NCBI GenBank assembly: GCA_009693245.1
Contig: SHXO01000012.1
Coordinates: 1-47,138 of the forward strand
Source: Betaproteobacteria bacterium
GTDB lineage: Bacteria > Pseudomonadota > Gammaproteobacteria > Burkholderiales > SHXO01
Length of the DNA: 47,138 nt
Reading direction: 5' to 3'
In this document: positions 1-47,138 of the stretch, in pieces
Layout of the letters: every line of letters starts with the position of its first letter
Position numbering within the stretch: the stretch's first letter is position 1
Notes under the pieces: model-generated
What the model was told of the DNA's origin: nothing
The model's input: the letters and a program-made list of their open reading frames with translations, nothing else
Database searches by the model: none
Program-made: the position numbers and the translations under genes

Positions 1-2927
1 GGCTCATCGACCTCGGCCCCGAAGGGGGCGACGCCGGCGGCGAGATCGTGTGCGTGGGAACTCCAACGGAAGTAGCGCTGCACCCCACCTCCCACACCGG
101 CAAGGCCCTGCGCGACTATGCGCGCGCGGCGGACCGCCACGTGGGGGAGGCGGGAGGAGGGAGGTGGCAGGTGGAAAGCAACTACGCCATTGCTCCTCCC
201 TCCTCCCCCCTCCCTCCTCCCTCTATTCAGGTTCGCGGCGCGCGCGAGCACAACCTGAAGAACATCTCCGTCGATATCCCGCGCGAGCGCTTCACCGTGA
301 TCACCGGCGTATCCGGCAGCGGCAAAAGCACGCTTGCCTTCGACCTTCTGTTCGCCGAAGGGCAACGCCGTTACTTGGAATCCCTGAACGCCTACGCGCG
401 CCAGTTCGTGCAACCTGCGTCGCGTCCCGACGTGGACGCCATATTCGGTATTCCGCCCACGGTGGCCATCGAACAGCGCACCAGCCGCGGCGGGCGCAAG
501 AGCACCGTGGCCACGCTCACGGAGATCTATCACTTTCTGCGCTTGCTCTACGTCAAGTTGGGCATGCAGTATTGCCCTACCTGCGACGTGGCCATCGAGC
601 CGCAGAGCTTCGAGGCCATCGCGGCGCGCATCCAGCGCGACTACCGCGGGCAGCACATCGGTTTGCTGGCGCCTTTGGTGGTGGCACGCAAGGGGTTCTA
701 CACAGACTTGGCCCGCTGGGCGAAGGGGAAAGGCTTCACGCATCTGCGCGTGGATGGCGCCTTCCTGCCCACTTCTCCTTGGCCGCGTTTGGACCGCTTC
801 AAGGAACACTCCATCGAGCTTCCGGTGCTCGGCCTCGTGGTCTCTCCGGGAAACGAATCCGCTTTACGCGACGGACTGGCTCGCGCGTTGGAACACGGCA
901 AAGGCATGGTGCATGTCATCGCGCCGTTGGATGGCCTGATGCAAGGTGGCGCGCAAGCGATCGAGACGGTGTTCTCCACCAAGCGCGCATGCCCCAGTTG
1001 CGGCACCAGCTTCGCGGAACTCGACCCGCGGCTCTTCTCCTTCAACTCCAAACACGGTTGGTGCGAAGCGTGTTACGGCACGGGCCTGAGTCTCGAAGAT
1101 GTGCAGTGGGACGAAGAGCGCAGCCGCAAGGGCACCGAGGACCATGTGCTGGACTCCTGGCTCACTTGGCTGGAAGTCGATGAGGCGTGCTCCGCCTGCG
1201 ATGGAAAACGCCTCAATCCCACCGCGCTGGCCGTGCGCATGCATGGCCAATCCATCGCGGAATTGTCGGCCAAGCCCGTGGCGGAGCTGGCGGCGTTTTT
1301 CAGCGGCGTGCGCTTCGAAGGCCGCGACGCCGAAATCGCGCGCGACATACTCGCCGAACTGAACTCTCGTTTGGGATTTCTGGGCGAAGTGGGATTGTCC
1401 TATCTCTCCCTCGACCGCTCGGCTCCAACTCTCTCGGGCGGCGAAGCGCAGCGTATTCGCTTAGCCGCCCAACTGGGCTCCAATCTGCGTGGCGTGTGCT
1501 ATATCCTGGACGAACCCACCATCGGCCTGCACCCGCGGGACAACAGCATCCTGCTCGATACCTTCGCCAAGTTGCAAGCCAAGGGCAACACCTTGGTGGT
1601 GGTGGAACACGACGAAGACACCATTCGCCGCGCCGATCACGTCATCGATTTGGGGCCGGGCGCTGGCCGCCAAGGCGGCGCCATAGTCGGCCAGGGCAGC
1701 GCCGCGCAACTCACCGCCAATCCGAACTCCCTCACGGGGCGCTTCCTGGCGAACCCTCTGCGGCATCCCTTGCATGGCTACCGCGCCACCGATCAACACA
1801 CGTCCTCCTTGCACATCGCGGGCGCGCGCTTGCACAACCTCAAGCAAGTGGATGCGCGCATTCCCTTGGGACGGCTGGTGTGTATCACTGGCGTGTCGGG
1901 CAGCGGCAAGAGCACGCTGGCGCGCGACATCCTGTTCACCAACCTTCAGCATCTGCTAAGCGAGGAGGTTCGCAAGGCCAAGACCAGTGCGGCATTGTTG
2001 GGTTGCGAGCGCATCGAAGGCTGGGAGCAAATCTCCCGCGTGCTCGAAGTCGATCAAACCCCCATCGGCAAGACCCCGCGCTCGTGTCCCGCCACCTACG
2101 TCGGTTTCTGGGACACCATCCGCAAACTCTTCGCCGGCACCACCGATGCACGCATGCGTGGTTTCGCCGCCGGGCGTTTCTCCTTCAACACCGCGGGCGG
2201 GCGTTGCGAGGAGTGCGAAGGCCAGGGCATGAAAACCATCGAGATGAGCTTCCTGCCTGATGTGAAAGTGGGCTGCGATGCCTGCCACGGCATGCGCTTC
2301 TCCCCCGAAACGCTGGCTGTGCGCTTCAAGGAAAGAAGCATCGGCGAGGTCTTGCTCATGAACGTGGACGAAGCTGTGAATTTCTTCGATGCCCACGGTA
2401 GTATTCATCACGCCCTTCGTCTGATGCAAGACGTCGGATTGGGATACCTCACCCTGGGCCAACAAAGCCCCACGCTCTCAGGCGGCGAAGCCCAGCGCAT
2501 AAAACTCGTGACCGAACTTTCCAAGACGCGGGAACGCCTTTCCACTCCTCCCTCCTCCCTCCACGCGCCTCACGCCTCACGCCTCACGCCTCTCGCAAAA
2601 TCCACACTCTACGTCCTAGACGAACCCACCGTGGGCCTGCACATGGCGGACGTGGAAAAATTGATTCTCGTTCTGCACCGCTTGGTGGACGCCGGCAACA
2701 CCGTCGTGGTGATCGAGCACAACCTGGACGTAATGGCCGATGCCGATTGGATCATAGATCTCGGACCCGAGGGCGGCGATGGTGGCGGCCGCATCGTGGC
2801 GCAAGGCGCTCCACAGGCCATCAGGGCAGCCGCCGCGCAATCGCACACGGCGCGGGTGTTGGATGAGTTCTTGGAGCATCGCACGGGCGTCCCGGCGCCC
2901 TCATCCGAAGCCCGGACCATAATCTGA
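1..2927 (+). CDS. uvrA: Tandem UvrA-type excinuclease ABC subunit A (5' partial)
   Basis: The frame is open from the window edge (first full codon at 3), so the start lies upstream. The first residues, [16 protein letters not shown], are a typical UvrA C-terminus. They are followed without a stop by a second complete UvrA, so this is a double-length tandem protein. Within the second copy (numbering from the window edge) the order is Walker [10 protein letters not shown] (~102), zinc-binding CPSC/CEAC cysteines, ABC signature LSGGEAQR (~476), Walker B DEPTIGLH (~502), second Walker A (~629), second zinc finger CEEC/CDAC (~735), second LSGGEAQR (~825) and DEPTVGLH (~873). UvrA recognises helix-distorting DNA lesions with UvrB in nucleotide excision repair. 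Double-length forms are known in Betaproteobacteria. Two low-complexity insertions, at the inter-copy linker and before the last Walker B, look like intergenic repeat DNA kept in frame. Whether this copy replaces or accompanies a normal UvrA cannot be told here. Confidence 0.95.
140..232. repeat. GGAGG/CCTCC inverted low-complexity repeat inside uvrA
   Basis: A purine-rich arm (gggaggcgggaggagggagg) is followed about 30 bp later by a pyrimidine-rich arm (cctccctcctccc and variants), so the DNA can fold on itself. It encodes the linker between the two UvrA copies and is low in complexity compared with the conserved flanks. The sequence resembles intergenic repeat DNA elsewhere in the window more than protein-coding DNA. 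Confidence 0.7.
2540..2600. repeat. CCTCC plus tandem CACGCCT repeat inside uvrA
   Basis: The stretch has cctccctcctccctcc followed by three to four tandem copies of the 7-mer cacgcct. It lies between the conserved LSGGEAQR signature and the last Walker B of UvrA, where family members have only a few residues. It adds about 20 residues rich in Ser, Pro, His and Leu without breaking the frame. A related gaggcg-type repeat occurs after the amidase gene (45093-45130, inverse orientation). Confidence 0.7.
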
Positions 2928-3324
2928 CGCGGGCTCCTTCACCTGCTTGCGGGAGAAGGCTGGGATGGGGCGTTGTTTTGGTTTGTTCCTCGCTATTAAT
3001 CTGTCACGTTCCTCTACTGCGTAAGGCAAAGTACACGAAGTCACACCGAAGATTTTGGTACGTAACCTTTCGTCCTCCTTCCGAGGGATAGTAGAGGCGA
3101 TAACTCACCACGAAGCCGGGTTTGTGTCCTCGTATTTCCTCGTACGTTCTCATGAGTCGCGCTGTTGTGACGCCGAACTCCGAGCATGAGGGGCGCATGG
3201 AAACAGCCGAAGGCTGCCGTAAGGCGTCTCCTCGATGCGACAGTTCGGCTGATGGCAAGAATGCCACAGCATGCACCCCGACACCCCATGGCTTTTCTGA
3301 CCTGAACGCATGCGCCTAGCCTCG
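2928..3324. other. Gene-poor stretch with degenerate repeats
   Basis: No credible coding region was found. Just after the uvrA stop there is a weak match to the ccttctcccg-type repeat. Between about 3025 and 3150 there are degenerate cacgaag/cttcgtg units like those at 35075-35110. The reading frames here lack family resemblance or ribosome-binding sites. Confidence 0.5.
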
Positions 3325-3607
3325 CTACGCCGCAACCTCTAGTAACACCTCTGGATGCTTGTCGGCAATGCGCAGGATGGTTTGCGCTGCCCCTGATGGT
3401 TCTCTTCGACACACCCAACACCGCAGCAAATTGCGCTTGCGAAAGACCACTCTTCATGCGGACACGCACAACCTCAGAGGTGGGTTTGACTACCGTTCTT
3501 CTCCCCCCGCCGGCCTTTATCTCCTTCACACCATCAAGAACCTCTTGCCAAACATCACGCTCAGCTTCCAGCTTCGCCAATTCTCTCTTGGAAAGTTTCT
3601 TAGCCAT
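3325..3607 (-). pseudogene. HigA-type HTH antitoxin, internally deleted and frameshifted
   Basis: The first ~72 residues (MAKKLSKRELAKLEAERDVW... through QAQFAAVLGVSKRT) match XRE/HigA-like antitoxins. After SKRT the expected recognition-helix segment is missing and the frame shifts. The correct C-terminus (GAAQTILRIADKHPEV...) is readable in another frame and ends at a TAG at 3325-3327. About a dozen codons were therefore lost together with the frame, removing the DNA-reading helix. Upstream on the same strand a short tail (RRQLLEAFRNG, stop overlapping this ATG) could be the end of a toxin gene, but the rest is replaced by the repeat at 3671-3757. The product would not be a functional repressor. 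Confidence 0.8.
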
Positions 3608-3670
3608 TTCGGAATGCCTCCAACAACTGCCTACGGCGAAAAAAACGACGTGGGGCCTTCTTCCAGAGGT

Positions 3671-3757
3671 AGAAGGGCTTTTTGCTTCCTTCTCCCGGCG
3701 GGAGATGGAACGAGGGTGAAGGAAGAATCTGTCCTGAATTACGAAAAGATCAATAGC
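3671..3757. repeat. Dispersed palindromic repeat, copy A
   Basis: This is a half-length copy of a repeat with a ttctcccggcgggaga hairpin and a tail (gtcctgaattacgaaaaga). It is nearly identical to 28493-28580. A related but tailless element lies at 40880-40966. It fills the space between the thioesterase gene and the broken antitoxin. Confidence 0.75.
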
Positions 3758-3758
3758 G

Positions 3759-4169
3759 TTACGCCGCGCTCCCGGCCTTCTTCGCTAGCTTCGCCAGGAA
3801 GCGCGCCCTGTCGATCACCGCGCGTTGGTGAATGCCTTCGCCGATGCGCTCTTGTTCATCCTCGGCCCAGACTTTGAAGGTCAGCATGCGGCCATCGATT
3901 TCGGTGAGTTCGGAATGGAAACGCACTTTCATGCCGGGCGGCGTGGCGGCCAGATGCTTGATGTCCACGCTCGTGCCGACGGTGGAGTGTCCCTCGGGTA
4001 GCAAGGCCTGCACGGAATCGGATGCGGTGCCTTCCATGAACCCGATCATGGTGGGAGTGGAAAGCACGTCAACTAGGCCGCTCCCGAAATTGGAAGCCAA
4101 ATGCTCGCGGGCCACCTTCAGTTCCTGGGTGCCCCGAATGCCAAGCTTCAGAGAATAATCCTCACCCAT
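3759..4169 (-). CDS. FlK-like hotdog thioesterase
   Basis: 136 residues, the usual size of a single hotdog-fold thioesterase of the fluoroacetyl-CoA thioesterase (FlK) family. The segment LSTPTMIGFME (~36-46) and VGTSVDIKHLA (~64-74) correspond to the family's Thr/Glu/His catalytic region (Thr ~38-40, Glu 46, His 72). Such enzymes hydrolyse small acyl-CoA thioesters in the cytoplasm; the substrate here is unknown and need not be fluorinated. The start at 4169 lies inside the last codons of the hemerythrin gene (8-nt overlap), pointing to translational coupling. A longer in-frame extension upstream reads as hemerythrin in the wrong frame and was discarded. Confidence 0.85.
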   Translation of the reverse strand: MGEDYSLKLGIRGTQELKVAREHLASNFGSGLVDVLSTPTMIGFMEGTASDSVQALLPEGHSTVGTSVDIKHLAATPPGMKVRFHSELTEIDGRMLTFKVWAEDEQERIGEGIHQRAVIDRARFLAKLAKKAGSAA

Positions 4170-4602
4170 GCGCGTTATGCTGTGTGGTGACACATTCACC
4201 GCCGCCGCAACCGTCCACGCCTTGCGCTCGCATGGCCTGCGCCAGCATGGCATCCATGGTCGCCGCATGGTTTTGAAACCAGACTCCCAGCTCGCGGGCA
4301 AGCACGCGGCCGACTTCGAATTTCCCCTCCTCCACGTACCGCCGGGCTTCGCGCATCACTTCCAATACGCCTTCGTGTTCCACGCCGTGGCAGCCCAGCA
4401 GTGGAAAACTCATGGATTCCATCCGCCTTGTTTCTTGCGAAAAATGCGCTTCCGTGTGGGTCATCAGCTCGGTCAAGCGCGCGAGCACTTCGGAATCCGG
4501 GGCGGTCTCCACCCACGCGATATGCTTGACGAATTCTTCGTGGGTCTGGTCCATCTCCGGGACGCCCAGGTGCGGGACCATCCCTCCTTCGGCGGGAATC
4601 AT
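4162..4602 (-). CDS. Bacteriohemerythrin-like oxygen-binding protein
   Basis: 146 residues. The full set of di-iron ligands of a hemerythrin can be read: His21 (DQTHEEF), His53 and Glu57 (HFSQE), His72 and His76 (HGVEHEG), His112 and Asp117 (NHAATMD). It should bind O2 reversibly or sense it in the cytoplasm. The tail ends in a Cys/Gly-rich segment (GCGGGECV) and has no added signalling domain. The start at 4602 follows the stop of the DUF1330 gene by one base, and its own stop overlaps the thioesterase start, so the three form one translation-coupled unit. Confidence 0.88.
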   Translation of the reverse strand: MIPAEGGMVPHLGVPEMDQTHEEFVKHIAWVETAPDSEVLARLTELMTHTEAHFSQETRRMESMSFPLLGCHGVEHEGVLEVMREARRYVEEGKFEVGRVLARELGVWFQNHAATMDAMLAQAMRAQGVDGCGGGECVTTQHNAHG

Positions 4603-4603
4603 C

Positions 4604-4891
4604 TCAAATGCCTTCCATGAAAATGAGGTTGCGAGTTGCGTGCTTGAGCGCCACTTCCATTGCCTTGGCGTACTCGGGCGAGTCGTACCACTCGCGGGCT
4701 TTCGCCATGTTCTCGAACTCGCACACCACCACGCGCTTGGGGTTCCAGCTTCCTTCCACCACTTCCACTTTTCCGCCCCGAACCAGAAATTTTCCGTTGT
4801 ACTTCTGTAGGGAGGGACCCACCAGCTTGCGGTACTCCTCATAGCCTTGCGGATTGTGCACGTTGACTTCCGCGAATAGATAAGCTGCCAT
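4604..4891 (-). CDS. DUF1330 family protein
   Basis: 95 residues with the DUF1330 pattern: N-terminal AAYLFAEVNVHNPQGYEEY, central GGKVEVVEG, and a REWYDSPEY segment. Family members are small ferredoxin-like-fold dimers of unknown function. The start at 4891 was chosen because AAGGAGG sits 5-11 bases upstream; the frame extends a few codons further without support. It is followed by hemerythrin after one base, making it the first of three tightly packed cytoplasmic genes. Confidence 0.88.
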   Translation of the reverse strand: MAAYLFAEVNVHNPQGYEEYRKLVGPSLQKYNGKFLVRGGKVEVVEGSWNPKRVVVCEFENMAKAREWYDSPEYAKAMEVALKHATRNLIFMEGI

Positions 4892-4904
4892 CCTGACCTC
4901 CTTG

Positions 4905-5291
4905 TTATCTTTCAATATCGCCCTGGGCGGTGATGCTACGCGAGACCGTGGGAAAGCTATCGCTCGGATCGCTGAAGGCGAAACTCTTCTCGCCTGCCTC
5001 GTCCTCGTCGAAGATCAGCCCGCAGGTCCAGCGCGTGGCGCGCTTCGGATCCTGTCCCTTGGTGGCGTTGAAGGTGACGATGGCTTCGCCTCGCGCCACG
5101 CCGCCGGCCACCGCCACGCGATACTGCCCCGATCCGATGGGCGTCCCGCCTTGCCACACGCTGCACGCCACGCGCATGAAGCGGATTTCGGGAGGAAGGT
5201 TGGTGGCATCGAAGGGCACGGTAAAGGAAAAGTCCTCCGCGCTAGCATTCGCGCCGAGCAACGCAAACAATAGGGGCAAAGCCATTCTCAT
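4905..5291 (-). CDS. Small exported protein of unknown function
   Basis: About 128 residues. A short hydrophobic N-terminus (MALPLLFALLGANASAED) is a convincing signal peptide with cleavage after ASA. The mature part has two Cys (VACSVW and WTCGL) that could form one disulfide in the periplasm, and no family was recognised. ATGs at 5291 and 5285 are both possible. It lies 13 bases before the DUF1330 start and 9 bases after the next upstream gene, suggesting co-transcription with both. Confidence 0.75.
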   Translation of the reverse strand: MRMALPLLFALLGANASAEDFSFTVPFDATNLPPEIRFMRVACSVWQGGTPIGSGQYRVAVAGGVARGEAIVTFNATKGQDPKRATRWTCGLIFDEDEAGEKSFAFSDPSDSFPTVSRSITAQGDIER

Positions 5292-5309
5292 GTCACACAA
5301 CTCTTCCTG

Positions 5310-6023
5310 TTATTTTCCGACCACCACTAGTTTCTCGACCTTGACCGTGAGATGGGTGCCGCGCACTTCCTCGCGCAACCGGCCTCGCCCGGCAATCTCA
5401 AGGGGCTCCACGATGATATCCAACCACGGTGACTGTGGCACCGCGGCCGCGCGCTCTTGAAGCACGCCTTTGCCTAATATCGACAAGTGCGTCACGCGCA
5501 TCGAGAAGCTTGGCGAAGCCTCCTTCGCGACCGGTGGTTGCGCGTCGGCTGCCTGGGTGACGAGCGGCGGAATGGAGTCGCTTGGGCGCGTGGCGGGCTT
5601 GCTTGCCTCGCCCCCGGGCCGCGTAATTTTTTTCGCATCCTTACTGGCCTTTGCCGCCAACGCCTGTTCCCGCTCCCGTTGCGCGCGCGCGGTCTTGATT
5701 TGCGCGCGCACATTACAAAGCGCCAAATCGTAGGAAGGCATGGGCTTAGCCCAGCGGCCAAAGCGAACCAAGGGCCCTACCAGTTCGGCCAGCGCCTGGC
5801 ACGCCACGACATTGGCCGGTTCATCCTTGGCGGCCGACACGCAGCGCTTGTTGGAGCACTTCCACAGAATCTTCCCAGTCCTCACCATACCTTGCTTGCG
5901 CGCGTTTTCGTTGGTCTCGGCCACGAGCAGCGATGCCTCCTTATCCGCAACCGTGCCCTGGGCCCGCGCAACAAGGCTGGCGGCCGCCAGCATGCATGCC
6001 AGAAAAAGTAGCCTCAACGCCAT
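5310..6023 (-). CDS. Exported protein with CC_3452-like Cys region
   Basis: 237 residues. The start at 6023 gives a clear signal peptide (MALRLLFLACMLAAASLVARAQG); the longer frame upstream is Arg-rich and unconvincing. Residues ~45-110 carry the pattern W-K-C-S-x3-C ... ACQALAELVGPLVRF ... ALCN, which resembles the CC_3452 family of small exported proteins of unknown function. A Lys/Ala-rich linker follows, then a beta-rich tail. It begins the minus-strand cluster 6023-3759, and is divergent from the sugar kinase (110 bp between starts). Confidence 0.75.
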   Translation of the reverse strand: MALRLLFLACMLAAASLVARAQGTVADKEASLLVAETNENARKQGMVRTGKILWKCSNKRCVSAAKDEPANVVACQALAELVGPLVRFGRWAKPMPSYDLALCNVRAQIKTARAQREREQALAAKASKDAKKITRPGGEASKPATRPSDSIPPLVTQAADAQPPVAKEASPSFSMRVTHLSILGKGVLQERAAAVPQSPWLDIIVEPLEIAGRGRLREEVRGTHLTVKVEKLVVVGK

Positions 6024-6133
6024 GCCGTAAAGGTAGCACAAGTTCGGGACCTGCAAGCGGGCTGTGCGCTTGCGCGCCGGGCGCCGCGAGGCGAGAATTC
6101 GGCGACTCCTTTTCATGGCATTCCATTGCTCTC

Positions 6134-7060
6134 ATGACCTGCGCGCCAGAAATCGTTTGCCTGGGCGAACCGCTCTTCGAGTTCAGCCAACTCCCCGGCG
6201 AGGACCGCCGCTACCTGCAAGGATTTGGCGGAGACACCATGAATGCCGCCATCGCGGCCGCGCGCCAAGGGGCGCGCGTGGGCTACACCACCCGCCTCGG
6301 AGATGACGAATTCGGAAGGCAGTTTTTAGCGCTTTGGAAGGATGAAGGGGTGGACGCCAGCGCGGTGACGCAAGATCCGGATGCTCACACGGGCGTGTAC
6401 TTCATCACCCACGATGCCGGGGGCCACCGGTTTAGCTATCTGCGCGCGGGGTCCGCGGCCAGCCGCATGAGGCCAGAGCACCTGCCCTTGAATCTGATCG
6501 AAAAGGCAAAGATCCTGCATACTTCTGGCATCACTCAGGCTATCAGCGCAAGCGCTTGTGACAGCGCCTTCGCCGCCATTGCTCATGCGCGCGCCTGTGG
6601 CGTGGGAGTGTCCTTTGACTCGAATCTACGGTTACGTCTATGGCCAATACAACGAGCAAAGTCCATCATTTGCTCGACCATCCCGCTCTCTGATTATTTC
6701 CTGCCCAGCCTGGAAGACGCGCAAGCGCTGTCCGGATTGAACGACCCAGATGCCATTCTGGACTGGTGTCATGCCTTGGGTGCGAGGCACGTGGCGCTGA
6801 AACTGGGTGCCCAGGGTGTGTTCGCCAGCGATGGCACACGGCGGCAACGCATTGCTGGCCACGAAGTGCGCAGTGTGGATGCCACGGGCGCCGGGGACTG
6901 TTTCTCCGGTTCGCTTCTCGCCCGCCTCGTTGCCGGCGATGATTATTGGAAAGCGGTCCGCTACGCTAACGCTGCCGCCGCGCTGGCCACCACGGGATAC
7001 GGCGCCGTGGCGCCTTTACCCCGTCCAGACCAAGTCATCGCATTGCTGGCGGACGCCTAG
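6134..7060 (+). CDS. PfkB-family sugar kinase, probable 2-keto-3-deoxygluconate kinase
   Basis: 308 residues. The N-terminal GEPLFEF and GGDTMNAAIAAARQG match the ribokinase/PfkB substrate-binding region. The segment FDSNLRLRLW (~160) is typical of KDG kinases, and DATGAGDCFSG (~254) is the PfkB signature with the catalytic Asp. It should phosphorylate 2-keto-3-deoxygluconate, or a similar sugar, with ATP in the cytoplasm. The ATG at 6134 was chosen because the conserved domain starts right after it. The gene stands alone, with no KDPG aldolase nearby. Its stop overlaps the stop of the convergent beta-barrel pseudogene. Confidence 0.85.
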   Translation: MTCAPEIVCLGEPLFEFSQLPGEDRRYLQGFGGDTMNAAIAAARQGARVGYTTRLGDDEFGRQFLALWKDEGVDASAVTQDPDAHTGVYFITHDAGGHRFSYLRAGSAASRMRPEHLPLNLIEKAKILHTSGITQAISASACDSAFAAIAHARACGVGVSFDSNLRLRLWPIQRAKSIICSTIPLSDYFLPSLEDAQALSGLNDPDAILDWCHALGARHVALKLGAQGVFASDGTRRQRIAGHEVRSVDATGAGDCFSGSLLARLVAGDDYWKAVRYANAAAALATTGYGAVAPLPRPDQVIALLADA

Positions 7061-7860
7061 AAATTCCACGCCACGTGTGCTCCGATCGCATGGTCCGGAC
7101 TGCCCTCCGCGATCCCCTTCAGCACGTAGCCTTGCAGCTTCATGTTGGGATTAACGCGAAAAGTCACGGAAGCGGTGAGGTCGAATTGCTCCTTGCTGAA
7201 GGCGGAAGCCGCCTCGCGCTAATTCAAGGACAATCCGCCGGTGAACCGTTCGTCGAATTTGTACGTACCCCCCACAAAGCCGAAGAATACGTTGTCTAGC
7301 GGGATGGCCTCCGAATCTCCCAGTATCGCGTGGCCGAGGCCCGCGAACAACGTGAGTTGCGGGGTATAACTCTTGTACGCTTCAGCCTGGAAGCTCACAT
7401 CGGTCTCGCCCGTGCCAAGTCCTTTATCCTCGTCCGCCGTGCCGAATTTGATCTTGCCGGTGATATCCAAGTTAATGCCCTGCGTGCCGTGCAAAGGCAA
7501 GGTATAGGTCACGGCACCGGCGACGTCCGCCATGCCTGACTCAGTCGTGCGCACGGCAGTGCTTGGCGTTCCTGGATTTCCTTTCCTCCTTCCTTTCACC
7601 GCGCCCACTTGGCCTACATTGGGGATCACATCGCCGGGACCTTCTATCCGCAGATAAGGGAGCGTACCTTGAAAGGTCCAGGGACCGGTTTCGTACTTGG
7701 CGGTGAAGGGAATGTAGAGGATATTGGTATCGGAAACCTATCCGTAGTCGCCTCTGCTGTACTCCATGCCAACACCCACTTGCGTGGATTGGCCCGCGCA
7801 ATAAAGCGGAGCCAGCGAAAGGCCTGCCAACAGCGGCAGGATGATTTGTTTTTGCGTCAT
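7057..7860 (-). pseudogene. Outer-membrane beta-barrel protein with two in-frame amber codons
   Basis: One reading frame of 268 codons spans 7860 to 7057. It has a signal peptide (MTQKQIILPLLAGLSLAPLYCAG), a TQVGVGMEYSRGDYG opening strand, KFGTADEDKGLGTGETD in the middle, and a C-terminus ending AHVAWNF, a classic outer-membrane sorting signal ending in Phe. This is the layout of small barrel proteins annotated as transporter or MetA-pathway-like. Two in-frame TAG codons interrupt it, at 7738-7740 and 7219-7221, with no frameshift between. Either the gene is decaying by nonsense mutation or there are base errors. Real genes here also end in TAG, so codon reassignment is unlikely. Confidence 0.8.
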
Positions 7861-7889
7861 TAGAGGTCTCCTATGAATGGGCGAATGAA

Positions 7890-8540
7890 TTAGTGGCGGC
7901 GCTCGGAACGATCGGGGCGCTGGGGGCGCTCTGGACACTCCACTCTCGCGGCTCTTTCCGCCTTCTCTACTCGCGTCGTTTTATCAGCGCTGGCGGTCTT
8001 GTCGCGCCGGGGAGACTTGGCCCCTTCCGAACTCGACCGGGGCCCCGCGGAGTCGCTGCGCTTCAACTCGCCAACCTTGAGTCCCAGCGAGTCCGCGATG
8101 ACGCCCCAACCCTTGCCTTGCGCCCGCAGGCTCAGAACGCCCGCAAGCGTTTGAGTTCCCGAAGCAGTGGTAATGCTCCCACCCACGAGCGCCGCTTCCA
8201 ATTGCGAAGGAGTGGGACCGGCGATTCCCGATTTGGCGAGCGAGATCCTCGCCATGGCCAGCGCAAGATCCACATTACCGTTACCCATGGTCTTGGTGGG
8301 AGGCGTGAAAGTCACGGTTTGCGCACCCGAGATCAATTTCACCTCACGGCCGGTGCGCAACCCTTCCACCAACGATTGCGCGTTTTCCTTGGAACCTGCG
8401 AGAGCGGTGTATTCGCTCACCATTCGCTCCACCGGTACACTGTCGTCCGCGAGCAGCGCGCCCTGGTGAACCATGAGCAATGCCGTGAAGGCCATCGCAC
8501 CCAGCACCATGAATATGTAGTTTCCGGTCAATCGAAACAT
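7890..8540 (-). CDS. Exported/membrane-anchored protein with charged tail
   Basis: 216 residues, no family recognised. There is an N-terminal hydrophobic segment (FMVLGAMAFTALLMVHQGALLA), signal peptide or anchor. The central part has an ordered look (TKTMGNGNVDLALAMARISLA and SQLEAALVGG), and the last ~60 residues are rich in Arg, Lys, Glu, Ser and Pro and probably disordered. The RBS decides the start: AAGGAGA lies one to two bases from the ATG at 8546 but about seven from the ATG at 8540, so 8540 is preferred. It is divergent from glpQ and 29 bases upstream of the barrel gene on the same strand, so the two may share a transcript. Confidence 0.75.
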   Translation of the reverse strand: MFRLTGNYIFMVLGAMAFTALLMVHQGALLADDSVPVERMVSEYTALAGSKENAQSLVEGLRTGREVKLISGAQTVTFTPPTKTMGNGNVDLALAMARISLAKSGIAGPTPSQLEAALVGGSITTASGTQTLAGVLSLRAQGKGWGVIADSLGLKVGELKRSDSAGPRSSSEGAKSPRRDKTASADKTTRVEKAERAARVECPERPQRPDRSERRH

Positions 8541-8665
8541 CGGCATTCTCCTTTACGAAGCTGTGTATCGGCATACGTGGCATTCTAGGGGCGAGGAACA
8601 ATGCTTCTTGCGTTTCGGAACCGGTTCCTGGCAAAGTGTCGCCGAAAACAACACAGCGTTCTCCC

Positions 8666-9685
8666 ATGACCTCTCCCATCGTCATAGCCCATCGCGGCGC
8701 CAGCGGTTATCTGCCAGAGCATACGCTGGCCGCCTATTTCGTCGCCATCGAACAGGGGGCCGACTATATCGAACCCGACTTGGTCATGACCAAGGATGGC
8801 GTGTTGGTCGCGCGCCACGAGAATGAAATTTCCGGCACCACCGATGTCGCGCAACATCCGCGCTTCGCCAGCCGCAAGACCACGAAAACGATCGACGGAG
8901 AAAAATTGAACGGCTGGTTCACCGAGGATTTCACCCTCTCCGAACTCAAGCAACTGCGCGCGATGGAGCGCATCCCGCAACTGCGGCCCGGCAATACGCG
9001 TTTCGACCGCATGTTCGAGATCCCCGCATGGGAAGAAATTCTATCGCTCGCGCACGACCTCAAAGTTCGCGGAAGCCTTGGCGGTAAGGTGGGTGTCTAT
9101 CCGGAAACCAAGCACCCTTCCTACTTTCAGAGCGTCGGTTTGCCCATGGAAGCCAAGCTGGTGGAGACGCTCCATCGCTTTGGCTACGCAGGCCGCGAGG
9201 GCCGGGCCTTCATTCAATCCTTTGAAACCGCGAATTTGAAAGCTCTGCGCAAACTCACCGAGCTGCCTCTCGTGCAACTCATCGACGACCAGGGCAAACC
9301 TTGGGATTGCGTGCTGCGCGGCGAGGACACTACCTACGCGCAAATGACCAAACCCGGAGGTCTTCGGCAAATCGCCACCTACGCGAACGCCATCGGCGCC
9401 AACAAAAATCTGGTGATCCCCCGCGCGCCGAACCGCCAACTCGGCGAAGCCACCCCCCTAGCCGCCAATGCCCATGCCGCGGGGCTCAAGGTCCACGCAT
9501 GGACTTTCCGCGCGGAGAACCATTTCCTGCCAGACAATCTGCGCAGCGGTGGCGAGGCATCCCAGCAAGGCCGCTTGCAAGACGAAATTGCAGCCTTTCT
9601 CGCCACCGGTTTGGATGGTGTGTTCAGCGATCATCCGGACTTCGCGCTGCGCGCTCGGAGGGCAGCGCATGGAAGGCAAGATTAG
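8666..9685 (+). CDS. glpQ: Glycerophosphodiester phosphodiesterase
   Basis: 339 residues of the GlpQ/UgpQ TIM-barrel family. Visible motifs are the N-terminal AHRGASGYLPEHT with the catalytic His-Arg, EPDLVMTKDGVLVARHE carrying metal ligands and the second catalytic His, and FSDHPDFA near the end. It hydrolyses glycerophosphodiesters to sn-glycerol-3-phosphate and an alcohol. The length with its insertions resembles E. coli GlpQ, but no signal peptide is seen (MTSPIVIAHRG), so it probably acts in the cytoplasm. The ATG at 8666 was chosen over an upstream frame extension because the domain begins immediately. Confidence 0.92.
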   Translation: MTSPIVIAHRGASGYLPEHTLAAYFVAIEQGADYIEPDLVMTKDGVLVARHENEISGTTDVAQHPRFASRKTTKTIDGEKLNGWFTEDFTLSELKQLRAMERIPQLRPGNTRFDRMFEIPAWEEILSLAHDLKVRGSLGGKVGVYPETKHPSYFQSVGLPMEAKLVETLHRFGYAGREGRAFIQSFETANLKALRKLTELPLVQLIDDQGKPWDCVLRGEDTTYAQMTKPGGLRQIATYANAIGANKNLVIPRAPNRQLGEATPLAANAHAAGLKVHAWTFRAENHFLPDNLRSGGEASQQGRLQDEIAAFLATGLDGVFSDHPDFALRARRAAHGRQD

Positions 9686-9802
9686 TTGGGCGGTGCGTTA
9701 CTGGACTGCCGGAAATCGACCCACACCTACCTGTGCCGATTTCCTGGTCGACTGTCGCGTAATGCCTATACTGTGCGAACATCTTTCGCGAGGAGATATA
9801 CG

Positions 9803-10126
9803 ATGTCGTCACAATCAAGAGCCACAAGAGAGAATCAGAAGAAGCTGTCCGACGAGCGTCTGCAAGCGCGTCAAACCGTCCTCGAGAAACGAGGAATGGC
9901 CCCCAACGAGTTCAAGAAAGACAAGGTTTATGAGCACTTGAAGGCCAAACATCAGGCTGTCGCCAAAGCCATTGCCGCCATCGACGCTAGCCTCACACGC
10001 AAAGAGCACCCCGAGGCAAAGGACGCGAAGAAGGCGGCACCAGCGCCTGCCCCCACGGAGAAGAAGCAGAAGAAGGAGAAACCCGAAAAGGCCGCAAAGG
10101 CCGCTCCCGCTCACTCCGGCGAGTAG
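9803..10126 (+). CDS. Lysine/alanine-rich basic protein
   Basis: 107 residues. The N-terminal half is helical and charged (RENQKKLSDERLQARQTVLEKRG, KVYEHLKAKHQAVAKAIAAID). The last ~40 residues are built of Lys, Ala, Pro and Glu (EKKQKKEKPEKAAKAAPA), like a histone-H1-type or ribosome-associated tail. A GAGGAG ribosome-binding site lies about 7 bases before the ATG. No family was recognised. A role in binding nucleic acid is possible from composition only. Confidence 0.75.
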   Translation: MSSQSRATRENQKKLSDERLQARQTVLEKRGMAPNEFKKDKVYEHLKAKHQAVAKAIAAIDASLTRKEHPEAKDAKKAAPAPAPTEKKQKKEKPEKAAKAAPAHSGE

Positions 10127-10205
10127 TCAGCCCGCGACTGGCTCGTCTTTCCGGCAGCATCCATCGCACGCCTTGCTTGGTCGGAAACGGTCAGTCACCC
10201 GGCCC

Positions 10206-10352
10206 ATCAACGTTCCGGCGCTCGGACTCCGCGGCGATGACCTTCGCGCCGAGCTCATGACGGAGCAGACGCAGTACTTCTCCGGTGAATATCGCTTTGA
10301 CCTCGTTCCTGGCGCGGGGCATTTCTTCCAGATCGAGAAGCCGAGCACGTGA
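10206..10352 (+). pseudogene. Alpha/beta-hydrolase C-terminal remnant
   Basis: The frame reads INVPALGLRGDD followed by QTQYFSGEYRFDLVPGAGHFFQIEKPS and a stop. This is the end of an epoxide-hydrolase/haloalkane-dehalogenase-like alpha/beta hydrolase: late acidic residue (GDD), then catalytic His in GAGHF. The N-terminal two-thirds with the nucleophile elbow is absent upstream, where the lysine-rich gene ends. It is a fragment without a start. Confidence 0.65.
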
Positions 10353-10813
10353 CACGACTCATTCTTGGCTGCTTCGATTCCGTTATCAGCGGCCGTTCGA
10401 TGCGCTTTTCGGGCTGGTTGGCGTCCCAAAATTGGGGCGGTCTGCTTTGGAGATCGCTCGCCGCGTTTGCGGCATCGAGCTATGGCCGCTGCAGCTTCAG
10501 ACCGGTCATTTCCAGCGCGAATTTCGGAGGTCGTGAGAGTCTGGAGTTGGCCGATAGACAGGCCCTATCCGCATATGGCCGCCTCCCATTGCCTGTGGAG
10601 GTTGCCCCGAAGGCAAAGGGAGATGTGACCTAAAGCAAGATAATATAGCCCGCGCCCTTGCAACACAAATCAATGCCACAATATACCTTCATCGATCTCG
10701 CTTTGGGACCGTCCTGGCGGATCACCCTTTCGGTGCCGCTCCGGTCTCTCCCATCGTCTAGCTAGATGCTCAGCGCAATCCTGCGCGAGTCAATGCACGA
10801 TTTGGAGAGCACC
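10353..10813. other. Non-coding stretch before the cold-shock gene
   Basis: No frame here resembles a known family. The stretch 10353-10633 can be read as an open frame from a GTG but lacks a ribosome-binding site and looks like decayed DNA. The part from about 10670 to 10813 probably contains promoter and leader of the cold-shock gene; such leaders are often long and structured, but no defined cold-box was identified. Confidence 0.4.
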
Positions 10814-11020
10814 ATGCCTACAGGTAAAGTCAAGTTTTTCAACAGCGCCAAGGGATTCGGCTTCATTCAACAAGATGACGGTTCCAAGGATGTGTTCGTA
10901 CATATCTCAGCCGTGGAGCGCTCGGGGCTCGATACCCTCAAGGAGAATGACGCGCTGTCCTTCGACCTTGAAAAAGGCGACAACGGCAAAATCGCGGCGG
11001 TCAATCTGAAGAAGGGCTGA
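10814..11020 (+). CDS. Cold-shock-domain protein
   Basis: 68 residues, the standard length of a CspA-family protein. Both RNA-binding motifs are intact: KGFGFIQ (RNP1, ~15-21) and VFVHISAV (RNP2, ~30-37). It binds single-stranded RNA/DNA and melts mRNA structure. The ATG at 10814 matches the family start MPTGKVKFFN and has GGAGAG upstream; an in-frame upstream ATG would add 16 residues never seen in the family. IF-1 follows 116 bp downstream, after a hairpin. Confidence 0.95.
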   Translation: MPTGKVKFFNSAKGFGFIQQDDGSKDVFVHISAVERSGLDTLKENDALSFDLEKGDNGKIAAVNLKKG

Positions 11021-11030
11021 TATGCCATCA

Positions 11031-11055
11031 CCGGAAATGCCGGTTTCCGGTTTCT
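11031..11055 (+). terminator. Hairpin after the cold-shock gene
   Basis: Arms ccggaaa (11031-11037) and tttccgg (11044-11050) enclose a 6-base loop and are followed by tttct. It fits a weak intrinsic terminator 10 bp after the stop. Confidence 0.6.
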
Positions 11056-11136
11056 AATACAGCATCACATCATCCGCCCGCGCACACCCGTATTTAGGCG
11101 CGCGGAGCGGCTGTAGTTATCATAAGGGTCGCAACC

Positions 11137-11403
11137 GTGGCAAAAGAGGAAGTCATCGAGATGGAAGGCCTCGTGAACGAGGTGTTGCCCAACACGCAAT
11201 TCCGGGTAACGCTGAGTAACGGGGTGGGCATCATTGCCTACGCTTCAGGGAAGATCAGGAAGCACCGCATTCGTATCCTGGCGGGCGATAAGGTGACCTT
11301 GGAAATGTCGCCTTATGACCTGACCAAGGGCCGTATCAATTTCAGGCACAAGGAAGAGGCGGCCGCACCCCGCACGCCCATGAACCGCTCCTGGAAACGC
11401 TAA
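11137..11403 (+). CDS. infA: Translation initiation factor IF-1
   Basis: 88 residues of the S1-like OB fold: [51 protein letters not shown]. The start is GTG at 11137, fixed by the family alignment. IF-1 binds the A site of the 30S subunit during initiation. The tail ([20 protein letters not shown]) is about 15 residues longer than E. coli IF-1. Many Betaproteobacteria carry a second IF-1 away from the ribosomal operons, often near a cold-shock gene, and this copy matches that setting. Confidence 0.95.
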
Positions 11404-11412
11404 CACCCGCTT

Positions 11413-11436
11413 GCGTTCGCGGCTACAAGCGAACGC
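11413..11436. terminator. Inverted repeat between convergent genes
   Basis: Arms gcgttcgc (11413-11420) and gcgaacgc (11429-11436) enclose an 8-base loop between the infA stop and the last codons of the convergent AttH-like gene. There is no T-run on either side, so termination activity is uncertain. Confidence 0.4.
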
Positions 11437-12499
11437 GTCCGTGATAGCCCGTCAGCTCCAGATACCCAAGGCCAATTTCTAGTCCGTTGCGTTTCGCACG
11501 CACGGCACCTTCCCAGTACACCGTCCCCGTGCTGGCGCGCGCATCGAGTTCTTGATCATCCATGAGCGGTTCGAGATCCAACTCGAACTCACCCGCCCTT
11601 ACGCGCATGGCAACCGGATAGTGCGCGCCGGTGCGTGGCGAACGCCAGCGGCGCGTGGGAGTGAATGCGACCCCATCCCTAGGTAGGATCTTGGTACGCC
11701 CCGCCGCATCGCGATGGCTCCCTCCCGCCCAATAGGTGTTGCCCGCCTTATCTCGTAGCCGGAAAAACATGAGGGCGCTGCCGTCGTGTAGATTCACTCC
11801 AGCCCAATCCCAGCCAACCGCTTCTTCCGCCAGCATTTCGCTGGACCACTCATGGTCCAGCCATGCAGTACCCGTCACTTGCAGCCGGCGGCCTTCCAAC
11901 ACTACCGTTCCGCTGGCATCCATGTGCGGCAAGCTGTAGTAGTAACTGGCTTGACTGGGATGCGGGCCTTTGCGGCTGAATCCCCCGTCTCCTTGCAACA
12001 GCACCGGCTGGCGTGGCTCGAAAACCAGCGCAAGACCGAAGCTACGCGCGGCGATGGCCGCCGCGTAGCGGGAGCCGTTACGCTTCAGCGACCATCCGTC
12101 CAGCGCCACATTCGTATCGCCTTCTTTCGCGAAAGCGAGCCCAAGAACTTCGCGTGCCGCTCGTTGATCGTGGAAAAGTCTTCCATGCTTGGCCTGCGCG
12201 ATCGCCGCATGCGCGAAGATGAGTTGCTTGGGAGCGAACAGGCTGGGATTGTTCTCCTGAACGCGAGGCCGGTGCCGAAAGAAAGTGACCTGCACGCCCA
12301 GTTCCTCGCCGGTCTGGGTGCGCAGCCATCCGGTGATGTACCACCATTCGGTGCGAAAGGCAGGGTGCGCGCCGTGATCCTGGGGAAAACCAAGTGGCTG
12401 CCGTGCGATGACCTGATCATAGCTACCCGCCGGAGCGACGATCGATGCTAGTAAAAACAGAACGCCGAAATGACTAATCGCACAGTGGTTACATTGCAT
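11423..12499 (-). CDS. AttH/CrtC-like secreted lipocalin-type protein
   Basis: About 358 residues. It has a signal peptide (FGVLFLLASIVAPAGS), then the AttH/CrtC (hydroxyneurosporene synthase-like) pattern: AFRTEWWYITGWL (~48), TFFRHRP (~73), WLDHEWSS (~215) and GWDWAGVNLHDG. Family members have tandem lipocalin-like barrels and may bind or modify hydrophobic molecules. Homologs typically stand directly after an ABC ATPase and an FtsX permease. Those two genes lie at 16811-13670 on the same strand, but a PEP-CTERM gene on the other strand now separates them. ATG 12499 is preferred; an in-frame GTG at 12535 is possible. Neither has a clear Shine-Dalgarno. Confidence 0.85.
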   Translation of the reverse strand: MQCNHCAISHFGVLFLLASIVAPAGSYDQVIARQPLGFPQDHGAHPAFRTEWWYITGWLRTQTGEELGVQVTFFRHRPRVQENNPSLFAPKQLIFAHAAIAQAKHGRLFHDQRAAREVLGLAFAKEGDTNVALDGWSLKRNGSRYAAAIAARSFGLALVFEPRQPVLLQGDGGFSRKGPHPSQASYYYSLPHMDASGTVVLEGRRLQVTGTAWLDHEWSSEMLAEEAVGWDWAGVNLHDGSALMFFRLRDKAGNTYWAGGSHRDAAGRTKILPRDGVAFTPTRRWRSPRTGAHYPVAMRVRAGEFELDLEPLMDDQELDARASTGTVYWEGAVRAKRNGLEIGLGYLELTGYHGRVRL

Positions 12500-12544
12500 G
12501 CGATTTATGGCGCTACGGCTATGGTCTAGGATCACTGTAAGCAG

Positions 12545-12561
12545 TGTCGGAATCCTTTACA
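12545..12561 (+). promoter_or_regulatory. TGTCGG-N5-TTTACA element, copy 1 (proximal, PEP-CTERM gene 1)
   Basis: The sequence is TGTCGGAATCCTTTACA. Its 3' end lies 65 bp upstream of the -24 GG of the sigma-54-type promoter at 12625. The same 17-bp pattern occurs at 13572, 25046 and 25214 and nowhere else I could find. Position and TGT...ACA dyad ends suit an upstream activator site for a sigma-54 enhancer-binding protein. Confidence 0.75.
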
Positions 12562-12624
12562 GTCCATCGCCTCAGATCCTTGTTTAATCTCATAAGAACT
12601 TGATTGTAAGATATAAAATATATA

Positions 12625-12640
12625 TGGCGCAAATACTGCG
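12625..12640 (+). promoter_or_regulatory. Sigma-54 -24/-12 promoter of PEP-CTERM gene 1
   Basis: TGGCGCAAATACTGCG matches the consensus TGGCAC-R-N4-TTGCW in the essential GG and GC dinucleotides at the right spacing, plus C4, C6, R7 and T13. Transcription would begin near 12651, leaving a leader of about 68 nt before the ATG at 12719. The surrounding DNA is AT-rich. Confidence 0.75.
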
Positions 12641-12718
12641 TTATCGGAACTATCCACACCATGGCGCAATATAGATTGTCTGCGGGTCCGATATCAAACA
12701 CATTGAAGGAGAAGGAAA

Positions 12719-13564
12719 ATGAAGTCCGGATTATTGAAGCACACCACAATATTCCCCGCGATAATTGGAGCACTGATGTGTCAAAGTGCATACGCAATCC
12801 TGGTAACGGGGAATACCAACGCGACGGACTTGGGCAATGCGGTAGCCACAAGTGGGGGAGCAGGCCTGACCGTGCTCAGCTCCACGCTGAGCGGAAACAC
12901 TTCGGGCAGCGCTGTGTCGCGCGGTACTTATACCAACGCCTCCGGTACCTACAACATCGGCGATGGGATCGTCATTTCCTCAGGCAACGTGAACGACTAT
13001 AGCGACGGCCCTAACACGAGTACGGGTAATACTACCAATTATTCAACCGCAGCCACGGCCGCCCAGCAGTTATTGCTGAATCAGGTATCGGGCCTATCTA
13101 ACTATCTTGACGTTACGCAACTGGATGTGACCTTCACGACCACCACCGGAGAAGTATTCTTCAACGTAGTGTTCGGCTCCGACGAATTTCAGGAATTTCA
13201 GAACAGCCCCTTCATCGATGCCTTCGGCCTGTTTCTAGATGGCGTTAACATCGCCGTGTTCAACGGCAAGCCCATTAACATAAACCATCCGGATATGGCC
13301 TTTAGGGCTGGCACCGAGCTCGATGGAGTCCTACCTGGAAGCGGCGGCCCCATGCTGTTTTCCGGCACAGGCTTGGATATCACCAAACAACATACCTTGA
13401 CCTTTATCCTTGCAGACCGTGGTGACGGCGCTTTAGACAGCACGGCCTACATTGGTGGCTTAGGCGGTACCGCACCTCAGGGATCTGTTCCGGAGCCGAC
13501 CACTCTAGCACTGATGGGCCTAAGCTTGGTTGGTCTTGGTGCTATGCGCAAACGGAGAACCTAG
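12719..13564 (+). CDS. PEP-CTERM protein with choice-of-anchor-L-type domain
   Basis: 281 residues. A signal peptide (KHTTIFPAIIGALMCQSAYA) is followed by a Thr/Asn/Ser-rich extracellular domain with FFNVVFGSDEFQEF and FIDAFGLFLDGVN, the hallmark of the choice-of-anchor L domain. The end is a full PEP-CTERM sorting signal: VPEP, a hydrophobic stretch (LALMGLSLVGLGAM), then RKRR. Such proteins are cleaved and released by exosortase and belong to the exopolysaccharide/biofilm matrix. GAAGGAGAAGG precedes the ATG. Codon use is less GC-rich than its neighbours. It lies alone on the plus strand between FtsX and AttH genes, bracketed by TGTCGG-N5-TTTACA elements, and ends in a strong terminator. 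Confidence 0.92.
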   Translation: MKSGLLKHTTIFPAIIGALMCQSAYAILVTGNTNATDLGNAVATSGGAGLTVLSSTLSGNTSGSAVSRGTYTNASGTYNIGDGIVISSGNVNDYSDGPNTSTGNTTNYSTAATAAQQLLLNQVSGLSNYLDVTQLDVTFTTTTGEVFFNVVFGSDEFQEFQNSPFIDAFGLFLDGVNIAVFNGKPININHPDMAFRAGTELDGVLPGSGGPMLFSGTGLDITKQHTLTFILADRGDGALDSTAYIGGLGGTAPQGSVPEPTTLALMGLSLVGLGAMRKRRT

Positions 13565-13571
13565 AATCCAC

Positions 13572-13588
13572 TGTCGGAATTCTTTACA
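13572..13588 (+). promoter_or_regulatory. TGTCGG-N5-TTTACA element, copy 2 (downstream, orphan)
   Basis: TGTCGGAATTCTTTACA begins 8 bp after the stop of the PEP-CTERM gene, in the same orientation as copy 1. With its flanks, 20 of 23 bases match the copy 1 region (cagtgtcgg...acagtc against cactgtcgg...acactc). No -24/-12 sequence follows it at a suitable distance on either strand. Confidence 0.65.
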
Positions 13589-13591
13589 CTC

Positions 13592-13620
13592 AACGGCGGC
13601 CAAGGCCGCCGTTTGTTTTT
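13592..13620 (+). terminator. Intrinsic terminator of PEP-CTERM gene 1
   Basis: Perfect 10-bp arms aacggcggcc (13592-13601) and ggccgccgtt (13604-13613) with a 2-base loop are followed by tgttttt. It lies 28 bp after the stop and could also stop transcripts coming the other way. Confidence 0.85.
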
Positions 13621-13669
13621 GGGAATTCGAACGAGAGACATTATCTCGACGGCGCGCAGCGGTGATCTA

Positions 13670-16162
13670 TTACCAGTCATGTTTCACCGCCCGCACCACG
13701 TCGGCGCCCATGGCATTGCGTGCACTCCACCAGCTCGTCAGCGTCGCCAGCGCCAACAAACTTAGTGCAAAGACCGCGAGGCCCATCCACGGGATGAGTA
13801 CCTCCATGCTCCAATGGAAGGACTGTTTGTTAACCACATGGATAAGGATCAGACTCATCACCCATCCCAGGGCGGCCCCTACGAGAATGCCAACACCCGT
13901 GGTCATCGATCCTTCCACGGTAAGCAATCCTCGAATCTGAGAGCGAGTGAGTCCGAGATGGCGCATCACGCCGAACTCGCGTTTGCGCGCCAGTACCAGC
14001 GCACCCACGCTGCTGGACAACCCTACCAACCCGATGATGACTGCCACCGCTTCCAGCGCGTAGGTGATGGCGAAGGTGCGATCGAACACGGATAGGGAAA
14101 TCTCACGAAGCTCTCCGGGCGACGCGGTCTCCAATGCACCACCTCCTGGCAAGCGATGAATAGCCGTGCTAACCGCCTCCAAGGATCCGCCGGGCGCAAG
14201 CCATAGTGCGAACTCGTTGACGCGCCGGTCGCCTGTGATTTGCGCGTAAATCCCGCGGTCCATCAAGAGCGCGCCTTGCTGGCGCGCGTAGTCGCGCCAT
14301 ACGCCAGCAACCGTGAAAGCCACGAACTTTTCCCCGATGGGGAGAGACAGGGAGTCACCCGTCTTGAAACCGTAGAGACCGGCGGCGGCTTCGCTCACCC
14401 AAAGAGCGGGCGCGCGTGGTTCGCCTGATTCGGGCGCCTTCCCTACCACCGGAAGAACATCCCTCGAATCCGCGCCCCAGGTGTCGCGCGCGAGGAGCGT
14501 GACGCGGGGCCGGCCCGCCTCAAGCGCGATCTGCTGGCTGCGTTGAAACTGCACGCGCCTCACACCTGGGAGGGTTCGCACGGATTCTTGCAACTCTTGG
14601 TCAAGAAACGCCGAATCGTTGTACTTGACTGTTCTCACGTACAGGTCCGCGGGCAATACGCGATCCAGCCAGGTCACCAGGGAATCGCGAAAGGAGGCGA
14701 CCATGATGGCCATGGATACCGTGAGGCTCACGGCGGTCACGGTGGCGGCAAGGCTGAGCGAAACCTGGCGCAAGGAGCCGCGCAACTGCGCCACGGGCAA
14801 GAATAATCCTAGCGGCAGGCCAAAGTTCGCCCAACGCAACGAGAATTCCGCCAAACGCGGGAGCAAGGCGATCGTTCCCAGCAATAAGGCGGCGATAGCG
14901 GCATAACCGAACACCGGAAGCCCGCCAATGGGAGGCAGAAAACTCAAGACTGCTCCCGAGACGAGTGCTGCCCACCCGGCGAGGGGACGAATGGATGCAC
15001 CAGTTTCGTCGCGCAGGCCCTTCAACGCAGCGGCCACGGAAATCTTCGCGCTCCGCAACGCAGGCCCCAGGGCTCCGGCAAGTGCCGCGAGAATTCCGCA
15101 AAGGATCATCGCGAACGCGATGCCGTGGGAAAATTCTATTTGCGCATTGGCCAGCGGCCGCGCACCGGAACCCAGATCCCCCTGCGACCATCGCAGTACC
15201 AAGTTCGCGGCGGCGGCGCCGAGCAATACGCCGGCGACCCCTCCCAGCAAACCGATGGCCAGGGCTTCCAGCAGCAAGGAATTTCTTATCTGCGCTCGCG
15301 TGGCGCCGAGCGCGCGCCACAGCGCATGTTGCGCCGAGCGTTGTTCCACCGAGATGGATTGAGTCGCGTAGACCAGCAAAGCCCCGGTGAACAATGCCAC
15401 CAAGGCCAGCACGCCGAGATTGACTCGGTAGGCGCGAGAGACCTGGGCCACGCTGGATTCGGTTTTCCGCGCGGTTGCCACGTACACTCCTGGCGGCATC
15501 AGGCGCTGCATCGCTTCGCGTGCCGCTTCCGCATTCACTCCTTCGCGTAGCTTCATATCGATTCGGTCGATGACACCGAGCCGCCCGAATAGCTGTTGCG
15601 CCGCGCCGATATCCATGACCGCTAGTGGAGTTTCGCTAGCGGCGCTACCAGCGATGCGTAGCGTGACGATGTTCGTACCAGCTTGTACCCGAAGCTCGCC
15701 GCCCGGCCACCTCTTGCGCGCGGCGGCGCTCAAGAAAACGCGATCATCGCGTAGCGATGCAAGCATATCGGTCTCGTCCGAAGGCAAGGGCAATAGCGCG
15801 GGTTGCACACGGGATACGCGGAAAACATCGAGAGCCAGCAATTTGAGCGGCTCATCCTGCCCTGTGACCTTGACTTCCAATTCCAGCGCGGGACTGGCGA
15901 ACTCCACTTCGTCCCGGCTTGCGAGCAGGGGGTAGAGTTCTTCGGAGAATCCCGCCCTGGGGCCGCGCACGATGAGATGGGCCTCGCCGGAAAGCTCGCG
16001 CGTGGCGCGCACGAATTCGTTCTTGGCCTGGCGGTTGATGAGTTGAATGGCGCAACCCAAGGCCACCCCGAGAGATATAGCCAGTAGCGCGATGGCGAAT
16101 CGCAAAGGGTCTTGGCGCACTCCTGCGAGAACGAGTTGCGCGGGCGGGCTATGCCGGAACAA
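13670..16162 (-). CDS. FtsX-like ABC transporter permease (tandem core)
   Basis: 830 residues with two FtsX-type modules. TM segments are visible at ~22-43, ~250-275, ~300-325 and ~355-375, then a middle hydrophobic block (~395-450), ~480-505, and three near the end (~700-725, ~755-775, ~795-815). Large periplasmic domains separate them. This size and layout fit AttF/LolC-type permeases that extract or export lipids or lipoproteins across the periplasm. The frame begins at a TTG (16162) within the ATPase stop region (14-nt overlap), and no in-frame ATG precedes the first TM segment. It pairs with the ATPase upstream. The AttH-like gene would normally follow, but the PEP-CTERM gene intervenes. 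Confidence 0.88.
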   Translation of the reverse strand: MFRHSPPAQLVLAGVRQDPLRFAIALLAISLGVALGCAIQLINRQAKNEFVRATRELSGEAHLIVRGPRAGFSEELYPLLASRDEVEFASPALELEVKVTGQDEPLKLLALDVFRVSRVQPALLPLPSDETDMLASLRDDRVFLSAAARKRWPGGELRVQAGTNIVTLRIAGSAASETPLAVMDIGAAQQLFGRLGVIDRIDMKLREGVNAEAAREAMQRLMPPGVYVATARKTESSVAQVSRAYRVNLGVLALVALFTGALLVYATQSISVEQRSAQHALWRALGATRAQIRNSLLLEALAIGLLGGVAGVLLGAAAANLVLRWSQGDLGSGARPLANAQIEFSHGIAFAMILCGILAALAGALGPALRSAKISVAAALKGLRDETGASIRPLAGWAALVSGAVLSFLPPIGGLPVFGYAAIAALLLGTIALLPRLAEFSLRWANFGLPLGLFLPVAQLRGSLRQVSLSLAATVTAVSLTVSMAIMVASFRDSLVTWLDRVLPADLYVRTVKYNDSAFLDQELQESVRTLPGVRRVQFQRSQQIALEAGRPRVTLLARDTWGADSRDVLPVVGKAPESGEPRAPALWVSEAAAGLYGFKTGDSLSLPIGEKFVAFTVAGVWRDYARQQGALLMDRGIYAQITGDRRVNEFALWLAPGGSLEAVSTAIHRLPGGGALETASPGELREISLSVFDRTFAITYALEAVAVIIGLVGLSSSVGALVLARKREFGVMRHLGLTRSQIRGLLTVEGSMTTGVGILVGAALGWVMSLILIHVVNKQSFHWSMEVLIPWMGLAVFALSLLALATLTSWWSARNAMGADVVRAVKHDW

Positions 16163-16811
16163 GGCCCGATCCCGTGAGCATCATCACTCTATCGGCCCGC
16201 CGCGCCGCCAGTTGCGAATGGGTGACCAGAAGCAGGGTGATACCGGCCTTTCGCACGCAATCCTCCAAGACGTCCAACACGCGGACGGCCGTTTCGGGAT
16301 CCAGATTCCCCGTGGGTTCGTCCGCGAGAATCAGCGCGGGGCGATGCACGATGGCGCGTGCGATGGCCACACGCTGCATTTCGCCTCCGGAAAGAACCGC
16401 GGGAGAATCCGAGGCACGCTCGGGCGCGATGCCCACTTGAGCCAGCGCTTCCCCAGCGCGCGCCAAACTCTCGGCGCCGGAATGCCCGAGCAATCGCAGC
16501 GGCAACGCCACGTTTTGCGCAATGCTCAGGTAAGGTAGTAGATGAAAGGCTTGGAACACGAAGCCGATTTTTTCTCGCCGGAGCAAGGTCATCTCATCCT
16601 CGCCGAGCGCGGTAACATCGGTGCCGTCCAGGAGGATTCGGCCTGAATCTGGCCTGTCTAGTCCGGCCACCAGATTGAGCAGCGTGGATTTGCCCACGCC
16701 AGATTCGCCCATCACGGCAATGAATTCTCCCCTGCCCGCCTGGAAACTTAGGGAATCCATGAGCCGCCTTCCACCGGGGACGGATTTGCTGACGCAGTCG
16801 AGGCAGAGCAT
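16149..16811 (-). CDS. ABC transporter ATPase (LolD/AttE-like)
   Basis: About 220 residues, a single nucleotide-binding domain. It has Walker A GESGVGKST (~36), Q-loop VFQAFHLLP (~84), signature LSGGEMQRVAIARA (~139) and Walker B LILADEPTGNLDP (~159). The MacB/LolD subgroup powers FtsX-like permeases. The start at 16811 aligns with family members; an ATG at 16844 would add 11 residues. It overlaps the permease by 14 nt, so the two are translation-coupled. The gene is divergent from the MORN/C13 protein gene (63 bp between starts), and the pair probably shares a control region. Confidence 0.9.
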   Translation of the reverse strand: MLCLDCVSKSVPGGRRLMDSLSFQAGRGEFIAVMGESGVGKSTLLNLVAGLDRPDSGRILLDGTDVTALGEDEMTLLRREKIGFVFQAFHLLPYLSIAQNVALPLRLLGHSGAESLARAGEALAQVGIAPERASDSPAVLSGGEMQRVAIARAIVHRPALILADEPTGNLDPETAVRVLDVLEDCVRKAGITLLLVTHSQLAARRADRVMMLTGSGLVPA

Positions 16812-16874
16812 AGGTGTGCATAATAAATGCTCTTCGGCGGCCATTGAACCGAAGAATCGATTGATGGAACCTTC

Positions 16875-18509
16875 ATGACGAAACGCACGGTTGTCATCGC
16901 CCTCTTTGTTGGAGCACTTGCGGCGTGGATCATTTCCGCACCCGCCCGCACTGGCGCTCACCCAGGCGCCCTCACCGCCGACGGTGGCCGCTACTTCGGC
17001 AAATTGGCGAACGGCAAGCTGCACGGCCAAGGCCGTATCGAATGGGAGAACGGCGCCTTCTACGAAGGAGAGTTCGCCGAGGGTTTGTACTCTGGCCGCG
17101 GGCGCTTGCGATTGGCTTCTGGCGATGTTTACGAAGGGCAGTTCAAGAAAGGGCTGATGGAAGGCCCGGGCCGCACGCGCTATTCGGACGGCGATACCTA
17201 CGCTGGAGAGTTCCGCTCAGGACGCATGCACGGTAAAGGGCGCTATGAGGATGCCCGGGGAGATGTTTACGAGGGAGAATTCGACAAAGATAAATTCGCC
17301 GGCCAGGGCCTTCACATCCGAAAAGGCGGCGGCCGCCACGAAGGCCGCTTCGCCAACTGGCAGCCCGAGGGACCGGGCCGCCACACCGATGCCATGGGCC
17401 GCGTCTATGAGGGCGAGTTCGCCAACGGAGAACTCAACGGCCGGGGCCGCTCGGATGGCAAGGCGGCGGGACGCTACGAAGGCGAGTTCAAGAACTGGCT
17501 CTTCCACGGACAAGGCGTCCTTTACCTTCCCAACGGAGATGTCTACCGGGGAGGCTTCGCCGATGGCCTCTACGACGGCGAAGGCACGCTCACTTACGCC
17601 AAGCCAATTCCCGGTGGCCGCACGCAAGATAGCGGCATCTGGCGTAACGGGGAACTGGAGGATGCGGCGCGCGAAAAACTAGATCTAGCCAACAGCGAAG
17701 CCGCGCTCTACAACCAACGCGCGCTGCTGGACAAGGCGTTGAGCGCCATCGAGGCGAGGGATGCGGGAAAGATCAACTTGTACATGCTCTCCGTCGCCGG
17801 TGAAGGCACGCAGGAAGTATTCAGGCGCGAAGTGGATTTCGTGACGGATTTATTTGGGCGCCAATTCGGCATCAAGGGCCGCGCGCTTGCCTTGGTCAAC
17901 AGCCGCAACACGGTGGCCACGCACCCCATGGCCACGGTCACCAGCATTCGCGAAGCCCTTCAGGGCATCGCCAGACGCATGGATAGGCAGAAGGACATAT
18001 TGTTCCTGTTCATCACTAGCCATGGTTCGAAGGAACACGAGATTTCGCTGGGCCAAGAGAAGATAAAGTTGCGCGGCCTGCCCGCCCAGGATCTGGGCCA
18101 GATGCTCAAGGAGACGGGAATTACCTGGAAAGTCATCCTGATTTCGGCTTGCTACAGCGGCGGTTTCATCGATGCCCTCAAGGACGATCACACCTTGATC
18201 ATGACCGCCGCGCGCCGCGACCGGACCTCCTTCGGCTGCGCCGACGAAAACGACTTCACTTATTTCGGGCGCGCCTTTTTCAAGGAGTCGTTGCCCGCCA
18301 GCACCTCGTTTCAAGACGCCTTCCAACGCGCGGAGAAATTAGTGCGGGAGTGGGAGCGAAAAGATCTGAGCGGGAACGGCCGCGCCGGCGAGGAAGAATA
18401 TTCTCTCCCTCAAATATTCAATCCCGCGCCGGCGGAAAGGTATTTGCGGCGATGGTGGGCACAGGTGCAAGCGAGCGCCCGTGCCCCGGAAGGTCGCGCC
18501 GCCCGCTAA
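16875..18509 (+). CDS. MORN-repeat protein with caspase-like C13 peptidase domain
   Basis: 544 residues. An N-terminal hydrophobic segment (VVIALFVGALAAWIISAPA, ~6-24) is a signal or anchor. Residues ~40-240 form nine MORN units (pattern Y-E-G-E-F-x2-G-x3-G-x-G). A linker helix (~262-295) leads to a peptidase C13 (legumain/caspase-clan) domain, ~299-520. The catalytic dyad is readable: His383 in FITSHGS and Cys426 in ISACYSG. MORN repeats often bind membranes or act as extended beta scaffolds, and the protease would be placed outside the cytoplasmic membrane. Its substrate is unknown. Its stop overlaps the stop of the convergent RND gene. It is divergent from the ABC ATPase. Confidence 0.9.
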   Translation: MTKRTVVIALFVGALAAWIISAPARTGAHPGALTADGGRYFGKLANGKLHGQGRIEWENGAFYEGEFAEGLYSGRGRLRLASGDVYEGQFKKGLMEGPGRTRYSDGDTYAGEFRSGRMHGKGRYEDARGDVYEGEFDKDKFAGQGLHIRKGGGRHEGRFANWQPEGPGRHTDAMGRVYEGEFANGELNGRGRSDGKAAGRYEGEFKNWLFHGQGVLYLPNGDVYRGGFADGLYDGEGTLTYAKPIPGGRTQDSGIWRNGELEDAAREKLDLANSEAALYNQRALLDKALSAIEARDAGKINLYMLSVAGEGTQEVFRREVDFVTDLFGRQFGIKGRALALVNSRNTVATHPMATVTSIREALQGIARRMDRQKDILFLFITSHGSKEHEISLGQEKIKLRGLPAQDLGQMLKETGITWKVILISACYSGGFIDALKDDHTLIMTAARRDRTSFGCADENDFTYFGRAFFKESLPASTSFQDAFQRAEKLVREWERKDLSGNGRAGEEEYSLPQIFNPAPAERYLRRWWAQVQASARAPEGRAAR

Positions 18510-21500
18510 TGCGCTTCCTTGCTCAAAGTGGGAATGGGCACTTCGGGTGTCCCAGGCAGCGCGGGTTTAAGGGGTTCCTTCACCGCATCCTCCGGATCGC
18601 TTACCGTGCGCATCAGCAAGGTGTACATGGTGGGAATGATGAAGAGAGTGAAGAACGTTCCCAGCAGCAACCCGCCGACGATGACCCAACCGATGGCTTG
18701 GCGCGCTTCCGCGCCCGCGCCCGTGGACACGGCGAGAGGGATGGCGCCCAGCACCATCGCGGCAGTGGTCATCAGGATGGGACGGAGCCGCAAGGTCGCC
18801 GCTTCCACCACCGCGCCGAACTTCTCCGCGCCTTGGCGGCGCAGTTGGTTGGCAAACTCCACGATCAATATGCCGTGCTTGGTGATGAGGCCGATCAACA
18901 TCACCATGCCGATCTTGCTGTAGATGTTGAAGGTACCTCCATTTCCGAGGCTCAAATTGATCTTCATCACCAGCAAGGCGCCCGCCCAGGCGAGCGGCAC
19001 CGTGAACATGATGACGAGCGGACCGGCGAAACTCTCGAACTGCGCGGACAGCACGAGGTAAATGAACAATAGGGCCAGCCCCATCACCAAGTACATTTCT
19101 ATTCCGGTTTCACGCAGTTCGCGCGATTCCCCATCGAGATCGGTGCGCGTGCCCGGCGGCAACACTTCGGCCGCGACCGCCTCGACGTGCTTGAGAACCG
19201 TTCCCAGGGCATAGCCTTCGCCCACGTTGCCATTGATGATGGCGGCCCGGCTCTTGTTGTAGTGGTTGAGTTCCTTGGGCGCCACGACTTCGCGCACCGT
19301 CACCAAATTGGAAAGCTGGTGCAGCGATCCGTCCTTGCCGCGCACGTAAATGGAGGTGAGATCGGAGGGCTGGCGCCGGTTGGCGTCTTCCACCTGCACC
19401 ACCACGTCGTACTGCTTGCCCTCGCGCTTGTAACGCGTCACGTCGCGGCCCCCCATCAGGGTTTCCAAGGTATGGCCAATGGTTTCCATGGAAATGCCTA
19501 GATCCGAAGCCTTGTCGCGGTCGATGTCCACCTTGAGCTGGGGTTTGTTGAGTTTCAAATCCGTATCGAGCCCGGTGATACCCTTGTACTGGCTCAGCTT
19601 GGCCATCATTGGCTTTACCACGCCAGACAACTGCTCGTAGCTGGTGCCGTAGATCACGAAGTTCAATTTCTTGTCCAGGAAGTTGCCTCCCAGCGATGGC
19701 GGATCCTTGGTGAAGGACAGCACGCCCGGCAGCCCACCGAAGAGCCTGGGCGTCAACTCCTTGCTGATCTGCATCTGGCTCTTTTCGCGCTCGCCCCAGG
19801 GCGACAGCACCGAGAAGGCGATGCCGATATTGACCGGATTCGGGCGCTCCAGTCCCGGCGCTACCACGGCGAACATGGTTTCAATTTCCGGAATCGAGGT
19901 AGCCATGGCTTCCACCTGGCGCATGTAGCGGTCGGTGTACTGCATGGTGGAGCCTTCAGGCGCGATGACGAAGGCCATGAACATCCCGCGGTCTTCCACC
20001 GGGGAGATGTCGTCGGTGTCCTTCAAGGACCAGAACAAGATGCCCATGCCGGCGATAACCGCGACATAGACCGCGACCATGGCCCATCTCGCCCTCAGGG
20101 TGGCGCGCAGCATGCGCCGGTACAGGTCATTCATGCCGGTGAAGAATCTCTCCGTGGCGTTGTACAGCGCACCGTGCTCGCCGTGTCCCTTCAGCAGCCG
20201 CGAACTCATCATGGGCGTGAGGGTCAAGGCCACGAAACCAGACACGATCACCGCCGCCGAAACCGTCATGGCGAACTCGATGAAAAGCTTGCCCGTGCGC
20301 CCCGTGATGAACACCAGCGGCATGAACACGGCGGCCAGGGTAATGGTCATGGCAATCACCGCGAAGCCAATCTCCTTGGTGCCCTTGAGGGCCGCCTGTA
20401 TGGGAGACAAGCCGCGTTCGATATGGCGGTGGATGTTCTCGAGCACCACAATGGCATCATCAACCACCAGCCCCACCGCCAGCACGATGCCAAGCAGGGT
20501 GAGCACGTTGATGGAAAAGCCTATCGCGTAGACGAAGAAAAACGCGCCGGTCAGCGACACCGGTATGGTCACCGCCGGAATCAACGTGGCGCGCGGGCTG
20601 CGCAGGAATAAGAAAATCACCAAAACCACCAGGGCCAAGGCTTCCAGCAGCGTCTCGAACACCGAAGCGATGGAAGACTGGATGAAAAGAGAGGTATCCA
20701 CAGCCACCTTGAGGTTCATACCCTCGGGCAAGGTGGTCTGGAGCTTCGGAATCACATCCTTTACAGCTTGCGCGATTTCCAAGGTGTTTCCCGTGGACTG
20801 TTTCACCACGCCCAGCCCCAGAGCTTCCTGGCCCTTGATGCGCACGACTTTGCGGTTCTCGTAGGGCCCGGGTGCGGCGTGCCCCACGTCGCGCAGCCGC
20901 AGAGGGTAGCCGTTCACTTCGGCGATGATCATGTTGTTGAACTGCTCGGCGCTCTTCAGGTCCGTTTCCGCCAGCACCGTGAACTCGCGCTCCGTGCTCT
21001 CGATGCGCCCGCCCGGCGAATCCAGGTTTTGCCGTAATAGCGCGTCTTCCACGTCCTGGGCCGTCAGCCCTTGGGCGGCAAGGCGCTCTCGGTCGATCCA
21101 AACCCGCATGGAGTATTTGCGCTCGCCCCCGATCACCACGGTGGCAACGCCGGGCAGTGCCTTGAGCGGATCGGTCAAGTAGCGATCGGCGTAGTCGGTC
21201 AATTCCATGGCGCTGTGGCGGTCGCTGGTGATGGCGATCCACATGATGGGCCAGGCATCGGCTTCGATCTTGTTCACCACGGGATCGGTCACCGCGCGCG
21301 GTAGCTGCGCCTTCACCCGCCCCACGCGATCGCGCACGTCGCTCGCGGCGGCGTCCACGTCGCGTTTGGTCACGAAGGTGACGGTGATCTCGCTCACCTC
21401 TTCCTTGCTCTTGGACTTGATGGTCTTGATGCCCTCGATGCCTGAAAGCGCGTCTTCTATGGGCTGGGTGATGACACTTTCCACCACCTGCGAAGTGGCG

Positions 21501-21658
21501 CCTTTGTACACCGTGCGCACGGACACCGTGGGCGGATCGATCTTGGGGTACTCGCGCACCGCCAAGCGCTCGAAGGAGATCGCGCCGATGAGCACGATCA
21601 TCAGACTCATCACCGTGGCGAGGACGGGACGCTTGATGGATAGATCCGATAGAACCAT
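18506..21658 (-). CDS. RND efflux pump, HAE1 type
   Basis: 1050 residues, the normal RND pump length. The protein starts SDLSIKRPVLATVMSLMIVLIGAISF (TM1). The proton-relay TM4 motif is GLVVDDAIVVLENI (~405), and a second half with GIEMYLVMGLALLFIYLVLSAQF (~870) shows the tandem RND repeat. It belongs to hydrophobe/multidrug exporters of the inner membrane, driven by proton antiport. AGGAG lies before ATG 21658; the longer Arg-rich frame upstream was rejected. It follows the adaptor gene by 22 bp. No outer-membrane channel gene accompanies the pair, so it would borrow one. Confidence 0.92.
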   Translation of the reverse strand: MVLSDLSIKRPVLATVMSLMIVLIGAISFERLAVREYPKIDPPTVSVRTVYKGATSQVVESVITQPIEDALSGIEGIKTIKSKSKEEVSEITVTFVTKRDVDAAASDVRDRVGRVKAQLPRAVTDPVVNKIEADAWPIMWIAITSDRHSAMELTDYADRYLTDPLKALPGVATVVIGGERKYSMRVWIDRERLAAQGLTAQDVEDALLRQNLDSPGGRIESTEREFTVLAETDLKSAEQFNNMIIAEVNGYPLRLRDVGHAAPGPYENRKVVRIKGQEALGLGVVKQSTGNTLEIAQAVKDVIPKLQTTLPEGMNLKVAVDTSLFIQSSIASVFETLLEALALVVLVIFLFLRSPRATLIPAVTIPVSLTGAFFFVYAIGFSINVLTLLGIVLAVGLVVDDAIVVLENIHRHIERGLSPIQAALKGTKEIGFAVIAMTITLAAVFMPLVFITGRTGKLFIEFAMTVSAAVIVSGFVALTLTPMMSSRLLKGHGEHGALYNATERFFTGMNDLYRRMLRATLRARWAMVAVYVAVIAGMGILFWSLKDTDDISPVEDRGMFMAFVIAPEGSTMQYTDRYMRQVEAMATSIPEIETMFAVVAPGLERPNPVNIGIAFSVLSPWGEREKSQMQISKELTPRLFGGLPGVLSFTKDPPSLGGNFLDKKLNFVIYGTSYEQLSGVVKPMMAKLSQYKGITGLDTDLKLNKPQLKVDIDRDKASDLGISMETIGHTLETLMGGRDVTRYKREGKQYDVVVQVEDANRRQPSDLTSIYVRGKDGSLHQLSNLVTVREVVAPKELNHYNKSRAAIINGNVGEGYALGTVLKHVEAVAAEVLPPGTRTDLDGESRELRETGIEMYLVMGLALLFIYLVLSAQFESFAGPLVIMFTVPLAWAGALLVMKINLSLGNGGTFNIYSKIGMVMLIGLITKHGILIVEFANQLRRQGAEKFGAVVEAATLRLRPILMTTAAMVLGAIPLAVSTGAGAEARQAIGWVIVGGLLLGTFFTLFIIPTMYTLLMRTVSDPEDAVKEPLKPALPGTPEVPIPTLSKEAH

Positions 21659-21680
21659 GGTGGGGTCTCCTGCTTGGAAC

Positions 21681-22805
21681 TTACGTCTTGGGTTGCGCCG
21701 GCTCCTCCGCCGCAACAGGGGCCATGACGGACACCGGTGTACCCGGAGGCATCATCTGCAGCTTCATGGCGCCCTCCGTCACCACTTGGTCCTCAGCGCT
21801 CAAGCCGCTGACGATCTCCACCTGGCCAGGGCGGCGTGCGCCGATCTGGACCTGGGTGATTTCCGTGGCGCCGCCTTTCTTGATACGGTAGACGAAGGCA
21901 TCCTTGCCCTGGGGAACGATGGCTTCCTCCGGGATAATGAGCGCACTGGTCCGGCTTTCCAGCATAACGATCACCCTGGCGAACATGCCAGGTTTGAGTT
22001 TCGCCTCCTGGTTCGGCACCTCGGCACGCGCGCGGACGGTCCGGGAACGCTCGTCCACCACCGGCTCCAAGGCGTATATACGTCCGGTGAAGCGGTCGGC
22101 GGGATAGGCATCCACGGCCACGGCGACATCCTGGCCTTTCTTGAGCCGGCTGGCGTGAGTTTCCGGTACTCGAAAATCGAGCTTGATGGCGCTGATTTTC
22201 TCCAGGCGAACGATATCCTCGCCGGCCTTGACGTAGGCGCCTGGGCTGATCAGACGTAACCCGACCGTGCCATCAAAAGGCGCCACGATAACCGTTTTTG
22301 CCAGCCTCGCCTGTTCTTGCTGCACGCGGGCCTTGGCCCGCTCCATGTTGTTGCGCGCCACATCGAGCGCTTCCTGGCTGATGAAAGCCTTCTCGAACAA
22401 TCCGCGCGCGCGCTCATAGCGGCTGTTTTCCGTGCGTTGGTCGGCTCTGGCCGCAGCAAGGCCCGCCTCCCGTTCCGAGTTATCGAGGGCCACAAGGCGC
22501 GCGCCTTTCTTGACAGCTTGGCCTTCTTGGAAGGGTAAGCTCACCACGCGGCCATCGATCTCGGAGCGAATGATCACGGATTCATCGGCTAGTAAGGTAC
22601 CCACCGCGGTGAGCTCGGTGCTGAAGGTCCCTACCTCGACGTGCGCTGCCTTGACGGGCAATCCGGAAGACTTTGCGCCACCGCCAGGTGCGGCTTTACC
22701 GTCCGTGGGTTTGGCTTGGGCCGCAGCAAGATCGTCTTTCTTGCCACATCCAAAGCACAGGGCCGCGCAGGCGATTAGCGCGATTAATGTTGGATTGCGG
22801 GTCAT
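21681..22805 (-). CDS. RND periplasmic adaptor (MFP), probable lipoprotein
   Basis: 374 residues. The N-terminus (TLIALIACAALCFGC) suggests a lipoprotein signal with an imperfect lipobox and lipidated Cys. Then come the barrel-sandwich half-motif GRVVSLPFQEGQAVKKG (~85), a coiled-coil hairpin (~110-160), the second half-motif VIVAPFDGTVGLRLISPGAYV (~165) and a beta-barrel domain ending near 350. It joins the RND pump to an outer-membrane channel. ATG 22805 is preferred over 22826 because the signal peptide starts there. It is the first gene of a two-gene operon with the HAE1 pump. Confidence 0.9.
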   Translation of the reverse strand: MTRNPTLIALIACAALCFGCGKKDDLAAAQAKPTDGKAAPGGGAKSSGLPVKAAHVEVGTFSTELTAVGTLLADESVIIRSEIDGRVVSLPFQEGQAVKKGARLVALDNSEREAGLAAARADQRTENSRYERARGLFEKAFISQEALDVARNNMERAKARVQQEQARLAKTVIVAPFDGTVGLRLISPGAYVKAGEDIVRLEKISAIKLDFRVPETHASRLKKGQDVAVAVDAYPADRFTGRIYALEPVVDERSRTVRARAEVPNQEAKLKPGMFARVIVMLESRTSALIIPEEAIVPQGKDAFVYRIKKGGATEITQVQIGARRPGQVEIVSGLSAEDQVVTEGAMKLQMMPPGTPVSVMAPVAAEEPAQPKT

Positions 22806-22939
22806 GGTCGCGTGCACTGCCTTCAAAGAGCTACGGGTCGGTCGTCGTAGTCATGCATCCGCAGGGGATGGGCGCGACACCGATAGCAGCAGAAAATTAC
22901 AAGTATGACCAGTTTAGCTCAGTTTGCCGTGCTCCGGTC

Positions 22940-23377
22940 TTATTTGCGCGAACGCGCCGGTCCGCTACGCACCGTTGGGCAAGCCCGGCGCATGAGAAGC
23001 GCCTCCTGCGCCTGCCGTTGCGCTTCGATTTCCGCGTGCACCTCGTCCATATCCAGTTGCTGCATCCTCGCAAGCAAGGCCTCCAGCCCCGGCGCGGTGG
23101 GTTGAACCGGCTCGGCGTAAAGAGCGCCCCGGTCGCGAAAGATGAGTAAGTAGGGCGTTTGCACTACGCCAAACATGGCGAGAAGGCCGGGGATTTTCGT
23201 ACTGTCCACCGCCGCCAGCGCGCAGGGCAAGGCTGTACGCTCGCACACCCGCGCCAACCCTTCGAGTTGCTCCGTGGCAAAGTTATCCGGCGCGTGAATC
23301 AGCACCACGGCCATGGCCTGCTAGGCGATGAAACCCTCGAAGTTCGCTTCCGTGACGTCGTTACGCAAGATGGCCAC
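22940..23377 (-). pseudogene. Thioredoxin-like protein interrupted by an amber codon
   Basis: A frame from GTG 23377 (GAGGAG directly upstream) reads ILRNDVTEANFEGFIA, then TAG (23321-23323), then QAMAVVLIHAPDNFATEQLEGLARVCE and on to 22940. The part before the stop aligns with LTKDNFDRTASSNAM of the neighbouring thioredoxin, so the amber breaks one gene, possibly from CAG. A product from ATG 23314 would lack the first strand and helix. The redox CxxC is replaced (HAPDNFAT), so even an intact form is not a classic thioredoxin. It lies 70 bp after the true thioredoxin on the same strand and is probably a diverged tandem duplicate. Confidence 0.7.
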
Positions 23378-23447
23378 CTCCTCGATACCTATCGCGCGCG
23401 CCCGCGCATGGGCGATCCGCGATCCCGTGAGCCTTAGGGCGTTGGCG

Positions 23448-23843
23448 CTACGCCGGCGAGCCTGCCGCCGCTGGGGGGCTGGTTTTTTTTCCTTCCTCGA
23501 TCTCCCGGTGGACGGCTTCCATATCGAGGGCCTTGGCTTTGCCGAGGATGTCCTCGAGTTCCTGGGGCCGCAAGGCCCCGGCCTCGGAATAGAGGATCAC
23601 GTTGTCACGCAAGATCATCAAGGTGGGAATGGAGCGAATGCCGAACATGCCGGCAAGCTCTTGCTCCTCTTCCGTATTCACCTTCCCGAATACCACGTCC
23701 GGGTACTTTTCCGATGCCGCCTCGAAGGTGGGCGAAAAAAACCGGCACGGCGCGCACCAGGGCGCCCAGAAATCGACCACCACCATGGCGTTGCTGCTCG
23801 CGGTACGGTCGAAATTGTCCTTGGTTAGATTGACGGTGGTCAC
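23448..23843 (-). CDS. Thioredoxin
   Basis: 131 residues. The active-site motif FWAPWCAPCRFFSP (~25-38) has CAPC in place of the usual CGPC, and the cis-proline region IRSIPTLMILRDN (~70-80) is intact. The C-terminal ~30 residues extend past a standard thioredoxin and form a charged helix. It reduces protein disulfides in the cytoplasm; no signal peptide is present. The start is GTG at 23843 with AGGAG five bases upstream. A tandem relative with an amber lies downstream. Confidence 0.9.
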   Translation of the reverse strand: MTTVNLTKDNFDRTASSNAMVVVDFWAPWCAPCRFFSPTFEAASEKYPDVVFGKVNTEEEQELAGMFGIRSIPTLMILRDNVILYSEAGALRPQELEDILGKAKALDMEAVHREIEEGKKTSPPAAAGSPA

Positions 23844-23965
23844 TGCGGCTCCTCGGATCGCTAACCCCGAGAAGAAGTTTACCTCCTAAAACGATAAACC
23901 TTATTTGGGGCTCGGCTGCGAGTCTGTGGGTCAAGATAAGCCACGCGCGCGCGAAGTACAAAGTC

Positions 23966-24007
23966 AAAGGGTTGCGATTACGCCTTGTGAGCGATCCGCA
24001 ACCCTTT
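23966..24007 (-). terminator. Stem-loop after PEP-CTERM gene 2
   Basis: Perfect 11-bp arms aaagggttgcg (23966-23976) and cgcaacccttt (23997-24007) with a 20-base loop lie 27 bp past the stop of the minus-strand PEP-CTERM gene. The A/T ends could supply a short U-run. The loop is long for an intrinsic terminator, so a regulatory role cannot be excluded. Confidence 0.55.
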
Positions 24008-24033
24008 AAATAATGCGCGGTTCCGAACCAGGG

Positions 24034-24870
24034 TCAGGTCAGCCGGCGTGCCCGCCGCTCGGCCACCAACCCTGCGAGACTGAGCGCCATTAAGCTCACG
24101 GTCCCTGGCTCATGGACAAAGTTACCATTCCTGATTTGAACGTTGCCAGCAAGAGTAGTTGGAACGCCAGCCGCGTCGGTATCAACCACAGTGAGCCCAC
24201 CCACCGCGCCAAAGGAATTGTGTGTCGGATCGTTCATGTCGGAGTTAGTCAACCCCGGAAACAGCGCTGCTCCCGCGACTGTCAGCGCATAGGGTGCCGA
24301 TGTCGCAACTGACGTCACCACCACCGGGAGGAACCCAAAGAGATCCGGATTCGACCCTAAGGTATCGTCTAAACAAAAACCACTAGCCGGAGAACACTCG
24401 GAAAGAGCCAGTAGGCCACCACCTGCATTGATGAATGTCGCGATGTCCGTCTTTCGCGCGATGAGCGCGTCCAATTCCGCCTGCTTCAGCATGCCGCCGA
24501 AGGAGGAGGCGATAGCGATGGCTTCGTAGTTCGATAGATTCGCGCTTGCAAATCCCGCCGCATCCACCCAGTCATACTCCACCCCGAGGGTCAGGAGTAT
24601 GGCGTTCAGGCCGTCCTCTCCAACAAGATGGCCTGGCGTCGGAGAATCAAAGCTCTCCACCCACAAAAACTTGGTAGTTATGTTGGTGTAAACCCCCCCG
24701 GTGACAAAGCTCAATCCAGCTTTCAGTAGGTTCTTGGCTCCTAGGCTGCTCCGGGCGTGAAAGTCCGGATCATGCCCCGTTAGAAATACGGGACCGGCAG
24801 CGGCTGGGGCCGTTGCCAGCGCCGACAACGCAAACGCCAGGGCAGTAATCTTTGTCTTTAGATCGGTCAT
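24034..24870 (-). CDS. PEP-CTERM protein with GATase1-like domain
   Basis: 278 residues. A signal peptide (MTDLKTKITALAFALSALATA) ends at AAAG. The middle (SNYEAIAIASSFGGML, DIATFINAGGGLLALSE) resembles a class-I glutamine-amidotransferase-like/ThuA-like fold, with Cys where a nucleophile could lie (SECSP), but catalysis is not shown. The end is a PEP-CTERM signal: HEPGT, a hydrophobic run (VSLMALSLAGLVA), then ERRARR. AAGGAG lies 8 bases before the ATG. It would be exported, sorted by exosortase and released at the surface. Upstream there are a sigma-54-type promoter (24977) and two TGTCGG-N5-TTTACA elements. No exosortase gene is in the window. Confidence 0.88.
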   Translation of the reverse strand: MTDLKTKITALAFALSALATAPAAAGPVFLTGHDPDFHARSSLGAKNLLKAGLSFVTGGVYTNITTKFLWVESFDSPTPGHLVGEDGLNAILLTLGVEYDWVDAAGFASANLSNYEAIAIASSFGGMLKQAELDALIARKTDIATFINAGGGLLALSECSPASGFCLDDTLGSNPDLFGFLPVVVTSVATSAPYALTVAGAALFPGLTNSDMNDPTHNSFGAVGGLTVVDTDAAGVPTTLAGNVQIRNGNFVHEPGTVSLMALSLAGLVAERRARRLT

Positions 24871-24976
24871 GCTGAAGTCTCCTTCTTTCAGTTATGCGTG
24901 ACAGCCGCCGACGCTACATCGGCAAACTTCTCTGAGCGAAGATATTGTGGACGCACCTCACTCTTCCTGAGGCCAC

Positions 24977-24992
24977 TGCAATAATGGAGCCA
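24977..24992 (-). promoter_or_regulatory. Sigma-54 -24/-12 promoter of PEP-CTERM gene 2
   Basis: Read on the minus strand the site is TGGCTCCATTATTGCA, matching TGGCAC-R-N4-TTGCW at all positions except A5 and R7. Transcription would begin near 24966, giving a ~96-nt leader before the ATG at 24870. Confidence 0.8.
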
Positions 24993-25045
24993 CCTGATCT
25001 AAGAACATACACATCAACGCGTTACGTATGTGGGTCCTCTGCCTG

Positions 25046-25062
25046 TGTAAATTCAGCCGACA
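25046..25062 (-). promoter_or_regulatory. TGTCGG-N5-TTTACA element, copy 3 (proximal, PEP-CTERM gene 2)
   Basis: On the minus strand it reads TGTCGGCTGAATTTACA. Its promoter-proximal end is 55 bp from the -24 GG, exactly 10 bp less than at PEP-CTERM gene 1, so both sites face the same side of the helix. Its orientation relative to the promoter is also the same. Confidence 0.75.
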
Positions 25063-25213
25063 CCTGAGTTCTCGGTTGGATGGACCACCTAGGCCGATAT
25101 TAATCGCACTAGATCAGCCGATTCGAGACCAAGGCTCTGATAACGCGACAGATTTACTCACGGGATGAGATACCGGGCAACCTTTCCTGTTCGCCAAGAC
25201 ACGCTAAATCAGG

Positions 25214-25230
25214 TGTAAAGAAAGCCGACA
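25214..25230 (-). promoter_or_regulatory. TGTCGG-N5-TTTACA element, copy 4 (distal, PEP-CTERM gene 2)
   Basis: On the minus strand it reads TGTCGGCTTTCTTTACA. It lies 168 bp (16 helical turns) upstream of copy 3, in the same orientation. A second upstream activator site is usual for sigma-54 promoters. Confidence 0.7.
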
Positions 25231-25292
25231 GTCATTGGATTCCCTATCCATTCGGCAACATTGAGAGCTTCCCAGCAATAATGAATACTGGA

Positions 25293-28200
25293 TCACGCGG
25301 ATGAAACAACTGGCACGCCGGAGTTGGCGGGAAAACGCCCGAAGTGCAACAGAATCGCCGGCAGGACCAACAAGTTGAGCAAGGTGGAGGTGAGCAAGCC
25401 ACCCACAATGATGCTGGCCATGGGCCCTTCGATCTCGCGGCCGGGCTCGCCACTGCCCAAAGCCAATGGCAGTAAGCCAAGCGCCGTCACCAAGGCTGTC
25501 ATCAGGATGGATGGCAAACGCTCGGCCGCACCGCGTAGCGCCGTCTCCGGCCCCCAGGGTAGTCCTTCCACTTCCACCAGATGCTGGTAATGCGACACCA
25601 GCATGATGGAGTTGCGAAGCGTAATGCCGAACAAAGTAACGAATCCCACCAGCGAGCCCAAGGTCATCCAGCCTCCGCCCGCCAGCACTGCCGCCACGCC
25701 ACCGATCAAGGCGAAGGGCAAGTTCAGAAAAGTGATGATCAAGTTGCGCAGATTGTTGAAGGCGATATACAGCAGCAAGAAAATTCCCATCCCCGCGATG
25801 GCCGAGTGCACGATCAAGTCCTCGCGGGCCTGGGCTTGCGCCTGCGCCGCGCTGGAATAGACCGCGTAATTGCCCTTCGAGAGCCTGGCGTCCCTGGCGA
25901 TGCGCTCCTTCGCGTCCTTCTCGAATTGGGCGGCATCGCGTTCTTCGATGTTCGCCGTCACCGTCTGGATGCGGCGCCCGCCCGAATGCAGAATCTTGTA
26001 GCGCCCGCCGGTCACGCCGATGTCGGCGATTTCGTTCAAGCGCACTAGCCGCCCATCGGCCGCTTTGACCTGTAGCTGCCCCACGTGCCCCACTTGGTTG
26101 CGCAGCTCCGGCGCGAGTACGGCCACGACGTCGATCACTCTCGCGCCTTGATAGACCTGCCCCACGCGCGCGCCGGCGTAGGCCGCATGGATGGCTTCCA
26201 GCACATCGAGACTCTGCAAACCCAGCACCGCCAGACGCTCCTGGCGCAATCGTATGGTGAGTTGCGGCGTGCCGGGTGGCGCTTGCAGTTGCACGTCGCG
26301 CGCGCCCGGCACCTGGGCCAGTACGGAGGCTACCGATTTGGCATCGTGATCCAGCAAGTCCAAGGAATCCCCGTGCAAGCTGACCACAAAATCGGCGGGG
26401 AACCCGGTGATGGTCTCACCGATGCGCTCCGTGAGAAAAGTGTTCACGCCAAAAGTGACTCCAGGGAAACTCCCCACGCGCTCGCCCGCAAGCGTGGCGC
26501 GAATCTCCTTCAGCACGCGCTCCTGTTCATCGCCCCCGAGGGGGCCGATCTCCACTTCGTACTCGCTATAGTGTGTGCCGAAAGTATCAGCGCCATTGGG
26601 TGCGCGTCCCACCCACTGCGCCACGGACTTGACCCCCTTGATGTCTCCGATGGCCTTGGCGATGCGCTGGCCGATGCGCAAGGACTCTGCCTCCGCGGTA
26701 CCCGGCACTGCGGTGACATGGATGATGTAGTGTCCTTCGCGCAAGGCCGGAATGAACTCGCCGGATAACAGCGGCAGAACGGCCATGCCCGCCGCGATGA
26801 CCACGAATACCGCGCCAATCAAGCGCCCCGGAACCGCCTCGATCCTCCGCAAGACTCCGGCGTAACGCGGTTTCAGCCAGCGCACGAAAGGCGGATCTTC
26901 CGGTTTGAGTGCGATGCCGCCCAGCAACAGATGACACAGGGCCGGTGTGAGGCTGACCGCCACCACGAGGGAAGCGAGAATGGCGAAGATATAAGCGAGG
27001 CCCAAGGGCGCGAAAAGTTTTCCGGCAATGCCCGAGAGTGTCAGCAAGGGCACGAACACGAGCGCCACGATGAAAGTTGCGTACAACACGGAACTACGCA
27101 CTTCCATGGAAGCGTTCAGTACGACCTGGGAGACCGGTAGAGGATTGGCCAAGGCCATGTTATTTCGCAAACGCCGGAAGATGTTCTCCGTGTCGATGAT
27201 GGCATCGTCCACCACTTCGCCTAACGCAATGGCGAGGCCCCCCAGCACCATGATGTTCAAACCCACGCCGAAGTAATCCAGTATCAAGACCGCGCCCAAG
27301 AGTGACACCGGAATCGCCGTGGCGCAGATGAAGGCCGTGCGCAGGTTATATAGAAACAAGAATAAGACGGTCATCACCAGAACCGATCCGATGAGTAGAT
27401 CGCGTTGCACGTTACTCACGGCGGTTTCGATGAAGTTGGCGGGGCGGAACAAACCGGGATGCAGCGTGATGTTTTCCGGCCTGATGAGAGGTTCGATCTC
27501 GGCCAGGGCTTTCTCCAAGGCAAGCGTCACCGCCCGCGTGTTGGCACCCAATTGCCCCTGAATGAAGAGAAACACCCCTGGCGTTCCGTTAATGGCGGCG
27601 GCGCTGATGGAAGGCGCGGGCGCGGCCACGACGGTAGCTACGTCGGAAAAGCGCAACATCTGGCCGTTACGCAACGCCAGTAGAGAACGCGCGAGTTCCT
27701 CGATCACGGCGGGCTGGCCTTGCGCGTCCAGCGTGATGTGCTGGTTAGGGCTTTGAATGAACCCGGCGGGGACCAAACCCGTGATCCGTTTCGCGGCCTC
27801 CGTCACTTCGTTCAAGGTCACGCCGTGCTGAACCAATCGCGCCGGGTCAGCCTGGATTTGCCATTGCAGAACTTCGCCGCCGAAGACATTCACCTCCGCC
27901 ACACCGGGCACCGCCATCAGGTGCGGCCGGATGGTCCAATACACCAGCGTGCGGATATCCATCAGCGTACGTTTGGCCGAGGTCAAGCCCACGCCCAACA
28001 CGGTGCTGGCGGAAGAAGTGAGCGGGGTGATGGTGGGATGCGAAACACCCAAGGGCAGTTGCAGCCCACTCAAGCGCTCTCCCACCATCAGGCGGTTGCG
28101 AAAGACATCGGTATTGTCTTCGAATACCACCGTCACGACCGACAAACCGGGAATGGATTGGGAGCGGATCACTTCCACGCCCGCCGTGCCCGAGAGCGCA

Positions 28201-28412
28201 TTCTCGATGGGCTGGGAAACCAGCCGCTCCACCAATTCCGAGGACAGGCCCAACGCCTCGGTCTGTATCACCACCTGGCTGGGAGAGAATTCCGGAAACA
28301 CGTCCAGGTTCGCGCGCCCGAGAACGTAGAGCCCATAAACCACGATGGTGAGCGCCAAGGCCACCACGACGCCGGAATAGCGGATGGATTGGCGAACGAT
28401 GAACGAGATCAT
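25293..28412 (-). CDS. CzcA/CusA-like RND efflux pump (HME type)
   Basis: 1039 residues. TM1 is IRYSGVVVALALTIVVYGLYVLG, followed by DVFPEFSPSQVVIQTEA, typical of heavy-metal-efflux RND pumps. The TM4 proton-relay motif is GEVVDDAIIDTENIFRRLR (~400). A second TM block sits at ~535-555 (after ALCHLLLGG) and the last lies at ~875-1030. It probably exports a cation or related solute across the envelope; the substrate is not readable. Its adaptor, outer-membrane partner and heme A synthase lie upstream on the same strand, but ~295 bp of repeat DNA sits between adaptor and pump. No clear RBS lies before ATG 28412. Confidence 0.9.
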   Translation of the reverse strand: MISFIVRQSIRYSGVVVALALTIVVYGLYVLGRANLDVFPEFSPSQVVIQTEALGLSSELVERLVSQPIENALSGTAGVEVIRSQSIPGLSVVTVVFEDNTDVFRNRLMVGERLSGLQLPLGVSHPTITPLTSSASTVLGVGLTSAKRTLMDIRTLVYWTIRPHLMAVPGVAEVNVFGGEVLQWQIQADPARLVQHGVTLNEVTEAAKRITGLVPAGFIQSPNQHITLDAQGQPAVIEELARSLLALRNGQMLRFSDVATVVAAPAPSISAAAINGTPGVFLFIQGQLGANTRAVTLALEKALAEIEPLIRPENITLHPGLFRPANFIETAVSNVQRDLLIGSVLVMTVLFLFLYNLRTAFICATAIPVSLLGAVLILDYFGVGLNIMVLGGLAIALGEVVDDAIIDTENIFRRLRNNMALANPLPVSQVVLNASMEVRSSVLYATFIVALVFVPLLTLSGIAGKLFAPLGLAYIFAILASLVVAVSLTPALCHLLLGGIALKPEDPPFVRWLKPRYAGVLRRIEAVPGRLIGAVFVVIAAGMAVLPLLSGEFIPALREGHYIIHVTAVPGTAEAESLRIGQRIAKAIGDIKGVKSVAQWVGRAPNGADTFGTHYSEYEVEIGPLGGDEQERVLKEIRATLAGERVGSFPGVTFGVNTFLTERIGETITGFPADFVVSLHGDSLDLLDHDAKSVASVLAQVPGARDVQLQAPPGTPQLTIRLRQERLAVLGLQSLDVLEAIHAAYAGARVGQVYQGARVIDVVAVLAPELRNQVGHVGQLQVKAADGRLVRLNEIADIGVTGGRYKILHSGGRRIQTVTANIEERDAAQFEKDAKERIARDARLSKGNYAVYSSAAQAQAQAREDLIVHSAIAGMGIFLLLYIAFNNLRNLIITFLNLPFALIGGVAAVLAGGGWMTLGSLVGFVTLFGITLRNSIMLVSHYQHLVEVEGLPWGPETALRGAAERLPSILMTALVTALGLLPLALGSGEPGREIEGPMASIIVGGLLTSTLLNLLVLPAILLHFGRFPANSGVPVVSSA

Positions 28413-28462
28413 TGGTTATTGAGCACTCCAAAATACATGACTGAACTTCCATTCAAGATCTT

Positions 28463-28580
28463 TTCCCTCATCCCCACCCTTCTCCCGGAGGGAGAAGGGC
28501 TATTTGCTTCCCTCTCGCGGCGGGAGAGGGACTGAGGGTGAGGGAAGAATCGGTCCTGAATTACGAAAAGACTAATAGCT
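28463..28580. repeat. Dispersed palindromic repeat, copy B (full length)
   Basis: Outer arms (ttttccctcatcccc and gagggtgagggaa) enclose two small hairpins (cttctcccggagggagaag and ccctctcgcggcgggagaggg). A tail tcctgaattacgaaaaga follows, shared with copy A at 3671-3757. The element lies between the adaptor and pump genes of one efflux system. Confidence 0.75.
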
Positions 28581-28584
28581 GAAC

Positions 28585-28719
28585 CGATGACTAGCTCGCT
28601 GCGCGAATGCAACGGCGTTTTGTCTCCGGCCGCTCGCGTTGCTCGCTTAACCTTGGCTGCGCAAAGGTTAGCCTTCGACGAAACGATGACTAGCTCGCTG
28701 CGCGAGCTAGTCATCGTTT
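28585..28719. repeat. 22-bp direct repeats and an 18-bp-arm palindrome at an adaptor gene end
   Basis: cgatgactagctcgctgcgcga occurs at 28585-28606 and again at 28684-28705, 99 bp apart. The second copy is part of a perfect palindrome with 18-bp arms (28681-28698 and 28702-28719) around a 3-base loop. The right arm contains the last codons and TAG stop of the minus-strand adaptor gene, so the gene end has been inverted and copied. The hairpin may act as a terminator or mRNA end for the adaptor, reducing expression of the pump behind it. Confidence 0.7.
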
Positions 28720-29771
28720 TCTTCCCGTATCTGGAACTTCTGCTCTTCCGACAGCAACAATTGCGCGCCCCGCACGACCACCTTCTCGCCCGCTTCGAAG
28801 CCTTCCGCGTTGAACCAGCCGCCGCCAAGTTCTTCCGTGGTATTCACTTCCTTGCGCACGAATTTATCGGACTCCTCCTGCACGTAACACCACGCCTTGC
28901 CGCCGTGCCACACCACGGCGGCTTGCAGGACGAGAACGCCGCTGCGTTCCCCGCCGCCGGTTTCCAGGCGCCCGGCCACGCGCATGCCCACGCGCAAGTC
29001 CTTGCCTTGGGCCAAGTACAAAAAGGTCGCGCCCGATAATCCCGTATCGGGATGGTGGCTTGGCGACACGTAGCGCGCGGGCCGCACGCCGTCGCTAACA
29101 CCGATGGGGCCGATCGTCATCTGCTGCTTGGAGGCATTCTCGCGAAGTTGGTAGGGCAGTGAGATCTGCACCAGCACCTCTCTCTGGCTGCTCAAATTTT
29201 CGAACGTTTTTGCGCGCGGATCCACTGCCAAGGACATCAATTTCTCTCCCCAAGCGGAGCGCACGCTTTCGCGTAGGGTGTTGGTCGTTTGCTCCACGGC
29301 CGCGAGCTTGGCCTGTTCGCTTTGCCATTGCGTTCGCGCCACGATGACGGCACGCTCGGATACGTTGCGGTCATCGGCGTAGAGACGTTCCAAGCGCTGG
29401 TGCTCGCCCTGGGCGCTGGCCAGGGCGATGCGCTGCGTTCGCGACTGCGCCAAGGCAGCCAGGTATTGGGCGCGCAGTTCGAATAGCGGTTGGGGGTTCA
29501 ATACCACACCAAAAATTTCGGCGGAGGCTTTGCTGTCCATACCTCGCAAATCCGCTGTTGCAATACCGCTCGCTTGCTGGCTTTCCACCGAGAGCGATAC
29601 GGTAGCGAACCCTTCCTTGTTCCCCACGGCGGAGCGGGTCGCAACCTCTTTCTCCTCATGGCTTGCCGCAGGCTTGATCTCGTCGCGTGCGTAGAACACC
29701 AGCGCGAAAGCCAGCACGGCGATGATGAGCGCCATGCAAGCGATGATGATATGGCTGCGGGTCAATTTCAT
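28707..29771 (-). CDS. RND periplasmic adaptor of the CzcA-like system
   Basis: 354 residues. There is one N-terminal membrane segment (HIIIACMALIIAVLAFALVFYA). Next come a short periplasmic stretch, a coiled-coil region (~120-190: QSRTQRIALASAQGEHQRLERLY), and beta-rich domains with GLSGATFLYLAQGKDLRVGMRVAGRL near 265. It lacks the textbook biotinyl-lipoyl half-motif at the start, and resembles the shorter adaptors paired with HME pumps. Start ATG 29771 overlaps the TGA of the outer-membrane gene (ATGA). The much longer Arg-rich frame upstream is a shadow of that gene. Confidence 0.82.
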   Translation of the reverse strand: MKLTRSHIIIACMALIIAVLAFALVFYARDEIKPAASHEEKEVATRSAVGNKEGFATVSLSVESQQASGIATADLRGMDSKASAEIFGVVLNPQPLFELRAQYLAALAQSRTQRIALASAQGEHQRLERLYADDRNVSERAVIVARTQWQSEQAKLAAVEQTTNTLRESVRSAWGEKLMSLAVDPRAKTFENLSSQREVLVQISLPYQLRENASKQQMTIGPIGVSDGVRPARYVSPSHHPDTGLSGATFLYLAQGKDLRVGMRVAGRLETGGGERSGVLVLQAAVVWHGGKAWCYVQEESDKFVRKEVNTTEELGGGWFNAEGFEAGEKVVVRGAQLLLSEEQKFQIREENDD

Positions 29772-31159
29772 TGGCCGTAAGCCTTTCTGAACGCCGGCAG
29801 CGGTCCGCCGCGCAGGGGAACTTGCATGGCGTTTTCCAACTCTCCCAAAGCTACCAGGGCGGCTTGCCGCGCGGCCCAGGCACCGCGCGCGGCGGTCATG
29901 GATTCGAGCTTGCCCTGCACCAGGGCTACGCGATCCGCGACGCCGCCGGCGAACAGCGCCTGGGTTTCGGCCAAGCGTTTTTGCACCAACGCGGTCTGGC
30001 TTTCCACCGCCGCTAAACTTTCCAGGGATTGCCGGTAAACGGCGGTGCTGGATTCGCATTCGGCCAACACCCGCGCTTGTGCCCGCTCGAACACTTTTGA
30101 CGCCACTTCGCGCTTTGCCACAGAGTGCTTGATCGCCGGTGCGTTACCCAGCGCGCCAGGGAGCACAAACCCGAGTGCTAAGGACCACACCGAATCGCCC
30201 TGGTCCCAAAAATATGCCGGTGAAAGCCGCACTTCCGGGTACTGTTTGGCCACCTCCAACTTAATGGCACTCTCGGCGGCAGCGTAGGATAAAAGCTGCT
30301 GGCGCAGGTCCGTCCGATTGAGCAGCGCTTGCGCGCGCACCGACGATCCCTCGGGCGAAGCCGGAAAGGAATCGAAGCCGGTAAATGACAATACCAAGGC
30401 ACGCGTAATCTCGAGCGGCACGCCCAGAGCGCCCGATATAACTCCCAGCGAACGCTCGGCGGCAAGCTTTTGAGTTTCCACCTCGCCGCGCGCCTGGGTG
30501 GCGCGCAATCGCGCCGTGGTCACTTCTCCCGTGGATGCCATCCCTTCCTGCAAGCGGCGCTGCAAGAGCTTGAGCAGCGTTTCGTTCTCTTGTGCTTCTT
30601 TCTCGAATAATTCCAGATTGCGCCGCGCGGAATAAAGGCCAAGTAGCGCATCTCTCACCTGCGCGCGCAGTTGCCAGGCGGTGTAACCAACCTCAAGTTC
30701 AGCGGTTTCCGCGGCGATCTGTTCACGTTCCACGACTACTGCCCGGCGCGAGCCGCCAAAAACCGGAATCTCCAATTCGAAGCCCAAGCTCCAAGGGGTA
30801 TTGTCGCTGGCCGGCCTTTCGCTATGGTGTTCCACGCGCGGAGCGATGCCCCAGGAAGGACGCGACTTGGCAAGCTCCAAGGAAGTTCGCGCCGCGGCCG
30901 CCTGCGCTCGCGCGACGTTGAGATCGGGGTGAAAGTAGAAAGCGAGCAGCGTCAGTTCCTTCAACCCCCAGCTTTCCACGGGCCAAGCGGATACGCCGTG
31001 GGCCAGCATGTAGTGCTTGAGCCCCGCTTCCCCCGCCGATCGCGTTGCGTAAGCGGCAGCCAGGCGTTCCGGATCGATGGGCTTGGGACTGTAAGATTGA
31101 CGCGCGCAGCCCGCGCACACGACCAGGAGCAGTACGCTGCAAATTCGCGCCCGCCTCAT
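29768..31159 (-). CDS. TolC-family outer-membrane efflux protein
   Basis: 463 residues. The N-terminus (ICSVLLLVVCAGC) is a lipoprotein-type signal. The rest is long alpha-helical hairpins with two repeats of the outer-membrane efflux domain: LTLLAFYFHPDLNVARAQAAAAR (~60) and RTDLRQQLLSYAAAESAIKLEVAKQYPEVRLSPAYFW (~270). It should form the outer-membrane channel for the RND system that follows. Start 31159 overlaps the stop of heme A synthase (ATGA), and its own stop overlaps the adaptor start. Three genes are thus serially coupled. Confidence 0.9.
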   Translation of the reverse strand: MRRARICSVLLLVVCAGCARQSYSPKPIDPERLAAAYATRSAGEAGLKHYMLAHGVSAWPVESWGLKELTLLAFYFHPDLNVARAQAAAARTSLELAKSRPSWGIAPRVEHHSERPASDNTPWSLGFELEIPVFGGSRRAVVVEREQIAAETAELEVGYTAWQLRAQVRDALLGLYSARRNLELFEKEAQENETLLKLLQRRLQEGMASTGEVTTARLRATQARGEVETQKLAAERSLGVISGALGVPLEITRALVLSFTGFDSFPASPEGSSVRAQALLNRTDLRQQLLSYAAAESAIKLEVAKQYPEVRLSPAYFWDQGDSVWSLALGFVLPGALGNAPAIKHSVAKREVASKVFERAQARVLAECESSTAVYRQSLESLAAVESQTALVQKRLAETQALFAGGVADRVALVQGKLESMTAARGAWAARQAALVALGELENAMQVPLRGGPLPAFRKAYGQ

Positions 31160-32193
31160 TGCAAACGACTGGCACGTTGTGGCGAGTAGCGCAACTCCGC
31201 GGTGGCCCACAGCGACAAGGCAAAGAGCAACATGGCGCCCGCCTGGTGAGTGGCCGCCAGCGGCACGGGCACACGCATCAACAAGGTGGCGATGCCCAGT
31301 CCGATCTGCACGAACGACACGCAGAGGAGCAAGTTAATGACAAGCCGCGCGGCGGGCGTCAAATCCCAACCGCGGCTCCTCCACCAAAACCAGGGAACCA
31401 GCACGAATAAAGACCACGCAATACAGCGGTGCACGAACTGCACCGCTCCCACGGTGTAGAAGAAATTCTTCCACCAGGGCGTGAGTTCGAAGGCTTCCGG
31501 CGGTACGAGGTAGCCGTTCATGGAGGGGAATGTGTTGTAAGCGAGTCCCGCGTGCGTGCCCGCTACCAATCCGCCGGAGAGCACCATGACGTAGATGAGA
31601 ATGGAAAGTGCGCCCGCATGGCGCGCGAGGGGTTCCACCGGGTTCCCGCGTTCCTTAAGCAGCCCGAGAGCCGTCCAAAACATGGCGGCGAATATGAGAA
31701 ACGCCAACCCAAGGTGAACGGTGAGCCGGAACTGGCTCACGCGCGGATCGTCCACCAAGCCGCTCTTCACCATCCACCATCCCACCGCGCCTTGCAATGC
31801 GCCCAGCACAAAGATGCCGAATAATTTCGGCACCAACGAGCGCTCGATGCGTTTGCGCACGATGAAGTAAAGCAGCGGAAAGAAGAACACGGCACCGATG
31901 AGGCGGCCCAACAGCCGGTGGAAGTACTCCCACCAGAAGATGCCCTTGAAAGCCTCCAAGGACATGCCCTGGTTAATCTTCTGGTATTCAGGCGAGCCCT
32001 GGTACTCCTGAAACAACTCTTGCCAATGACTTTCAGAAAGCGGCGGGATCGCGCCAATCAGAGGTTCCCATTCCACGATGGACAGCCCCGATTTCGTGAG
32101 CCTGGTCACGCCTCCAACCACCACCATGGCGAATACCAGGGCGCAGCAGACGAGCAGCCAATAGGCGATGTTTTCTCTGGAACCGCGTTGCAT
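31156..32193 (-). CDS. ctaA: Heme A synthase (COX15/CtaA)
   Basis: 345 residues with eight TM segments. Family landmarks are VVVGGVTRLTKSGLSIVEWEP (~24-44), WWEYFHRLLGR (~87, heme-ligand His), VHLGLAFL (~160), VHRCIAW (~255) and AATHQAGAMLLF (~318). It oxidises the C8 methyl of heme O to make heme A for aa3-type cytochrome oxidase, in the inner membrane. It is first in a chain of overlapping genes with the TolC-like channel and RND adaptor, an odd partnership. No cytochrome oxidase gene is seen in the window. Confidence 0.95.
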   Translation of the reverse strand: MQRGSRENIAYWLLVCCALVFAMVVVGGVTRLTKSGLSIVEWEPLIGAIPPLSESHWQELFQEYQGSPEYQKINQGMSLEAFKGIFWWEYFHRLLGRLIGAVFFFPLLYFIVRKRIERSLVPKLFGIFVLGALQGAVGWWMVKSGLVDDPRVSQFRLTVHLGLAFLIFAAMFWTALGLLKERGNPVEPLARHAGALSILIYVMVLSGGLVAGTHAGLAYNTFPSMNGYLVPPEAFELTPWWKNFFYTVGAVQFVHRCIAWSLFVLVPWFWWRSRGWDLTPAARLVINLLLCVSFVQIGLGIATLLMRVPVPLAATHQAGAMLLFALSLWATAELRYSPQRASRLQ

Positions 32194-32218
32194 TACGGCT
32201 TATTCTGAAACGGTATCG

Positions 32219-32611
32219 TCACGCAAAGGGGTTGAATAGCTCGATCCCGCACCCATCGAAGTCCTTGGTATTACGGGTAGCCAGGGTGAGTTTGTTGGTG
32301 TGCGCGGTGGCTGCGATCAGGATGTCCGGCTGCGTCCGCGGAGAGCCCTTGCTCGCGAGCTGGCCTCGAATCCGCCCGCCCAGCTGGGCAATCTCTTCGG
32401 TAATAGGCAACACCGTGCAATGCAGGGAGAGGAACTGCTCAAACCAAGCCGAGATGCGCCGATTGGGTTTCCAGGCAAGGCCAAAGCAAATCTCTTCCAC
32501 TGTTATGGCGCTTACCGAGATGTGAGTCACGCCTTGTGCCCAGAGCAGCACTTTGCCAGATGGCGCACGGCGCGCGAGTTCGCTGATAACGTTGGTATCA
32601 ACTAGATACAT
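32219..32611 (-). CDS. VapC-like PIN-domain toxin
   Basis: 130 residues. PIN-domain acidic residues are readable: Asp5 (VDTNV), Glu~39 (TVEEI), and Asp~95 (QPDILIAATA), then Asp near 116 (TRNTKDFDG). These chelate Mg for RNase activity. It lies 25 bp after the heme A synthase ATG, on the same strand as its antitoxin, whose stop overlaps this start by 14 nt. The order antitoxin then toxin is standard for type II modules. The target RNA is unknown. Confidence 0.9.
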   Translation of the reverse strand: MYLVDTNVISELARRAPSGKVLLWAQGVTHISVSAITVEEICFGLAWKPNRRISAWFEQFLSLHCTVLPITEEIAQLGGRIRGQLASKGSPRTQPDILIAATAHTNKLTLATRNTKDFDGCGIELFNPFA

Positions 32612-32888
32612 CGTCCAGGACGTTTAAGAGGGCGTTGCGCCGGTTCTTGCGGCGGGGAAGCGTTAGCTTGTACCGCTCCTCCTTTGCCACCCGGCGTAGT
32701 TCCTCGAAGGCATCCGCGAGCGATGCTTGCCCAGATTGCTTTCGCCACGCCTCGAACTCACCGAAAGAACGCGCATCGATCACCGCCGCGACGCGCCGGT
32801 CGCGGTTGTAGATGAGCTGCGGCTCCTTGGCTGCGCGCCGAACCACATCGGAGAATTTCTGTTTTGCTTCGGCTACTTTCCAGTCCAT
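32598..32888 (-). CDS. Phd/YefM-family antitoxin
   Basis: 96 residues. The N-terminus (MDWKVAEAKQKFSDVVRRAAKEPQLIYNRDRRVAAVIDA) is the Phd/YefM DNA-binding fold. The C-terminal helix (LADAFEELRRVAKEERYKL) would wrap the toxin. It neutralises the PIN toxin and likely represses its own promoter. The promoter would lie in the 156-bp gap shared with the divergent AbrB-type antitoxin. Confidence 0.9.
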   Translation of the reverse strand: MDWKVAEAKQKFSDVVRRAAKEPQLIYNRDRRVAAVIDARSFGEFEAWRKQSGQASLADAFEELRRVAKEERYKLTLPRRKNRRNALLNVLDDVSS

Positions 32889-33044
32889 GATCTTTTTCCG
32901 CCGGGGCGTACCATCAATTAAAGATGTCCAAGTTTATCACTTGTTATGGACATAACGCCCGAGCAATCTCATGAGCGGTTTGGGCGGTAATTGACGCGCT
33001 AATGACATCCGAGTAGTGTCTTACCTTATTAGCTTACCGTTGGA
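32889..33044. promoter_or_regulatory. Divergent control region of two toxin-antitoxin modules
   Basis: This AT-richer gap separates the starts of two antitoxin genes. It contains short inverted units (gtcca...tggac around 32926-32951) and a repeated cttacc (about 33021 and 33034) near the plus-strand start. These are candidate operators for autorepression; no exact binding site can be assigned. Confidence 0.45.
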
Positions 33045-33353
33045 ATGGAAACCATGGAAACCATCAAGACATCGAGCAAGGGTCAGATTGTCATTCCCAA
33101 GACTATTCGCCAAGCACTTGATATCCAGAGCGGGACCGAATTGAAAGTCGAGCTCTTGCCAGGGGAAGGGTTCAAGGTGACGGTCAGCCATGCCGGGCGC
33201 ATGGGCAAAGTCAAGGCGCTCTCTGGCATGCTCGCGCGGCATGTGGCTGAAGAAGCTCCTGCCCTGGACGACCGGAGCTTACTCGGTGCGGTACTTCAGG
33301 ACGATGCGCGCACCCGCTCCTACGGAAAAGCGAAGGGCCGAAAACGCAGATGA
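33045..33353 (+). CDS. AbrB/SpoVT-type antitoxin
   Basis: 102 residues. The swapped-hairpin AbrB domain is clear: TIKTSSKGQIVIPKTIRQALDIQSGTELKVELLPGEGF. The C-terminal half has the usual toxin-binding helix region and a basic end (KAKGRKRR). It should bind the PIN toxin and the promoter. Two ATGs (33045 and 33054) are possible; both leave the domain intact. Its stop overlaps the toxin start by 4 nt. Confidence 0.9.
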   Translation: METMETIKTSSKGQIVIPKTIRQALDIQSGTELKVELLPGEGFKVTVSHAGRMGKVKALSGMLARHVAEEAPALDDRSLLGAVLQDDARTRSYGKAKGRKRR

Positions 33354-33745
33354 TCGCCCTCGACACGAACCTTCTCGCGCGCTTTCTGCTCGGTGACGAG
33401 CCGGTGCAATCGGCGGCGGCCAAGCGGGTACTGGAAAATCCGGACGAGCCGCTCTGGATTCCAGTAACGGTGACGCTCGAGTTAGCGTGGGTCCTGAAGT
33501 CACGAGGTGTTCCGCGCGAGGCATGTATCGAGGCCCTGCGCACGTTGTTCGCGCTGCCGAATGTGCGGCCGCAATTACCCGGCGCGATTGCAACGGCTTT
33601 CCAGTCGAGCGATGGCGGAATCGATTTGGCGGACGCGTTGCATCTTGCGCTGAGTGCGAACGCTGGAAAGTTCCTGTCTTTCGATACGCAACTCGCGAAG
33701 CAGGCCCGCAGGCTTGGCACGTACCCCGTTGTGTCGCCGCCGTGA
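33350..33745 (+). CDS. PIN-domain toxin
   Basis: 131 residues. The PIN pattern is Asp5 (ALDTNLLARFLLGDE), Glu~44 (TLELAWVLKSRGV), Asp~92 (GGIDLADALHLALS) and Asp~111 (FLSFDTQLAKQA). It pairs with the AbrB-type antitoxin through an ATGA overlap. It is not closely similar to the PIN toxin at 32219-32611, so the two modules are independent acquisitions and not a duplication. Confidence 0.9.
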   Translation: MIALDTNLLARFLLGDEPVQSAAAKRVLENPDEPLWIPVTVTLELAWVLKSRGVPREACIEALRTLFALPNVRPQLPGAIATAFQSSDGGIDLADALHLALSANAGKFLSFDTQLAKQARRLGTYPVVSPP

Positions 33746-33781
33746 TGAAAACCTTGCCGAAGTTGAAGGTCTAGCGCCGTT

Positions 33782-34283
33782 ATGCACTGCCCGCGCTGCC
33801 ATCACGAGACTCGTTCTGGGGCGAAATTCCGCTAAGAATGCGCCGCAGCCTTGCCGCGCTTCTGTGCGAATTGTGGCGCGGAGCTTTCCCAGGCAGCCAA
33901 GTTTTGTTTCGAATGCGCCCATCCCGCCAGCGGCGGCCAACAGGCCGCCCACTCCGCAGATCTACACCCCCACGCACCTAGCCGAGAAGATTCTGGCGAG
34001 CAGGCCTGCCTTGGAAGGGGAGAGGAAGCAAGTCACGGTATTGTTCCCGGATCTGAAGGGTTCCATGGAACTGCTGGCTGACCGCGACCCGGAGGAAGCG
34101 CGCAGGATTCTCGACCCGGTGCTGGAGCGCATGATGGAGGCGGTGCACCGGTTCGAAGGCACGGTGAACCAGGTTATGGGCGATGGCATCATGGCGCTGT
34201 TCGGCGCCCCGCTCGCACTGGAGGATCACGCCGTGCGGGCGTGCTACGCGGCGCGGCGCATGCAGAAGAGCATGCGGAGTTAG
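33782..34283 (+). pseudogene. Class III adenylate/guanylate cyclase, broken N-terminal part
   Basis: From ATG 33782 the frame reads a double zinc ribbon (HCPRCHHE, then FCANCGAELSQAAKFCFEC), interrupted by a TAA at 33833-33835. The frame shifts around 33930-33955 and continues as PQIYTPTHLAEKILASRPALEGERKQVTVLFPDLKGSMELLADRDPEEAR to GDGIMALFGAPLALEDHAVRACYAARRMQ. The latter is the start of the CHD cyclase domain with metal-binding Asp residues. It stops at 34283, and the rest of the cyclase plus the usual AAA/TPR part is missing. A nonsense codon, a frameshift and a truncation together show it is dead. Confidence 0.8.
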
Positions 34284-34481
34284 GCGAACCTAAACGGGGC
34301 CATCCATTGCTTGCTTACGACTGTCCGATCACCGTGCGCGCCTCTCGCGCGGACAAGTGCCGCTCGCACAGCGAGCCGAGTAACGCGGAGCATCCAGCAG
34401 GGACAGCTTGCGAGGGGCAGTCCTCTTTCGGTTCCAGGCATCGATGGACCTCCCATGCAGGCCATTTAGGAGGCACCCGCT

Positions 34482-34815
34482 ACTCGATCACTTCGTTCGC
34501 CTAAACCAGTATTGTCTGCGGGAGCTTTATTCCAAGGGTTTTCGCGGTCTTCATGTTCACCTTCATCTTGAAGGTTGAAATCTCCTAGATGGGAAGATCC
34601 GTGGGCTTGGAACCGGTCAGCAACCGGTGGATGTAGTATCAGGCTCGCCGATAGTCGGCCCACGAATCCGTACCGTAGGCCAAGAGGGTATCCACGCCAT
34701 CGAAGCCGTAAATGTTGATCATTGGAATCTTGTACTTGAAGCTCAACCTGCCGGTGATCTCGCGATTCACGTAAAACACCGGCCCGAAGAGGTGCATAGC
34801 GGCCGGAATTTTCTT
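34482..34815 (-). pseudogene. ABC substrate-binding protein (PF04392-like) C-terminal remnant
   Basis: On the minus strand one frame reads FYVNREITGRL, KYKIPMINIYGF, LLAYGTDSWADYRRA, then YYIHRLLTGSKPTDLPI, KVNMKTAKTLGIKLPQTILV and ANEVIE before a TAG. This is the C-terminal half of the TrpX/ABC_sub_bind family. Three in-frame stops interrupt it: TGA before YYIH, TAG after DLPI and TAG after TILV. The first half is missing. In other genomes such proteins often stand beside class III cyclases, like the remnant next door. Confidence 0.72.
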
Positions 34816-34819
34816 CCGC

Positions 34820-35056
34820 TTGATCTGCCTGAACGCCGGTGCCGAGATCGATCTTCTGATGCTCAAGTACGGGCGGCGGATTGGCATGGAATTCAAACGG
34901 ACCGACGCGCCCGCACTAACGACTTCCATGCGCATCGCGATGAATGACTTGAAATTGGATCGCATGCTAGTGGTCTATCCGGGTACACGGCGTTATTCTC
35001 TGGCACCCGGCGTGGACGTCGTGCCCGCGGCCGATGTGGCGGTGTTCGTACCCTAG
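34820..35056 (+). pseudogene. DUF4143 ATPase C-terminal remnant
   Basis: The frame reads NAGAEIDLLMLKYGRRIGMEFKR, SMRIAMNDLKLDRMLVVYPG and VDVVPAADVAVFVP, which is the C-terminal nuclease-like part of AAA-14/DUF4143 ATPases. The whole AAA domain is absent upstream, where the opposite-strand binding-protein remnant begins. The junction of the two remnants is near 34820. There is no start codon with a ribosome-binding site. Confidence 0.7.
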
Positions 35057-35150
35057 ATCACTCGAAAAAAGCTCCTGCACACGAAGGACGCGAAGTAACA
35101 CGAAGAAAACAATGTTTCGGTGGAAGCCAATGGACGGAGAGCGTTTCTCT

Positions 35151-36632
35151 CTACAAACTCCGCAAGAACGCCACCACCGCCTCGCGGTCGCTCTTGGTCA
35201 TTTCCGCGAAGGCCTTGCGCGAGATTTCGGCCTCGCCGCCGTGCCAAAGAACTGCCTCGGTGAAATTGCGCGCGCGGCCGTCGTGAAGAAAGGCGTTCGC
35301 GCCGTTCACCGATTCGGATAATCCGATGCCCCACAAAGGCGGGGTGCGCCAGTCGCGGCCGCTCGCCTGAAAATCCGGGCGGTGGTCGTCCAACCCTTCG
35401 CCCATGTCGTGCAACAGCAAATCCGTGTAGGGGCGGATGGTCTGGTTGGCTGCCTGGGGAAATTGTGGGTGCTCGCCGGTTTTCAGCTCGGGGACGTGGC
35501 ACGCGGTGCAATGCGCTTGCGCGAACAGAGCTTCGCCGCGTTGCACTTGGGGATTGTCCAAGTCGCGGCGCGCGGGCACGGAGAGGCTTTGCAGGTAGGT
35601 GACCGTTGACGCCAGCCTGAGCGCTGTGATCTCGGGCCGGCCGGAGACCATTTGCTCTTGGCAGCTTTTCTGGATGGGCGGGCAGTTTTGATCGGGATAG
35701 AACGGTGTGCTCAAGCCCAGGTCATTGAGGAAAGCCGCAGCCACCTGCTCCTTGAGGGTGGGGTGATTGGCCTTGAGTCCGAAGCGGCCGATGACGGTTT
35801 TCTTCTGCTCCGGTTCCCACACGTAGTTGGGTCTGCCCTGGATGCCGGCGGGTTTACTGGCCTTGGCGAGCACCAGCAAAGTCTCGCTGGGAACTGCCTC
35901 CAGCAAGCCAAGGCCGATTACGGGCGGTGCAAGACGCGCGGCCACCATGACGTCGTCGCCCAGCGGGCCGTAGGCAAGATCGCTCAAGATGATTTTGGGC
36001 GAACGCAGACTCACCGCTTCTCCATCCACCAAGGTGACGGCGTGCTCGTTCCATTGCACGCTGAAATTGGCCTCGATGGGAACCACCCCCTTGACGCCGA
36101 AATTCTGTAGCTGGTCCCCGTAGTGTGGATGAGGCAACGGCCCGCCATGAGGTCCCTCGCCCTTCATGCTCACGCGGATCACCAAGTTGGGCGCGGGCTC
36201 GAAGCGCACGGGAATGTGGCTGTCGAGGGTCGGGCCGTCGGGACCGTCCAGGTTGGCCGCTTCGGTCCCCGGTGCCGCTCCCCGGCCGTTGCCCGCGTGG
36301 CACGTAGTGCAAGCCTGCGCGTTGGAAGTGGGACCGCGGCCCCATTCGGCTTGCTCGAACCAGAAGAAGGCCCAGCGGTTCTGGAACATTCGCTTACCCA
36401 AGGCGAAGGCTTCGCCTTGTTGGGCGGTCAATAGCGCCGTGGGGATGGAATAGGCGAGGCGTCCTTGTTCCGGGTTGGTGAGCACACCGCCCGAGAGCGC
36501 TTGGGCCGGTAAAGCCGGCGCGAGGGAAGCGCCGGCCGGCGCCAATGCCAGCACGGCGGCCGCTGCCCACGGCGCGCCAATCTTCCAAGCGCGAAGGGTC
36601 ACTTCTGGGTTACTCCTCATCTTGAATTTCAT
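35151..36632 (-). CDS. Di-heme oxidoreductase (DHOR/COG3488-like cytochrome c)
   Basis: 493 residues. The N-terminal hydrophobic region (~20-45, ending PAQALSGG) is a signal peptide. Two heme c sites are CTTCH (108-112) and CTACH (375-379). PHGGPLPHPHYGDQLQNFGVKG (~161-182) and FLHDGRARNFTEAVLWHGGEA near the end are family landmarks. These proteins are periplasmic two-heme redox proteins related to MauG/CcpA peroxidases and were first annotated as thiol oxidoreductases. Electron donors are unknown. ATGs at 36632 and 36620 are both possible. It lies 22 bp after the MBL gene on the same strand. Confidence 0.88.
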   Translation of the reverse strand: MKFKMRSNPEVTLRAWKIGAPWAAAAVLALAPAGASLAPALPAQALSGGVLTNPEQGRLAYSIPTALLTAQQGEAFALGKRMFQNRWAFFWFEQAEWGRGPTSNAQACTTCHAGNGRGAAPGTEAANLDGPDGPTLDSHIPVRFEPAPNLVIRVSMKGEGPHGGPLPHPHYGDQLQNFGVKGVVPIEANFSVQWNEHAVTLVDGEAVSLRSPKIILSDLAYGPLGDDVMVAARLAPPVIGLGLLEAVPSETLLVLAKASKPAGIQGRPNYVWEPEQKKTVIGRFGLKANHPTLKEQVAAAFLNDLGLSTPFYPDQNCPPIQKSCQEQMVSGRPEITALRLASTVTYLQSLSVPARRDLDNPQVQRGEALFAQAHCTACHVPELKTGEHPQFPQAANQTIRPYTDLLLHDMGEGLDDHRPDFQASGRDWRTPPLWGIGLSESVNGANAFLHDGRARNFTEAVLWHGGEAEISRKAFAEMTKSDREAVVAFLRSL

Positions 36633-36654
36633 TTACCCCACACAGTCTCCGTGG

Positions 36655-37509
36655 TTAAGCAGTTCGAGGATTTCCCACCAAGATCGTCGCGTTTTCCTTG
36701 GCTGGAGTCACCCGAAACCGGGGCCTTGTCCTACCGGCCGCCTGGGCGAAGAGCGCATCGAGGAACTCGTCGCTGTGTTCAGGATCGTGGTGAAATGGCA
36801 CGAGGTGTTTGGTCTGCGATATCACGCCAAAGGCGAAGGTGCCGGAGACCGAACTATGCCACCAACCCACCCGGCCCTCATACTCCGCATCGGTATATTG
36901 CGCGTCATGCAAGAGCAGATCCACGCCGTGAGCCAAGGCGAATCCCGAAGTCCATTCCCCCGGCAAATGCAAGCGCTTCATGCCCAGGACCGGTTCGTGA
37001 TCTGGTAGGTAAGCCATGCTCAAGCCATCGGTGGCGATGCGGTAACCCACCGTGGGACCTGGGTGGCAAACCAGGGCGGAAGTCACCTTGAAGGGCCCGA
37101 TGGCGCTCTCCCCGCAGGGCACTTCGTGCAGCGTGAGCTTGCACGGCAGATCCCTCAGTCTGACGGGGAATAACGGCGGCGACAGGTAGCGCGCCAATCG
37201 TTCGCGCAAATTCTGCGTGGTGCTGGCCGGGCCCCAAATGTGGATCTCCATGCCCTCTTCGTACAAAGGCTGAAAGAAGCCCAGCCCTTGGATGTGATCC
37301 ATGTGCAGATGCGTGAGCAACAAGTCCACGCGGCGCAATGTGCTCGGGAGCGCTTTACCCAGCGGCCGAATCCCCGTGCCGGCATCTAGCACCAGAGTCC
37401 AGCCTTGCTCCCAGGTGACTTGCACGCAAGACGTGTTACCGCCGTAGCGCGTGGTGTCCGGCCCCGGAGTGGCCAGGGAGCCGCGCGTGCCCCAGAAGGA
37501 CACCTGCAT
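36655..37509 (-). CDS. MBL-fold metallo-hydrolase
   Basis: 284 residues. The N-terminus FWGTRGSLATPGPDTTRYGGNTSCV (~5-29) and the metal motif THLHMDH (66-72) identify the MBL fold. Later ligands are His in ALVCHPGPTVGYRI and Asp/His in LLHDAQYTDAEY and VPFHHDPEHSD. It resembles phosphodiesterase/RNase Z-like members; the substrate is unknown. ATG 37509 shares its A with the TGA of the PAS gene (TGATG), so the two are translation-coupled. The cytochrome gene follows after 22 bp. Confidence 0.88.
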   Translation of the reverse strand: MQVSFWGTRGSLATPGPDTTRYGGNTSCVQVTWEQGWTLVLDAGTGIRPLGKALPSTLRRVDLLLTHLHMDHIQGLGFFQPLYEEGMEIHIWGPASTTQNLRERLARYLSPPLFPVRLRDLPCKLTLHEVPCGESAIGPFKVTSALVCHPGPTVGYRIATDGLSMAYLPDHEPVLGMKRLHLPGEWTSGFALAHGVDLLLHDAQYTDAEYEGRVGWWHSSVSGTFAFGVISQTKHLVPFHHDPEHSDEFLDALFAQAAGRTRPRFRVTPAKENATILVGNPRTA

Positions 37510-37907
37510 CACGGTTTGATTTCCCAGAAGATTGCCACGGCGCCGGTGCAGCGCTGGGCTTGGCCGGTCAAGGGAAGCGCCGTGACCGCCAGGTGCCTAC
37601 GCTGGCCGTCCAACCCGCGAATCCAGAATACGCGGTGGGCCGGGCGGCCCTCGCGCAGGGCGATGATAAGCGGCAATTCGTCCGGAGGAATCATACGGCC
37701 CTCCTCATCCACGGGAGTGAACACGGTGGTCCACTCGGGGGCCGCCATCTCTCCGGTATCTTCGAAGCGATGCCCCAATATCACTTCCGCCGGTTCGTTA
37801 TAGAACAGCATGGTGCCCTCGGCATCCACAAGGAATACCGGCGTGGACAGATAGCTCGCGAGCTGGCGAGTGAGGATGGCCTCTATCTCGTGCTGCATGG
37901 GTTTCAT
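37509..37907 (-). CDS. Stand-alone PAS-domain protein
   Basis: 132 residues, a single PAS domain: YLSTPVFLVDAEGTMLFYNEPAEVILGHRF (~18-47), then VDEEGRMIPPDELPL and the C-terminal GAVAIFWEI strand. It is likely a small-molecule or redox sensor without an output domain of its own. The ATG at 37907 is chosen because AAGGAGG lies seven bases upstream; an ATG at 37931 also has a purine-rich site. It is coupled to the MBL gene and could regulate it. Confidence 0.85.
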   Translation of the reverse strand: MKPMQHEIEAILTRQLASYLSTPVFLVDAEGTMLFYNEPAEVILGHRFEDTGEMAAPEWTTVFTPVDEEGRMIPPDELPLIIALREGRPAHRVFWIRGLDGQRRHLAVTALPLTGQAQRCTGAVAIFWEIKP

Positions 37908-38016
37908 GGGTGAGCCTCCTTGCGGTTGCATCACTTTCCCCTCCGTTAATGCGCGCCTTAGCCGCGATTGTACGAAGTATCCTCGCCTGGCTTGCGCGGC
38001 GGCTTAGAATCCAACC

Positions 38017-38580
38017 ATGACGACAAGCGCACTGGGCACCTCCTTCATTCGCACGGGTAAACGAATCACGGCGGGGCTCGAAGAGTTGGGCGCGCTACAT
38101 GGCCTCGCGCGCGAGCTTTGCCCAGGCGGTTTCCCGGCGGAGGAAACGCGCGAACTCCCCGCGCTCCACGACCACATCCGCCTTGGGTTCATCGATGGCC
38201 TGCGCGACCAGATCGTTCATGAACTCGGCCTGCCCCGCGCGATTTTCAGCCGCGACCGCTTCTCGGTACACGGCTGCGGGCCGGTGGGTTTGCACGACGA
38301 TTTCTTCCGCTTCCCCTACGTGTACTTCGTGGTGGTCGTGGCGCATTCGGGCCGTCTGGGATTGGTGGACGAAACCAACACAGCCAAGCGCCACGAGGTA
38401 GGCGAGATTATTTTGCTGGACCCTCGCCGCAAACACGGCCTGGTGCGAGAGGGCACGAACGCCGCGCAGCATGTCTACGACCAGACCCATCGCGAGGTCC
38501 GCGATCCGGACGAGCAATTTCTATTTCTCGGCTTCGACGTCATGCGGCCGGATTTGCGCTCCCGGTTTCGCCCTCGATGA
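38017..38580 (+). CDS. Unknown protein, possible Fe(II)/2OG-oxygenase-like fold
   Basis: 187 residues, no family firmly recognised. The middle reads GLHDDFFRFPYVYFVVVVAHSGRLGLVDE, followed by LLDPRRKHGLV and LGFDVMRPDLRSRF. A His-x-Asp pair and a distal His 40-odd residues later recall 2-oxoglutarate-dependent oxygenases, but this is only a motif-level resemblance. It has no signal peptide. The gene stands alone between the PAS gene (divergent) and the amide-transport cluster. Confidence 0.65.
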   Translation: MTTSALGTSFIRTGKRITAGLEELGALHGLARELCPGGFPAEETRELPALHDHIRLGFIDGLRDQIVHELGLPRAIFSRDRFSVHGCGPVGLHDDFFRFPYVYFVVVVAHSGRLGLVDETNTAKRHEVGEIILLDPRRKHGLVREGTNAAQHVYDQTHREVRDPDEQFLFLGFDVMRPDLRSRFRPR

Positions 38581-38767
38581 TGCATTGCGCCATGGGTGTC
38601 CTATTCACAAGAGCCTTGCTTCGCGGCGAAGGAAGTCTTATCTTGGCGGCGCAATCGGCTAGGCGAGGCCCGGCCAATAGTTTGGAAAGAAGCCGTACCG
38701 CGCATGGAGGAGGAAACCCAGCGGGGCGGTAAATAATAACTTCGCGCGAGCAGGTGCCCAAGAAGCC

Positions 38768-39622
38768 GTGAATTCCATCCCATTCTTCTTCAATGTGGCC
38801 GCCTACGGCGCCATCTTTGTCTTGGTAGTGCTGGGGCTGGGTGTCATCGCCAGCATGATGGGCATCTTCAATTTCGCCCACGGCGAGTTCGTGTTGTTGG
38901 GGGCCTACACCGTTTATTGGTTTGACCAGCATGGGCTGCCCCCGTGGCTCGGCATGCTGGCCGCACCCCTCGTCGTGGGGGTCATTGGCGCCGCGCTGGA
39001 GCGCACGGTCATCCGGCGCTTTTACGCCGCGCCCATAGTGGCCATGCTGGGCACTTACGCCATAGGAATGGTGCTGCGCGAAGGCGTGCGCATGCTGCTG
39101 GGCGGCCAGTTCTTCAACGTCCTGGCGCCCTTCGTCGGTTCCTTCGAAATAGGCCACACCAACATCTCCAAGTGGCGCACCGCCGTGATCGTCATCACGG
39201 CGCTGATCATGGTGGGAAGCTATTTGCTGCTCGCCAAGACGCAATGGGGATTGCGCATGCGAGCCTCGTTGGAGAATCCTTCCCTGGCCCGCAATTCCGG
39301 CATCTCCACGAGCCGCGTGTACGCCGCCACCTTCGCCTTCGGGGCCGCCTTGGCGGGTTTGGCAGGCGGGCTCATGGTTCCCATTTATGCCATCAACGCG
39401 GACATGGGAGTCCCCTTCCTCATCAAATCCTTTTTGGCTGTCATGCTGGGCGGCATGGGCAGCTTCGAGGGTTCCATCCTGGGCGCCGCATTGGTGGGGA
39501 CGACCAGCGCCGCGCTGCCTTGGGCCATCAAGCCCGTGGTGGCGGATGTTTTAGTCTTCTTGATCGCCATCGCGATCGTGAAGTTTCGGCCAGATGGCCT
39601 TTTGACCACAAGGAGGAGTTAG
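38768..39622 (+). CDS. Branched-chain amino acid/urea-type ABC permease (LivH/UrtB-like)
   Basis: 284 residues with about eight TM segments, starting NVAAYGAIFVLVVLGLGVIASMMGIFNFAHGEFVLLGAY. The FNFAHGEF segment and a cytoplasmic EAA-like loop (LRMRASLENPSLARNSGIS, ~158-176) are LivH/UrtB landmarks. It forms the membrane channel with the LivM/UrtC-like permease. The start is a GTG at 38768, with no strong RBS. The binding-protein gene begins two bases after its stop. Having this permease before the binding protein is unusual. Confidence 0.9.
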   Translation: MNSIPFFFNVAAYGAIFVLVVLGLGVIASMMGIFNFAHGEFVLLGAYTVYWFDQHGLPPWLGMLAAPLVVGVIGAALERTVIRRFYAAPIVAMLGTYAIGMVLREGVRMLLGGQFFNVLAPFVGSFEIGHTNISKWRTAVIVITALIMVGSYLLLAKTQWGLRMRASLENPSLARNSGISTSRVYAATFAFGAALAGLAGGLMVPIYAINADMGVPFLIKSFLAVMLGGMGSFEGSILGAALVGTTSAALPWAIKPVVADVLVFLIAIAIVKFRPDGLLTTRRS

Positions 39623-39624
39623 CC

Positions 39625-40845
39625 ATGAGTAATTCCAAGAAAGAACCACCATATCAATCCCGAAGGGAGTTCATCCAACGTAGTTCGCTGTTAGCTGGAA
39701 TGACCGCCTTGGGCGCGGGAAGCTTCCTGTACAACCCGGAAAAAGCCCACGCCGCCGATGCTATCAAAGTGGGCATCGCGACGGATCTGACGGGCGCTAT
39801 CAGTTGGGGCGGCATTCCCAACTCGCAGGTGGCAAAGATGGTGATCGACGAGATCAACGCCGCCGGAGGTTTGCTGGGCCGGCCGCTGCAGATGGTCCTC
39901 GAGGACACGGCCACCAACGAGCAACTGGCCGTCACCAAAGTGCGCAAGCTGGTCACGCAGGACAAGGTGGCCGTGGTGTTCGGCGGTATCACGAGTTCCA
40001 TGCGCAATGCCATCAAGGACACCATCGTCAACCGCGGCAAGACTCTCTACATTTACCCGCAGCTCTACGAAGGACTGGAGTGCACCAAGTACCTGTACTG
40101 CACGGGGCCTTCACCCGCGCAACAGTGCGACACGTTCATCCCGTGGTTGATCAAGAACGGCGGCAAGAAGTTCTATCTGCCCTCCGCGGACTACGTGTGG
40201 CCCCACACGCTGAACAAATACGCGCGCAAGGTCATCGAGAAACACGGCGGCGAAGTGGTGGGCGAGGAGTATTTCCCTGTCGATCACAACGAATACAGCG
40301 CCACGGTCAACAAGATCATGTCGAGCGGCGTGAACAACGTGTTCAACACTACCATTCCGCCGGGTGTCGCGGCCTTCTTCAAGCAGCTCTACGAGGCCGG
40401 TTTTCAGAAACGCGGCGGCCGCCTGTCCTGCGTGTACTACGACGAGAACGCGCTCAGCATCACGCCCGCCCACGAAATCGAAGGCTTGGCCAGTTGCCTG
40501 GATTACTTCAAGGAAGTGAATGACCCCTTCGGTAACAAAGTACAAGCGACGTACAACCAGCTTTACGGCACCAAGAACCCCCTCACTGCGGGGAGTGCCG
40601 CCACCGGCATGTGGCGCGGCATCAATCTATGGGCCGAGGCGGTGAAGAAAGCCAAGAGCATCAAGCGCGAGGAGGTCGCCGCGGCGCTTGAAACGACGAA
40701 GCTCGCCGATGGTCTGGGCGGAGGCTGCGAAATCGTACCCGGCAAGTGGCACACCAAGATGAACATGTATATCGCGGTGGCCAAGAGCGGCAAGTACGAG
40801 ATCGTCGAGAAAAGCAACGGGCTGGTCGATCCGCGCGAGTGCTAG
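39625..40845 (+). CDS. ABC substrate-binding protein, urea/short-chain-amide type
   Basis: 406 residues. The N-terminus has a twin-arginine motif SRREFIQRSS (12-21) and hydrophobic stretch to KAHAAD, so export by Tat is likely. The body is a periplasmic binding protein of the UrtA/FmdD/AmiC group: KVGIATDLTGAISWGGI, DEINAAGGLLGRPLQMVLEDTATN, ITSSMRNAIKD, and YYDENALSITPAHEIEG. AGGAGGAG precedes the ATG. It delivers urea or small amides to the permeases; the amidase downstream favours an amide. A palindromic repeat and 252 bp separate it from the next gene. Confidence 0.9.
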   Translation: MSNSKKEPPYQSRREFIQRSSLLAGMTALGAGSFLYNPEKAHAADAIKVGIATDLTGAISWGGIPNSQVAKMVIDEINAAGGLLGRPLQMVLEDTATNEQLAVTKVRKLVTQDKVAVVFGGITSSMRNAIKDTIVNRGKTLYIYPQLYEGLECTKYLYCTGPSPAQQCDTFIPWLIKNGGKKFYLPSADYVWPHTLNKYARKVIEKHGGEVVGEEYFPVDHNEYSATVNKIMSSGVNNVFNTTIPPGVAAFFKQLYEAGFQKRGGRLSCVYYDENALSITPAHEIEGLASCLDYFKEVNDPFGNKVQATYNQLYGTKNPLTAGSAATGMWRGINLWAEAVKKAKSIKREEVAAALETTKLADGLGGGCEIVPGKWHTKMNMYIAVAKSGKYEIVEKSNGLVDPREC

Positions 40846-40879
40846 ATTTAATGCATCACAATGCGACTTAGTGTCGGCG

Positions 40880-40966
40880 TTCTCCCTCACCCCAACCCCT
40901 CTCCAGCAGGGAGAGGGGTCTTTCCTCCCTCGCCCTCCGGGAGAGGGAACGAGGGTGAGGGAAAGC
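40880..40966. repeat. Dispersed palindromic repeat, copy C
   Basis: Outer arms ctccctcacccc and gggtgaggga enclose hairpins cccctctccagcagggagagggg and ccctccgggagaggg. It shares the core of copies A and B but lacks their gaattacgaaaaga tail. It lies between the binding protein and second permease genes. Strong RNA hairpins could protect or terminate the upstream transcript. Confidence 0.7.
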
Positions 40967-41097
40967 TTTTGACGCCATCGGTTCAGTTTGCGACACAGCA
41001 GGGCTAACCAATTGCCATTCCATCCGATGCCACAGGCCTTGCCGGCCTGTCCTTCTAATCCTCGCCGCCTTCTGGGGGCGAGAGGACGGCTCGTGAG

Positions 41098-42141
41098 ATG
41101 AACGGCAAGTCCAGGAAGATCCGCGTCGCGCTTCCCGTCATCGAGGCGGTGCTGCTGGCCGCCGCGGTGCTGCTTCCGCTCGTGCTGGATGATTTTTGGA
41201 TTTTGTTCACCACGCGCGTGTTTATCCTTGGACTGATCGCGCTGTCCTTCGATCTCGTGTGGGGTTACGCGGGGATCATGAGTTTTGGGCAGGCTTTATT
41301 CTTCGGCATGGCGGGCTATAGCACCGCGCTGATCGCCACCAAATTAGACGTTACATCGGTATTCATCATCGTCCCCGCCGCAGCGTTGGTAGGTTTGATC
41401 GTTTCGTTCCTGATGGCCGTATTGGTGATTCTGGGAAAACGCCAGCCCAGCATGGTGTTCATCGCATTGGGTACGCTCACCGGCAGCTACGTCGTGGAAC
41501 GCCTCGCGCGCGGCTGGTCCTACGTGGGGGGGCAGAACGGAATTCCCAGCCTGCCCCGGTTAACGGCCGGCAGCTTCGAGATTACCGAGGGACCGATCTT
41601 CTACTACATGGCGCTCGGCGTACTGCTCGTCGTATACGTGTCGTTGCGGCTTCTCACTCGCTCGCAGTTCGGCTTGGTTCTCGCCGGTATCAGGCAACAG
41701 GAGAACCGCATCACCTTCTTCGGTTACAACACTCAGAACTATAAAGGCATCGCCTTCTGTCTCGCGGGGGCCATCGCGGGATTGGCGGGCGGCCTCTATG
41801 GATTCCACGAGGGCTACATCGGACCGGGACAACTCGGGCCCGTGTTGTCCACCCAAGTGGTGCTCTACACCTTGTTTGGCGGGGCGGGCACCTTGATCGG
41901 TTCGATCCTCGGCGTGGGGCTCATCGACTTGTTCAGCTACCACCTGTCCCATGTGTGGGACATGGGCTGGCCCATACTTTTGGGATTGCTACTGCTCATC
42001 GTGGTGATGTTCAGGCCCACGGGGTTGATCGGTTTCATCGTGAGCGACCGCGAGCGCATGGGCGTCTTCGGGCGCCCTGGAAAAAAAACCTCTTCGGGCA
42101 AGGATTCAAGCGAGGTCAAGACTAGCCATGAGCCTGCTTGA
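41098..42141 (+). CDS. ABC permease (LivM/UrtC-like)
   Basis: 347 residues, about ten TM segments. Landmarks are LSFDLVWGYAGIMSFGQALFFGMAGYS (~44-70), and GIRQQENRITFFGYNTQNYKGIAFCLAGAIAGLAGGLYGF (~198-238), including the cytoplasmic coupling loop. The C-terminal ~30 residues are polar. It partners the LivH/UrtB-like permease at 38768. Its end overlaps the first ATPase gene by 14 nt. Confidence 0.92.
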   Translation: MNGKSRKIRVALPVIEAVLLAAAVLLPLVLDDFWILFTTRVFILGLIALSFDLVWGYAGIMSFGQALFFGMAGYSTALIATKLDVTSVFIIVPAAALVGLIVSFLMAVLVILGKRQPSMVFIALGTLTGSYVVERLARGWSYVGGQNGIPSLPRLTAGSFEITEGPIFYYMALGVLLVVYVSLRLLTRSQFGLVLAGIRQQENRITFFGYNTQNYKGIAFCLAGAIAGLAGGLYGFHEGYIGPGQLGPVLSTQVVLYTLFGGAGTLIGSILGVGLIDLFSYHLSHVWDMGWPILLGLLLLIVVMFRPTGLIGFIVSDRERMGVFGRPGKKTSSGKDSSEVKTSHEPA

Positions 42142-42862
42142 GTGCCGGGGTTTGACCAAAACCTTCGGCGCGCTGACGGCGCTGGATAACGCTCACCTGG
42201 ACGTCCAAGCCAACGAATTTCATGGCTTGATTGGCCCCAACGGCTCGGGCAAGACAACGCTGTTGAAATGCATTGCCGGTGCCGAGTTGCCCAGTTCTGG
42301 AACCGTTTCCTTGGCGGGCGCGAACATCACCAACCACACCTCGACGCAACGTGCGCGTGCCGGATTGAGCATGAAATTTCAGATCACCGCGGTGCTGCCA
42401 CAGCTTTGCGTTTACGACAACGTGTTGCTAGCACTGCAGTCGCGGGAGTCCTCCATGAACTTGATGTTGTCGCGTTCGCGCCGGAGGATGCACGGGGAGG
42501 TGATGAACACACTCGAGCGCTTTAATCTGGCGGATCGTTCCGGGGAAATGGCGGGCTTCCTATCCCATGGCGAGCAGCAATGGCTGGAAATCGCCATGGC
42601 CTTGGCGCGCGAACCCGCGCTGCTGCTGCTCGATGAGCCCACGGCTGGCATGAGCCAGCAGGAGCGCCGCGCCACGGGGGAGCTGTTGATTTCCATCAAG
42701 CGCACATGCTCCGTGCTGATCGTGGAGCACGACCTGGATTTCATCAAGGACATCTGCGATTCCCTCACGGTGCTCGACCAAGGGCAAGTGGTCGCCACCG
42801 GCCGCACGCGAGAAGTGCAGGAAGACCCGCGCGTGAAGGAGGCGTATCTAAGCCATGTCTGA
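42128..42862 (+). CDS. ABC ATPase (LivG/UrtD-like)
   Basis: 244 residues. It carries Walker A GPNGSGKTTLL (~37), a LivG-type segment THRARAGLSMKFQITAVLPQLCVYDNVLLAL, signature FLSHGEQQWLEIAMALA (~143, LSHGE as in this family), and Walker B LLLLDEPTAGMS (~163). It energises import together with the second ATPase. It overlaps both neighbours (14 nt upstream, 8 nt downstream). Confidence 0.93.
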   Translation: MSLLECRGLTKTFGALTALDNAHLDVQANEFHGLIGPNGSGKTTLLKCIAGAELPSSGTVSLAGANITNHTSTQRARAGLSMKFQITAVLPQLCVYDNVLLALQSRESSMNLMLSRSRRRMHGEVMNTLERFNLADRSGEMAGFLSHGEQQWLEIAMALAREPALLLLDEPTAGMSQQERRATGELLISIKRTCSVLIVEHDLDFIKDICDSLTVLDQGQVVATGRTREVQEDPRVKEAYLSHV

Positions 42863-43556
42863 GGTACTACTCCAGGCTAAGGGGCTGAGCACTTTCTACG
42901 GCACCAGCCAGGCCTTGTTTGACGTGTCGCTATCGGTGCCAGCGCGCGGCGGCGTGGCCATCCTGGGACGCAACGGAGCCGGGAAAACGACTTTGCTCAA
43001 ATCGCTTTCGGGCGATCTGCATCCAAGAAATGGCAGCTTGTTTTTTAATGGCATGGAGGTTGGCGAGCGCTCCACGGAACAGCGGGTGCGGCAAGGCTTG
43101 GGTCATGTACCGCAAGAGCAAGCCGTATTCGGGGGGCTCACCGTGCGCGAGAATCTCTTGGTGGGCGCCATGGCCGATCCGAGAAAAGAAGTCCGCATCG
43201 AGGAAGTGGTGCAGCTTTTTCCCCGCTTGGGTGAGCGCATGTCGCAGCAGGCCGGCACCTTGAGCGGTGGCGAGCGTAAGATGCTTGCCATCAGCCGCGC
43301 GCTGTTGGGACGCCCAAAACTGCTGATGCTCGATGAACCCACGGAAGGCGTGTGGCATGAAGTCATCGAGGAGATCGCGCAGCGGCTGGAGGCGTTGGTG
43401 AAGGACATCGCGGTGTTGATCGTCGAGCAGCACGTTCAGTTGGCGCTGCGAATTTCGCAGTACTGTTACGTCATGGATCGCGGGCGCGTGGCCTTGGAAG
43501 GGCCTTCCAGCCAAGTGCGCGACGATCCGAATCTCATGCGCCTGCTGGCGCCCTAG
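42855..43556 (+). CDS. ABC ATPase (LivF/UrtE-like)
   Basis: 233 residues. It carries Walker A GRNGAGKTTLLKS (~38), Q-loop GHVPQEQAVFGGLTV (~82), signature LSGGERKMLAISRALL (~136) and Walker B LLMLDEPTEGVW (~156). The sequence after Walker B (TEGVWHEVIEEI) matches the UrtE/LivF type, where TEG replaces TAG. It is the second ATPase of the importer, followed by the amidase after 20 bp. Confidence 0.93.
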   Translation: MSEVLLQAKGLSTFYGTSQALFDVSLSVPARGGVAILGRNGAGKTTLLKSLSGDLHPRNGSLFFNGMEVGERSTEQRVRQGLGHVPQEQAVFGGLTVRENLLVGAMADPRKEVRIEEVVQLFPRLGERMSQQAGTLSGGERKMLAISRALLGRPKLLMLDEPTEGVWHEVIEEIAQRLEALVKDIAVLIVEQHVQLALRISQYCYVMDRGRVALEGPSSQVRDDPNLMRLLAP

Positions 43557-43576
43557 TCACCTGGAAGGAGGAAACC

Positions 43577-45091
43577 ATGGCCGTACCACCCATCACCCCC
43601 GAGCAAGTTCTCGACGCGGCGGACACCGTCGGACTATCGCTGACCGCCGCCGATGTGGATTCCTACATCGGCTTGATGAAGGGCTTCATCGATGCCTACA
43701 ACGCGGTCGATGCCATGCCGGATAATTTGCCGCCCGTGAAGTACCCGCGCACGCCGGGGCGTTTCCCCACCGCGGAAGAAAATCCGCGCAACGCCTGGTA
43801 CGTGAAGACCTCCATCAAAGGCGCGGCGAGTGGCAAGCTGGCGGGAAAGAAGATCGCCGCGAAAGACAACATCATGGTGGCGGGCGTGCCCATGATGAAC
43901 GGTTGTTCGATCCTGGAGGGCTACGTGCCCGAGATCGACGCGACCGTAATCTCGCGCATTCTGGATGCGGGCGGTGAAATCGCCGGCAAGGCGCACTGCG
44001 AAAACTATTGCATCTCGGGCGGAAGCCATACGGGCGCGAAGGGGCCGGTGCACAATCCGCACAAGATGGGTTTCTCCGCTGGCGGTTCCTCATCCGGTAG
44101 CGGCGTATTGGTGTCGCTCGGTGAAGTGGACATGGCGCTGGGGGGTGACCAAGGCGGCTCCATCCGCATGCCCTCGGCTTGGTGCGGGATCGTCGGCATG
44201 AAACCCACCCACGGGCTGGTGCCGTACACGGGCATCATGCCCATTGAGATCTACGTCGATCACACGGGGCCCATGACCAAGAACGTCAAGGACAACGCGC
44301 TCATGTTGGAAGTGATCGCCGGAGCGGATGGGTATGATCCGCGCCAGTTCTCGCCGAAGACGCATGCTTACACGCAAGGATTGGATGCCGGTGCCAAGGG
44401 CATGCGCATCGGCGTCATCAAGGAAGGCTTCGGCAGGCCCGAATCCGAAGCTGCCTCGGACGATAAGGTGCGCAAGGCCATCGAGATGTTCAAGAAGCTG
44501 GGCGCAACGGTGGAGGAAGTCTCTATCCCCGAACACTTGGTGGCACCCGCCGTATGGACACCCATCGGCACGGAAGGGATCGCGCAGACCATGATGTTCG
44601 GCGACGGCTACGGGCTCAGCCGCCAGGATCTCTACGTGACCAGCATGATGGACAAATTGCACGGTTGGGAATTGCGCGCCAACGAACTCTCGGAAACCAC
44701 CAAGATCCTCACGGTACTGGGCGTTCACATCAAAAAACACTTCGGCAGCCGCTACTACGGCAAGGCAGTGAATATCTCTCGCCGCATCGCGGCGGCCTAC
44801 GACGCGGCCTTGAACAAGTACGACGTCTTGGTGCTGCCCACCATGCCCATGAAGCCCACGCCCCTTCCCCCCGCCAATGCGCCACGCGAACTCTATGTAC
44901 AGCGCGCCCTGGAAATGATCGGCAACACCGCCCCCTTCGACATCACCCACCATCCCGCCATGACGGTGCCCTGCGGCATGGTGGACGGATTGCCCATTGG
45001 ATTGATGATCGTGGGCAAGCACTTCGACGAGCCCAGCATCTACCGCGCCGGTTATGCGTTCGAGCAATCGTGGGATTGGAAACAAATGTGA
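43577..45091 (+). CDS. Amidase (amidase-signature family, acetamidase-like)
   Basis: 504 residues. The Ser-cisSer-Lys triad is readable: Lys96 (GKKIAAKDN), cis-Ser171 (SAGGSSSGSG) and nucleophile Ser195 (GGDQGGSIRMPS). The N-terminal helical region (PEQVLDAADTVGLSLTAADVDSYIGL) and KYPRTPGRFPTAEENPRNAWYVKTSIKG match the acetamidase/AmdA group often found with nitrile hydratases. It hydrolyses amides to acid plus ammonia in the cytoplasm. GGAGG precedes the ATG. It is the last gene of the importer operon, so imported amide would be its substrate. A strong stem-loop follows. Confidence 0.92.
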   Translation: MAVPPITPEQVLDAADTVGLSLTAADVDSYIGLMKGFIDAYNAVDAMPDNLPPVKYPRTPGRFPTAEENPRNAWYVKTSIKGAASGKLAGKKIAAKDNIMVAGVPMMNGCSILEGYVPEIDATVISRILDAGGEIAGKAHCENYCISGGSHTGAKGPVHNPHKMGFSAGGSSSGSGVLVSLGEVDMALGGDQGGSIRMPSAWCGIVGMKPTHGLVPYTGIMPIEIYVDHTGPMTKNVKDNALMLEVIAGADGYDPRQFSPKTHAYTQGLDAGAKGMRIGVIKEGFGRPESEAASDDKVRKAIEMFKKLGATVEEVSIPEHLVAPAVWTPIGTEGIAQTMMFGDGYGLSRQDLYVTSMMDKLHGWELRANELSETTKILTVLGVHIKKHFGSRYYGKAVNISRRIAAAYDAALNKYDVLVLPTMPMKPTPLPPANAPRELYVQRALEMIGNTAPFDITHHPAMTVPCGMVDGLPIGLMIVGKHFDEPSIYRAGYAFEQSWDWKQM

Positions 45092-45092
45092 T

Positions 45093-45130
45093 GGTGGGTG
45101 AGGCGGGAAGCGTTAGGCGGGAGGCGTAAC
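45093..45130. repeat. GAGGCGGGA-type short repeat after the amidase
   Basis: gaggcgggaagcg and gaggcgtaac-type units follow the amidase stop directly. On the other strand they read cgcctcccgcc and relate to the tandem cacgcct repeats inside uvrA. Confidence 0.45.
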
Positions 45131-45137
45131 TACCCAC

Positions 45138-45168
45138 AAGACAGGCCCCGCGATGCGGGGCCTGTCTT
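45138..45168 (+). terminator. Strong stem-loop ending the amidase operon
   Basis: Perfect 14-bp arms aagacaggccccgc (45138-45151) and gcggggcctgtctt (45155-45168) enclose a 3-base loop. The T-run is short, but the stem is very stable, and its A-start/T-end arms are typical of bidirectional terminators. Confidence 0.85.
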
Positions 45169-45199
45169 CAGAAGCGGCTCGGCGGATCGATATTGGATC

Positions 45200-46571
45200 A
45201 TGCTGAATTCCCTTCGAGCACCTCGCCGGCGCAAATCCCAAGAACATCCGGTCGCGGCTCCCCGCCGCGCATTGGACGAGGCCACGAAGAACGAGATACG
45301 CAATCAGTTCCGGGATTGCGCCCAGCGCCTGGGGGGGTGAAGTCTCGGCGCGAATTCGGGCCGCACGCCTGGGCGAAACCTACTTGGCCTTGGATGAAAC
45401 GGGCCGGCACGAATTTCTGCGCATACTGGCCTTGGAGTTCGGTCCCGACCCCAAGGAGGTGGAGATCGCGCATACGGTTTACCAATCCATGGTGGGCACC
45501 CATATGCAATGGGATGCCGAAGCAGCGCTGCGTACGGTGATGCGTTCCAAGCGCGTGCGAATCCTTACCCAATTCAACGCATTGCCCCAAGGCGTGAAAT
45601 TTCTGGTGGACATGCGGGAGGATCTGCTGCGCTACGCCGGCGACGATCCCGGTTTGGCCGCCTTGGGCCGGGAGATGGAGGCGCGCCTCTCCGCGTGGTT
45701 CGACGTGGGCTTTCTGGAACTACAGCGTATCACCTGGGATTCGCCCGCGGCTCTGCTGGAGAAATTGATTGAGTACGAAGCGGTGCATGCCATAGGCTCG
45801 TGGAACGATTTGCGCCACAGGTTGGATTCCGACCGGCGCTGCTACACGTTTTTTCATCCTCGCATGCCGCGCGAGCCGCTCATCTTCGTGGAAGTCGCGC
45901 TCACCCAAGAGTTGTCGGGCAGCGTTCAGCGCTTGCTCGACGAGCACCGCCGCGTGTCCGATGCGGACAGGGCCAGTGCCGCGATTTTCTATTCCATTTC
46001 CAACACGCAACCCGGGTTGCGCGGGGTCCACTTCGGAAATTTTCTTCTGAAGCGCGTCATCGACGATTTGCGCGGCGAGTATCCCCGCCTAAGAATTTTC
46101 TCCACTCTTTCTCCCATTCCGCAGTTGTCAAAGTGGATCGAGCAGAATCCCGCGGCACTGGACGCGGCTCTCGGCCAAAGTGCGCGGCGCAAGCTCTTCG
46201 CCGAGATGGGAGAAGCCAGCATACCGGTTACCGAGTATCTTGCCTCCGGCCGGTGGGCCGGTAACGAGACCCTCGGAAAACTACTGCGCGCGCCCCTTAC
46301 GCGACTGGCCGCGCGCTATCTCCTGCAAGCCAAGGAGGAGGGCCGCCCTTTCGATCCAGTCGCGCGCTTTCATCTCGGTAACGGCGCCAGGGTGGAGCGC
46401 CTCAATTGGCTGGGCGACGTATCGTCACGGGGCATGCGCCAGTCCTACGGATTCATGGTGAACTATCTCTACGAACGCGAGGACATCGAACGCAACGTGG
46501 AGGTGTTCGCCAGCGCGGGCGTGGTGAACGCATCGGGACAAGTGAGAAAACTGCTCGATGGAGCAAAATAG
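45200..46571 (+). pseudogene. Malonyl-CoA decarboxylase, frameshifted at a G7 tract
   Basis: From ATG 45200 the frame reads MLNSLRAPRRRKSQ... to RDCAQRLGG, then hits TGA at 45338. A run of seven G (45331-45337) is one base too long. With six, the frame continues EVSARIRAARLGETYLALDETGRHEFLRILALEFGPD into the 395-residue remainder. That remainder is a full MCD: FDVGFLELQRITWDSPAALLEKLIEYEAVH, FHPRMPREPLIFVEVALT, IFYSISNTQPGLRGVHFGNFLLKRV (~catalytic Ser/His region), RFHLGNGARVERLNWLGD. The enzyme decarboxylates malonyl-CoA to acetyl-CoA. Translation from an internal start could still give a protein lacking ~60 residues. The single-base homopolymer change may be real, phase-variable or an error. 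Confidence 0.85.
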
Positions 46572-46594
46572 CCGCTTTCACCCCCACGACAAAA

Positions 46595-46831
46595 ATGCCC
46601 AATCACCGGGCGGCAATCGCTCATTTACATCGTGGAGACTGGCAAGCCGCTCACGAGATCGTCCAGAACCTCGATGATCCCCTGGCCTACTGGCTCCACG
46701 CGCTGGCACACCGGCTTGAAGGCGATCTGGACAATGCGCGCTATTGGTACCGGCGCGCCGAAAGGACCTTCGATCCGGGCCTTTCCGTTGCGGATGAATT
46801 AGGGCTGGTCATGGCTCAGGTCAAGCCATAA
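46595..46831 (+). CDS. Small TPR-like protein
   Basis: 78 residues. The repeats of small/large residues (AIAHLHRGDWQAAHEIVQNLDD and YWLHALAHRLEGDLDNARYWYRRAE) are TPR/Sel1-like helix pairs, with an extra segment to the end. It may act in protein contacts. The ATG at 46595 follows the MCD stop by 23 bp with no clear Shine-Dalgarno. Longer in-frame forms upstream lie inside MCD and were rejected. Confidence 0.7.
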   Translation: MPNHRAAIAHLHRGDWQAAHEIVQNLDDPLAYWLHALAHRLEGDLDNARYWYRRAERTFDPGLSVADELGLVMAQVKP

Positions 46832-46843
46832 GCTTTCCCATAA

Positions 46844-47138
46844 GGGAACCTCTAAAAATCACTCCGCACGGGGAAGGGAATATCCGGAGCGTCTGAATAA
46901 GTTGCATTCGAGATGGGGTCGCACGCAATCGTGCGGCTTCACCGGCTTGCGAGGCGGTTGTGCGGCCTTTTCATCCCCGTTTCTCTCCTCTTACCCAACC
47001 GCACACGGATTGACCCCTTGCGGGGCTAATGCGCTTTTTGCGGCACGCTTGATCAACTGCATCAGGCGCACCATGTTGTAGACCAGGTTCATCATCGCGA
47101 TCTTGGCCCGTGCACGGGCCATTCCGATGGTGCGCACG
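46844..47138 (-). mobile_element. IS5-family insertion sequence, right-hand part
   Basis: The element contains the transposase end (46991-47138) and a ~150-bp non-coding end running to about gggaacctctaaaaatc at 46844, likely the terminal repeat. The other end is outside the window, so the exact border and target duplication cannot be verified. It inserted just after the TPR-like gene. Confidence 0.65.
46991..47138 (-). CDS. IS5-family transposase (5' partial)
   Basis: The minus-strand frame is open to the window edge and reads VRTIGMARARAKIAMMNLVYNMVRLMQLIKRAA, ending NPCAVG with a TAA at 46991-46993. This is the C-terminal helix region of IS5-type DDE transposases (usual pattern G-x-A-R-A-x3-I-x-M-M-N-L-x-Y-N-M-x-R). 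The catalytic residues lie outside the window. Confidence 0.85.
   Translation of the reverse strand, partial: VRTIGMARARAKIAMMNLVYNMVRLMQLIKRAAKSALAPQGVNPCAVG

Follow-up and report, generated by a model that had tools for sequence, protein, structure and literature searches.

The regulon of PEP-CTERM proteins matters for floc formation. In proteobacteria, PEP-CTERM genes are preceded by a 17-nt element ending in TTTACA (motif 1) and by a sigma-54 type -24/-12 site (motif 2), which lies on average 62.8 nt past motif 1 and is followed by the start codon a mean of 71 nt further on (Haft et al., 2006, PMC1569441). Binding of motif 1 by PrsR is put forward in the same paper as a proposal, and motif 1 is described there as sometimes repeated upstream. 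One such gene, pepA of Aquincola tertiaricarbonis, is reported to depend on RpoN; its -24/-12 promoter has been mapped, an enhancer is predicted upstream, and a terminator lies behind the gene (PMC9850573). A sigma-54 activator site can also stand at the other end of a gene: that of rocG in Bacillus subtilis lies downstream of the gene, 1.5 kb from the promoter (Belitsky and Sonenshein, 1999, cited in PMC3844500), and activator sites as far as 1.5 kb past the start site are described (PMC7408454).

The locus described here lies in a stretch of 47,138 nucleotides from a Betaproteobacteria bacterium (contig SHXO01000012.1), which was analysed as a whole and is called the window. It resembles the element of Haft et al. 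in having a 17-nt TTTACA motif, 63 nt, a -24/-12 site and a single PEP-CTERM gene, but differs in a further copy of the motif behind the gene and before the terminator; we found no mention of such a copy in that paper, whose main text lacks the word "terminator" (PMC1569441). With pepA of A. tertiaricarbonis it shares a PEP-CTERM gene with a -24/-12 promoter, an upstream enhancer and a terminator, whereas we found no second enhancer site described behind pepA (PMC9850573). The likeness to rocG consists in a putative sigma-54 activator site behind the gene to be controlled; however, regulon and phylum are different, and the gene in the window also has an upstream copy. A literature search at the level of titles and abstract openings found no description of a motif copy behind PEP-CTERM genes. 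As far as these sources go, the upstream layout of motif 1 is already known, and its variant with a second copy between gene and terminator is one that we did not find in print.

Results

Two copies of motif 1 flank a single gene

The gene and its control elements comprise the following features.

12545 to 12561, plus strand: upstream copy of motif 1, an exact match and putative PrsR enhancer site, identical with motif 1 of Haft et al. (17 nt, 3' end TTTACA; PMC1569441)
12625 to 12640, plus strand: predicted sigma-54 type -24/-12 promoter TGGCGCAAATACTGCG, beginning 63 nt past motif 1, with the ATG about 79 nt further on
12719 to 13564, plus strand: PEP-CTERM gene, 281 aa, with a choice-of-anchor L domain (NF038133, 93.3 bits; TIGR02595, 26.7 bits; PF07589, 30.2 bits)
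13484 to 13552, plus strand: PEP-CTERM sorting tail (PF07589, 33.2 bits in the genome search)
13572 to 13588, plus strand: downstream copy of motif 1, an exact match, 7 nt past the stop codon
13592 to 13620, plus strand: predicted intrinsic terminator AACGGCGGCC-AA-GGCCGCCGTT with a T-run (fold of 13560-13630: -26.4 kcal/mol, z -3.2)

A preliminary description of this DNA had claimed a pair of repeats of about 23 bp in like orientation around the gene. Both copies are real and lie on the plus strand, where exact TGTCGGAATnnTTTACA is found at 12545-12561 and 13572-13588 and nowhere else in the 3.0-Mb genome; the upstream copy reads TGTCGGAATCCTTTACA and the downstream copy TGTCGGAATTCTTTACA. 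Four matches to TGTCGGAATNNTTTACA with at most 3 mismatches occur in the window, against 0.48 expected, and none of 100 shuffles reached four. The same threshold gave 25 matches in the genome (3,001,929 bases) compared with 11 for a reversed control pattern, and the two copies around the gene are the only ones among the 25 with 0 mismatches. The match of 23 bp is in effect the 17-bp motif, identical at 16 of 17 positions between the copies, plus chance: the likeness of the flanks is equalled by 24% (left) and 43% (right) of random pairs, and the longest word common to both edges of the unit measures 5 nt.

It had further been proposed that the gene's own control element is what is repeated, and that a promoter accompanies the upstream copy only. 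The former is borne out by the identity with motif 1 of Haft et al., and the latter agrees with a -24/-12 site TGGCGCAAATACTGC 63 nt past the upstream copy and with the lack of any GG-N10-GC site 20-115 nt past the downstream copy. The promoter score at 12625-12640 (17.5) is reached by 1.35% of random 95-nt stretches. The missing promoter behind the downstream copy is weak evidence when taken alone, because 54% of random 95-nt stretches are also without a site. Ahead of the next plus-strand gene (16875), a possible target of the downstream copy, the search for a sigma-54 promoter yielded an unremarkable best score of 15.0. Judged by sequence and spacing, the upstream copy is the usual enhancer of the sigma-54 promoter in front of the gene, with PrsR as its putative binding protein, and both copies are putative binding sites of the PEP-CTERM regulon, that is, of the proposed PrsR site type of Haft et al.

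A rare but recurrent 3' end

The surroundings of PEP-CTERM genes were surveyed in genomes of the order, 63 of 300 of which contain the exact pattern TGTCGGANNNNTTTACA. From stretches around the listed places and from other collected loci we obtained 144 distinct motif instances and, excluding genes with less than 150 nt past the stop, 151 PEP-CTERM-like genes; loci L066-L145, chosen by their CrtC protein, were left out of both counts and of the non-PEP control. Recognition of PEP-CTERM genes relied on a regular expression, which admits false positives (e.g. L323) and misses degenerate tails. On this basis, 64 of the 144 instances precede a recognised PEP-CTERM gene by at most 600 nt and 80 do not. 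Six stand within 400 nt past a recognised stop on the matching strand: four belong, as upstream sites, to another PEP-CTERM gene that follows in tandem, and the fifth is the window's downstream copy. The sixth, at L323, was rejected, its frame having been wrongly scored as PEP-CTERM by the regular expression.

An upstream motif was found for 56, 70 and 81 of the 151 genes (0, at most 1 and at most 2 mismatches) and a downstream motif (within 300 nt, own strand) for 6, 10 and 14, while the reversed pattern gave 0, 0 and 0 downstream. Several of the imperfect downstream matches consist of a terminator 3' arm and T-run (TGTCGGGCTTTTTT). Such an arm (TGTCGGGC-TTTTTT-AC and similar) closely mimics motif 1 behind the PEP-CTERM genes of L332, L341, L053 and L059, which may be chance or may point to a link between terminator and motif. 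Oppositely oriented copies of the motif stand behind PEP-CTERM genes at L381 (2831-2847, minus strand) and L327 (2506). The exact motif occurs within 60 nt past the stop in 16 of 816 non-PEP ORFs versus 1 of 151 PEP-CTERM-like genes, and within 300 nt past the end in 57 of 816 versus 6 of 151; this control is biased and does not discriminate, because most loci were chosen for carrying the motif.

Close to the stop codon the picture is sharper. When only matches starting at most 12 nt past the stop are considered, the best one has 0, 0 and 2 mismatches in three of the 151 genes, whereas at least 4 are counted in each of the remaining 148; a uniform-base estimate predicts about 0.06 genes with at most 2 mismatches there. 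These three genes belong to the window, to G181 and to G017, and in each of them the motif is directly followed by a terminator with the stem AACGGCGGCC. Together with a fourth gene (G400) found by directed search, they represent the layout stop codon, motif 1, ACGGCGGC terminator. The bracketed arrangement thus recurs in other genomes (G181, G400, G017), though not at the other PEP-CTERM genes found in the window's own genome, and with a motif this near the stop in only 3 of 151 surveyed genes, the idea of downstream copies as a general rule has to be given up.

The same genes emerge when the search starts from the motif. Among 996 motif-like sites (at most 3 mismatches) in the collected loci, ten are followed by a terminator-like hairpin, and the best three of these by motif match are the PEP-CTERM 3' ends of the window, G181 and G017 with their identical stem. 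The combined pattern of motif and stem gave seven matches over 398 genomes around G181, three of them PEP-CTERM 3' ends (G181, G017 and the new G400) and four not. The downstream 17-mer of G400 is identical to that of the window. G181, G400 and G017 come from a single family (f15), which differs from that of the window's genome (f1). The four proteins resemble one another only in the C-terminal tail, short or weak matches aside, and their bodies are choice-of-anchor L, nidogen-like, C-type lectin and unassigned. Three of the four genes have an exact upstream motif and that of G017 has one with 2 mismatches; in no case is the downstream copy identical to the upstream site of its own gene, bases differing in each.

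Although their bodies are unrelated, the four genes have tail, motif and terminator in common; their aligned 3' ends contain 36 invariant columns, and CACTGTCGGAATTCTTTACAC is present in both the window and G400. These likenesses could be understood if tail, stop, motif and terminator travelled as a block that is joined to different bodies, with the motif as passenger or crossover point. We regard this as distinctly unlikely, since part of the likeness is to be expected from protein function, which constrains the tail, and from binding, which constrains the motif; furthermore, G400 was found by a pattern that fixes part of motif and stem, and four cases are few. The terminator does not bring the motif along, because similar GGCGGC terminators stand without it behind the PEP-CTERM genes of L310, L326 and L055.

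The downstream copies of G181 and G017 end in TGACA instead of TTACA and are more symmetric. This leads to a further explanation, in which the transcribed copy forms a small hairpin by the terminator, with a role in stability or termination, and the likeness to motif 1 is incidental. The copy does lie within the 3' untranslated stretch, the G181 copy is a near-perfect hairpin, 13560-13630 folds with a z of -3.2, though mainly via the terminator stem, and some PEP-CTERM terminators mimic motif 1 through their 3' arm and T-run. However, the copies of the window and of G400 are the exact DNA consensus, and that of the window forms no hairpin of its own in the predicted fold, so that an RNA element appears very unlikely.

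An addition to a conserved junction

The neighbours of the unit are all encoded on the opposite strand.

11423 to 12535, minus strand: CrtC-type lipocalin gene, left flank, longest frame (PF07143, 197.5 bits; PF17186, 136.4 bits)
13670 to 16162, minus strand: ABC permease gene of FtsX/MacB type, right flank (PF02687, 98.7 bits)
16149 to 17030, minus strand: ABC ATPase gene adjoining the permease gene (PF00005, 118.4 bits)

The next gene behind the PEP-CTERM gene is the permease gene (13670-16162, minus strand), which is convergent to it. A search with the lipocalin gave 223 relatives, the best 80 of which were taken as loci. Among these best 80 of 223, the permease lies directly upstream of the lipocalin on one strand in 73, with a median gap of 77 nt between the matched regions and more than 250 nt in only three; the other seven comprise three with less than 270 nt before the lipocalin match and four with a different neighbour. 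The two genes are also adjacent in the congeners G001 and G002, and in G003 a small unrelated gene lies between them, the junction sequence being that of the scanned locus L077. The 73 empty junctions (14,714 bases) contain no convincing motif at up to 4 mismatches, as the one 4-mismatch match sits in an unrelated insert of L089, and none was seen by eye at the junctions of G001 and G002, which are outside the scanned 73.

The flanking genes adjoin each other in relatives and congeners, where the PEP-CTERM gene is missing between them, and by this comparison the latter is a late addition. The unit of enhancer, promoter, gene, second site and terminator was gained in this lineage, antisense, between permease and lipocalin, or else it was lost very widely. 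No copy is found at the empty sites. Homologues of the 281-aa protein (E <= 1e-6) occur in 8 of 399 genomes of the order including its own, the best one outside it being 39% identical. The GC content of the insert is 51.6% versus 60.2% for the window, a deficit that comes largely from the promoter region (39.9%).

Other unrelated genes have been taken up at the permease-lipocalin junction of L077/L188, L089 and L126, namely a SnoaL-like frame, a nucleotidyltransferase-type-like pair and a PIN-type toxin-like pair (names assigned by eye), and therefore the junction tolerates insertions. The permease-lipocalin operon is also present in metagenome bins labelled Bordetella parapertussis (L071, L115, L138), labels that look doubtful.

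The preliminary description had gone further and regarded the gene as a cassette that is moved or deleted by recombination between its two direct repeats. In its favour, the gene is indeed an addition, inserted between genes that are adjacent elsewhere, and the left repeat starts at most 10 nt from the longest-frame start of the neighbouring lipocalin gene. The repeats as agents of the movement do not survive. An empty site with one copy had been predicted, but the 73 junctions hold no convincing motif, and neither longer repeats nor a target-site duplication were found around the unit. The repeat is confined to 17 bp, with no likeness beyond, the terminator lies outside the right-hand repeat, and no further long frame resembling a recombinase was seen by eye between the flanking genes. 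Moreover, downstream copies are rare (3 of 151 surveyed PEP-CTERM-like genes), and the unit has no nucleotide relative among 72,556 plasmid records. On virus-labelled contigs, the exact 17-mer occurs in ten stretches, none with a PEP-CTERM stop just ahead of the motif (two of them, L390 and L391, have it near PEP-CTERM-like frames), and of the 13 stretches that contain the motif-plus-stem pattern, not one is a PEP-CTERM 3' end. The claim that each PEP-CTERM gene is a cassette also fails in the genome itself, where the other PEP-CTERM genes that were found are without an own-strand downstream copy. Hence the two sites do not resemble the traces that a mobile cassette would leave, recombination between them is not supported, and we consider this explanation highly improbable. 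The tempting reading has to be corrected in a general sense as well, as direct repeats flanking a gene need not be recombination sites.

The PEP-CTERM regulon in this genome

Five PEP-CTERM genes were found in the genome with PF07589 (E <= 0.02), one of them being the gene at 12719-13564. Those on contigs C44 and C89 have an upstream motif copy at up to 3 mismatches, and that on C16 has a 3-mismatch one upstream together with a 3-mismatch match behind the gene on the opposite strand; no own-strand copy (at most 3 mismatches) was detected behind the stop of the other PEP-CTERM genes found. A further gene of the window is of the same kind.

24034 to 24858, minus strand: second PEP-CTERM-like gene of the window, with a degenerate HEP tail (weak NF033554 / NF038125 matches)

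Motif-1-like sites lie upstream of it on its own strand at 25046-25062 and 25214-25230, and no copy with at most 3 mismatches lies downstream. Elsewhere in the genome (L179 on contig C46, 2268-2410, minus strand), two motif-1-like sites 126 nt apart are followed by a -24/-12-like site, and the gene behind them (MTDQVYSEEQANTYTAS..., start near 2012 of L179) has no recognised PEP-CTERM tail; control by the motif may extend to a different and possibly secreted protein.

The best match to PrsR (TIGR02915) in the genome reaches 360 bits, which is below the curated cut-off of 502.6, and a partial PrsR match on C46 is nearer to GlrR (367.6 vs 257.2 bits). Two of three congeners have PrsR (G001, 727 bits; G003, 722 bits). 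Likewise, exosortase (PF09721) gave 0 matches in this assembly, which is 97% complete, and was found in all of G001, G002 and G003. These absences possibly reflect a gap in the 97%-complete assembly, or else a regulon that is decaying here. PEP-CTERM genes and their enhancers are present, but neither an exosortase nor a PrsR above the cut-off was detected. The motif site may therefore be without its protein in this organism, and if the regulon is decaying, the downstream copy could be a relic.

It is conceivable in this context that a second, tandem PEP-CTERM gene once followed and has since disappeared from this lineage together with its promoter, leaving its enhancer behind. Tandem PEP-CTERM genes with their own motif 1 do exist in four cases (G001:C17, which is L348, as well as L310, L336 and L332), the motif standing behind the first gene in like orientation as it does in the window, and decay is plausible in a genome from which exosortase and PrsR seem to be gone. 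In the tandem cases, however, the motif lies 70-160 nt past the stop, is followed by a -24/-12 site and a gene, and serves the next promoter, whereas the copy in the window lies 7 nt past the stop, ahead of a terminator and without a promoter, and serves none. In addition, the tight layout recurs in G181, G400 and G017 with no same-strand PEP-CTERM gene behind it in the stretches examined. A leftover enhancer therefore seems unlikely to us, albeit worth keeping in mind.

Discussion

Besides the ordinary arrangement of enhancer and sigma-54 promoter, the locus has a second copy of motif 1 that lies 7 nt after the stop codon and 3 nt before the terminator stem. We favour, tentatively, the reading of this copy as a putative second, downstream activating site, by analogy with rocG of Bacillus. 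An activator bound there would contact the promoter, about 0.95 kb off, through looping of the DNA, and the putative site at 13572-13588 is within the reach of a sigma-54 promoter, as it lies about 0.95 kb from 12625. The copy would then form part of the rare but recurrent 3' end composed of stop codon, motif 1 and ACGGCGGC terminator. In favour of a downstream activating site, both copies are exact matches to the consensus the predicted -24/-12 site stands at the spacing of Haft et al., and good matches right behind the stop are set well apart from all others among the 151 genes; against it, PrsR and exosortase are apparently absent from this genome, and the more symmetric TGACA copies of G181 and G017 fit an RNA hairpin as well. 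With the layout present in just 3 of 151 genes, a downstream site of this kind would be dispensable. To our knowledge, downstream enhancers seem rare among described bacterial genes.

Taken a step further, a subset of PEP-CTERM genes might be built as a standard unit, in which enhancer, sigma-54 promoter, exchangeable body, PEP-CTERM tail, second enhancer and fixed terminator follow one another. The 3' block would be common across families and fitted to unrelated bodies, and a single activator, acting on both enhancers, would draw the gene into an end-to-end loop. We put this forward as speculation that is less likely to be right than wrong by a wide measure.

So far as we found in the literature, the PEP-CTERM regulon has been little tested at the DNA level. 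The four genes offer a hint in that their 3' ends are common and their bodies are not, and a defined 17-bp site that stands at either end of a gene and recurs in other families would provide a simple testable case of end-to-end looping.

Follow-up and report, generated by a model that had tools for sequence, protein, structure and literature searches.

A predicted PEP-CTERM sigma-54 regulon with helically spaced upstream boxes and a positioned IHF-like consensus in a Betaproteobacteria genome and its relatives

The stretch of DNA analyzed here (the window, 47,138 nucleotides of a contig from a Betaproteobacteria bacterium) contains four copies of the box TGTCGG-N5-TTTACA, and raises the question of whether this box marks a sigma-54-dependent regulon of PEP-CTERM genes and is the operator of a PrsR-like activator, as was proposed in a preliminary description of the sequence. 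The copies lie at 12545..12561 and 13572..13588 on the plus strand and at 25046..25062 and 25214..25230 on the minus strand, at the positions and on the strands first described, and the claim that no other copy is present was borne out by a scan of the window in which two mismatches were allowed. Only 0.0056 exact copies are expected by chance in a window of 47 kb (P for at least four copies approximately 4e-11). The genome-wide search that had been suggested as a check returned six exact copies in 3.0 Mb (130 contigs), compared with 0.36 expected by chance (P approximately 2e-6), and the pattern read backward, used as a control, gave no exact copy in the genome. With two mismatches allowed genome-wide, the reversed control matched as often as the real pattern. 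The box copies used below are the exact copies and the one-mismatch copies that have a promoter, with one exception, a second copy on contig C46 that carries two mismatches and lies closer to the promoter.

The box at 12545 (TGTCGGAATCCTTTACA), which corresponds to motif 1 of Haft et al. 2006, is the proximal box of promoter 1 and a predicted PrsR site. It is followed on the same strand by a sigma-54 -24/-12 promoter at 12625..12639 (TGGCGCAAATACTGC), with the first G of the GG 64 bases after the box, and then by gene 1 (12719..13564, plus strand), encoding a 281-aa protein with a signal-peptide-like N terminus and a choice-of-anchor L domain, which is a PEP-CTERM protein by both the Pfam and the NCBIfam cut-offs. 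On the minus strand, the proximal box of promoter 2 (25046..25062; TGTCGGCTGAATTTACA) has a distal box 168 bp upstream (25214..25230) and is followed by a -24/-12 promoter at 24978..24992 (TGGCTCCATTATTGC), with the first G of the GG 54 bases after the proximal box. The 278-aa secreted protein encoded by gene 2 (24034..24870, minus strand) has the C terminus HEPGTVSLMALSLAGLVAERRARRLT, in which the PEP-CTERM-like tail (HEPGTVSLMALSLAGLVAERRARR) is degenerate, and it is under both the Pfam and the NCBIfam PEP-CTERM cut-offs in the profile search. Each of two PEP-CTERM genes had been described as having a sigma-54 match; both promoters are indeed present, but gene 2 stays below the family cut-offs, and the distances of 65 and 55 bp given to the -24 GG are the same 64 and 54 intervening bases counted as an offset. 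Sigma-54 matches by themselves are about as frequent in the window as chance predicts (29 versus 27 expected), and the significance rests on the pairing of box and sigma-54 promoter. Both genes are stand-alone, each with box and -24/-12 promoter upstream at a spacing within the 32-92 nt reported by Haft et al. 2006. Elsewhere in the window (16875-18509) a protein is encoded that joins MORN repeats to a C13 (legumain/caspase-like) peptidase domain.

The box and the -24/-12 promoter are combined at six places in the genome, listed here with the spacing from the box end to the first G of the GG. Two are those of gene 1 (C12:12545, spacing 64) and gene 2 (C12:25062, minus strand, spacing 54). Of the two exact copies outside the window, one is at C44:23785 (spacing 53), where the promoter precedes a PEP-CTERM gene and, next to it, prsT (TIGR02917), of which the contig end leaves just the first part. 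The other is on C46, where the combined place is C46:2284 (minus strand, spacing 63) and what follows is the beginning of a repetitive protein that is not PEP-CTERM. One-mismatch copies at the usual spacing from a sigma-54 promoter lie at C60:9185 (minus strand, spacing 53) and C89:7148 (minus strand, spacing 42). Four genes in the genome are over the PF07589 cut-off for PEP-CTERM, and three of these have box and sigma-54 promoter; upstream of the remaining one, on contig C16, no box was found.

Three of these places have features of their own. At the C46 locus (L018:2268-2410, minus strand) the start of the repetitive, surface-protein-like gene has two boxes upstream, together with a sigma-54 promoter at 63 bp, and it passes without transition into the C-terminal portion of an HlyD protein of type I secretion, which would reflect either a deletion or an assembly join. 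At the C60 locus (L032:4050-4186, minus strand) the well-spaced box and promoter are accompanied by a weak IHF-like site and by no recognisable gene; all that follows is a 32-codon hydrophobic ORF and then a convergent gene, and this may be an orphan promoter, or one for a small protein or an RNA. In the CHRD-like PEP-CTERM gene on C89 (L020:6376-7002, minus strand) codon 62 is an in-frame TAG, which may reflect a pseudogene, strain variation or an assembly error.

The same arrangement was sought in 399 genomes of the order, using a composite of the box and TGG-N9-TGC at 38-68 or 69-99 nt. The composite was found in 84 of the 399 genomes at the shorter distance (three hits in total for the reversed control) and in 66 of the 399 at the longer (four hits in total for the reversed control). 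The first ORF behind the composite promoter was a PEP-CTERM gene by Pfam in 94 of 140 cases, and by a simpler regular-expression test 89 of 141 targets were positive compared with 4 of 398 other ORFs. In a set of 20 relatives, 5/8 exosortase-positive genomes had box promoters versus 0/12 exosortase-negative genomes (Fisher P 0.004). These distributions, together with the three of four genes in this genome, support the prediction that box plus sigma-54 promoter marks a PEP-CTERM regulon. The proposed role as an operator does not extend to every copy, as the C60 promoter has no recognisable gene and the fourth copy in the window serves no promoter.

That fourth copy (13572..13588) begins 8 bases past the stop codon of gene 1, just before an intrinsic-terminator-like 9-bp GC-rich hairpin with a T tail (13592..13613, plus strand). 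No sigma-54 promoter and no gene follow it on the plus strand, the next gene being convergent, and it is not a promoter operator. A box past the stop codon was considered as a recurrent feature and rejected, the window copy being the only clear case among 139 target genes in a count that leaves out boxes serving the next promoter; at locus L219 a box lies 74 nt past a stop codon, without a promoter by the criterion used. Sigma-54 enhancers are able in principle to act from downstream, and the 13572 copy may be a relic of a neighbouring promoter or an extra PrsR-loading site.

The distances between box and promoter are not spread evenly. Over the 284 promoters listed, the spacings cluster at 42, 53, 64, 75, 86 and 97 bp, a comb of six teeth, and the troughs at 44-47, 67-72, 80-81 and 90-94 are empty or near-empty among the matches listed, 69 being the edge between the two search ranges (39-69 and 70-100). 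The phase resultant among the matches listed is 0.71 at a period of 11.25 bp, compared with a maximum of 0.19 in a jitter null in which each spacing was shifted by up to 5 bp and the envelope was kept. Regression over the teeth gives 11.06 bp per turn, and the resultant is 0.76 for the 174 promoters whose spacers are dissimilar, both among the matches listed and with promoters of related genomes only partly independent. All six spacings of the genome studied here (42, 53, 53, 54, 63 and 64) are in comb phase (P approximately 5e-4). The two promoters of the window had been described as one helical turn apart; they occupy two teeth of the comb, and this relation is general over the promoters listed. 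A helical phase between distal and proximal boxes was also considered and rejected, since ten promoters with distal boxes have no common phase; the distal-proximal distances in this genome, 168 and 126 bp, are multiples of 10.5. No earlier account of a helical comb or of a positioned IHF consensus for PEP-CTERM promoters was found in the literature searched.

The positioned IHF consensus lies in the spacer between box and promoter. In promoter 1 the match (12593..12605, minus strand) is exact to WATCAANNNNTTR and starts 33 bp before the -24 GG on the plus strand (TAAGAACTTGATT), and in promoter 2 a site with one mismatch (25012..25024, minus strand; TAACGCGTTGATG) also starts 33 bp before the -24 GG, in the same register. 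Only two exact matches to the consensus occur in the 47-kb window, one of them the promoter 1 site. Over the regulon, exact WATCAANNNNTTR is found in 14.7 % of spacers versus 1.0 % of dinucleotide shuffles and 0.7 % of the DNA upstream of the box, and a match within one mismatch in 53 % of spacers versus 15 % of shuffles. The match starts 32-33 bp before the GG in one orientation and 20-21 bp in the other. The IHF-DNA structure from Rice and colleagues (1996) reportedly has two kinks 9 bp apart. When this two-kink geometry is applied to the registers of both orientations, the implied kinks fall at about -25 and -16 from the GG, so that both would share one bend centre about 20.5 bp before the GG; a bend centre 19-22 bp from the GG is found in 62 of 191 promoters, compared with 1.2 in shuffles. 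For promoters of the 42 tooth the implied bend centre is about 10 bp before the GG, and for the 75, 86 and 97 teeth, with few promoters per tooth, it is often about 31-33 bp before the GG, which is suggestive of a bend centre that steps by roughly whole turns among the teeth.

It is conceivable, though unlikely, that this signal is merely generic AT-rich, curved or UP-like sequence that resembles an IHF site. At 35 % GC the spacers are AT-rich, and an IHF match, even at one mismatch, is absent from about half of the promoters, among them the C46 promoter. Against this, dinucleotide shuffles that keep the AT content have approximately 15 times fewer exact matches, the matches sit at one register, and the coincidence of the bend centres of the two orientations about 20.5 bp before the GG is not predicted by AT-richness. 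No paper linking PEP-CTERM with "IHF" was found in the literature searched, and papers containing PEP-CTERM and "integration host factor" appear to be transcriptomic or genomic surveys.

The activator itself was sought in the assembly, which is 97 % complete at 3.0 Mb in 130 contigs. The presence of prsK/prsR and rpoN had been set out beforehand as a point on which the proposal would turn; rpoN is present, and neither prs gene is over its cut-off in this assembly, where the best full-length NtrC-type match to PrsR scores 360 bits (cut-off 502.6) and the best match to PrsK 85 bits (cut-off 300). Nor is any exosortase over cut-off in the 130 contigs. The assembly thus holds PEP-CTERM genes and the start of prsT, yet no exosortase, PrsK or PrsR over cut-off. 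An NtrC-type fragment at the edge of C46 was tried as a PrsR candidate and rejected, as it scores better as GlrR (372 versus 257 bits), and a scan of relatives with this fragment returned relatives of the GlrR-like protein, uninformative on PrsR. An assembly gap is the likely reason for the missing PrsR, PrsK and exosortase, because each of the other three genomes of the genus has an exosortase and a contig break falls inside prsT, next to the pepA-like gene on C44; possibly the regulon is orphaned. One genome of the same genus (G001) has an XrtA cluster with a THxN PEP-CTERM gene that is preceded by a box promoter.

As no PrsR or PrsK is found in the assembly, the identity of the activator is taken from relatives, and a box bound by another NtrC-family activator (the response regulators on C1, C11 and C13, or GlrR), with PrsR lost and the regulon rewired, has to be weighed. 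Several full-length sigma-54 response regulators are present and neither PrsR nor PrsK was detected over cut-off, but such rewiring is improbable, given that PEP-CTERM genes of relatives have the same box at the same spacing, that the phylogenetic profile of the box matched PrsR/PrsK/PrsT in 2006, and that the exosortases of the genus and the break inside prsT point to a gap and not to loss. That the repeated box, present four times in 47 kb and twice more elsewhere in the genome, is a mobile or repetitive element with no role in transcription can be set aside with near certainty, as the copies are alike in the 12 specified bases and little in their flanks, keep a fixed distance to sigma-54 promoters with genes behind them, recur over 84 genomes, and form a spacing comb that already refutes it.

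PrsR is retained here as the predicted activator, and there is high confidence that genes 1 and 2 belong to a PEP-CTERM sigma-54 regulon activated by PrsR and PrsK through IHF-bent looping in helical phase. PrsK would activate the response regulator PrsR, a dimer or higher oligomer of which would occupy the imperfect dyad TGTCGR-N5-TTTACA, while sigma-54 RNA polymerase would wait, closed, at the -24/-12 site. IHF at a fixed place would bend the short DNA between box and promoter, so that PrsR on the right helix face, at a distance of whole turns of about 11 bp, could touch sigma-54 and open it. The outcome would be coordinated expression of surface proteins bound for exosortase processing. To the box, promoter, gene class, helical comb and positioned IHF consensus observed here, this scheme would add PrsR and IHF as the binders, the looping, and activator genes outside the assembled contigs. 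A three-part complex set out in whole turns of about 11 bp, with the PrsR box, an IHF bend centred about 10, 20.5 or 32 bp before the GG, and the sigma-54 promoter, is probable, and this layout is not known to have been described for the regulon.

The additions to the known regulon are the helical comb and the positioned IHF consensus, by which looping becomes directly testable. The six-tooth comb with an in-register IHF consensus is strong comparative evidence for short, face-dependent looping by PrsR and, if this is true, the regulon would provide several hundred naturally occurring indel experiments on DNA looping. The comb also offers a sharper rule for recognising members, including those with drifted tails under the cut-off (gene 2) and non-PEP-CTERM genes (C46).

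The box/sigma-54 regulon and the PrsR prediction are a rediscovery, because the box was published in 2006 and RpoN dependence (2023) and DVUA0057 binding have also been reported. Haft et al. 2006 (PMC1569441) described a 17-nt motif 1 with the 3' end TTTACA, sometimes repeated, at a mean of 62.8 nt (s.d. 10.6, range 32-92 nt) from a sigma-54 motif 2. They found these motifs ahead of 99 PEP-CTERM genes out of 167 from proteobacteria, predicted PrsR as the activator, and proposed PrsR, PrsK and PrsT, tied to the box by phylogenetic profile, as regulators. The sites of the window agree with theirs in the 17-nt box, the spacer of about 63 nt, the -24/-12 motif and the stand-alone PEP-CTERM gene that follows; unlike the present account, the text searched does not mention helical quantisation, IHF, or boxes located past the stop codon. 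In Desulfovibrio vulgaris, a DAP-chip assay showed binding of the PrsR-like protein DVUA0057 to the five PEP-CTERM targets predicted for it (PMC3333781). In Aquincola tertiaricarbonis (PMC9850573, 2023) the pepA promoter is RpoN-dependent, and the pepA-prsT pair resembles C44 in its gene order, its -24/-12 promoter (mapped in Aquincola) and its predicted upstream enhancer; in Aquincola the RpoN dependence is experimental and prsK/prsR were found, whereas here the evidence is from sequence and prsK/prsR are not over cut-off. IHF-assisted sigma-54 enhancers of the nifH and Pu class likewise consist of an activator site, an IHF bend site and a sigma-54 promoter, but are known from single promoters, whereas here a positioned IHF consensus is seen regulon-wide, in sequence comparison. 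Whole-helical-turn indels are tolerated in evolution in the Vibrio qrr sigma-54 enhancers (PMC4740811) as they are here, the difference being that the Vibrio study concerns another regulon and 61 genes, and the present comb has six teeth over the 284 PEP-CTERM promoters listed.
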